Assembly (NCBI GenBank): GCA_947088345.1 | Contig: CAMUGE010000034.1 | Location: 1 to 36,243 of the forward strand | DNA length: 36,243 bases | Direction of reading: 5' to 3' | From: an uncultured Roseburia sp. | GTDB lineage: Bacteria; Bacillota; Clostridia; Lachnospirales; Lachnospiraceae | In this document: positions 1-36,243 of the stretch, one piece after another | Position numbering within the stretch: the first letter of the stretch is position 1 | How the letters are laid out: each line of letters opens with the position of its first letter | Translations under genes and position numbers: made by a program | The notes under the pieces: generated by a model | Database searches by the model: none | What the model was told of the DNA's origin: nothing | Seen by the model: the letters and a program-made list of their open reading frames with translations, nothing else

Positions 1-8
1 GCTGTTGT

Positions 9-30
9 CCCCCTGCATAGCAGGGGGTTT
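9..30 (+). terminator. Hairpin terminator for a gene left of the window
   Basis: Perfect 8-bp stem (CCCCCTGC 9-16, GCAGGGGG 20-27) with a 3-nt loop, followed by TTTATT. It suits a plus-strand gene lying left of the window. The T tract is short. Confidence 0.5.
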
Positions 31-45
31 ATTAAAGACTGTTAC

Positions 46-77
46 ACAAAAATACAGCTTTCTCGCGGAGAAAGCTG
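46..77 (-). terminator. Rho-independent terminator of the GDP-fucose/DUF operon
   Basis: Perfect 10-bp stem (CAGCTTTCTC 55-64, GAGAAAGCTG 68-77) with loop GCG. Read on the minus strand, it is followed by TATTTTTG. It lies 48 nt past the stop of the DUF2752 gene and ends the leftward operon. Confidence 0.7.
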
Positions 78-124
78 CACACAAATCAACCATTCAATTC
101 GGACAGAGAGCTTGCAGGAAGACC

Positions 125-505
125 CTATTGCAGGTTGCGAACTACGCCAAATACAAGAAGCGCTGCAATACTGCACATTAAAATTATCTGCTCGCCCTTT
201 CCAATCCAATACTTTCCGTTTTGGATATACTGCACTGTATGTTTTACAAGCAATGCTGCAAAAAGCGGCAGCTGCAGAAAAATGACCGGATTTGCTTCAT
301 ACGCCGTCTCAGGGTCAAACTCAAAAAGCGCGCGAAACATATGGGTCACACCGCAGCCTGGACACTGAAATCCGGTTATTGTACGAAAAATACAGGGGAT
401 TCCGATTCCGGTATACCGGTAAAAAAAATAATATGCCGTCCCCGCCGCCAATATGGCGGCGGTATAAACGGCCATACGCTTAAAACGCCGTCTTTTCATA
501 TCCAA
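125..505 (-). CDS. DUF2752 family membrane protein
   Basis: 126-residue membrane protein. An N-terminal transmembrane segment (about residues 12-30) is followed by the family's hallmark CPGCGVTHMFRAL motif (about 48-60), then two more hydrophobic segments (about 73-88 and 105-122). The basic start MDMKRRRFKR suggests the N terminus is cytoplasmic. The CxxC-like CPGCG motif with a nearby His could bind a metal or be redox-active, but the family's role is not established. The start lies 9 nt after the stop of the DUF4234 gene, with no strong Shine-Dalgarno site visible, so translation is probably coupled. It is the last gene before the terminator at 46-77. Confidence 0.8.
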   Translation of the reverse strand: MDMKRRRFKRMAVYTAAILAAGTAYYFFYRYTGIGIPCIFRTITGFQCPGCGVTHMFRALFEFDPETAYEANPVIFLQLPLFAALLVKHTVQYIQNGKYWIGKGEQIILMCSIAALLVFGVVRNLQ

Positions 506-514
506 AACAAGCTC

Positions 515-856
515 TTACGCGAGCTTATTCACTTCATCCTGCATCAAAGCCATGGCTACAATAGACAACCCAAATACAGTCAAAATCAAATATAACACCC
601 CTGTGCTGCTTGACGGGATTCCTCTGTTGCGCTTACAGAAATCAATCTTATCTCCCTGCTTATACGCCCAATAAATGCCGTAAATATTACATGTTACAAG
701 TGACAGTAAAAATGCCACGCCGCCCGATGTACCGTTTACGTCATTCGAAAGCTGATTGATATCGTTTGTAACGCAAATAAACCAGTAAATCCCATAGATT
801 CCGCATGTCACAATAGATAAAAGAATACATACGGCAATGTTTTTCTGCTCAATCAT
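515..856 (-). CDS. DUF4234 family small membrane protein
   Basis: 113-residue membrane protein with two related hydrophobic segments sharing the pattern L-S-(I/L)-V-T-C-(G/N)-I-Y-G-I-Y-W (about residues 12-30 and 48-66), typical of DUF4234, and a third hydrophobic segment near the C terminus. The internal similarity suggests duplication of one helix unit. The ATG at 856 has AAAGGAG about 9 nt upstream. It begins 16 nt after the manA stop and is followed 9 nt later by the DUF2752 gene, so both probably ride on the GDP-fucose operon transcript. Function is unknown; DUF4234 and DUF2752 genes often occur together, and nothing here ties them to sugar-nucleotide chemistry. Confidence 0.75.
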   Translation of the reverse strand: MIEQKNIAVCILLSIVTCGIYGIYWFICVTNDINQLSNDVNGTSGGVAFLLSLVTCNIYGIYWAYKQGDKIDFCKRNRGIPSSSTGVLYLILTVFGLSIVAMALMQDEVNKLA

Positions 857-872
857 CCTGTTCTTCTCCTTT

Positions 873-1880
873 TCAACAGCTTATATTCAGTATCTGCGCC
901 CTGCCGTGAAGTTTCAGCGGCACGGAATCCGCCGGCACAAAAATACAGTCTCCCTGAAAAAAATTCAAGGATATTGCTGTCTCTGAAAACAGAATACCAC
1001 ACCCGCTGACACAAAGCAATACATGAAACGAATTTTGGCCTGTACAAAAATCCGCCATACTGCGGCAGCGCTCGGTATGAAGCAGCAATCGCTCCACCTG
1101 AAAATATTTGCAGCGGCACAACAGCTCCGCCGCGCATCCATTCTGATATTTTAATACTCGCATCGGCTGGCGCGGGCTGTCGGTGCTTTTTAAGTCTGCA
1201 ACATCAAGCGCTTTCTCAATGTGAAGCTCCCTTGGCTTTCCGCTGCCGTCAACACGGTCATAATCATACAGTCGATAGGTAAGATTTGAGTTTTCCTGAA
1301 TCTCGGCAATCAACGCGCCCGCACCGATCGCATGTACTCTGCCCGCCTCGATGTAAAACACGTCCCCCTTTTTGATTAAAACCCGCTGCAAATAGCGCTC
1401 AACATCCCCCTTAACAAGGCTCTCCCGAAGCGTCTCTTTTGTTAAATCCTGTTTAAATCCATAGGTCAGACGCGTATTCGCTTCGGCGTCCAGCACATAC
1501 CACATTTCTGTCTTGCCAAGAGATCCATTCTCATGCTCCATTGCGTAGCAGTCATCCGGATGCACCTGCACTGACAGATCGCTCTTTGCGTCGATCAATT
1601 TTATCAAAATCGGAAGCTCGCCCTTTGATCTTGGATGGGTTCCAAGGTATTCCGGATGTTCTTTGATCACCTCTGTTAACGTACGCCCTTTGTGCTCCCC
1701 TCCTGCAACGACGCTTGGCCCGTCCGGATGTGTCGAACACTCCCATGTCTCTGCAAGCGGCATAAGGTCGATTTGTTTTCCAAAATCATCGTTGAGACGC
1801 GTCCCGCCCCAGATATAATCTTTTCCGGCAGGCGACAAAAGAAACGGCTTATTCTTCGAGGCAAAATTTCTGTTTGTCAT
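873..1880 (-). CDS. manA: Mannose-6-phosphate isomerase, class I (cupin)
   Basis: 335 residues; interconverts fructose-6-phosphate and mannose-6-phosphate, feeding GDP-mannose synthesis in the cytoplasm. Type I PMI features: YIWGG near the N terminus, the zinc-binding VQVHPDD segment, KTEMWYVL containing the metal-ligand Glu, and GRVHAIGAG with the second His. The C-terminal third is a divergent cupin. The ATG at 1880 is preferred over an in-frame ATG at 1913, because a G-rich Shine-Dalgarno site (GGGGGAGGAG) lies between them and serves only the later one. The start overlaps the end of manC by 32 nt, so the two are translationally linked. Length fits the short Firmicutes ManA form (about 310-320 residues). 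Confidence 0.93.
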   Translation of the reverse strand: MTNRNFASKNKPFLLSPAGKDYIWGGTRLNDDFGKQIDLMPLAETWECSTHPDGPSVVAGGEHKGRTLTEVIKEHPEYLGTHPRSKGELPILIKLIDAKSDLSVQVHPDDCYAMEHENGSLGKTEMWYVLDAEANTRLTYGFKQDLTKETLRESLVKGDVERYLQRVLIKKGDVFYIEAGRVHAIGAGALIAEIQENSNLTYRLYDYDRVDGSGKPRELHIEKALDVADLKSTDSPRQPMRVLKYQNGCAAELLCRCKYFQVERLLLHTERCRSMADFCTGQNSFHVLLCVSGCGILFSETAISLNFFQGDCIFVPADSVPLKLHGRAQILNISC

Positions 1881-3165
1881 GAACGCTGATCTCCTCCCCC
1901 AACTGCACTTCAATGACTTTTAACTCCGTTTCCGCAATAATTGTGTGACGGCATCCCGCCTGCATTGTCACAACATCCCCCGCCGCTACCGGCTGTTCCA
2001 TGCCGTCAACAATCGTTTTTCCTGTGCCGGATATAATTGTCCAGACCTCGTCTCTGTGCAGGTGGCTGTGATAATTCATCCGATGGCCCGCATTTAAAGT
2101 AACCCTGATCGTCATACTCTTCTCTTCTACATCCAGTACGCGAAAACTGCCCCAGGACTTTTCGGCGAACATAATCTGCTGGTTGATTTGTTCCACAAAC
2201 GGTTTGATGTAGCTGGACTGATCTTTATTGGAAACAAGAATCCCCTCCGGACTAGCAGATACAACCGTATCTTTTAACCCCATACAAAGAACCGGAACAT
2301 TCAGCTCATTGATCACATGCACATTATCACATTCGTTATTTAAAATGGCCTCCCCGATGCTGGTTTCTTCCATCGCCTCGGTCAGCGTAATCCATGTACC
2401 GATATCTTTCCATTCCCCGCCGTAGCGCATCACCTGTATTTTATCCTCTTTTTCCGCAACGGCATAGTCAAAGCTTATTTTCTCAAGCGACGCATATTTG
2501 TCAAACAGGTCATAGTAATCGTCAAACGCTATCAGCTCATGCGCTTTATTTAAAACATATTTTAACCGATAGGCAAACACGCCTCCATTCCAGAGAGCAC
2601 CCCGGCCGATATATTCCTGCGCGGTCTTAGCGTCCGGCTTCTCCTTAAAAGATTCCACCATGCTGATATTTTCTTTGCCCTGGGGGATAATATAACCGTA
2701 CTTTTCGCTCGGATACGTCGGCTCAATCCCCATCAGCACAAGATTTGCATCCCCCTGTCTGGCAAGATCTCCCAGCTGTTTTAAAGCTTCAAAGTAAGCG
2801 TCCTCCACATACGGATCTACCGGACAGACCACGACCGCCTCATCCAATGACACGCCCTTTACATCATGCAGATACGCCGTCGCAAGCGCAATCGCCGGAA
2901 ACGTATCTCTCCTGCACGGCTCCACGGAAATGCCGACATCGGCTCCAAGCTGATTGTGTATTGCCGAAACCTGTGATTTTGAGGTTGCGATAGTCACTGT
3001 CGCGTCGCTGTCAATTTTTTTTATCTGCCGATAGACGCGCTGTACCATGGACTCGTATTCATTTTCGCCTGTCTTAAAAATTTTAATAAACTGCTTGGAA
3101 CGTATATCATTTGATAGCGGCCAGAGTCTTTTGCCTGAACCGCCTGAAAGCAGCACTATATTCAA
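1849..3165 (-). CDS. manC: Mannose-1-phosphate guanylyltransferase with C-terminal cupin
   Basis: 438 residues; makes GDP-mannose from mannose-1-phosphate and GTP. The nucleotidyltransferase signature GGSGKRLWPLS stands at the N terminus, FKEKP (sugar-phosphate binding) near residue 175, and GALWNGGVF after it. From about residue 325 a type II mannose-6-P isomerase-like cupin follows (SWGSFRVLDV, then GHRMNYHSHLHRDEVWT). I chose a TTG start at 3165 because AAGGGG lies 6 nt upstream and the product then begins MNIVLLSGG as in homologues; an ATG at 3192 would add nine residues. The cupin may overlap in activity with the separate ManA encoded next. A phosphomannomutase is not in the window. Confidence 0.92.
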   Translation of the reverse strand: MNIVLLSGGSGKRLWPLSNDIRSKQFIKIFKTGENEYESMVQRVYRQIKKIDSDATVTIATSKSQVSAIHNQLGADVGISVEPCRRDTFPAIALATAYLHDVKGVSLDEAVVVCPVDPYVEDAYFEALKQLGDLARQGDANLVLMGIEPTYPSEKYGYIIPQGKENISMVESFKEKPDAKTAQEYIGRGALWNGGVFAYRLKYVLNKAHELIAFDDYYDLFDKYASLEKISFDYAVAEKEDKIQVMRYGGEWKDIGTWITLTEAMEETSIGEAILNNECDNVHVINELNVPVLCMGLKDTVVSASPEGILVSNKDQSSYIKPFVEQINQQIMFAEKSWGSFRVLDVEEKSMTIRVTLNAGHRMNYHSHLHRDEVWTIISGTGKTIVDGMEQPVAAGDVVTMQAGCRHTIIAETELKVIEVQLGEEISVHDKQKFCLEE

Positions 3166-3221
3166 TGTGATCCCCTTACCTTTCTGATACATGCAATATT
3201 TATCAAATTTATCTTTCCTTG

Positions 3222-4163
3222 TTATCGTTCTGTTCTCATGGGATTATTTAAAAAATCTTCATAGGCAAGCGAAATGCCGTCCCTCAATTCTGTTTTATAC
3301 TCCCATCCCAGCGCTTTTGCCTTAGACACATCTAAAAGCTTCCTCGGCGTACCGTTTGGTTTCGACGTATCCCAACAGATTTCGCCGGTATATCCGATAA
3401 TCTCCGCCGTAAGCTCCGCCAGCTCCTTTATGGTCAGCTCTTTTCCTGTTCCCGCGTTTACTGTCTCGTCCCCGCTGTAGTGATTCATCAAAAATACGCA
3501 TAAATTTGCCATATCATCGACATACAAAAATTCGCGCAGCGGGCTGCCGTCCCCCCAGCAGGTCACATATGGCAGATTCTGCACCTTCGCCTCATGAAAA
3601 CGACGGATCAGCGCCGGAAGCACATGGCTGTGATCCGGGTGATAATTGTCGTTTGGCCCATATAGATTGGTCGGCATCACCGAAATATAATCTGTACCAT
3701 ACTGTTTATTTAAATATTCGCAATATTTTAAACCGGAGATCTTGGCCAGCGCATACGCCTCGTTCGTTTTTTCCAGTTCGCTTGTAAGAAGGCAGCTCTC
3801 TTTCATCGGCTGCGGCGCCATGCGCGGATAAATACAGGAAGATCCCAAAAACTGCAGTTTTTTGCATCCGTTCTCCCAGGCCGAATGAATTACATTCATT
3901 TCAAGCGTCATATTGTCATACATAAAATCGGCGAGTGCACTTTCATTCGCCACAATTCCGCCTACTTTTGCCGCGCACAAAAATACATATTCCGGTTTTT
4001 CCTCCGCAAAAAACCGTTCTACTTCCTCCTGTCGGCACAGATTTAACTCTCTGTGCGTGCGCGTAATAATATTGTGATAACCCTGACGTTCCAATTCTCT
4101 GATAATTGCAGATCCTACCATGCCGCGGTGCCCCGCTACATATATTTTAGAATTTTTTTCCAT
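3222..4163 (-). CDS. fcl: GDP-L-fucose synthase
   Basis: 313 residues, the normal length for WcaG/Fcl. It converts GDP-4-keto-6-deoxymannose to GDP-L-fucose through epimerisation and NADPH reduction. Visible: a short-chain dehydrogenase Rossmann start (VAGHRGMVGSA, residues 9-19), the LGSSCIYP segment, and the Y-x3-K catalytic pair in YALAK. It lies between gmd (35 nt gap) and manC (56 nt gap) on the same strand, so the pathway order gmd, fcl, manC, manA is in one transcription unit. A site AAAGGA lies upstream of the ATG at a rather long spacing of about 14 nt. Confidence 0.95.
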   Translation of the reverse strand: MEKNSKIYVAGHRGMVGSAIIRELERQGYHNIITRTHRELNLCRQEEVERFFAEEKPEYVFLCAAKVGGIVANESALADFMYDNMTLEMNVIHSAWENGCKKLQFLGSSCIYPRMAPQPMKESCLLTSELEKTNEAYALAKISGLKYCEYLNKQYGTDYISVMPTNLYGPNDNYHPDHSHVLPALIRRFHEAKVQNLPYVTCWGDGSPLREFLYVDDMANLCVFLMNHYSGDETVNAGTGKELTIKELAELTAEIIGYTGEICWDTSKPNGTPRKLLDVSKAKALGWEYKTELRDGISLAYEDFLNNPMRTER

Positions 4164-4198
4164 GAGCGCTTACTTATCCTTTCTGATACTGCTCTGTA

Positions 4199-5251
4199 TT
4201 ATGATAAAGCAGCTTTTATTTTCGCTTCGTTTTTGGCAATTGCACGGTCATGCTCCGCCATAATGCATACCAGTTCCTCATAGCTTGTCTTTTGCGGATT
4301 CCAGCCAAGCACCGTCTTTGCCTTTGTCGGATCGCCCCAGAGGTTGTCGACATCAGTCGGCCGGAAGAACTCCGGATTTACACAGACAAGCATTTTACCT
4401 GTCTTGCAGTCATAACCTTTTTCGTCGATGCCTGTGCCTTCCCAGCGCAGTTCTATCCCGTTTGCCCGAAATGCCTTATCCGTAAAATCTCTGACCGTAT
4501 GCTGCTGTCCGGTTGCAATCACAAAGTCCTCCGGTTTATCATGCTGCAAAATCAGCCACATACATTCCACATAATCTTTTGCATAACCCCAGTCGCGCAG
4601 AGATTCCATATTTCCAAGCTCCAGATGATCCTGTAAACCTTCTGCAATTCTGCCTGCCGCAAGCGTGATCTTCCTTGTGACAAAGTTCTCCCCGCGCCGC
4701 TCTGACTCATGGTTAAATAAAATACCGTTTACCGCAAACATACCGTATGCATCTCGGTACTCCTTTGTAATCCAAAAACCGTATTGTTTTGCAACGGCAT
4801 ACGGGCTGTACGGATGAAACGGCGTCGTCTCTTTCTGCGGCACTTCTTCGACTTTTCCAAACAGCTCTGAAGTGGAAGCCTGGTAAAATCTTGTCTTTTT
4901 CGTAAGTCCGAGCATATGGATCGCTTCTAAAATACGCAGCACCCCAATCGCATCCACGTCACCGGAATACTCCGGTACATCAAACGAGATCTGCACATGA
5001 GACTGCGCTGCAAGATTGTAGATTTCATCCGGCTGAATAAGAGAGATAATTCGAATCAGCGAGGAGGAATCCGAGAGATCTCCCTCATGCAGCGTAATGG
5101 ATTTTTCGGCAATTAAATGATCTATTCTTGCCGTATTTGAAATAGATGCACGACGTATAATTCCGTGTACCTCATAACCCTTTTCCAGCAAAAACTCCGC
5201 CAGATAAGAACCGTCCTGTCCTGTGATGCCTGTAATTAATGCCTTTTTCAT
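4199..5251 (-). CDS. gmd: GDP-mannose 4,6-dehydratase
   Basis: 350 residues, family-typical. It converts GDP-mannose to GDP-4-keto-6-deoxymannose, the committed step to GDP-L-fucose. The N terminus has the NADP-binding [14 protein letters not shown] signature and IIRRAS. The catalytic Y-x3-K lies in [10 protein letters not shown], followed by [16 protein letters not shown], which is diagnostic for GMD. It is the first gene of the leftward operon; a candidate promoter lies 73-101 nt upstream of its start and an AraC-family gene is divergent. GDP-fucose would be used for fucosylated capsule or glycoproteins; no fucosyltransferase is in the window. Confidence 0.96.
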
Positions 5252-5323
5252 TTTTTACCATCCCTTTCTTGTTTGTCTGTTCAAGATACTACTCTTATTT
5301 TATCCTGTATTATTTTGTAATAA

Positions 5324-5352
5324 AGTGTATTAATTGGAAAATAATAGCACAA
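5324..5352 (-). promoter_or_regulatory. Candidate sigma-A promoter for gmd
   Basis: On the minus strand TTGTGC (5347-5352) and TACACT (5324-5329) are separated by 17 nt. The stretch 5252-5407 between gmd and the araC-type gene is AT-rich and must hold both divergent promoters. A TTGACT at 5355-5360 on the plus strand could be the -35 of the regulator gene, but I see no well-spaced -10 for it. Confidence 0.3.
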
Positions 5353-5407
5353 AATTGACTTTTTATGTTAGAATAAAATTCCAAATATGAGCAAAAGGAG
5401 TATTATC

Positions 5408-6268
5408 ATGGAAGCTTCACTGTTTCACGGAAATCTTGTAAAATCGGACCGCATTCTGTATACACCGTCTGTCTTTGCCCGCACAAATCTGATTCATCTG
5501 CAGGAAATCGGAAGCCTTGCCGCACAAAAACCTCACACCAGCAAACGGGAACACCTGTGTTCTTACCTTTGTTTTATTGTCTGTAAAGGTTCCGGTATTC
5601 TCGAATATGAAAATACTTCCCACAAACTGACCGCCGGCGACTGCGTATTTCTTGACTGTCAAAAACCCTACTCTCACCGCACGTCCGAACATTTATGGAA
5701 TTTAAAATGGGTTCACTTTTATGGTTCTAATATGAGCGGAATTTATCAGAAATATACGGAACGCGGCGGCACACCCTGTTTTCACGCAAAAAATTTTGCA
5801 GCTTTTGACAAAAATCTCTCGCAGATCTATGAGGCAGCCTCCTCCGACGCCTACATACGCGATATGAAAATCTGTGAAAAACTGACGGAACTTTTGACGC
5901 TTCTGATGGAAGAGAGTTGGAATCCAAAATTTCACGCACACAGTTCCCCCGGTAAACGCAGCCTTTCCGCAGTCAAAGAATATCTTGACCTTCACTACGC
6001 CGAAAAGATTTCACTGGATGACCTGTCCGAACTTTTTTATCTTAATAAATTTTATCTGGCAAGAATTTTTAAAGATCAGTTTGGTATGCCTATCCACAGC
6101 TATCTGCTGTCCGTTCGTATCACACATGCCAAACAGCTGCTCCGTTTCTCCGACCTATCCATGGAAGAAATCAGCCACGAATGCGGTATGAACGACGCAA
6201 ATTACTTTTCGAGGGCATTTAAAAAAATTGAACGCATGACGCCGGGAGAATACCGGCGTTCCTGGTAA
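5408..6268 (+). CDS. AraC-family transcriptional regulator
   Basis: 286 residues. The N-terminal half is a cupin-like ligand-binding domain (GSGILEYENTSHKLTAGDCV, then H-R-T-S and WNLKWVHFYG). The C-terminal 100 residues carry two helix-turn-helix units: SLDDLSELFYLNKFYLARIF and MEEISHECGMNDANYFSRAF, with the final TPGEYRR typical of the family. I chose the ATG at 5408 because AAAAGGAG lies 7 nt upstream; an ATG at 5387 would place that site inside the gene. It is divergent from gmd and 90 nt upstream of azlC, so the target may be the fucose operon, the transporter, or neither. The ligand is unknown; a sugar is typical for this architecture. Confidence 0.88.
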   Translation: MEASLFHGNLVKSDRILYTPSVFARTNLIHLQEIGSLAAQKPHTSKREHLCSYLCFIVCKGSGILEYENTSHKLTAGDCVFLDCQKPYSHRTSEHLWNLKWVHFYGSNMSGIYQKYTERGGTPCFHAKNFAAFDKNLSQIYEAASSDAYIRDMKICEKLTELLTLLMEESWNPKFHAHSSPGKRSLSAVKEYLDLHYAEKISLDDLSELFYLNKFYLARIFKDQFGMPIHSYLLSVRITHAKQLLRFSDLSMEEISHECGMNDANYFSRAFKKIERMTPGEYRRSW

Positions 6269-6358
6269 AGAGCGACACATTTTATACTGGACGAATCAAA
6301 AAATTTGTTGTATAGTTGGAAAATGTGGAAAAACAGAAGAAAGGCATGATGATTCGAT

Positions 6359-7078
6359 ATGGTGTCAGAAAATAAATCCTGGTTTTATAGAGGGATGCAG
6401 CACGGTATTCCCATAGCGCTCGGCTACCTGGCGGTGTCGTTTACTCTCGGTATCGCCGCAAAAAATGCCGGATTCACCCCGTTTGCCGCAATGCTGGCCA
6501 GTTTTACAAACAACGCGTCCGCAGGGGAATTTGCAGGCTTTACACTGATCGCGTCCGGGGCTTCCTTTTTTCAGGTCGCCGTGATGGAGCTGATCACAAA
6601 TGCCCGCTACCTGCTGATGTCCTGCGCACTCAGTCAGAAGCTTTCGCCGGACACACCGTTAATCCATCGCTTTTTGATCAGTTATGATGTAACCGACGAA
6701 ATCTTTGGCATATCCGTTTTAGTCCCCGGCAAGTTAAATCCCTGGTATGTCTACGGCGCAATGGCCGTCGCCATTCCGGGCTGGTCAATCGGCACATTTT
6801 TTGGCACAATGATGGGCAGCCTGCTGCCCGCCTCGGTCGTGCGGGCGTTAAGTGTCGGACTTTACGGCATGTTTCTCGCAATCATTATTCCGCCCGCAAA
6901 AAAAAGCCGCATTCTGGCAGGCGTTGTGCTGCTTTCGATGGGCCTTAGCTATCTTTTTACAAAACTGCCGTATGTGTCCTCACTGTCAACCGGAACGCGC
7001 ACCATTGTGCTGACCGTACTGATCGCCGGAGGCGCCGCAGTGTTATTTCCGAGGGAGGAACCAGACGATGAATCTTAA
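6359..7078 (+). CDS. azlC: AzlC-family branched-chain amino acid exporter, large subunit
   Basis: 239-residue polytopic membrane protein. With AzlD it forms an exporter for branched-chain amino acids and their analogues. Family marks: GIPIALGYLAVSFTLGI near the N terminus, a conserved FTNNASAGEFAG stretch, ELITNARYLLMS, and YDVTDEIFG. The ATG at 6359 has AGAAAGG about 14 nt upstream, a long spacing; a GTG follows immediately at 6362. The next gene, azlD, starts 11 nt before this stop, the usual overlap for the pair. The preceding AraC-family gene could be a regulator of this operon. Confidence 0.9.
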   Translation: MVSENKSWFYRGMQHGIPIALGYLAVSFTLGIAAKNAGFTPFAAMLASFTNNASAGEFAGFTLIASGASFFQVAVMELITNARYLLMSCALSQKLSPDTPLIHRFLISYDVTDEIFGISVLVPGKLNPWYVYGAMAVAIPGWSIGTFFGTMMGSLLPASVVRALSVGLYGMFLAIIIPPAKKSRILAGVVLLSMGLSYLFTKLPYVSSLSTGTRTIVLTVLIAGGAAVLFPREEPDDES

Positions 7079-7382
7079 AATATATCTTTATATACTGGTA
7101 ATGGCAGGCGTCACCTATCTGATCCGTATGCTTCCGCTGACTTTCATTCGAAAAGAGATTAAAAATAAAACGATACGTTCATTTTTATATTATGTACCCT
7201 ATGTAACTCTCTCTGTCATGACATTCCCCGCCATACTGTCCGAGACAGGCAGTATCTGGTCGGCATGGGCGGCTCTGCTCACAGGAATTGCACTGGCCTG
7301 GCGCGGGAAAAGCCTGCTTATCGTATCCGCCTCTGCCTGTCTTGTCGTCTTCCTGTCGGAATTGCTTTTACTCAGACTCTAA
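7068..7382 (+). CDS. azlD: AzlD-family branched-chain amino acid exporter, small subunit
   Basis: 104-residue membrane protein, normal for AzlD. It begins inside the 3' end of azlC, with GAGGGAGGAA upstream in the azlC coding sequence. Family features: an N-terminal helix with V-T-Y-L-I-R-M-L-P and TFIRKEIKN, then YYVPYVTLSVMTFPAIL, then two further helices. Three to four transmembrane segments are expected. It works only as the partner of AzlC. A bulged hairpin terminator follows the stop. Confidence 0.9.
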   Translation: MNLKIYLYILVMAGVTYLIRMLPLTFIRKEIKNKTIRSFLYYVPYVTLSVMTFPAILSETGSIWSAWAALLTGIALAWRGKSLLIVSASACLVVFLSELLLLRL

Positions 7383-7383
7383 A

Positions 7384-7433
7384 ACAAATGAAAGACGGGC
7401 AAAATACTGATTTTGCCGTCTATATTTGTTTTC
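7384..7433. terminator. Bidirectional terminator between azlD and thrH
   Basis: Long imperfect hairpin: outer ACAAAT (7384-7389) / ATTTGT (7424-7429) and inner AGACGGGCAAAAT (7393-7405) / ATTTTGCCGTCT (7410-7421), with one bulged G and loop ACTG. It is followed by TTTT on the plus strand and has a T-rich flank on the minus strand. The two genes converge here, so it can serve both. Confidence 0.7.
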
Positions 7434-7444
7434 GCAGACAATCT

Positions 7445-8053
7445 TTACATATCTGCCAGCGCTTTTTTGATCGCCAGGAGCAGCTCCTCATATGTCTCAT
7501 AGGCAGGAAGCTGTGGATATTCTGCTTTGATCTGTTCTGTGCTTTTAAATAAAAACCCCGCTTTGCTCTCTAAGATCATTCCAAGATCATTGAAACTGTC
7601 GCCGCTTGCAATGGTATCAAACCCGATAGACTGCAGAGCTCTGACTGTCGCATATTTTGACTTTTCCACACGCATGCGATACCCTGTGATCTCCCCGTTC
7701 TCCGCCGCCTCCAGAGAATTGCAGAAAATTGTCGGCCATCCCAGCTTTTTCATTAACGGCTTTGCAAACTGCTCAAACGTATCACTGATTATAATCACCT
7801 GCGTGACGGAGCGAAGTTCGTCAAGAAACTCCTTTGCGCCCGGCATTGGGTCAATCGCCGCAATCGTCTCCTGTATTTCCTTTAATCCAAGCCCGTGTTC
7901 CTTTAAAATGCCAATCCTCCAGTTCATCAGCTTATCATAATCCGGCTCGTCTCTCGTCGTTCTCTTTAATTCCGGGATACCGCTGGCCTTGGCAAAAGCA
8001 ACCCAAATCTCAGGCACCAGCACGCCCTCTAAATCCAAACACACAATATTCAT
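7445..8053 (-). CDS. thrH: ThrH-like phosphoserine phosphatase / homoserine phosphotransferase
   Basis: 202 residues; a HAD-superfamily enzyme closely following the Pseudomonas ThrH pattern, which dephosphorylates phosphoserine and can pass the phosphate to homoserine. Motif I is LDLEGVLVPE: in ThrH the second Asp of DxD is replaced by Glu, and this is seen here. VPEIW, TTRDEPDYD and LMNWRI are also ThrH-like. Motif II is IIISDTF, and motif IV is ASGDSFNDLGM. The ATG at 8053 is chosen because GGAGGT lies 7 nt upstream; an in-frame ATG at 8080 has no such site. It stands alone between a convergent azlD and a structured intergenic element. It could support serine or threonine synthesis. Confidence 0.9.
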   Translation of the reverse strand: MNIVCLDLEGVLVPEIWVAFAKASGIPELKRTTRDEPDYDKLMNWRIGILKEHGLGLKEIQETIAAIDPMPGAKEFLDELRSVTQVIIISDTFEQFAKPLMKKLGWPTIFCNSLEAAENGEITGYRMRVEKSKYATVRALQSIGFDTIASGDSFNDLGMILESKAGFLFKSTEQIKAEYPQLPAYETYEELLLAIKKALADM

Positions 8054-8170
8054 CTGTAATACCTCCGTTTCTTCCGTCAAATTCCGACACTTCTTTTGAG
8101 TTTCCCCATATTTTATAAGAAACGATATTTTAGTTTCGAAAGATCTTGCTTTAGGACTAAAAATTTGTTA

Positions 8171-8295
8171 CTGTTCACTCCGTCCCGGTAACAGGTAAAA
8201 ATCCATGCAAAATTTGCTTCGCAAATGGATTTTTACTTGCAAAATATACGTTCTCGTACGGACTTGGCAGTAAATGCTAAGTCCTGTGTGAACAG
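8171..8295. repeat. Structured intergenic element with terminal inverted repeats
   Basis: About 125 bp bounded by perfect 8-bp inverted repeats (CTGTTCAC 8171-8178, GTGAACAG 8288-8295). Inside are a hairpin with arms around AAAATCCA and TGGATTTT (8199-8234) and a 10-bp stem with one G-T pair (GGACTTGGCA 8260-8269, TGCTAAGTCC 8275-8284). A small TACG/CGTA hairpin sits between them. It has no evident coding potential and fills most of the 365-nt gap between thrH and the next gene. It resembles a small non-autonomous repeat; only one copy is visible here. Confidence 0.55.
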
Positions 8296-8338
8296 CAATA
8301 AAAATTTACAAAACAGGGATACCCAAAACACTTCTATC

Positions 8339-8369
8339 TTGACAAAATTTTATTTTTACAGTATATAAT
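8339..8369 (+). promoter_or_regulatory. Strong sigma-A promoter for the secreted repeat protein
   Basis: TTGACA (8339-8344) is followed after 17 nt by TATATA (8362-8367), overlapping TATAAT (8364-8369, 19 nt spacing). The transcript would start about 35 nt before the GGAGG site of the gene at 8419. Confidence 0.65.
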
Positions 8370-8418
8370 ATATAATAGAAATAATAAAATGTAAAGAAAA
8401 TTTAAAGGAGGTTTGTTT

Positions 8419-9504
8419 ATGAATTTTTGTAAAAAAATTTTAATCGGATTGCTTACAACCTGCCTGCTGACGGGTCTGATGCCACATCCGGCGCCGGCCT
8501 CTTCGGTAAAGTTAAGTTTTACATCAAAGACTTCCGGCAGCGGAGACGACATACAGGTGCGGCGCGTAAAATATGACGGAGAGACGACGCCGGATTATTG
8601 GGACGGTAATATTTCAGGAAATTCGGCCTCACTTCATGAACTTGATGTGGATTTCATCTCGCGCGTTATGTGGAAAAGCAGCGCAAAAGTGACTTCTGTG
8701 AAAGACAACAAGGGCAAAACATACAAAGGTTATCTGGGAGACAGAGACGACGACGACTGTGAAATCTATATCAGCAAATTAAAAACCGGTCGTACCTACA
8801 CCATTGTGATCAACGGCATCAAAGAGTTTGGAACCGCAAAATACCGCAAACTGACATTAAAAGTAAAAATCCCGGCCATGGGTTCTTCCTCCAAAAAGGT
8901 AAAGATCAAGAAAGTAACGGTAGACGATGACGACGGAATCACAGAAATTGACGTAAAATTTGCCGGCAAAGTGATCTGGAAAGGAAATGCAAAAATTACA
9001 TCCGTCAAGGACGACAAGGGCAAATCCTATACCGGTCACATTACAGATTATGACGACGATGACTGCGAAATCTTTATACACAACATTACGCCCGGACGCA
9101 CCTACAAAATCAAGATTTCCGGAGTCAAGGCAGTCGGCGCTTCCTCCTATCAGACAATCACCGTGACGGCGAAAGTCCCGGCCAAAAACAACAGCCTGGC
9201 CGTAAAAAAGACTGAGTACGACGTTGACTACGAACACGGCAGAACAGAGTGGACTGTCAGTTTCGATTTCAACAAAAAGATCTCGCACAGCCAGAGCAGC
9301 TGCGTGATTATCACAGATTCAGCCGGAAACGAATATTCGTCAACATCTTCCTATGTAGAATGGGATGACGACGAATGTGAAGTACATCTTTCTTCCGGAC
9401 TGACAGAGGGCAATACGTACTACTATAAAATCACAGATGTAAAACCAATCGGGGCAGGCAGTTATCAGACGCTGACAGGAAGTTTTATCGCTTATGAAGA
9501 CTAA
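8419..9504 (+). CDS. Secreted protein with three acidic Ig-like repeats
   Basis: 361 residues; I do not recognise the family. A signal peptide is clear (MNFCKKILIGLLTTCLLTG, cleavage probably after HPAPASS). The rest is three divergent copies of a module of about 90 residues. Each has a V-x-W-K or similar core strand, a V-K-D-(N/D)-K-G-K-(T/S)-Y segment (copies 1 and 2), an acidic motif with one Cys (RDDDDCEIYI, YDDDDCEIFI, WDDDECEVHL), a G-(R/N)-T-Y strand, and a closing G-(T/A)-(A/S)-x-Y-(R/Q). The beta-rich pattern suggests an Ig- or fibronectin-like fold, perhaps calcium-binding through the Asp run. No sortase or other anchor is visible, so it is probably released. The ATG at 8419 has AAAGGAGG 7 nt upstream. 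A strong promoter precedes it, so it is probably well expressed alone. Confidence 0.8.
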   Translation: MNFCKKILIGLLTTCLLTGLMPHPAPASSVKLSFTSKTSGSGDDIQVRRVKYDGETTPDYWDGNISGNSASLHELDVDFISRVMWKSSAKVTSVKDNKGKTYKGYLGDRDDDDCEIYISKLKTGRTYTIVINGIKEFGTAKYRKLTLKVKIPAMGSSSKKVKIKKVTVDDDDGITEIDVKFAGKVIWKGNAKITSVKDDKGKSYTGHITDYDDDDCEIFIHNITPGRTYKIKISGVKAVGASSYQTITVTAKVPAKNNSLAVKKTEYDVDYEHGRTEWTVSFDFNKKISHSQSSCVIITDSAGNEYSSTSSYVEWDDDECEVHLSSGLTEGNTYYYKITDVKPIGAGSYQTLTGSFIAYED

Positions 9505-9533
9505 CCGACCCGCCGCCTTTGACGGTTCACAAA

Positions 9534-9577
9534 CAGGACAGCCGGCTCCCTCATTCAAGGGGGAGCCGGCTGTCCTG
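9534..9577. terminator. Perfect 17-bp hairpin between convergent genes
   Basis: Left arm 9534-9550 (begins CAGGACAGCC) and right arm 9561-9577 are exact complements around a 10-nt loop. The secreted repeat protein ends 30 nt to the left, and ldh ends 81 nt to the right. There is no T tract on the plus side and only TTTG on the minus side, so it may be a weak bidirectional terminator or an mRNA-stabilising stem. Confidence 0.5.
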
Positions 9578-9657
9578 CTGCGCCGTCTATGGCGTCTCCA
9601 TGTGCAGTCGCAAAGCGGCGCTTTCCATTCGCACGCGTGTGCATATTTTTATAAATT

Positions 9658-10617
9658 TTAAAAACTGCAATCCGACAATATATTTTTCAGTGTTTTTGCT
9701 GACTCACGCAAACGATCAGACTCAGATTTATCCAGCAGAATCGGCACTTTATGTTCCACTCCGTTTTTTCCGACAATCGCAGGCATACTTAAGACAATGT
9801 CGGTAATCCCATATTCCCCGTGCATCATAGAGGAAACTGGCAAGATGGACTTTTCGTCCCGCGTAATTGCCTCACAGATCCTCTTTACTGCCATGGCGAT
9901 CCCGTAATATGTCGCCCGCTTTTTCGCAATAATCTCATAAGCGCTGTTCTTTACAAGATCTGCAATCCTCGCCTCCTCTTCCTCATGTCTGTAATGACCG
10001 CGCAGCTCGCAAAACTCGCTTAAAGCAATCCCGGAGACATTCGCGCTGCTAAATGCTGCAATCTCACTGTCCCCGTGTTCGCCGATAATAAAAGCATGAA
10101 TACTGCGGCTGTCCACTGACAAATGTCTGCCCAGCTGATATTTCAGCCTCGCGGTATCAAGCACCGTGCCGGAACCAATGACACGATGTTCCGGAAAACC
10201 GGACAATTTAATTGCTGTATAGGTGAGTACATCAACCGGATTGGAGACAATAAGCAGTATTCCCCCAAAATCCCGTTTTGCAATTTCAGGTATAATCTGC
10301 CGAAACACATCAATATTTCTATGAACCAGATCAAGACGCGTCTCGTCCGGTTTTTGGGCCACTCCTGCAGTTACAATGACAATCGCGGCGTCCGTAATAT
10401 CGTCATAGGAACCGGCATATATTTTCATAGGCCTTGCAAACGGAACCCCGTGCACAATATCCATTGCCTCTCCCTCAGCCCGGTCTGCATCCGCATCAAT
10501 TAATACCATCTCTGAAAACAGCCCGCTTAACATCAGCGCAAATGCTGATGCCGAGCCGACAAAGCCGCACCCGATCATCACCACTTTCCTGATATTGATT
10601 TCTTCTTTTTCCAACAT
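9658..10617 (-). CDS. ldh: L-lactate dehydrogenase
   Basis: 319 residues; reduces pyruvate to L-lactate with NADH in fermentation. The dinucleotide motif GCGFVGSASAFAL is near the N terminus. The substrate loop reads AGVAQKPDETRLDLV; the Gln there, rather than Arg, marks lactate over malate dehydrogenase. The loop's usual Gly after Pro is Asp, a small oddity. The IVSNPVDVLTY and IGEHGDSE motifs carry the conserved Asn and the catalytic His. I chose the ATG at 10617 (MLEKEE), with AGAAAGG about 12 nt upstream; an upstream ATG at 10677 would add 20 residues not typical of LDH. It is monocistronic by appearance, with a hairpin downstream at 9534-9577. Confidence 0.92.
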   Translation of the reverse strand: MLEKEEINIRKVVMIGCGFVGSASAFALMLSGLFSEMVLIDADADRAEGEAMDIVHGVPFARPMKIYAGSYDDITDAAIVIVTAGVAQKPDETRLDLVHRNIDVFRQIIPEIAKRDFGGILLIVSNPVDVLTYTAIKLSGFPEHRVIGSGTVLDTARLKYQLGRHLSVDSRSIHAFIIGEHGDSEIAAFSSANVSGIALSEFCELRGHYRHEEEEARIADLVKNSAYEIIAKKRATYYGIAMAVKRICEAITRDEKSILPVSSMMHGEYGITDIVLSMPAIVGKNGVEHKVPILLDKSESDRLRESAKTLKNILSDCSF

Positions 10618-10698
10618 AAAACTACCATGCCTTTCTTTTTTCTTTGAGTTTTCCACTCTGTCCGAAAAAATATGCATGGTAATTTATGTAATCCGCTT

Positions 10699-11100
10699 TT
10701 ATTTTTTCACATATTTCATATCCACATACAGAATATGATCGACAAGCCAGTTCAGCAAAAATCCGAGCAGATCCTCGACCGTTTCGTCCTGATGTTCAAA
10801 ATCATTCTCAATCGCTTCCAGATCAATTTCCATCAGTTTATCTTCAAATTTGCGGTGCTGCGGAATATGATCTTTGATACCGGCATAGCCGATCTTTTCC
10901 ATATATTCCTCCTCGTGGGAAAAATGAGTCCTTGTGTAGTTAATCAATTCGGAGACAAGACCCACGATCTCATTTGCTTTGTCCAACAGATATTCATCGT
11001 TTAGTAAATCCGATGTCTGCTGTACCAGTTCAAACAGTCTCGCATGTTCTTTGTCAATCATTTCGATTCCGGTATAATATTCCGGTTTCATCTCATACAT
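10699..11100 (-). CDS. Bacteriohemerythrin
   Basis: 133 residues. It is a four-helix di-iron O2-binding protein, in anaerobes thought to bind or sense oxygen. The ligand pattern is complete: GIEMIDKEHARLF (His of helix A), then THFSHEEEYM (H-x3-E), HIPQHRKF (H-x3-H) and LLNWLVDHILYVD (H and D). The start at 11100 is chosen because AAGGGGG lies about 10 nt upstream; an in-frame ATG at 11109 touches that site directly. It follows the MacB-like gene by 28 nt on the same strand, so it could be the last gene of that operon or have its own promoter inside the preceding gene. Confidence 0.92.
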   Translation of the reverse strand: MYEMKPEYYTGIEMIDKEHARLFELVQQTSDLLNDEYLLDKANEIVGLVSELINYTRTHFSHEEEYMEKIGYAGIKDHIPQHRKFEDKLMEIDLEAIENDFEHQDETVEDLLGFLLNWLVDHILYVDMKYVKK

Positions 11101-11128
11101 GAAAAACATCCCCCTTTATCGAAGTATT

Positions 11129-12016
11129 TTATTCCATATTACAACTTTCTTCGGCGAGAATCAAGAGCATTTGAGTGAAAAAATTTTTACCGGTCAACAT
11201 ACCGGTCAATGATAATATAACTCCCCCAACGGCCAACATTCCCCCCGCTTTTTTCCACTGCAGATAACGCTGTTCTATGCAGCTTTTCCCACAACCCGCA
11301 AACGCTGCGATCTCTGACTTATAATTTTTAAGATTCCTCGAAAATCCCTCAAAATCAGACCATTTTGCCGGCGCAAGCTCACGGAGCAGATCTCCTGATA
11401 AAATTTCTGTTCGAAGCAGACCGGCCTTAATTCCGTAACTCTGACAAAAACGCTCCGCCTGCATCGACTTTGTGACGCCATCCTTTCCAGCCAATGTAAT
11501 ACGCTCAAATAACGCGTCATTTTCCGCCTGAACAATCATACAATTGTCTGTCTCCCAGAGGATTCCCCGCACCGTGAATAAGCGCCCCTTATAAAGAATC
11601 TGTCCGCCTGCTGCATCTGCACTGCCGAATAACTGCTGCGCCGTTCCTTTTCCAATCAGGCATCCTTCCAGATCCTGCGCATGGAGTACGGCGCCCGAAA
11701 ACAAAAGCAGCTCGCTCGACCCGTTAATCTCAAGCACGTCGGCTTTTGTCCCACGTATTTGCTCCCTGTCTTCCACATATTCCTCTTTGGCCATTGTCCA
11801 CATGGTAAAGTCGGTTACTTCATCGCTGTTACGCTGCTCCGCCCTGCGTATCTCAAACGCCCGCTCTGCCGTTATTTTGTCTCCAACGACAATCAGATTA
11901 ACATTCTGCCGCAGAATCAGAGCTTTCTGATACGAAAAATGCGCACCTGAAAAACACACAAACGCTGCAAATATAGAGATCATAAGTTTACATCTTTCTT
12001 TCTTTATTTTTCCCAT
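11129..12016 (-). CDS. MacB-core-like membrane-anchored protein without FtsX domain
   Basis: 295 residues. An N-terminal transmembrane helix (about residues 12-29) leads to an extracellular region resembling the MacB periplasmic core (L-E-G-C-L-I-G-K-G-T-A-Q-Q-L-F-G, then ILYKGRLFTVRGILWETDN). Near the C terminus is one more hydrophobic stretch (about 257-283). A full MacB-type permease would have three further helices of the FtsX domain; these are absent and no frameshifted remnant of them is visible downstream. The start overlaps the end of the HlyD-type gene by 13 nt, with AAGG 7 nt upstream, so the two are coupled. It is probably a partner of that adaptor. Family assignment is by pattern and moderately sure. 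Confidence 0.6.
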   Translation of the reverse strand: MGKIKKERCKLMISIFAAFVCFSGAHFSYQKALILRQNVNLIVVGDKITAERAFEIRRAEQRNSDEVTDFTMWTMAKEEYVEDREQIRGTKADVLEINGSSELLLFSGAVLHAQDLEGCLIGKGTAQQLFGSADAAGGQILYKGRLFTVRGILWETDNCMIVQAENDALFERITLAGKDGVTKSMQAERFCQSYGIKAGLLRTEILSGDLLRELAPAKWSDFEGFSRNLKNYKSEIAAFAGCGKSCIEQRYLQWKKAGGMLAVGGVILSLTGMLTGKNFFTQMLLILAEESCNME

Positions 12017-13326
12017 AACCGCACCTTACTTCCATTTGAGACAGCCCGGTCGCTGTCGGTGATCACTTCCGAATCGCCGGAAAGCCCCCCTCCTTCCACA
12101 AGCGCCAGATTGTCGTTTTTCTCTTTCACTGTGACATCAACGCGAACAGCCGTCTTTTGTGTGCCAAGCACCGTCTGTGTATCCTGTAAAACCAGAACAT
12201 AATAATTGCCGTCCTGCGAGCGCAGAGCGCTAAGCGGAACTGTAAGCCCGCGCTCTGATGGTTTTGCAGACAATTCCATCGCCGCACTGCTCCCCGGAAC
12301 CCAATCTGTTCCGGCAACATCTGCAAGTATCGTCACGCTCCCGTCGCTCTCAGTTTTTTGCGCGCTAACGGTAACGTCCTCCGCTTTCTGATTATTGTGC
12401 TTTAACGTCATGTAATCTCCGATACCGATCAACGCCGCATCCTCCTTGTTAACCTGCGCCGTAAATAAAAGACCGCTTCCAAGATCTGAAATCATACAAA
12501 AAGCGGTATCTGTTGTCTTCTGACCGGCGCGGCCGATCATCTCCGTGACAATTCCCGCAGCCGGAGCATTTATGTTTCCCTCCGCCTCCAAAAGCGCCTG
12601 GTATCGTTTCAGCTGTTTTTGTTTCAACTCCCTCCCCGGCTGTTTCGTTTCACTCTGACCAGCTGCCCGCACTGCATCTTCAATTGCCCGGTCGGCGTCA
12701 CGCAAAACCGTTTCTTTATCTCTTAGCGCCTGTTCATATGCTTCCTGTTTTGCTTTTTTCTCTTCCAGCAGCGCAACAGACTGCCGGTACTCTTCCTCGG
12801 TCACATCCCGGCCGCCCAGCATATTCTGGTAACTCTGGTATGCAGCAGCCGCGCTGTCCGCTTCTTCTTTCGCTTTATCTACTGCTCTTTGCGCATATGA
12901 GGATGCCGTTTCCAAATCTTCTTTTGCTCGTTTTAGCGCAACACTGCTGTTTGTCTGCTGCGTCTTCTGATCCTGTTCCGCCGCCCTGATTTCTTCGCTG
13001 AGCAATTCTATCTTTTCCGAGAGGTCTGTCAGGTTCACAGATGCAATCGCCTCACCCTGCGCGATCTGTTGGCCGACTGAGACAAAGACAGTATCAACCA
13101 GCAGATCCGCTTCTGTCACAATCGCCATCTCACGCTTTGCCAGAAGCGTGCCGTCAGCAAGCACTGTATGGCTGACAGCCTGATACTCCGGTGTTTTCGT
13201 AATAACACGCGGCACGGTAAACGAGGCCGCAGCACGCGATACTATAGTCAAACAGACCATGGCCGCAAAAAACCATACCAGCGCCCTTAACGCCATGCGC
13301 CGGATCATTTTGTGATTTTTTTTCAT
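12004..13326 (-). CDS. HlyD/MacA-type membrane-fusion (efflux adaptor) protein
   Basis: 440 residues. An N-terminal membrane anchor (about residues 12-35) is followed by the first half of a lipoyl-like domain (GTLLAKREMAIVTEADLLVDTV, VSVGQQIAQGEAIASV). A long Ala/Glu/Lys-rich coiled coil covers about residues 95-245, and the second half of the lipoyl domain reads INAPAAGIVTEMIGRAGQ. Beta-barrel and membrane-proximal domains follow. In such systems the adaptor joins an inner-membrane pump to the cell exterior. Here the upstream gene (26 nt away) is a MalG-type sugar permease and the downstream gene is a MacB-core-like protein; no MacB-type ATPase is present. The ATG at 13326 has AAAGGTGGAG directly upstream. 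Confidence 0.85.
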   Translation of the reverse strand: MKKNHKMIRRMALRALVWFFAAMVCLTIVSRAAASFTVPRVITKTPEYQAVSHTVLADGTLLAKREMAIVTEADLLVDTVFVSVGQQIAQGEAIASVNLTDLSEKIELLSEEIRAAEQDQKTQQTNSSVALKRAKEDLETASSYAQRAVDKAKEEADSAAAAYQSYQNMLGGRDVTEEEYRQSVALLEEKKAKQEAYEQALRDKETVLRDADRAIEDAVRAAGQSETKQPGRELKQKQLKRYQALLEAEGNINAPAAGIVTEMIGRAGQKTTDTAFCMISDLGSGLLFTAQVNKEDAALIGIGDYMTLKHNNQKAEDVTVSAQKTESDGSVTILADVAGTDWVPGSSAAMELSAKPSERGLTVPLSALRSQDGNYYVLVLQDTQTVLGTQKTAVRVDVTVKEKNDNLALVEGGGLSGDSEVITDSDRAVSNGSKVRLWEK

Positions 13327-13352
13327 ACTCCACCTTTCCCGTATTGACTTTT

Positions 13353-14189
13353 CTACGATTTTACTCCTGCAGCCACAATCCCCTGTTCCAGATAATCCTG
13401 TCCCATCAAAAACAGCATCACTGCCGGCAATGCCGCAACAAAAGAGGCGCAGACTGCGAAACCTGCCTGTGTAAGATCAATCTGCGGAAGATACAAAGAG
13501 AGCGGGAATCTGGATTTTGTCTCAATAAAGGTCAACGGTTCCTCCAACATACTCTGACAGGTTAAAAATTCAAGCAAAAGGGCGGCGATAATACCGGAGG
13601 AGCCGATCGGGAGGCCTATTGTAAAAAATATTCGAATCTCTCCGGCGCCGTCCATACGTGCCGCTTCAAACAATGCTTTTGGTATATCACAAAAAAACCG
13701 GTATATAAGGAAAGGAGTGAATGTTGCAAACATTCCCGGCAAAATCACAGCCCAGTGCGTATCCAACAGAGAAAGCCCCTTTAGCTGCAGATATTCCGAA
13801 AGCATTGTCACCTGAAACGGCATCATCATAAGCACAATATAAATGCGGTAAATCATCTTTTTCCCCGAAAATTCATAACAGGCAAGTCCCCATGCGGCGG
13901 GAATGCCAAACAGAATCTGTCCGGCCAGTATTCCAACAGTAATCTTTTGCGTATTCCAAAACATCTGAAAAAATTCCGGCGAATCAAGCAAAAGTTCCAC
14001 AAAATTACGCAATGTCGGATACAGGGGAAAATGCCAGACTGCGTAGCCGTCGCCGCCGAAAATGATCGGCGACAGATACTCTCTGATCTCAACATTTCCG
14101 GTCACCGAACCGGCAATTAAAAATATAAGCGGCAGCACAGCCGCGGCTGCCGGAATACAAAGACTGCATAACAATAATTTTTTTCTCAC
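13353..14189 (-). CDS. Carbohydrate ABC transporter permease, MalG type
   Basis: 278 residues with about six transmembrane helices. The cytoplasmic EAA loop reads EAARMDGAGEIRIFFTIGLP, the docking site for the ATPase. It pairs with the MalF-type permease encoded just upstream. I prefer a GTG start at 14189 because GGGGG lies 5 nt before it; an in-frame ATG at 14201 sits inside a perfect 8-bp hairpin (14202-14209 with 14213-14220) and upstream of that site. A structured repeat separates this gene from the preceding permease, unusual inside an operon. The ATPase is not encoded here; many Firmicutes use a shared MsmK-like ATPase from elsewhere. Confidence 0.9.
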   Translation of the reverse strand: MRKKLLLCSLCIPAAAAVLPLIFLIAGSVTGNVEIREYLSPIIFGGDGYAVWHFPLYPTLRNFVELLLDSPEFFQMFWNTQKITVGILAGQILFGIPAAWGLACYEFSGKKMIYRIYIVLMMMPFQVTMLSEYLQLKGLSLLDTHWAVILPGMFATFTPFLIYRFFCDIPKALFEAARMDGAGEIRIFFTIGLPIGSSGIIAALLLEFLTCQSMLEEPLTFIETKSRFPLSLYLPQIDLTQAGFAVCASFVAALPAVMLFLMGQDYLEQGIVAAGVKS

Positions 14190-14230
14190 ACGAACCCCCA
14201 TGATTCCGCTTCGCGGAATCTCATATCAAG

Positions 14231-14314
14231 AGCGTGAAACTTCGTACTTGTTGGCGCGCGAACCTGTTTCGCGTTTTGCCCTCTGGCATGAGCCTTACTA
14301 GTACTTTTCACGCT
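14231..14314. repeat. Intra-operon structured repeat, family 2, copy A
   Basis: 84 bp bounded by perfect 9-bp inverted repeats (AGCGTGAAA 14231-14239, TTTCACGCT 14306-14314) with an internal CGCGAA/TTCGCG hairpin. It overlaps the stop codon of the upstream permease gene (minus strand). A 32-nt stretch on the minus strand, beginning TAAGGCT and ending GAAAC, matches the element at 28522-28582 with 26 of 32 positions by eye. Confidence 0.6.
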
Positions 14315-15164
14315 ATCTCTCCCAGATTCTCTGCAATAATCCGATGATAATTGCTACCAATATACACAACAGCACCGCGCCCGCCGCAATTTTATCCATC
14401 GACAGACTCAAAAACCAGTTGTGGAAAACATGCTGCACCAGGTAGATTGGCTCGGCCGGATAATTTCCGGCCAAAAGCCAGACTTCACGGTAAATCTGAA
14501 ATGAATTTAACAGAGAAATCATTGCGATTAAAAAGATTACCGGCCGGATCATGGGAATCGTGATATGCCAAAACGTATTCCATGCACCGGCGCCATCCAC
14601 TCTGGCCGCCTCATAGACGCTCTCCGGAACGCCGGCAAACCCCGCCATCCACAATACAGTCGTATAGCCTGCATTTTTCCAGATGTAACAAAATATCAGA
14701 ACAAACAGCGCGCTCTTCCCGCTCATCCAGTCTGTACCGGAAAATCCAAACCATGATAAAACGGCATTGAGAAACCCTTTTCCGTGAAAAAACAGCCGAA
14801 AGAACAGCACGACGCTTGCTGCCGGCAGCGCCATCGGTACCAGAAACGTACTTTTTAACAGCGCTGCCGCCTGTCTTTTTTTTCCTCCCAACCCAACAAG
14901 CCCCAGTGCGAGCAGCAGAGAGACCGCCATTAAAAACGGAATGCCTAGCAGCGTAAACCTTGCGGTATTGCCTGCCGCCTTTAAAAACGCACCGTTTGTC
15001 AGAACGGCAGTATAGTTTCCGACTCCCACAAACCCGCCTCCATAAACAGAAACAAAGGACCGTCTGATCACATCAAGAAACGGCAGGATATAAAAGATCA
15101 TCACCCCGGTAAAAGCAGGCAGTATAAAAAAATACCCCGTATATTTTTTTTTCATATTATTCAT
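14313..15164 (-). CDS. Sugar ABC transporter permease, MalF type
   Basis: 283 residues with six predicted transmembrane helices. The N terminus (YTGYFFILPAFTGVMIFYILPF) is typical of MalF-like permeases without the large MalF insertion. The EAA loop reads EAARVDGAGAWNTFWHITIP. It overlaps the end of the solute-binding lipoprotein gene by 8 nt, so the two are translationally coupled. The stop codon lies at the edge of a structured repeat (14231-14314). With the MalG-type permease it would form the channel of an importer for a sugar or other small solute; the substrate cannot be read from the sequence. Confidence 0.92.
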   Translation of the reverse strand: MNNMKKKYTGYFFILPAFTGVMIFYILPFLDVIRRSFVSVYGGGFVGVGNYTAVLTNGAFLKAAGNTARFTLLGIPFLMAVSLLLALGLVGLGGKKRQAAALLKSTFLVPMALPAASVVLFFRLFFHGKGFLNAVLSWFGFSGTDWMSGKSALFVLIFCYIWKNAGYTTVLWMAGFAGVPESVYEAARVDGAGAWNTFWHITIPMIRPVIFLIAMISLLNSFQIYREVWLLAGNYPAEPIYLVQHVFHNWFLSLSMDKIAAGAVLLCILVAIIIGLLQRIWER

Positions 15165-17442
15165 TTAAATACAGTGTCAGTTTCTGCTCAATTGCCGAAA
15201 GCGCATCCTGAAGCGTCGCATTGCCTTTTAAATAGTTTTCAGCTGCATCCAGCACAATATTTTGTACTGCGGCGTCCGCCACTGCGGATACATCAAGCCC
15301 CAAAAGAATGGATTCCAGCTGATCGGCCGCTTCCTCGTTAAACTGATTCATGGTAAAGCCATAGTGTCTGCCGTCTGGTGTGCCCGCTCCAATACTGATC
15401 TGGCTGTCAGGTCCATATGTTGTCAAGCCATTCTCACGAACTTTTTCCCAACTTTTGCGCGTCACCGGAAACCCGGTGTCTGCACCTGCACATTCTTCGC
15501 CAAACAGCAGCGCAAGAAATGCTTCCGCTTCCTCTCTTGCATCAGTCGAGCTGCCGATTCCCATTGACAAATAAGGTACAAAACAATTTCCTCTGTCTTT
15601 ATTCAGCACATCATATTCATATCCGTGTTCCTCCTGCCCCGCCAGCACATTGACAAAGCCTACGATATCTACAACGGTGCCAAATTCAGCTTTCGCATCG
15701 CCAAGCATCAAATCGCCCTCATTAAAGGAGCTGAGCAGATATCCGTCCATATTACTCCAGGTGCCTCTCTCCTCATTTTTTGCTCCGTTTGCATCATACA
15801 GTTTTTTTGCCGCACTTAGCCAGGCCTCTAACTGCGCGCTGTCTGGTCTGCCGTCTTTGATCCAGTTATTTGCATCTGCCAGAAATAATATTTTCAACAG
15901 CATATGTGCATTTTTCAAACTCAAGACTTTCGTGTCGCCTTCGGCAGTCGCTTTTTCTACATAATCTGCAAACGCCGTAAGATCTTTTGTATGATTCATC
16001 ATTTCGGCAGGTGCCTGTACAAGGAGCGGGTAAAAGCAGACCGGAAGCTCATAATAGGCTCCGTCCTTTTTATAATGATCGGTAACATTGGCAAACAGAC
16101 CGCCGTCCTGCTCCAACTGCTGAACAAAATTGCTGATATCCGAAAGGACCCCCTTTTCGATATAGCTTTCTACCGGCAGTCCGTCCAGCACAAACAGATC
16201 GGGCGCATCTCCTGCCAATATTCTCGTATTCAATGCTGAAAGTGCATCCTCCGCCGTAATTCCCTCCACGCCGCTTAAACCAATCTCAATTTTGACATAG
16301 ACGTCCTGATTCTCGTTCTGATAAATAGATGCCGCTTTCCGAAGCAGCGAGGATTCCTCCAGCGTATATATAATCAGCTGTTTATCGGGCACGGCTGATA
16401 CCGTTTTGTCATAGGTGAACTTTAACAGCTTCTCTCTGCCGGAAGAATCTGAAATATGCGCAAGGAAATTTTCTTCATCCAGCATTATAATTTCAAACAG
16501 AGAAGCTCCCGTATCACCGAGTGAACACAATTCGCCGTTGATCAGCTGCTCCGCCATTCCGGCTCCCGCCTTACAGTAAAAAACGCCCTGATGGGTCGCA
16601 TAGATAATACTGTCCTGTTCAACGCCTTCGTTAAAGATTATCGGATAACCTCTGTCTGTCCCTTTGGCTGCAAGATCCGTGTTCTGCCTAATCGCCTCAT
16701 CCAAAGCCTCATTGGGCTCCTCCGCCCGATTTTCCGCCAAATTATAAATCAGTATTCCACTCTGTGTTACGGTAAGAATACGATTTCCCGCAATGCCAAA
16801 GAAACCGGACGCCGGATCAGAACATTCCAGCTTTACTGCTGCGCCGCCTGCCATGTCAATCTGATAGATATTCTGCTGCAGATCCATCACATACAGGTTT
16901 CCTGCAGCATCCACACCGCACTGCAAAATGGATGGATCGTCTCCGCTGCCCGGCAGCTGCGGATTTATATCGGAAACAGTTCCGTCCGGCGCTACCTTTT
17001 TGATCTTTGCTTCTCCATCCTCAAAATACCCCTCCAAAATGGCGCCCCCGTCAGCCGTCACGCCGCCGCTGGTAACATAAGCGTCTTTGACCTGTGTCTT
17101 TGTGCTGTTCCAGTTTTCTCCCATGTCAGACGAGGTAAGGAGATAACTGGAGCCGCCCCCGTCCGACGCCATCGCGACGATTGTTCCGTCAGCGCTTTTT
17201 CCAAGACATAGAATATCTTCCATCGACTCGACGGGAAGTTCTACCTGTGATTCGAGAAAACGGCCCATTTTTTCACTCCCGCTTTCTTTCTGACCCTCCC
17301 CGCTGTCGTCATCCAGCTCGTCAATTGCGACTCCCGAAGTTTCACTGTCCGCAACAGCGTCACCGCCGCCGCACCCGCAAACCAGTCCTGTCATTGCGGC
17401 AAATGCCAAAAGTGCGCTAAAAAATCTCTTTCTCTTTTTCAT
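15157..17442 (-). CDS. Lipoprotein fusing an Asp-box propeller-like region to a sugar-binding ABC domain
   Basis: 761 residues, almost twice the usual length of a sugar-binding protein. The signal ends in LVCG-C24, a plausible lipobox, so it is membrane-anchored outside. Residues about 30-60 form an acidic linker. Residues about 75-350 are beta-rich repeats and include a canonical Asp-box S-x-D-x-G-x-x-W (SSDMGENW, 104-111) and repeated G-N-L-Y-V-type strands, suggesting a BNR/propeller fold. Residues about 355-761 are an extracellular solute-binding domain (QLIIYTLEE, then AGDAPDLFVLDGLPVESYIEKGVL). I chose the ATG at 17442 with GGAG 6 nt upstream. It heads the operon with two permeases and an efflux-type adaptor, and is divergent from a two-component system. 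The added domain could bind a polymer or peptide ligand. Confidence 0.85.
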   Translation of the reverse strand: MKKRKRFFSALLAFAAMTGLVCGCGGGDAVADSETSGVAIDELDDDSGEGQKESGSEKMGRFLESQVELPVESMEDILCLGKSADGTIVAMASDGGGSSYLLTSSDMGENWNSTKTQVKDAYVTSGGVTADGGAILEGYFEDGEAKIKKVAPDGTVSDINPQLPGSGDDPSILQCGVDAAGNLYVMDLQQNIYQIDMAGGAAVKLECSDPASGFFGIAGNRILTVTQSGILIYNLAENRAEEPNEALDEAIRQNTDLAAKGTDRGYPIIFNEGVEQDSIIYATHQGVFYCKAGAGMAEQLINGELCSLGDTGASLFEIIMLDEENFLAHISDSSGREKLLKFTYDKTVSAVPDKQLIIYTLEESSLLRKAASIYQNENQDVYVKIEIGLSGVEGITAEDALSALNTRILAGDAPDLFVLDGLPVESYIEKGVLSDISNFVQQLEQDGGLFANVTDHYKKDGAYYELPVCFYPLLVQAPAEMMNHTKDLTAFADYVEKATAEGDTKVLSLKNAHMLLKILFLADANNWIKDGRPDSAQLEAWLSAAKKLYDANGAKNEERGTWSNMDGYLLSSFNEGDLMLGDAKAEFGTVVDIVGFVNVLAGQEEHGYEYDVLNKDRGNCFVPYLSMGIGSSTDAREEAEAFLALLFGEECAGADTGFPVTRKSWEKVRENGLTTYGPDSQISIGAGTPDGRHYGFTMNQFNEEAADQLESILLGLDVSAVADAAVQNIVLDAAENYLKGNATLQDALSAIEQKLTLYLNE

Positions 17443-17784
17443 ATAAATCTCCATTCCGCCGCCTCTGTCCGGCGGCACACATAGTAATAAAAGTGTTTCA
17501 CGAACCTCCATTTCCAACCGTAACCGTTTTCTTTTGCCTTTCAAAGCTATATTAACAAATCTTCCTTTAATCTTTCTAAAAAAACACCTTTAATTTCACA
17601 AAAAATTTAAAGAATATTTTAAGACAGATATGTTATCATAATCTGGGAATGAAACTGTGACTGCAGTTCAAAGTTAGCGTGAAAAATAAATTTTTCGCAC
17701 GGCGATTTTTGTCCGCGCGCTAAAGCCGCTTATGCACATAAAGCGAATGTGAACTGCGTTCGCAATGCAGAAATGAGGATTATT
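17443..17784. promoter_or_regulatory. Divergent control region between the lipoprotein operon and the two-component system
   Basis: 342 nt without a gene. The left half is AT-rich and carries several TTTAA(T/A) words (17566-17571, 17589-17594, 17606-17611), spaced about two helical turns, which could be response-regulator boxes. No clearly spaced -35/-10 pair stands out. The right half (about 17660-17778) is a structured repeat with a GAAAAAT/ATTTTTC hairpin (17681-17696) and a CGCTTATG/CATAAAGCG hairpin; it forms the leader of the response-regulator gene. Confidence 0.4.
17736..17778 (+). repeat. Leader repeat, family 1, copy A (upstream of response regulator)
   Basis: 43 nt identical at 40 positions to the minus strand of 24240-24282. 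It ends in ATGAGG, which supplies the ribosome-binding site for the ATG at 17785. It contains GAACTGCGTTC, able to form a small stem. Confidence 0.75.
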
Positions 17785-18462
17785 ATGAATTTATTATTAA
17801 TAGAAGATGATGAGAATCTCTGTGATACACTGCTATTTCAATTAAAGAAGGAGCATTTCCATGTTACGGTCTGCCATGACGGCAGAGACGCGCTGGAGTT
17901 GTTTTTGCAGGATGCGTATGATCTCATACTTCTTGACCGGATGCTTCCTACGATGAACGGGCTTCTTGTTCTAAAAAAAGCAAGGGATGCAGGAATCAGG
18001 ACGCCGGTCATTATCATTACTGCACTCGGAGAACTGTATGACAGAATTGAAGGGCTTGACGGCGGTGCAGATGATTATATTGTAAAGCCGTTTGCATTTG
18101 AAGAACTTCTGGCCCGAATCCGCTCTATTTTCCGCCGTACCGGAAAATTCCTGGAACAGGATATCCGTTCCATCGGCGATCTCTCCTACGATGCCGCGCT
18201 TCGGGAATTAAAAGGTCCGAGTGGTCAGATTCGACTGTCCGGCCGGGAGAGTCGTCTTCTGGAAGTATTCCTCTCGGAGACAAATACAACGCTGCGCCGT
18301 ATGACCATACTTTCACGTGTCTGGGGCGCAGACGCCCCGGTCGAAGAAAGCAATCTGGATACCTATATTCACTTTCTGCGCAAACGCCTGGCCTTTGTCG
18401 GAAGCAGCGTAAATCTTGAAACAGTGCGCGGAGTCGGCTACCGTATGGAAGTGCCAAAATGA
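17785..18462 (+). CDS. OmpR/PhoB-family response regulator
   Basis: 225 residues. The receiver domain occupies residues 1-115: acidic pair E7/D8/D9, phospho-acceptor D51 in LILLDRMLP, Thr in IIITALG, and Lys in YIVKPF. A winged-helix DNA-binding domain follows from about 130 (LSGRESRLLEVFLS, then SNLDTYIHFLRKRLAFV, and ETVRGVGYRM). I chose the ATG at 17785 because GAGG lies 6 nt upstream and the product begins MNLLLIEDDE as in homologues; ATGs at 17749 and 17773 lie within a dispersed repeat. The histidine kinase gene overlaps the stop by 4 nt. It is divergent from the solute-binding operon and is the likely regulator of it. Confidence 0.93.
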   Translation: MNLLLIEDDENLCDTLLFQLKKEHFHVTVCHDGRDALELFLQDAYDLILLDRMLPTMNGLLVLKKARDAGIRTPVIIITALGELYDRIEGLDGGADDYIVKPFAFEELLARIRSIFRRTGKFLEQDIRSIGDLSYDAALRELKGPSGQIRLSGRESRLLEVFLSETNTTLRRMTILSRVWGADAPVEESNLDTYIHFLRKRLAFVGSSVNLETVRGVGYRMEVPK

Positions 18463-19805
18463 AAGATCAGACAATTATTAAAAAACTACATGTACAGCTT
18501 TCTTTTTTCCTGACATCTGTTACAGGTACTATTTTAATTATACTGACCCTGTTTTGCCTTTTCATTTCGGAGAGCGGCATACGAAAAAATACGCTCTACT
18601 CTTTCCGCAATGAACGGGACGCTATCATCACGCATCTGCAGACGCAGACCTCCTTTTCTCTTCAGTGGATCAATCAGGTACAGGAAAATAACCGGCTTTA
18701 TCTCTATCTTTATGACAATGGAATGCCGATCCTTGGGGCAAGGCTCTATTCCACGCAAAAAAAAGATGCGCTTGTATCGGATGTACTCGCATATGCGAAA
18801 TCAAAGCATCATTTGGATATTACAAAACCCGCTTACTCTGTACTTCCCATCTATTATGATTTTACGATTACAGATACCGATGACACTTCCTATTTTGTTT
18901 CAGCGGGTGTTGTTTCAAAAGAAAAAAATACGCTTGGCTATGTAATGCTTTATCCCCTGAGCAGACAGTCCAGGCAAATTGTGACACAGCGCATTCTGTT
19001 TGCCGGAGTTGACGCCGTCGCCGTTTGTCTGTTGTTTCTGTTTTCCCGGATATTTATTCAGAAAATGCTTCGTCCGCTGGAAGAAAACCGTAAAAACCAG
19101 ATTCATTTTACCGCATCTGCCTCCCATGAGCTTCGGGCGCCGCTTGCCGTAATTTTATCCAGCGCGGAGGCCATGAGAAAAGCTGATACACAACGGGAAC
19201 AGCTCCATTTTTTACAGATGATACAATCAGAGGGAGTTCGTATGCAGCGCCTGATTGCCGACCTGCTGTTACTGACACATTCTGATTCCGGCACGCTCCC
19301 GATGCATGTTGCTGACTGTCAGCCGGACCTTCTTCTGATAGACGCATATGAAAAATACGAACTTGCTGCAGCTGACAAACAAATTGCCTTTTCCATACAA
19401 CTGCCCAAAGAGGATCTTCCCGTATGCAGGGCAGATGCGGAGCGCATCCTACAGCTCCTCTCCATCCTGCTTGACAACGCGCTCTCTTACACGCCAAACG
19501 GCGGAGCCATTTGGCTTTCGCTTGATTTTTCTGTACAGACTGTAAAAAAATTTACCGCCGTGCACCGTTTTGAATTTCGTGTTACAGATAACGGCGTTTC
19601 CATCCCAAACAGCCAAAAAGAATTAATTTTTGAACGTTTTTACCGCGCGCAGAACTCGCACACGGACAAACAGCACTTTGGTCTGGGACTATGTATTGCA
19701 AAGGAAATTGTAAATGCGCATCATGGAAAAATATGGGTGGAAGATACTCCCGGCGGAGGTGTCTGTTTTTGTTTTCAGCTGATACAAAACCAGACTTCAA
19801 ATTAA
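18459..19805 (+). CDS. Sensor histidine kinase
   Basis: 448 residues. Two transmembrane helices (about 14-36 and 176-200) flank an extracellular sensor of about 140 residues with no recognised fold. No clear HAMP domain follows; the H-box SASHELRAPLA (His223) comes about 20 residues after the second helix. The ATPase domain has the N-box (LLDNALSYTP), G1 as DNGVSIP and G2 as HFGLGLCIA. In G1 the second Gly of DNGxGI is Ser, which may lower ATP binding; the rest is intact. The ATG overlaps the response-regulator stop (ATGA), so the pair is co-translated. A strong terminator follows. The kinase probably reads a signal related to the divergent transporter operon. Confidence 0.92.
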   Translation: MKDQTIIKKLHVQLSFFLTSVTGTILIILTLFCLFISESGIRKNTLYSFRNERDAIITHLQTQTSFSLQWINQVQENNRLYLYLYDNGMPILGARLYSTQKKDALVSDVLAYAKSKHHLDITKPAYSVLPIYYDFTITDTDDTSYFVSAGVVSKEKNTLGYVMLYPLSRQSRQIVTQRILFAGVDAVAVCLLFLFSRIFIQKMLRPLEENRKNQIHFTASASHELRAPLAVILSSAEAMRKADTQREQLHFLQMIQSEGVRMQRLIADLLLLTHSDSGTLPMHVADCQPDLLLIDAYEKYELAAADKQIAFSIQLPKEDLPVCRADAERILQLLSILLDNALSYTPNGGAIWLSLDFSVQTVKKFTAVHRFEFRVTDNGVSIPNSQKELIFERFYRAQNSHTDKQHFGLGLCIAKEIVNAHHGKIWVEDTPGGGVCFCFQLIQNQTSN

Positions 19806-19817
19806 CAGATTACACAG

Positions 19818-19860
19818 ACGCGGGGCTGTTGGGAAAAATCTCCCAACAGCCCCGCGTTTC
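19818..19860. terminator. Bidirectional terminator, 17-bp perfect stem
   Basis: Arms 19818-19834 (begins ACGCGGGGCTG) and 19841-19857 are exact complements around loop AAAATC, followed by TTTCC. It lies between the convergent kinase gene and the coiled-coil gene. Confidence 0.75.
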
Positions 19861-19870
19861 CGTACCAGTA

Positions 19871-20467
19871 CTAGGCATACAAATCTATCTTCCTGTAAGA
19901 ATACAAAAGTTCTTCCTCTCTGTTTTGCTGCTGTGCAGCCAGTTCCTGCTCCTGCTGCTCTGCGGCTTCTTTTGCCTCCTGAAGCTCCTTTAACTGCTCC
20001 TCGGTCAATTCCTCCGCCATCTCTTCCAGCTCCTTTGGAATCAGCTCCTCCAACAGTTCGGTCATCTCGCCCTCGTTCTCCTGTGTCTCTGTCGCTTCTT
20101 CTGCAAGATCCTCTCTGTATTCTTCCGGCGTCTTCGGCGCATTCTTCTCCGCTGCCTCGGCAATTTTTTCTCCCCGCTCTTTTGCCTCGTCCAGGACATG
20201 GCTCATCTGTTCCCGGTTAAATTGCGCCTTTGCCTCGGCAATCTGATCTTCATAGGAATGCAGCATGTTAAGCTTTCTGGCAATCTCATCAAGGCTGCCG
20301 CACTCCATATTCTTTAAATTTTCTTTCTGATTTTGAAAAAACGCGATCTGGCTGTCACGCTCTGACTCTCGCTGCTGCCTTTGCTGCGTACTCTTCATTC
20401 CCCGATTTATAAAACCGGAAACGCCGCCCAGACCGAACGCCGGATTATTCTGCATACCTATGTTCAT
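19871..20467 (-). CDS. Glu-rich coiled-coil protein of unknown function
   Basis: 198 residues, no signal peptide or membrane segment, so cytoplasmic. I do not recognise a family. The N terminus (NPAFGLGGVSGFINRGMKS) is Gly-rich and hydrophobic; the rest is highly charged and helical, with heptad-like patterns from about residue 30 to the end. A run rich in Glu (about 125-190) includes ELLEELIPKELEEMAEELTE. The C terminus, YSYRKIDLYA, is aromatic. The ATG has AGGAGG 7 nt upstream, a strong site, so it is probably well expressed. It stands alone between a bidirectional terminator and the mtnN gene. It could be a structural or scaffold protein; this is a guess. Confidence 0.7.
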   Translation of the reverse strand: MNIGMQNNPAFGLGGVSGFINRGMKSTQQRQQRESERDSQIAFFQNQKENLKNMECGSLDEIARKLNMLHSYEDQIAEAKAQFNREQMSHVLDEAKERGEKIAEAAEKNAPKTPEEYREDLAEEATETQENEGEMTELLEELIPKELEEMAEELTEEQLKELQEAKEAAEQQEQELAAQQQNREEELLYSYRKIDLYA

Positions 20468-20589
20468 ATCTGCTCCTCCTGTCTGATTCTGCTTTTTCTT
20501 TCCTGCTTCTGCTGTTCATATCGGCGATTTCAAAAAAAATATCAATCTCTATGTAACAAAAGGAACAAGCATTTTTCGCTGCATTTTAA

Positions 20590-21288
20590 TTAAAGATATT
20601 TGAGCATATCAGCTACCAGATTTGCCGAATGTTTCGCCGTCTCCCGCTCGAAAGTCGGATAATCCATCTCTGCGCTTTCATCCGCTTTATCCGATATTGC
20701 CCGAATAATCACAAAGGGAATCTTGTTTAAATATGCCGCATGAGCGATGGCAGCGCCTTCCATTTCAGCGCAGTCGCCATGAAACTGTGAAATCAGGCGG
20801 TCTTTGACCTCTTTATTCGAGATAAACTGGTCTCCGCTGACCACACGTCCGATCATTGCATGTATACCCGCATTTACTTTTTCACACGAAGAAACGGCCT
20901 GCGACGCCATTCTCTCGTCAGCCGCAAAAGACAACGTATGAAGCTGCGGCACTTCTCCGGGCGCATACCCGAAAATCGTCACGTCTACATCATGATGAAG
21001 CGCATCTTTCGAGATCAGAATATCGCCAATATCAAGACTGGCATTTAGTGAACCAGCTACTCCAGTATTGATAATATGCGTGACACGAAACAGATCCGCC
21101 AAAATCTGCACGCAAAGCGCCGCATTGACTTTTCCGATGCCGCATCGCACAATCACAACCTCTGTTCCGTTTAAACTTCCCTCAAAAAATTCCATGCCTG
21201 CTTTTTGAACCGTATTTCTCAAAAGCATCTGCTTCTTTAACGTCTCGATTTCCAGCTCCATCGCCCCGATTATCCCGAATTTTTCCAT
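20590..21288 (-). CDS. mtnN: 5'-methylthioadenosine/S-adenosylhomocysteine nucleosidase
   Basis: 232 residues, the normal length for MTAN/Pfs. It cleaves adenine from MTA and SAH, linking methionine salvage and the LuxS/AI-2 pathway. Visible: IIGAMELEIETL at the N terminus with the catalytic Glu, NTGVAGSL, GDQFISN, AEMEGAAIAHAA (ribose-binding Met-Glu) and RAISDKADESA (catalytic Asp). I chose the ATG at 21288 with AAAGGAAC upstream; an in-frame ATG at 21336 would overlap the GH127 gene and add 16 atypical residues. It follows the GH127 gene by 17 nt, so it is probably the last gene of that transcript. Confidence 0.95.
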   Translation of the reverse strand: MEKFGIIGAMELEIETLKKQMLLRNTVQKAGMEFFEGSLNGTEVVIVRCGIGKVNAALCVQILADLFRVTHIINTGVAGSLNASLDIGDILISKDALHHDVDVTIFGYAPGEVPQLHTLSFAADERMASQAVSSCEKVNAGIHAMIGRVVSGDQFISNKEVKDRLISQFHGDCAEMEGAAIAHAAYLNKIPFVIIRAISDKADESAEMDYPTFERETAKHSANLVADMLKYL

Positions 21289-21305
21289 AAAAATATTGTT
21301 CCTTT

Positions 21306-23324
21306 CTACTGATCCGTTGTCATATATTTCATCCATACCGCCATTTCGCCCGGTTTGCGATTGCCCCAGCTGTGATACGGTACAAATGTAAGAGATGTTT
21401 CCTCTAATGCCGGCTTTTGAGCGGAATAAAGGCTTACGCTCTCCCTGCTGCTGACACGCCTGCCCGACGCGTGAAGCACTACCGTCCCTCCCATCAAATC
21501 CGGTTCAAACGTCTCCCGAACCGGCGCATTGGTATCCGCATAGAGCGCCGCTAAATTTTCTCCGTTGTCTTCCTCCTCCAGGCAATAGACAAGCGGCCCG
21601 CGCATCAGAGCTGTTTTTCCGGCGTCCGCATGAACGGCTGGGTTTGCATAAACAAACTGCGCTTTCATCTCAAATGTGAAACTAATACACTGATGGCTCC
21701 AATTTTCGCGAAAGACAGCATAACCGTGCTCCACCTGCGGCGTAACAGATTTCCCGTCTATTGTGAAACAGGGATTTTTTGCATACGCAGGGATTCGAAT
21801 CCGCAGTTCGAAAGAAGAATGCTCTGTCCCGGAGGCATCTGTTTCTGATCTCCCGGTATTATGCCGGGCCTCGTCTGCGGTATGTTTTAGTTCTCCGCCG
21901 CCGTCTACCTGCAGCTGTACTCTCCCCTCATAGGGAAATCGGCTGTCAATTTTTATAGTAAGGGGCTCTCCGTCCCGCTCTGTCTCAATCGTACATCCGG
22001 CAAACAGATTCAGCCAGAGCGCATTCTTCTCAACAAAGCAGACATACTCGCCCAGTGAGGCAAGTGTTCTTGTTATATTCGGCGGGCAGCAGGCACAGCC
22101 GAACCATTTCTGCCGAATCGGCTTAATGTGATTCTTATCCGTCATGGGAATACAGTTCCGGGGCCAGACCTCGAGCGGATTTACATAGAAGAAGCTTTTC
22201 CCGTCCATCGCAATCCCGGACAGCACCGTATTCATAAGCGCAAGTTCCATTGTATCAATATAACCGGCATCTCCGCTGATCTGTGCCATTCGCCTGCAAA
22301 AAAGCGCAAATCCAATTGACGCACAACTCTCGGAATAATTGGTATCGTTTGGCAAATCGTAATCAACGGTAAACCTCTCTAATATGCCGGAACTGCCAAT
22401 TCCGCCGGTAAGGTACATTCTTTTTTCTACAATATTGCGGTACAGATTTTCACAGGCCTGCCATAGAGCCAAATCCTGGTAAGCATACGCCAGGTCCGCC
22501 ATAGCGCAGTAGAGGTAGACGGCACGTACGGCATGGCCTTCCGCGGTTTTTTGTTCCCGCACAGGCAGATGATTTTGTCCGTATACATTTAAGTATGGAT
22601 TTTTATCATGCCATACGTCAATATAATCGTCCCTGTCGCTCTCCGTAAACAGGTAATTCGGTTCGCATCCTCTGCGGTTGATAAAATCAAATGCCATGCT
22701 GCGGTATTTCTCTTCCCCTGTGACATCGGCAAGTTTTACCAGCGCAAGCTCAATTTCCTCATGGCCGCAAACCGCATTTTCATAACGACTGGTATGAAAA
22801 ACATCGCAGATCAGATCAGCCGTCTTTCTCATGATGTTTAAAAATCTGTCTTTGCCGGTCACTTTATAGTAGGCGACAGCGGCTTCGATAAAGTGACCGG
22901 CCGTATATAGCTCATGTCCCTCTTTTAAGTTTTTAAACTGTCTGCCCGGATATCCTATGGTAAAACATGTGTTAAGATAGCCGTTTTCTTCCTGTGCACT
23001 GCCAACCAGTTCGATTGCTTCGTCCGCAAGCTTTTCCAAGTTGGTATTCTGTTCATAGGAAAGGGAATATGCGACGGCCTCCAGCCATTTTGCCAGATCC
23101 GTATCCTGAAAAACCCATCCTGAGAAATCGCCCTGCTCTAACCCTGCTGCAATACGAAAGTTGGAAATGCAGTGACTTGGCTCGGCATCTTCCACCTGGT
23201 CGTTTAACGCTCTCCACTGGTACGGGATAATCTCCGCTGTCACAAGCTTTGTATAGCGGTTCCAAAATGCATCTTCTATCCTAATATGGTTCAATGATAT
23301 TAATTCCGGTTTTAATTTTCTCAC
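21306..23324 (-). CDS. GH127 family beta-L-arabinofuranosidase (DUF1680)
   Basis: 672 residues, family length. The enzyme would remove beta-L-arabinofuranose from short oligosaccharides, such as those of plant hydroxyproline-rich glycoproteins. Visible: an (alpha/alpha)6-type catalytic domain with EGHELYTAGHFIEAAVAYY, GHAVRAVYLY, LTGGIGSSG, and NYSESCASIG containing a conserved Glu. The zinc-binding cysteines are in WFGCACCPPNITR. The C-terminal third is beta-rich. No signal peptide is visible, so it acts inside the cell on imported sugars. The start is GTG at 23324 with GGGGG about 8 nt upstream, just 15 nt after the VanW gene. GH127 and VanW are not known partners; the linkage may be only positional. 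Confidence 0.92.
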   Translation of the reverse strand: MRKLKPELISLNHIRIEDAFWNRYTKLVTAEIIPYQWRALNDQVEDAEPSHCISNFRIAAGLEQGDFSGWVFQDTDLAKWLEAVAYSLSYEQNTNLEKLADEAIELVGSAQEENGYLNTCFTIGYPGRQFKNLKEGHELYTAGHFIEAAVAYYKVTGKDRFLNIMRKTADLICDVFHTSRYENAVCGHEEIELALVKLADVTGEEKYRSMAFDFINRRGCEPNYLFTESDRDDYIDVWHDKNPYLNVYGQNHLPVREQKTAEGHAVRAVYLYCAMADLAYAYQDLALWQACENLYRNIVEKRMYLTGGIGSSGILERFTVDYDLPNDTNYSESCASIGFALFCRRMAQISGDAGYIDTMELALMNTVLSGIAMDGKSFFYVNPLEVWPRNCIPMTDKNHIKPIRQKWFGCACCPPNITRTLASLGEYVCFVEKNALWLNLFAGCTIETERDGEPLTIKIDSRFPYEGRVQLQVDGGGELKHTADEARHNTGRSETDASGTEHSSFELRIRIPAYAKNPCFTIDGKSVTPQVEHGYAVFRENWSHQCISFTFEMKAQFVYANPAVHADAGKTALMRGPLVYCLEEEDNGENLAALYADTNAPVRETFEPDLMGGTVVLHASGRRVSSRESVSLYSAQKPALEETSLTFVPYHSWGNRKPGEMAVWMKYMTTDQ

Positions 23325-23339
23325 TCAAATATCCCCCGA

Positions 23340-24233
23340 TCAGGATTGCACGCTGATGGTAATGGTCAACGTACCGTTTTCCGCCGATGCCTGTATTACG
23401 ATCGGGGTCGTATAGATGTTTTTAAACTTCAGATCCAACGCTGTTCCTGAGATTGTGGCATCCATTCCCTGTGGAATATAGCTCATACTTAAAGAATGCG
23501 GATGACGCTCCGTGGCCGGGATGCCGGCCGTCACCATAGCTGCATACAATGTGGAAGAAACCTGACAGATCCCCCCGCCCGTACCTGTCGTCATTTTGCG
23601 TGCGACAATTACAGGCGCACTGACATAACCGTTTGCGGCTGTACGCGGAAGAATTGTATTGCTGAAAGAAAATGTCTCTCCCGGATTTACAGTCACATTA
23701 TGAATACGTGACGCAGCAATCTTAATATTGGTTGCACGCGACTCATTCTCTTTATAATGCGTCGTATATGTCCCGCTGAGCGCAGCTGCAGAAACACCTG
23801 TACCTGCAGCTGCCTGTGTACCGGCCGCTGCTGCCGCTTCTGCGGAAGTTCTGGTATAACGCTCTCCGTTTGCGGTCGCAATCCTGCCCTCTGCTCTGCC
23901 ACAGGAGAGATAATGGTCGTAGTAGGAACGGAGGCGATCTCCATACGCCGCATTTAAATCTTCGTAGCGTTCCCGATAAGCATTGACATTAAATTCTGCA
24001 CTGCCGCTTCTGCCCTCGGCAATCCCATAATTGATAAAGTGGGAAAAAAGAGCCGCATCGTTTTTCCCGTACGCTTTGGCTAAGTCCGGATATGTCGCAT
24101 AGTAATAAGAAGCGTCAAAAATCGTCCGATATGCGCTCTGGGAAGCGGCCGACGTCCCGGTGGGATGTGCAGTCAAAAGAACCGCACAGGTAAAAAGCGA
24201 TAAAATTCCAGCCAATATTCTTTTTTTTCTCAT
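23340..24233 (-). CDS. VanW-family secreted protein with two DYYxxxPDLxxAYG repeats
   Basis: 297 residues. A signal peptide (about residues 1-30, ending in TGTSAAS) is followed by two copies of a 40-residue module (FDASYYYATYPDLAKAYG... HFINYGIAEGR and FNVNAYRERYEDLNAAYG... HYLSCGRAEGR), common in surface proteins of Lachnospiraceae. An Ala/Thr linker leads to the VanW domain: NIKIAASRIHNVTVNPGETFSF, then TGTGGGICQVSSTLY, PHSLSMSYIPQGMDATI and LDLKFKN. VanW occurs in VanB-type glycopeptide-resistance loci but its role is unclear. I chose the ATG at 24233 with GGGGG 5 nt upstream; the ATG at 24245 lies inside a dispersed repeat. The upstream neighbours are a VanR-like regulator and a kinase. 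Confidence 0.9.
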   Translation of the reverse strand: MRKKRILAGILSLFTCAVLLTAHPTGTSAASQSAYRTIFDASYYYATYPDLAKAYGKNDAALFSHFINYGIAEGRSGSAEFNVNAYRERYEDLNAAYGDRLRSYYDHYLSCGRAEGRIATANGERYTRTSAEAAAAAGTQAAAGTGVSAAALSGTYTTHYKENESRATNIKIAASRIHNVTVNPGETFSFSNTILPRTAANGYVSAPVIVARKMTTGTGGGICQVSSTLYAAMVTAGIPATERHPHSLSMSYIPQGMDATISGTALDLKFKNIYTTPIVIQASAENGTLTITISVQS

Positions 24234-24239
24234 AAAAAC

Positions 24240-24282
24240 CCCCATTTCTGCATTGCGAACGCAGTTCGCATTCGCTTTCTGT
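24240..24282 (-). repeat. Leader repeat, family 1, copy B (upstream of VanW gene)
   Basis: 43 nt matching 17736-17778 at 40 positions on the minus strand, ending in ATGGGG, which forms the ribosome-binding site of the VanW gene. Farther upstream lie a CGCCCGC/GCGGGCG hairpin (24298-24315) and a perfect 9-bp GTGAAATTT/AAATTTCAC hairpin (24330-24349), so the 186-nt gap behind the kinase gene is mostly structured. Confidence 0.75.
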
Positions 24283-24419
24283 ATGCTAACTCCCTTTCGC
24301 CCGCTATGGCGGGCGCTTTAATAAGGCTCGTGAAATTTCTAAATTTCACATAGTTATATTAACAAGAAACACAGAAAAAATCAATCCAATTACCGCTATT
24401 GGCGCGAAAAATATGCCTT

Positions 24420-26402
24420 TCATTCATTACAACAATCATCAAATGTTAATATTACTTTAAATAAATCTCCATCTATTTGCAGATCGAACTGTCCTTGCAT
24501 CAGATCCATCAGGCTTGCAGTGATGGATAATCCAAGACCGTTTCCATCTGTATTTCTTGCACTGTCGCCGCGTACAAAACGCTCCATCAATTCGTCGCTT
24601 TTGATGTTTAGTTCCCGTAAAGATGTATTGCGGAAAATCAGCATGACTTTCTGTTCCTTTTCTTCTATATTTATATACACGCGAGTCTGCGGCTGTGCAT
24701 ATTTACAGATATTATTCATCAGATTGTCTATCACACGCCAGAAGTGCCTGCTGTCCGCCATAATGTACACCGGGCAATCCGGTTTTTGTATTCTGAGTTC
24801 TAAATCTGCTGACGTAAGTTTTTCCTCAAACTCACCGACCGTCTGTGTCAGGAAGACGCCTGCATCCAGTTTTTCCATTGTAACGCTCAGATTTCCGGTT
24901 GAGGCTTTCGACGCTTCAATTAAATCTTCAATTAACTTTTTTAGTCTCGCAGACTGCCGTTTTAATACCTCCAAATATTCCTCTGCGGCTTTATTGTTCA
25001 ATTCCTCCTTTTCTAACAGATCCACATAATTGATAATGGAGGTAAGCGGCGTTTTAATATCATGCGATACATTTGTAATTAACTCTGTCTTAAAATGTTC
25101 ACTCCGCATGCGCTCTTCTACGGCACGGCTCATTCCGTCTCTTATGCTGTTCAGATTTTCTCCATGCTGCTTCAATTCCCAGAACATTCTGGATGTGTCT
25201 GTCTGATACTTTAAATCCCCGGATGCCAGACGCTCGGCTCCTTTTTGCAGCTGTTCCATCTGGATGGCCATAAAAATTAGAAATCCCACAAAGACTGCTG
25301 TCTGCAACAGACATAACAAAAAAATAAAAAACGGGATATACCTGTGACTGCGTATCCACAGAAGCGCCAACATCTGAAAGATGACATAAACACCGGAAAA
25401 GAGCATCAATTTCCTGACCAAAGACAAATGTCTGACACAAAGTTCCGCCGCTCCTCGAAACACGCGGCATATTCTATATACAATTGTATTTTTCCACAGC
25501 ACGCCCTTTTTGATACGAACTACAATACCAAGAAAGACAGCCGCCGCGATCAGTATAATTATGAGAATCAGCAAAAAGGACAAAACAATACAAAATATCC
25601 TGTAATTGTGAAATAATTCCTGCATAACTGCCGCTGCAAACAACATCATAAAAATCTCTGCAACAGATGCCGCCGCCAGATAAAGTTCAAGAGGCAGTTT
25701 ATTTAATCCTTTTATAACAACTTCCTGCGTTTCCCCGTTTTTCCCGGCAAGAACACTCATACGCCAGAACAGCAGTATGCCTCCCACTAACGAAACGGCA
25801 AAGATCAGGTAAATACTGTAACGCAGGCCGCACACAACCGACACAACGGTATTAGCCTGCATAAACAGATCTCCGGAAATCCCATATCCGATCTCCTCCT
25901 TTGGCAGTATACTGACCACAAAATAGTTCTTTACCGCCGACTTCTTTGTCTCATGTGTAATCACTGCCGTCCCGTATGAATTTGGCTCAAACAATGAATT
26001 TGAATACAGAAATTCTGTATCATCATTCACCACAAAAGAGCAGGAATACACTTGAGGTGATTCCATACTGATCTTTTCGGTAAAATTTCGCTCTAAATAT
26101 ATGCTCTCCTGATTCAAATTCAGTTCTTCTATAGACTCTGCCTCAATAATACCATATCGAAAATTCAATCCAACCAATTCATTTTTTTGGGAATCCCGGT
26201 TTAAATAACCATGAAGCGCGCGCACCGAGTAATTATAGGCAGCAAATTCATAAAATTCTCTGCGATACTCCGCTTCGGTTCCGTCATAAAAATCCTCCTC
26301 GTAGAAAAATATAATACCGATCAGAGAAAACAGACAACATGCCGCACAGATCATAAAAGCTGACCAGGTAATCATCTTTGTAACAAACAATTTGTGTTTC
26401 AT
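24420..26402 (-). CDS. Multi-span sensor histidine kinase
   Basis: 660 residues. An N-terminal helix (about 12-34) is followed by an extracellular region of about 150 residues, then about six more helices (about 195-215, 238-262, 268-298, 330-350, 355-382) and a HAMP-like stretch (about 384-400, AERLASGDLKYQTD). The H-box NVSHDIKTPLTSI has His447. The N-box is DNLMNNICKYA, and G2 is GNGLGLSITASLMDLMQGQ. The G1 box is not in the usual DxGxG form (the strand reads LIFRNTS), as in several kinases of this Clostridia subtype. I chose the ATG at 26402 with GAGGAGG 6 nt upstream. It follows its response regulator by 69 nt. Confidence 0.9.
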   Translation of the reverse strand: MKHKLFVTKMITWSAFMICAACCLFSLIGIIFFYEEDFYDGTEAEYRREFYEFAAYNYSVRALHGYLNRDSQKNELVGLNFRYGIIEAESIEELNLNQESIYLERNFTEKISMESPQVYSCSFVVNDDTEFLYSNSLFEPNSYGTAVITHETKKSAVKNYFVVSILPKEEIGYGISGDLFMQANTVVSVVCGLRYSIYLIFAVSLVGGILLFWRMSVLAGKNGETQEVVIKGLNKLPLELYLAAASVAEIFMMLFAAAVMQELFHNYRIFCIVLSFLLILIIILIAAAVFLGIVVRIKKGVLWKNTIVYRICRVFRGAAELCVRHLSLVRKLMLFSGVYVIFQMLALLWIRSHRYIPFFIFLLCLLQTAVFVGFLIFMAIQMEQLQKGAERLASGDLKYQTDTSRMFWELKQHGENLNSIRDGMSRAVEERMRSEHFKTELITNVSHDIKTPLTSIINYVDLLEKEELNNKAAEEYLEVLKRQSARLKKLIEDLIEASKASTGNLSVTMEKLDAGVFLTQTVGEFEEKLTSADLELRIQKPDCPVYIMADSRHFWRVIDNLMNNICKYAQPQTRVYINIEEKEQKVMLIFRNTSLRELNIKSDELMERFVRGDSARNTDGNGLGLSITASLMDLMQGQFDLQIDGDLFKVILTFDDCCNE

Positions 26403-26471
26403 ATCAAACCTCCTCAAATTCACTCTGCCAGATCTAAATTTACTTTGATAAATGCTGGTTTTCTTCTCACA

Positions 26472-27164
26472 CTATCTCACATTTTCTATTTTGTAGCCTC
26501 TGCCCCACACTGCCTTTAAATGACGCGGCTCTGCCGGATCATATTCCACCTTTTCCCGCAGATGCCTGATGTGTACGGCAACCGTATTTTCTGAGCCAAT
26601 CGGATAATCATTCCAGACTTTCTCGTAAATTTGTTTTGGTGAGAACACTTTGCCCGGATTTTGCATCAGCAATTTTAAGATATCGTACTCGGTCGGGGTA
26701 AGTGCGACCAGTTCTCCGTCCCGGGTCACTTCTTTTGTCCGGTCGTTAAGCTCAATCCCGCCAATCACTAAGATATCCTTTTGGAGAGCGCCTCCTCCTA
26801 ACTGCATGTACCGCCTTAACTGGGAACGGACGCGCGCTAACAGTTCCACAGGATTAAACGGTTTTGTAATATAATCGTCGGCGCCTACATTAAGCCCCAG
26901 GATTTTATCGGTGTCCTCACTTTTAGCGGTCAGAAGTATCACCGGAACATTACTGTTTTCGCGTATTTTTACCATTGCAGAGATACCGTCCATCTCCGGC
27001 ATCATAATGTCCATGAGAATCAAATGAACTTCCTCCCGCTGCAAAATACGAACAGCCTCTTTCCCGTTATATGCTTTCTTTACACCATATCCATCCGATA
27101 TCAGATAAATTTCGAGTGCGGACACAATATCCTTTTCATCGTCGCAAATCAGTATATGATACAT
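26472..27164 (-). CDS. OmpR/VanR-type response regulator
   Basis: 230 residues. Receiver domain: CDDE near the N terminus, phospho-acceptor D52 in LILMDIMMPEMDG, Thr in ILLTAKSED, Lys in YITKPFNPVELLARV. Winged-helix domain: LTPTEYDILKLLMQNPGKVFS, ENTVAVHIRHLREKVE and AVWGRGYKIE. The sequence is of the VanR/YycF-like type common in Firmicutes. AAAGGAG lies 6-7 nt before the ATG. It is followed by its kinase, then a VanW gene, a GH127 gene and mtnN on the same strand. There is no vanH/A/X ligase set in the window, so glycopeptide resistance is not supported. Confidence 0.94.
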   Translation of the reverse strand: MYHILICDDEKDIVSALEIYLISDGYGVKKAYNGKEAVRILQREEVHLILMDIMMPEMDGISAMVKIRENSNVPVILLTAKSEDTDKILGLNVGADDYITKPFNPVELLARVRSQLRRYMQLGGGALQKDILVIGGIELNDRTKEVTRDGELVALTPTEYDILKLLMQNPGKVFSPKQIYEKVWNDYPIGSENTVAVHIRHLREKVEYDPAEPRHLKAVWGRGYKIENVR

Positions 27165-27303
27165 ATTTTTCTCCTTTGCACTGCTGTATTCTATTTTAAA
27201 GGAATGATTATGAAGTTAACAGAGGGGAAATGATTAAGATTTGATAAAGATACCTGCAAACGCCTGTTTGCAAAGTAAAACAGGCCCGCTTTCATCCCTG
27301 CGC

Positions 27304-27347
27304 AAAAAACAGAGGAACCGGGTTAAGCAATCTTCTCCCGGTTCCTC
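27304..27347 (-). terminator. Rho-independent terminator after the polyol-phosphate dehydrogenase
   Basis: Perfect 11-bp stem (GAGGAACCGGG 27312-27322, CCCGGTTCCTC 27337-27347). Read on the minus strand, it is followed by TGTTTTTTG. It begins 6 nt past the stop at 27354. Confidence 0.8.
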
Positions 27348-27353
27348 CGCTAT

Positions 27354-28433
27354 TTACATAATTCCCATAATCTTTACATAATCCTGCGTTTTATCACGCA
27401 TTATCTCAAATCCCTGTCCAAGATTTTCCAGTGAATATCTGTGTGTGATCAACCGCTCCGGCATGATCGCCTTTTGCAGAAGACGGTCGCATACATAGTG
27501 CCAGTCGTCATCGCAGCTTCCCGTAAAAGAAGAATTCCAGGTTCCCGCTATCGTCAGCTGATTTCTCAAAATTTTCCAGTAAACCGACTGGGAAAGACTG
27601 ATATCAGAAGCGGGATTGCCGGTCAATACAATGCGCCCTGCCGGGGCCGTGTTGTCCACCGCCATGGAAATTGTCTCGTTTTTTCCTACGCATTCAAAGA
27701 AAACATCTACACCGGCCTCCCCGGTCAGTTCTGACAGACGAGAACCGACGTCCGTCTTCGCGCCGTCAATATAACACGATTCCGGGATTCCCATATTGAG
27801 CACGGTCTGTTTCTGAAATTCCTTGTTGCCAATGACAAAAATATTGTCCGCCCCGATCCCCTGCTGCTTTCTGCTGTCAAGCAAAAACTGAACCAGAAGC
27901 ATTCCAATTGTGCCCAGCCCGCATACTGCAATACGCAATATCGTATCCTTTTTCCCCGTACCGATACCCGCCTTACGGATTGCATGTACGGCAACAGCCA
28001 TAGGTTCCATCATGGCCGCCTGCTCATAAGATATGTCTTCTGCCAGCTCAATCAGATTGTCGGACGGAACAGCCACGTATTCTGCAAATCCTCCGTTTCT
28101 GCGCGAACCCAGATAACTGTAATGACGGCACATCTCGTATTGCTTCTTCCGGCATGGCATACACGTCCGGCACGGAATCAGCGGAAACACGCCGACACGC
28201 TTTCCTCTCCATCTGCTGTCTACGCCGGCCCCGATGCTTTCCACAATTCCCGAAAATTCATGCCCGGGAATCAGCGGATAAAAATATGCGCCTGTTTTGT
28301 ATGTCCTCGGGATATCCGAGCCGCAAATTCCGGCCGCCCTGACGGCAACCAGCGCCTCATTCTCCCCCGGATGCGGAACTGCCGTTTCGTCGATCCGTAA
28401 ATCTCCTAATTTATGTAAAGTAAGTGCTTTCAT
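27354..28433 (-). CDS. GatD-like zinc-dependent polyol/polyol-phosphate dehydrogenase
   Basis: 359 residues; a medium-chain alcohol dehydrogenase. Catalytic-zinc motif GICGSD with PGHEFSGIVE; structural-zinc cysteines in PCRTCMPCRKKQYEMC; NAD-binding GLGTIGMLLVQFL. Closest in pattern to galactitol-1-phosphate 5-dehydrogenase (IPRTYKTGAYFYP, LGSRRNGGFAEY, then ILRNQLTIAGTWNSS). It follows, 140 nt downstream, an IspD/TarI-family cytidylyltransferase, reminiscent of the TarI/TarJ pair that makes CDP-ribitol for teichoic acid; this suggests the reductase makes an alditol phosphate for CDP activation. GGGGG lies about 8 nt before the ATG. Simple polyol catabolism is the alternative. Confidence 0.85.
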   Translation of the reverse strand: MKALTLHKLGDLRIDETAVPHPGENEALVAVRAAGICGSDIPRTYKTGAYFYPLIPGHEFSGIVESIGAGVDSRWRGKRVGVFPLIPCRTCMPCRKKQYEMCRHYSYLGSRRNGGFAEYVAVPSDNLIELAEDISYEQAAMMEPMAVAVHAIRKAGIGTGKKDTILRIAVCGLGTIGMLLVQFLLDSRKQQGIGADNIFVIGNKEFQKQTVLNMGIPESCYIDGAKTDVGSRLSELTGEAGVDVFFECVGKNETISMAVDNTAPAGRIVLTGNPASDISLSQSVYWKILRNQLTIAGTWNSSFTGSCDDDWHYVCDRLLQKAIMPERLITHRYSLENLGQGFEIMRDKTQDYVKIMGIM

Positions 28434-28521
28434 ATCGGTTTACCCCCATATCGCCAATTTACCGCAACTGAAATCTGTACAAAGAATCCAACGCCATACA
28501 CGGCGTATTTTTGAGGTTTCT

Positions 28522-28582
28522 CTGGTGTAAGGTTTCACAGTTTGCCACCTGGCATAAGCCTTAGATGTTCGCTTCACGCCAG
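28522..28582. repeat. Intra-operon structured repeat, family 2, copy B
   Basis: 61 bp with imperfect inverted ends (CTGGTGTAA 28522-28530, TTCACGCCAG 28573-28582). It shares with 14231-14314 a 32-nt stretch at about 26 positions. Its GCGTGA end supplies the stop codon (TGA, 28574-28576) of the cytidylyltransferase gene on the minus strand. Confidence 0.55.
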
Positions 28583-29269
28583 CTCCGTCATGTTACGAAA
28601 GCGTTCCAGATCTGCTTTTGTGGTAATTTTAAAGTTCTGCTCATCACCGGCTGTCATCACCATATCCATCCCTGCAAGAACTGCCGGTTCCGTGGAACCC
28701 TGGATAGAAAGAATACGATCCGGCAAAAGATCCCTGTTCGCTTTTAAATATTTCCCCAGTACAAACACTTCCGGAGCCTGACCGGCAAACACCTCGCTGC
28801 GCGTCAGCAGCGACGTAATCTTTTTTTTGTCCGCGCTTAAATACACAGTATCTTTCATCGGCAAAACCGGCACAACACCGTCGTTTCCCTCTGCCGCCGA
28901 AAGGCAGTCCGCAACCTGTTTTTCCGACAGGCAGGGCCGCGCAGCATCGTGGATCAATACATAATCCGTCTCAACAGCATACTGACTGATATCGGTCAGT
29001 CCATTCAGAATCGAGAGCTGCCTGTTGTCCCCCGGCAGGGAAAATCCTCGAAATTTGACCTTTTTATCATAAGATGCAATCCAGCCCTCTATCCTGCTGT
29101 GCCACGAGACATCCGCTACAATCTGTACCGCGTCTATCTGTTCATGTAAAAAAAGTCGTTCCATAGACCAGGTGATAACAGGTCTTTTTTTTACTTCAAG
29201 ATACTGTTTTGGGATATCCGCCCCTAATCGGCTGCCCGTGCCACCGGACAGAATTAATGCAATATTCAT
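28574..29269 (-). CDS. IspD/TarI-family cytidylyltransferase
   Basis: 231 residues. It transfers CMP from CTP to a sugar-alcohol phosphate. Motifs: LSGGTGSRLGADIPKQYLEV at the N terminus (CTP binding), VLIHDAARPCLSEKQ in the middle, and NFKITTKADLERFRNM at the end. The product could be CDP-methylerythritol (IspD) or CDP-ribitol or another CDP-alditol (TarI-like). The neighbouring polyol-phosphate dehydrogenase favours the latter, and the region lacks other isoprenoid genes. A good promoter (29305-29333) and AAAAGGA lie upstream. The stop codon lies in a dispersed repeat that separates it from the dehydrogenase gene. Confidence 0.85.
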   Translation of the reverse strand: MNIALILSGGTGSRLGADIPKQYLEVKKRPVITWSMERLFLHEQIDAVQIVADVSWHSRIEGWIASYDKKVKFRGFSLPGDNRQLSILNGLTDISQYAVETDYVLIHDAARPCLSEKQVADCLSAAEGNDGVVPVLPMKDTVYLSADKKKITSLLTRSEVFAGQAPEVFVLGKYLKANRDLLPDRILSIQGSTEPAVLAGMDMVMTAGDEQNFKITTKADLERFRNMTELA

Positions 29270-29304
29270 TATTTTTGTTTCCTTTTGTTTTATGCTCTTT
29301 CTCT

Positions 29305-29333
29305 ACTATATCATGCGTCTCTTCGAATAACAA
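29305..29333 (-). promoter_or_regulatory. Sigma-A promoter for the cytidylyltransferase gene
   Basis: On the minus strand TTGTTA (29328-29333) and TATAGT (29305-29310) are separated by 17 nt, about 35 nt before the start codon at 29269. Confidence 0.5.
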
Positions 29334-29350
29334 CTGTAAAAATCAAGGAA

Positions 29351-29764
29351 TCATGTTCCGTTCAGAAAGAAAACGGGATCATTTTCTTTTCTGATTTTTT
29401 CAAGCAGCGTTTTATTTGCCGGAAGCCATAATTCACTGTCAATTTCATTTAACCCCAGCCATTTTGCAGCGCTGTGTACCTTTAACTCAACATTTCCGGA
29501 TACAATATGGCATAGAAAACACTGCATGGACAAATGAAAGGAAGGGTAATCATATTCCACGGTCTCATAGAGCGAGTCAATCCCGATTTCGATGTTAAGC
29601 TCCTCTCGTATCTCTCGTACCAGCGCTTCGCGGGCGGTTTCCCCGGGTTCTGTTTTACCTCCGGGAAATTCCAAACAGCCGCTCCATTCACCGGACGCGC
29701 GCTGTGCTGCAAAAATCCGATTGTCCTTTATCAATATAGCCGTTACAACTTCTACTGTCTTCAT
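29351..29764 (-). CDS. MutT-like Nudix hydrolase
   Basis: 137 residues, typical for MutT. It probably hydrolyses oxidised nucleoside triphosphates such as 8-oxo-dGTP or a related nucleotide. The Nudix box is complete: G-G-K-T-E-P-G-E-T-A-R-E-A-L, then VREIREEL (G-x5-E-x7-R-E-x2-E-E). The N terminus (VEVVTAILIKDNRIFAAQRASG) and W-x-G-x-L-E-F-P before the box match MutT-type proteins. GGAGG lies 6-7 nt upstream of the ATG, and a small perfect hairpin (29781-29798) precedes that site. It is on the same strand as the cytidylyltransferase, 81 nt upstream, but that gene has its own promoter. Confidence 0.92.
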   Translation of the reverse strand: MKTVEVVTAILIKDNRIFAAQRASGEWSGCLEFPGGKTEPGETAREALVREIREELNIEIGIDSLYETVEYDYPSFHLSMQCFLCHIVSGNVELKVHSAAKWLGLNEIDSELWLPANKTLLEKIRKENDPVFFLNGT

Positions 29765-29954
29765 GGCATTCCTCCAAACCCTGCGGACAAATCCGCAGCA
29801 ACTCCAAAGCCGGTGAATCTGGCCTTTCCCTCATTGTTCCTGATAGACCTGCCGCGCCATGTGGCGTTTTACAGTGACATTTTCATTTGCACACTTAATT
29901 TAGAAAGGACAACATGCCCTTGTCCATTGCGTGTATCTTTCCTGGCACAGAGTC

Positions 29955-29988
29955 AAAAAAATGTAACGCCTGAAATACAGGCGTTACA
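29955..29988 (-). terminator. Rho-independent terminator of the CCHH-repeat gene
   Basis: Perfect 11-bp stem (TGTAACGCCTG 29962-29972, CAGGCGTTACA 29978-29988), 5-nt loop, followed on the minus strand by seven T. It starts 8 nt after the stop. Confidence 0.9.
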
Positions 29989-29996
29989 TTTTGTGA

Positions 29997-30902
29997 TTAA
30001 TGATGTCTGCCGCCATGGTGACGACCGCCGCCATGATGATGCGATCCGCTGATATTGCATCCTGCTACACCACAATTGTTATGCGCATGATCTCCGACAA
30101 TCGTACAGCCGCCGATTCCGCAGCTTCCATGCGTGTGTTCGCCTGTAACGGCACACCCGTCTATCCCGCAGGTGTTATGCGCATGATCTCCGACAATCGT
30201 ACAGCCGCCGATTCCGCAGCTTCCATGCGTGTGTTCGCCTGTAACGGCACACCCGTCTATCCCGCAGGTGTTATGCGCATGATCTCCGACAATCGTACAG
30301 CCGCCGATTCCGCAGCTTCCATGCGTGTGTTCGCCTGTAACGGCACACCCGTCTATCCCGCAGGTGTTATGCGCATGATCTCCAACGATGGCACAGCCGC
30401 TGATCCCACAGTTCCCATGCGTGTGTTCGCCTGTAATCGTACAGCCGTCCACATCACAGGTATTATGCTTATGATCTCCGACAATCGTACAGCCGCTGAT
30501 CCCGCAGCTCCCGTGCGTATGCGGCTCCGTAATAGCACAGCCGTTAATCCCGCAATTGTAGGCAACAGTGGTTATTACCTCTTTTTTTGCAAAATTTTGT
30601 GTTCCGCAGTCATGATATCTGTGGCCGTCATTCCTGTGATGGCCATAATAGTATACGCCCTCATGTGAATGGCAGGAAGTATCCATACAGCCTGAGATAC
30701 CGCAGATCGTATGCTCGTGTACCCCCACCACGGTGCATTCTGTTATGTCACAATAATGTTGATGATCCCCTGGTCTTGTGCACCCCTCCACTTGACAGAC
30801 AACCTCGCGCGGAACCGAAATAGGCGCATTGGAGACGCCTGAAGATCCGCTCATTCCTGCCAGCAGCGCAATGACACCGCAAAATGTAACCATCCATCTC
30901 AT
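29997..30902 (-). CDS. Secreted array of 14 Cys2-His2-like modules with His-rich tail
   Basis: 301 residues; family not recognised. A signal peptide (MRWMVTFCGVIALLAGMSG) opens it. The rest is 14 copies of C-x4-C-x5-H-x-H, for example CGISGCTIVGDHKH, usually joined by one or two residues, so the unit is about 16 residues. Two types alternate: IDGCAVTGEHTH and IGGCTIVGDHAH. One insertion after the third copy holds GHHRNDGHRYHDC. The tail reads HHHGGGRHHGGRHH. The pattern strongly suggests binding of zinc or another soft or borderline metal, outside the cell. I chose the ATG at 30902 with AAAGGAGAGGG upstream; a start at 30962 would place a charged stretch before the signal. It stands alone with a terminator. 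Confidence 0.8.
   Translation of the reverse strand: MRWMVTFCGVIALLAGMSGSSGVSNAPISVPREVVCQVEGCTRPGDHQHYCDITECTVVGVHEHTICGISGCMDTSCHSHEGVYYYGHHRNDGHRYHDCGTQNFAKKEVITTVAYNCGINGCAITEPHTHGSCGISGCTIVGDHKHNTCDVDGCTITGEHTHGNCGISGCAIVGDHAHNTCGIDGCAVTGEHTHGSCGIGGCTIVGDHAHNTCGIDGCAVTGEHTHGSCGIGGCTIVGDHAHNTCGIDGCAVTGEHTHGSCGIGGCTIVGDHAHNNCGVAGCNISGSHHHGGGRHHGGRHH
30081..30368. repeat. Three identical 96-bp tandem repeats inside the CCHH gene
   Basis: The units 30081-30176, 30177-30272 and 30273-30368 are identical base for base. Each encodes two CCHH modules (32 residues). A fourth unit (30369-30464) and further ones are diverged, so the three are a recent expansion. Copy number is likely to vary between strains. 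Confidence 0.95.
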
Positions 30903-31059
30903 AATTACCCTCTCCTTTCCCTGTGTTTTAGTCATTATAGCATCGTTAACGGCCGCCATCAACCACTATTTCATATATTTCCTGAAAAACCGGGATTTTT
31001 CTTACTTTTTACTCCCACTCTCAGTAATTGAAACTTCAAAACTAAACTCTAAATAGGTT

Positions 31060-31578
31060 TTAGCGCAGCAAATAGGAACAATCATTATTTTCGTGCTTTA
31101 ACAGCCACTTTTTTTTCTCAATTCCGCCGGCATATCCGGTCAAATCGCCGTTCGTTCCAATTACTCTGTGACAGGGTATGATAATTGAAATCGGATTATG
31201 CGCAATTGCTCCTCCGACTGCCTGCGCTGACATATGCTCCTTTCCGTGCCGCTTTGCATATGCTTTTGAAATTTCCCCGTAAGTAGTAACTTCCCCATAT
31301 GGAATCTCGCACAAAAATTGCAATATTTCCTTTCGAAATTCACTGCCGCCCGGCGCAAGCGGAAGTTCCACACTTTTCGGCCGTCCTCCTGCAAAGTAGC
31401 GGTCAAGCCAGTCCGCAGTCTGACTTAAAACATCCGACCCGCTCGTTTCCCGCATTTCCTCTTTTATAGAAGAAAGATAATACTTCTGCCCTTCTATCCA
31501 AAGGCCGATCAAAATGTGATTCTTTTCTGCAAGCAATATTTCCCCCAATGGGGACTTGTATTTTTTTGTGATGATCAA
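31060..31578 (-). CDS. ogt: Methylated-DNA--protein-cysteine methyltransferase
   Basis: 172 residues, normal for Ogt. It removes alkyl groups from O6-guanine by transfer to its own cysteine. The active-site motif IIIPCHRVIG is intact, followed by LTGYAGGIEKKKWLL. The preceding helix-turn-helix reads EIPYGEVTTYGEISKAYAKR. The start is TTG at 31578 with GAGGAG about 9 nt upstream. It is divergent from the PF06541 membrane protein gene and stands alone. Confidence 0.94.
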   Translation of the reverse strand: MIITKKYKSPLGEILLAEKNHILIGLWIEGQKYYLSSIKEEMRETSGSDVLSQTADWLDRYFAGGRPKSVELPLAPGGSEFRKEILQFLCEIPYGEVTTYGEISKAYAKRHGKEHMSAQAVGGAIAHNPISIIIPCHRVIGTNGDLTGYAGGIEKKKWLLKHENNDCSYLLR

Positions 31579-31721
31579 AGACAGCTCTCCTCTCCTGCTT
31601 CTTCTTTATATAGTGTCGATTCAGATATCTGTCATTCCTGTCAAATACTGTAAATTCCTCTTGACTGTACTGTAACTGTATGGTTTATCATACAATAGAG
31701 TAAAAAATAATACAAGCCTGT

Positions 31722-31750
31722 TTGCATATTTCGACAATTCCGTGTATAAT
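31722..31750 (+). promoter_or_regulatory. Sigma-A promoter for the PF06541 membrane protein
   Basis: TTGCAT (31722-31727) and TATAAT (31745-31750) are separated by 17 nt, 65 nt before the start codon at 31816. A TGTATG/CATACA hairpin lies upstream at about 31677-31694. Confidence 0.6.
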
Positions 31751-31815
31751 TTTGATTACTGTTCCCGCACTGCCTGAGAAAGCAAGCGCCGGGGCGGTAT
31801 ACAGAAAGGAGTTTT

Positions 31816-33108
31816 ATGAACTACTCTTTTTACGAAACGTCAATACTCTTTTTTGCCTGGTCATTTCTCGCATGGCTGGCAGAAACATCTTATGCAACAA
31901 TAAAGGAAAAAAATTTTCGCAACAGAGGCTTTGCGTTTGGTCCATTCTGTTTTATCTATGGCTTTGCCGATGTGCTGTTTGCTGTTTTCTTTCAGGAACT
32001 GCGCGGCAATACATTCTTCCTGTATCTGGGATGCGCGGCTGTGGCAACTGCAGTGCAATGGTTTACCGGAAAGGCGCTGGAACGCATTAATCAGAAAAAA
32101 TGGTGGGATTATTCCGATAAAAAATGGAACTTTGACGGATATATCTGTCTTCCCTATTCACTGCTGTGGGGTCTGCTTGGGCTCTTTTCCGTCCGTTATC
32201 TAAACGATTTTGTGCTGTCCCTTTATCATCTGCTGCCAAATTTTCTGGAAAAAACGGTCGTTTTCTGCCTTGCCGCCGCAGGCCTTTTGGATTTTGCCGG
32301 GTCCCTGCTCTCCTGCTGCCATATGGAAGATAAACTTCCGCATATCTTCATATTCAGCCGCAGGATGCAGCAATGGACCTATCGATTTGCCGCAAAAATA
32401 TCAAATCGTATGGAGCGCCGTATCAAACGTGCCTATCCGGCAACTGCACTGGACAATACAGCGGTTTCTTTACAGGAAGAGGAAAAATGCAGCCTTGTTC
32501 AATTATTCTGGCTGTTTTTAATCGGCGCATTTTTAGGCGATATTGTGGAAACAATTTTCTGCCGCCTTACCGTCGGTATCTGGATGAGCAGAAGCAGCGT
32601 TGTATGGGGACCTTTCAGCGTCGTATGGGGGCTTGGCATCGCGCTTGTGACTGCGCTGCTCTACAAAGACAGGGATAAACAGGAACATCATATTTTCTTT
32701 ATCGGCCTTATTTTGGGCGGGGCTTACGAATACATATGCAGCGTTTTTACAGAAATGATATTTGGCAAAGTGTTCTGGGATTACAGCGGTCTGCCGTTTA
32801 ACCTGGGCGGGCGCATCAACCTGCTCTACTGTATTTTCTGGGGATTTGCAGCCGTTATCTGGATGAAAAGCCTCTACCCGAAAATGGCTTTCCTGATTAC
32901 ATGGATTCTGCAAAAAACGGGACGCGTGCTGACCGCTTTCTGTGCCGTGTTTATGGCCGTCAATCTTTTTGTGTCAGTACTGGCGCTGGTTCGCTATGAC
33001 GCCAGAGCAAACGGGCGCAAAGCATCCTGCAGCTGGGAACACATCATGGATCAATATTATGACGATCAGACAATGGAGCGTATCTACCCGAATGCAATCG
33101 CACAATAA
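31816..33108 (+). CDS. PF06541 (CmpB-like) membrane protein, duplicated
   Basis: 430 residues, polytopic. The family is annotated as a putative ABC transporter permease, but no ATPase partner is known. Two homologous halves are visible. Each has an E-T/E-x-S start (FLAWLAETSYATI; FLGDIVETIFCRL), a GFAFGPFCFIYG or VVWGPFSVVWG stretch, and W-D-Y-S followed by F-(D/L)-G-(Y/R)-I-(C/N)-L-x-Y-x-x-(L/F)-W-G. The halves are joined by a charged linker (about 185-230). AGAAAGGAG lies 4 nt before the ATG and a good promoter is upstream. The next gene is a broken GDPD, 87 nt downstream, so the two may once have been one transcript. Confidence 0.85.
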   Translation: MNYSFYETSILFFAWSFLAWLAETSYATIKEKNFRNRGFAFGPFCFIYGFADVLFAVFFQELRGNTFFLYLGCAAVATAVQWFTGKALERINQKKWWDYSDKKWNFDGYICLPYSLLWGLLGLFSVRYLNDFVLSLYHLLPNFLEKTVVFCLAAAGLLDFAGSLLSCCHMEDKLPHIFIFSRRMQQWTYRFAAKISNRMERRIKRAYPATALDNTAVSLQEEEKCSLVQLFWLFLIGAFLGDIVETIFCRLTVGIWMSRSSVVWGPFSVVWGLGIALVTALLYKDRDKQEHHIFFIGLILGGAYEYICSVFTEMIFGKVFWDYSGLPFNLGGRINLLYCIFWGFAAVIWMKSLYPKMAFLITWILQKTGRVLTAFCAVFMAVNLFVSVLALVRYDARANGRKASCSWEHIMDQYYDDQTMERIYPNAIAQ

Positions 33109-33111
33109 ACC

Positions 33112-33174
33112 CGTTTCTGTTTTAAAGAGAAACTGCATTCGCAGATATCTCCTGCGGTTCCTCGAACAGAAACG
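33112..33174. repeat. Nested inverted repeat between the PF06541 gene and the GDPD remnant
   Basis: Perfect 10-bp outer arms CGTTTCTGTT (33112-33121) and AACAGAAACG (33165-33174) enclose smaller stems such as CTGC/GCAG. It lacks a clear T tract. It may be an attenuator, weak terminator or a dispersed element. Confidence 0.45.
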
Positions 33175-33195
33175 TTCTTTGAATGGAGGATTACC

Positions 33196-35022
33196 ACGGC
33201 CGACTTAAAAAAGGTTCTGCATCTGGCAGGAGTGAACTGGCGCACAATGGCAGGATTTGAACTGCTGTACAAATTTTTATCGCTGACAATTGTTACGCCG
33301 CTTTTCTGGGCAATGTTTAACGGCATCCTGCATATTACCGGCTACGAATACCTGACAAAGGAAAATATTTTGTCGTTTCTGCTCAATCCCGTTACAATTG
33401 CTGCGTTGGCGCTGTTATTTTTATGTATGGCAATCTACACGATGATTGATATCGGCCCCGTCATTTTTCTGCTTGACCAGTCCTGCCAGGGAATCAGGGT
33501 CAGTTTGCTGCAGACAGCAGCTTTTGCCTTGAAAAATGCGGGCAGGGTATTTCAATTCAGAAATGTTTTTACAGCGTTTGTCGTATTGTTTCTGATCCCG
33601 TTTTTAAATATTGGCGTTGCGTCAAGTTATGTGAGCGCGATTTCCGTCCCGGAATTTATCCTGGATTTTATTGCAGCAAACAAATTTTTACTTTTCCTGT
33701 TCATCGCCGCAATGGCAGGGCTGACTGCTCTGCTCTTGCGCTGGCTGTATGCATTCCATTATTTTACGCTGGAGGGCTGCAATTTTAAGGAAGCTCGTAA
33801 GAAAAGCGCCCGTTTAAGTCATAAAAGCAAGCGGAAAGACATTGCTTTTTTGCTGGGCACGCAGCTTCTAATTGCGCTGCTTTTTTTTCTATTGAATCTG
33901 ATCGGCATTGTTTTTGCTTTTTTGCTGGGCGAACTGTTTTCCAAACTGCAGCTGCTTGGCATTGTGTCGGCATCTGTTGTCTGGGTCTTTCTGGCCGCGT
34001 CATCTTTTTTGATGTCTGCGCTTGGCACTCCGATCAGCTATGCATGCATCAGCTTTCTGTTTTATGGTCATAAAAATAAAAAACAGGAAGAAATCCTGCA
34101 CATACAGACAGACGGATGCAGTCCAAACAAGCTGAAACGCTCCGCAGCCATCACACTGGAGATATTGCTCTTCACCTGCTGCGTATTTTGCTGCAGCTTC
34201 TACCTGTATGGCGTCTGCCACCATAAAATAAGTCTGCCGGTCGAACATTTCGGCACAATGGAAGTGACTGCACACCGCGGCGCATCGCGCTTCTATCCGT
34301 AAAACACCATGGCAGCTTTCGAAGGGGCAAAAGAACTGGGCGCCGACTGGATAGAGCTCGACGTTCAGCAAAGCAAAGACGGACAGATCTTTGTGATGCA
34401 TGACGCCAACTTTATGCGGACAGCCGGCATCGACTGTAAGACGTGGGAGTTAACTTATAATAAAATAAGCCGCCTGGACGCCGGCAGCTTCTTTGACATA
34501 AAATTTAACGGAGAAAAAATTCCGTTGTTGACAGAAACAATCGCTTTCGCAAAAGACAATCATATCAAACTGAATATTGAACTCAAACCGACCGGACACG
34601 AAGAAAAATTTGAAAAAACAGTCGTGGATATGATCAATCAGGAACATTTCCGGGAACAATGCGTGATCACTTCTCAGGTTTATGAAGTTTTGGAACGTGT
34701 AAAAGCTTACGACCCGCAGATTCAGACTGTCTATGTGATGAGTCTTGCCTACGGAAATATCAACCGTCTTGCTGCAGCAGATAATTTCAGTATCGAGGCG
34801 ACAAGCGTTACAGAAAAGATTGTCTCCGATGTCCACAATGCCGGAAAACAGCTGTATGCATGGACTGTAAACACAGAAGAAAATATAAACCGCATGATTG
34901 ATCCTGGTGTGGATAATATTATAACGGACGATGTAACCCTTGCAAAAGAATGTATCTACCTGAGTAAGACGAGCGATGTGTTCGAAGAATACATAAAATG
35001 GCTGTCACAGAACACCACTTAA
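33196..35022 (+). pseudogene. Membrane glycerophosphodiester phosphodiesterase, start lost and interrupted
   Basis: One reading frame encodes a multi-span N-terminal domain (residues about 1-345, about six to eight helices) and a complete C-terminal GDPD catalytic domain, the usual membrane-anchored GDPD architecture. Two lesions are visible. First, the codon 6 nt after GGAGG (33185-33189) is ACG at 33196, where ATG is expected; the next in-frame start is GTG at 33232. Second, codon 34300-34302 is TAA where the family motif HRGASRFYP-E-NT has Glu (GAA to TAA is one change). Downstream the frame is intact, with metal ligands in WIELDVQ, VMHD and LNIELKP, up to 35022. An ATG at 34309 could restart translation, but that product would lack the HRG His. 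Confidence 0.8.
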
Positions 35023-35027
35023 AATTC

Positions 35028-35809
35028 TCACACCCTGTTAAAAACTGCTGTCACCACAACTGCGCCGTCTTCGATTGACGCAAATACTTCTCCTCCCATT
35101 TTGTGCATCAGCCCGCGGCAGATATATAACCCAAGTCCGCTCCCGTTTATATGCCCGGCATTCATCCCGCGCCAGAAGCTCTCGAAAATATGCGGCAGCT
35201 CCGCTTCTGTAAGCGAACAGCCGCTGTTTTCAATTGAGCTCAGCACGGCATTCTCCTCCTCAGTGCACGAAACGCAAATCTGTTTCCCGTCTCCATATTT
35301 GATGGCATTTTCCATAATATTCTGCAGTACTTCCACGCTGCGTTCCGGATCGCCGTACAGCAGGCAGTCAGAATACGGCTCTGACTGAAATTCCGTTCTC
35401 ACTAGCGAAAGCTTTTCCCTGTAGTACGTGCAGATACCGTCCATCAGACCGGAAAGGTAAAATTCGCCCTCTTTCACCTCAAACTCAAACAGCGCTTCCC
35501 GCGATGCCCGAATCAGACGGGAAAGATAGGACTCTATCTCATCTGCTTTACCGTCAATTTGTTCCGCAATCCGCACCTGTTTCTGCGGATTGGAATAAAG
35601 GCCTTTCGACACCGCTTTTGCATACAGTTTAATCGCTGAAAATGACTGCGAAGCATATCCATTCCCCAGACAAACTGTCCGAAGAAACGATTCCTGTTTT
35701 CTTTGAGCGGTACGATCAGATCACCCCTTGCAAGTTCACCAGGCAGACCAGCCAGACGCTCAAACGGCATGATAATTTTTATCCGGATATAAAACAGGAC
35801 GCAAAACAC
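35028..35809 (-). pseudogene. Histidine kinase remnant lacking sensor and phospho-acceptor region
   Basis: Two reading frames together resemble one kinase. The upstream part (about 35670-35809) encodes the end of a transmembrane helix and a HAMP-like stretch (PFERLAGLPGELARGDLIVP, then FGQFVWGMDMLR). The frame then shifts, and from about 35650 down to 35028 the rest of the kinase follows (SAIKLYAKAVSKGLYSNP, NIMENAIKYGDG, SIENSGCSL, SGLGLYICRGLM). The segment that should hold the H-box (SHDIKTP) between GMDMLR and SAIKL is missing, so the phospho-acceptor His is lost. The sensor domain is also absent: homology stops near 35820, close to an IS256-type remnant. It ends 5 nt from the GDPD stop, tail to tail. 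Confidence 0.75.
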
Positions 35810-35901
35810 AGTAGTGTAAAAAAATTTATATCTTGGGAAAAAATACCTCTTTTGGGGTAAGAATTAGTATATCACAATTCTTATCGAAAAGGAGTATTTT
35901 T

Positions 35902-36126
35902 ATGCGAGTAGCAAAGGAACAAATTCAACAGATTATTGCAGATAACAGCCTTAACAGTGTAGCCGATATCTACACCCTGCTCAGGGACAGTTTCAAAGAC
36001 ATACTTGCAGTGATATACGGACGGTTTCAAAAAATGCCAAACTTTCCGGCAATTATTTTTCCCCATACTACCTACTACGGGAAAAAAGGAAATTTTGGCA
36101 ATGTTTTCCAAAAGTTTTTGAATTAA
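35902..36126 (+). mobile_element. IS256-family transposase, N-terminal remnant
   Basis: The first 35 residues (MRVAKEQIQQIIADNSLNSV, then ADIYTLLRDSFKDIL) match the start of IS256/mutator-type transposases, with AAAAGGAG 7 nt before the ATG at 35902. After about 36006 the usual LxELLEAELDxxLGY sequence is absent and the frame continues into unrelated residues to 36126, so an internal deletion or truncation has removed most of the gene. A small AAGAATT/AATTCTT hairpin (35859-35882) lies just upstream. The element's left edge probably lies near 35820, where the kinase homology ends. Terminal inverted repeats were not established. The last bases (36127-36243) hold nothing I can assign. Confidence 0.65.
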
Positions 36127-36243
36127 TTTATTGCGGTGCAAAATCCGGCTTGGTTTTGGGCGCAAAAAAAACAGGAACAATCACAACATTTTTTATGCTA
36201 ACTGCATAACCTCGGTTTCAAGTTCCCTTAATTCGTCTAATGA

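Follow-up and report, generated by a model that had tools for sequence, protein, structure and literature searches.

A probably secreted C-x4-C-x5-H-x-H array protein of an uncultured Roseburia sp. and its possible kinship with effectors of histidine-tailed sigma/anti-sigma sensors

Introduction

The window, a 36,243-nucleotide stretch of DNA from an uncultured Roseburia sp. (NCBI GenBank assembly GCA_947088345.1, contig CAMUGE010000034.1), carries a gene for a 301-residue protein with 14 C-x4-C-x5-H-x-H modules. Reading its function from its anatomy and its relatives, we consider it probable that the protein is a secreted multi-site metal buffer, probably for zinc, and that some members of its family are effectors of His-tailed sigma/anti-sigma sensors. 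A wider proposal, which we hold more tentatively, as a serious possibility, is that these proteins belong to an undescribed extracytoplasmic metal-homeostasis circuit widespread in gut Clostridia. In such a circuit, His-tailed RsgI-like anti-sigma factors or a BlaR1-like protease would act on SigI or ECF sigma factors with tiny regulons, which in turn would control small secreted Cys/His or Cys/Asp buffers. The C-x4-C-x5-H-x-H array would then be one interchangeable effector, with 14 sites in the window species.

Architecture of the window protein

The gene is located on the minus strand at 29997..30902 (ATG at 30902, stop codon at 29999-29997), with an SD-like GGAGAGG upstream. Its product begins with a signal-like N terminus (residues 1-25, boundary inferred; 30828..30902, minus strand), in which one Arg is followed by a hydrophobic segment (highest Kyte-Doolittle mean over 12 residues 2.5, starting at residue 4), and the signal peptide named in an earlier, sequence-only reading of the DNA is thus retained as a prediction from hydropathy. 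That reading had also counted 14 modules, and exactly 14 C-x4-C-x5-H-x-H matches are present in the translation, starting at residues 36, 51, 67, 117, 133, 149, 165, 181, 197, 213, 229, 245, 261 and 277; when residues 25-301 were shuffled 5000 times, the pattern occurred 0.056 times on average and at most twice. The regularity ascribed to the modules holds for modules 4-14 (residues 117-290; 30033..30554, minus strand), which follow one another at a strict 16-residue spacing, and not for modules 1-3 (residues 36-80; 30663..30797, minus strand), which are divergent and spaced by 15-16 residues. Similarly, the two alternating variants are confined to modules 5-13 and do not extend over the whole array; at the DNA level they correspond to a tandem repeat with a 96-bp unit (4.6 copies, 91% matches). 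Modules 3 and 4 are separated by a linker of 36 residues containing YYYGHHRNDGHRYHDCG (residues 81-116; 30555..30662, minus strand), and in alignment A1 a GxYYxxH..DGHxYH linker is common to the window protein and several relatives. The translation ends in the His-rich tail already noticed in that reading, GGGRHHGGRHH (30000..30032, minus strand).

The spacing is indeed unlike that of the classical C2H2 zinc finger (C-x2-4-C-x12-H-x3-5-H), and the statement that the array belongs to no named family is borne out by searches of Pfam, NCBIfam and PDB sequences, in which nothing exceeded threshold for the window protein. YmaF (PF12788), the only Pfam family listed for it at E up to 10, was rejected (12.9 bits against a gathering cut-off of 27, E=0.17); among 18 proteins scanned singly, the window protein was the one that responded to YmaF at E<=1. 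No Pfam or NCBIfam family is common to these 18 proteins, one of which gave a Zn_ribbon_RRN7 match (E=0.00036). Membership in the polyhistidine triad (Pht) proteins was also rejected, the repeated unit being C-x4-C-x5-H-x-H and not HxxHxH, with no Pht match in Pfam or NCBIfam, as was membership in the Cys-every-fifth RiPP family NF038108 (6.6 bits against an NCBIfam cut-off of 30, E=7.1). An AlphaFold2 model of the window protein, of moderate confidence in the array, is a beta-solenoid without a metal site (pLDDT 60, about 73 in the array); nothing is drawn from this fold, because it is of a type that AlphaFold2 overpredicts for repeat sequences, according to an excerpt of PMC11795689.

Expression signals and surroundings of the window gene

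The window gene looks real. A sigma-A-like promoter, TTGATG-17-TATAAT, lies at 30934..30962 (minus strand), and the promoter-to-start stretch is nearly identical in the sister species G051, with three differences between the -35 element and the start codon. Support for this promoter comes from that near-identity, because sites of its type number four in the scanned region against 2.2 in shuffles. An intrinsic terminator with a 15-pair stem followed by a U-tract is found at 29955..29992 (minus strand; -21.3 kcal/mol, none of 200 shuffles equally stable), and a similar sequence follows the G051 gene; the list produced by a terminator scan of the region does not contain this hairpin. The N-terminal part of the protein is 85% identical between the two species (148 residues), and over these 148 codons dN is 0.086 and dS 0.829, giving a dN/dS of about 0.10. 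The G051 gene is split into two pieces at contig ends (L007 and L057), as expected from a repeat. The window gene stands alone with its own promoter-like and terminator signals. On the same strand it is preceded by a gene for an O6-methylguanine methyltransferase and followed by a Nudix gene, beyond which lie genes for IspD and a zinc-type alcohol dehydrogenase. Elsewhere in the window, a 25-base tandem repeat of two copies (33224-33272) spans the start of an ORF at 33232.

Distribution and conservation of the module family

Relatives with 1-14 modules were found in 32 sampled genomes, 30 of which belong to the Lachnospiraceae, the family of the window species, and two of which belong to other families (G479 and G731). 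The genus, family and class samples behind this number overlap. In the genus, five of 62 genomes were positive, the window's own included. The family sample gave 9 of 397 genomes with the protein as query, and the profile search that the sequence-only reading had suggested, run with motif-based profiles, gave 14 of 397 genomes with profile A1 and 17 of 248 with profile A3 in a 98%-complete sample. The class sample matched in 8 of 391 genomes, three of them with module ORFs, the window's own included. The class-sample matches in G461, G538, G547, G579 and G832, which hold no module ORF, were rejected, as were those of the protein query in G194 and G311, which are frames antisense to Pro/Asp-rich ORFs. 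The 32 genomes include G400 and G076, found later beside RsgI, and omit G408 and G263. The former encodes a VWA-type surface protein with a cluster of irregular module-like Cys/His stretches (L115:2-2578), the latter a lipoprotein-like peptide of 64 residues that has one C4C5HxH module and a tail rich in His, Asp and Glu (L116:7953-8144). The single relative returned by a contig scan, L002, coincides with the G863 locus. A phage origin of the module gene was considered and dropped; a tblastn search of phages gave no match, and none of the 11 pattern stretches in viral contigs is a relative. Among plasmids, eight records matched at 21-33% identity, several of them SdrD- or VWA-like. The Bacillus pumilus plasmid NZ_LR026976.1 has a tblastn match at 21040-21429 (33% identity), one of five places in that record.

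Most of the relatives read have a signal-like start, many with HGHG soon after it, and many have His-rich ends, in a number of cases HHGG-type tails like that of the window protein. In relatives the unit extends to C-x4-C-x5-H-x-H-x-G-x-x-Y-x-x-H, partly followed by DGHxYH, and alignment A1, built from 11 chosen segments, shows no variation in the ligands of either module or in one further His and one Tyr. All four ligands are present at 121 of the 124 sites that have at least three, in a count that is not blind, since the proteins were found with motif profiles, that includes non-independent repeats of one protein, and that used 28 of the 32 relatives (G052, G393, G441 and G076 omitted, and G051 represented by its C-terminal piece only). 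The three exceptional sites are a G731 module with an extra residue between its His residues and two chance-looking sites in G868. When C-C spacers of 2-6 and C-H spacers of 3-7 residues were allowed, they were 4 and 5 in 107 of 108 patterns. Judged from sequence, metal binding by these modules is likely, and both the predicted secretion and the putative metal-binding unit are supported indirectly.

Histidine-tailed sensors beside module genes

Up to 20 kb around the module gene were fetched from 29 further genomes and from G408 and G263, and mainly four genes on each side were read; 29 neighbourhood proteins, four of them window neighbours, and nine regulators were scanned against Pfam, and the others were read by eye. 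At most loci, the window's included, there is no recurring neighbour. Transmembrane regulators adjoin 11 of the 32 relatives, or 9 of 30 once the two found by way of RsgI are removed: SigI/RsgI in six cases, an ECF sigma factor with an RsgI-like anti-sigma factor in four and BlaI/BlaR1 in one. SigI and RsgI are encoded divergently from the module gene in G731, G303, G107, G421, G400 and G076. In G158, G479, G842 and G866, the module gene comes first, with the ECF sigma factor and membrane anti-sigma genes directly downstream, and in G286 (L065:8322-10741) the order is BlaI, module protein, BlaR1/M56. The C termini of all 11 linked sensors are His-rich tails, such as HHGGGHHEAITLP, KHHSGKKDHHGHEKHEDSE and HHSERHRFRHHGGQ; the M56 sensor of G286 has this feature as well and is of a type unrelated to RsgI. 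Pfam identified Sigma70, Peptidase_M56 and Penicillinase_R among the linked regulators. RsgI_M scored 92.6-100.7 bits in five scanned linked sensors (cut-off 25.3) and exceeded its cut-off at eight linked loci, and also in G400 and G076. RsgI_N exceeded its cut-off in two of three SigI partners and fell 0.6 bit below it in the third. The NPS site of RsgI is an autocleavage site, and an NPS motif is present in the eight linked RsgI-type proteins examined.

Promoter motifs of linked genes

A SigI-type -35/-10 pair, [AG]CCC[CT] ... CGTA, precedes all six module genes that diverge from SigI, and the strict A-tract pattern is found before four of them; elsewhere the strict pattern occurs before the G316 module gene, a gene in L204 and sigI in L222. 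The promoters of the SigI-divergent genes agree with the rule for published SigI promoters, in which the -35 element has an A-tract and the -10 element CGWA, as stated in an excerpt of PMC10575876.

A second motif, TGMAAGGWW-N14-CGTRT, here called the ECF motif, is located before all four ECF-linked module genes and before the unlinked ones of G060 and G052. A search of both strands of the fetched sequence (1.88 Mb) gave 23 occurrences of it, of which 20 lie before genes for secreted-type Cys/His or Cys/Asp proteins and the remaining three before a sigma factor gene whose anti-sigma factor is not His-tailed (G356, G360 and G171). Because the fetched loci were chosen around such systems, a genome-wide scan matters more: across 30 chosen genomes the motif matched 30 times, in 21 genomes, and the reversed pattern 11 times, and 20 of the 30 motif matches precede secreted-type Cys/His or Cys/Asp genes. 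The exact motif marks one or two secreted-type targets per genome. It is absent from nine of the 30 genomes, eight of which encode a His-tailed anti-sigma factor, and its best match before seven other module genes, including that of G286, has 3-4 mismatches. Nineteen of the 32 relatives have neither an adjoining sensor nor an exact ECF motif. Two motif-bearing genes lie off the contig of the sole RsgI_M gene found, namely a gene for a secreted DADGDGICD-type protein in G118 and the module gene of G060. Since the motif-bearing module gene and the only RsgI_M gene of G060 are on different contigs, control in trans is likely in this species of the window's genus.

The window gene itself is adjoined by no sensor. 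ECF-motif control of it was rejected, with no exact match in the window genome (G000) and with both G051 matches preceding unrelated-looking ORFs. The sole RsgI_M protein of the window genome has a long tail with one His in its last 40 residues. Because the genome has no exact motif and its single RsgI_M tail is not His-rich, the window copy seems to be uncoupled from sigma/anti-sigma control, or else its regulator is missing from the assembly, which is 90.5% complete. We infer the regulation of the window gene from relatives only, and on the best reading it is an array-expanded member of the family with a sigma-A-like promoter and no sign of sensor control.

Histidine-rich tails and secreted-type partners

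RsgI_M searches were positive in 18 of the 29 module genomes (29 places) and in 86 of 248 family genomes (121 places). The test set comprised 97 distinct RsgI_M proteins, drawn from the module-genome loci and from the best ~81 of the 121 places, with three non-His-tailed proteins of G051 and G237 left out. A protein was called His-tailed if it had at least four His in its last 40 residues, a rule set after earlier tail data had been seen, and a partner was defined mechanically as a small ORF at most 1500 bases away with a signal-like start and at least four His in its last 30 residues. A partner accompanies 29 of the 35 His-tailed proteins and 4 of the 62 others (p=1e-14, genome kinship not corrected). 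When the eight proteins found via module genes are set aside, 21 of 27 His-tailed proteins have a partner, and with four doubtful ORFs counted as none the number is 17 of 27 (p=4e-8). Partner matches that look antisense by eye are those of four controls and four His-tailed proteins (G093, G368, G894 and G126); partners seen by eye fall below the rule in G350, G850, G368, G427, G334 and G126, and some of the control proteins lie near contig ends. Under the same tail rule, eight of eight linked RsgI_M proteins are His-tailed against 27 of 89 others; a first small test of the tail His fraction in linked and unlinked proteins (8 vs 13, with 8 of 29 unparsed) had given p=0.07.

Twenty-two of the His-tailed proteins come from genomes outside the module-search matches, and partners are of several types: C4C5HxH modules, DxDGDGxCD repeats and CxYH..CxxYCxxH. 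Because there are several kinds of partner, the module family appears to be one effector type of a wider arrangement, and the effector types of His-tailed RsgI-like anti-sigma factors seem to be interchangeable; DxDGDGxCD partners suggest calcium, and therefore the shared signal need not be zinc. Partners of the DxDGDGxCD or CxYH..CxxYCxxH type are found in L210 (G885), L211 (G237), L213 (G060), L214 (G868) and L225 (G878), and further in L188 (G118), L186 (G256), L171 (G845) and L180 (G350). RsgI_M proteins that occur two per locus form a different tail class, many with long, repetitive Asp/Tyr/Asn-rich tails (DTDYGPNNDGVTDY), in L194, L201, L203-L206 and L209 (G064, G093, G089, G429, G407, G847 and G859).

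Proposed mechanism and alternative explanations

We hypothesize that every C-x4-C-x5-H-x-H module binds a soft divalent metal, most likely zinc, at a Cys2His2-type site of its own; one molecule of the window protein would then hold about 14 ions, plus some on its His tail. The protein belongs to a family, dispersed among gut Clostridia, of small, probably secreted proteins rich in Cys and His, and in a third of its members the module gene seems to be the main target of the adjoining His-tailed sensor. Metal, or metal-linked envelope stress, may act on the His tail of the sensor, upon which the sigma factor would be freed and the secreted Cys/His protein made; the latter would buffer metal outside the membrane and quench the signal, a homeostatic logic. 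In RsgI, an outside signal leads to autocleavage and membrane proteolysis and so to release of the sigma factor, according to the available part of PMC12203970.

The modules could instead form a disulfide-linked extracellular structural or adhesive repeat protein, with the Cys paired and the His serving wall binding. Exported proteins are often disulfide-bonded, the window protein has an even number of Cys (30 after residue 25), and similar Cys/His stretches occur in the VWA-type surface protein of G408. We nonetheless regard this explanation as unlikely: the number of Cys after residue 25 is odd in three relatives (25 in G316, 13 in G286 and 13 in G369), the two His are conserved along with the two Cys, and the hosts, as Lachnospiraceae, are probably strict anaerobes. 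It is improbable, too, that sensor and secreted protein work through protonation of the His in their His-rich tails, as a pH or envelope-stress module in which metal plays no part. Fermenters acidify their surroundings, and such tails are common to three sensor types whose partner motifs differ (C4C5HxH, DxDGDGxCD and CxYH..), but the strict C-C-H-H spacing would be left unexplained.

Metal capture was the theme of the sequence-only reading, which had proposed a metallophore-like or scavenging role, and a zinc-scavenging feeder that passes zinc to an uptake transporter has a parallel in streptococcal Pht, a surface protein of short His-motif units that delivers zinc to AdcAII, as described in an excerpt of PMC3842936. 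The neighbourhoods lend no support to such a role. Beside the module genes no uptake transporter was recognised in about 30 neighbourhoods, mostly read by eye, and metal transporters of any kind were recognised in two, none directly adjacent: genes for cation-transporting P-type ATPases, at a distance of about 3 kb (G430, L074:3204-6572; G107, L075:13219-15831) and, next to that of G430, a gene for a putative manganese efflux pump. With the module also lacking HxxHxH and matching no Pht model, we hold a feeder to be quite improbable, and scavenging in general to be less likely than sensing or buffering. A RiPP-like multi-core precursor of a modified peptide is very improbable indeed; it would suit the Cys-rich repeats and the sub-threshold Cys-every-fifth RiPP match, but not the signal-like start of the window protein, and inspection by eye showed no peptide-modifying enzyme next to the window gene or in the other neighbourhoods that were read. 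A spore-coat protein was considered and dropped on reading of the neighbours. A secreted metal buffer is the reading that we prefer.

Relation to known systems and significance

The linked systems resemble SigI/RsgI of Bacillus and Clostridium thermocellum in having a sigma factor and an RsgI_N/RsgI_M anti-sigma factor beside the relatives, NPS(I/V) near the start of the RsgI_M domain and an A-tract/CGWA-type promoter. They differ in the short His-rich tail of the linked sensors, in having a small secreted Cys/His protein as target, and in the ECF sigma factor of four of the ten RsgI-type linked systems. An extracytoplasmic metal-binding protein in the loop of a transmembrane regulator is known from CnrYXH-type metal-sensing ECF systems and from ZraP/ZraSR, and the proposed circuit would work like ZraP or CnrX, a likeness of logic and not of compared sequences. 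The outer domains of the described C. thermocellum RsgI sensors are carbohydrate-binding, hydrolase-like, peptidase-like or of no assigned kind, as listed in the available part of PMC12203970. Streptococcal Pht proteins are likewise surface proteins of short metal-site units (excerpt of PMC3842936), but their HxxHxH units have Glu and no Cys in the site, and they are encoded with AdcAII. Ts-PCHTP of Trichinella spiralis is, by the title of PMC2954182, a secreted poly-Cys, His-tailed metalloprotein; it is an animal parasite protein, likened here by description only. In searches of the open literature, we found no paper joining RsgI, anti-sigma factors and histidine-rich proteins, and none on secreted histidine-rich metal proteins with anti-sigma factors in Firmicutes. 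As far as open papers show, the link of the array to His-tailed sigma/anti-sigma sensors is undescribed.

Hosts and microbes compete for zinc in the gut. If the proposal is true, it would give a function and a signal class to orphan RsgI-like anti-sigma factors of gut bacteria, whose characterised C. thermocellum relatives sense carbohydrates, and extracellular metal control in the gut would gain a route that runs through sigma factors.
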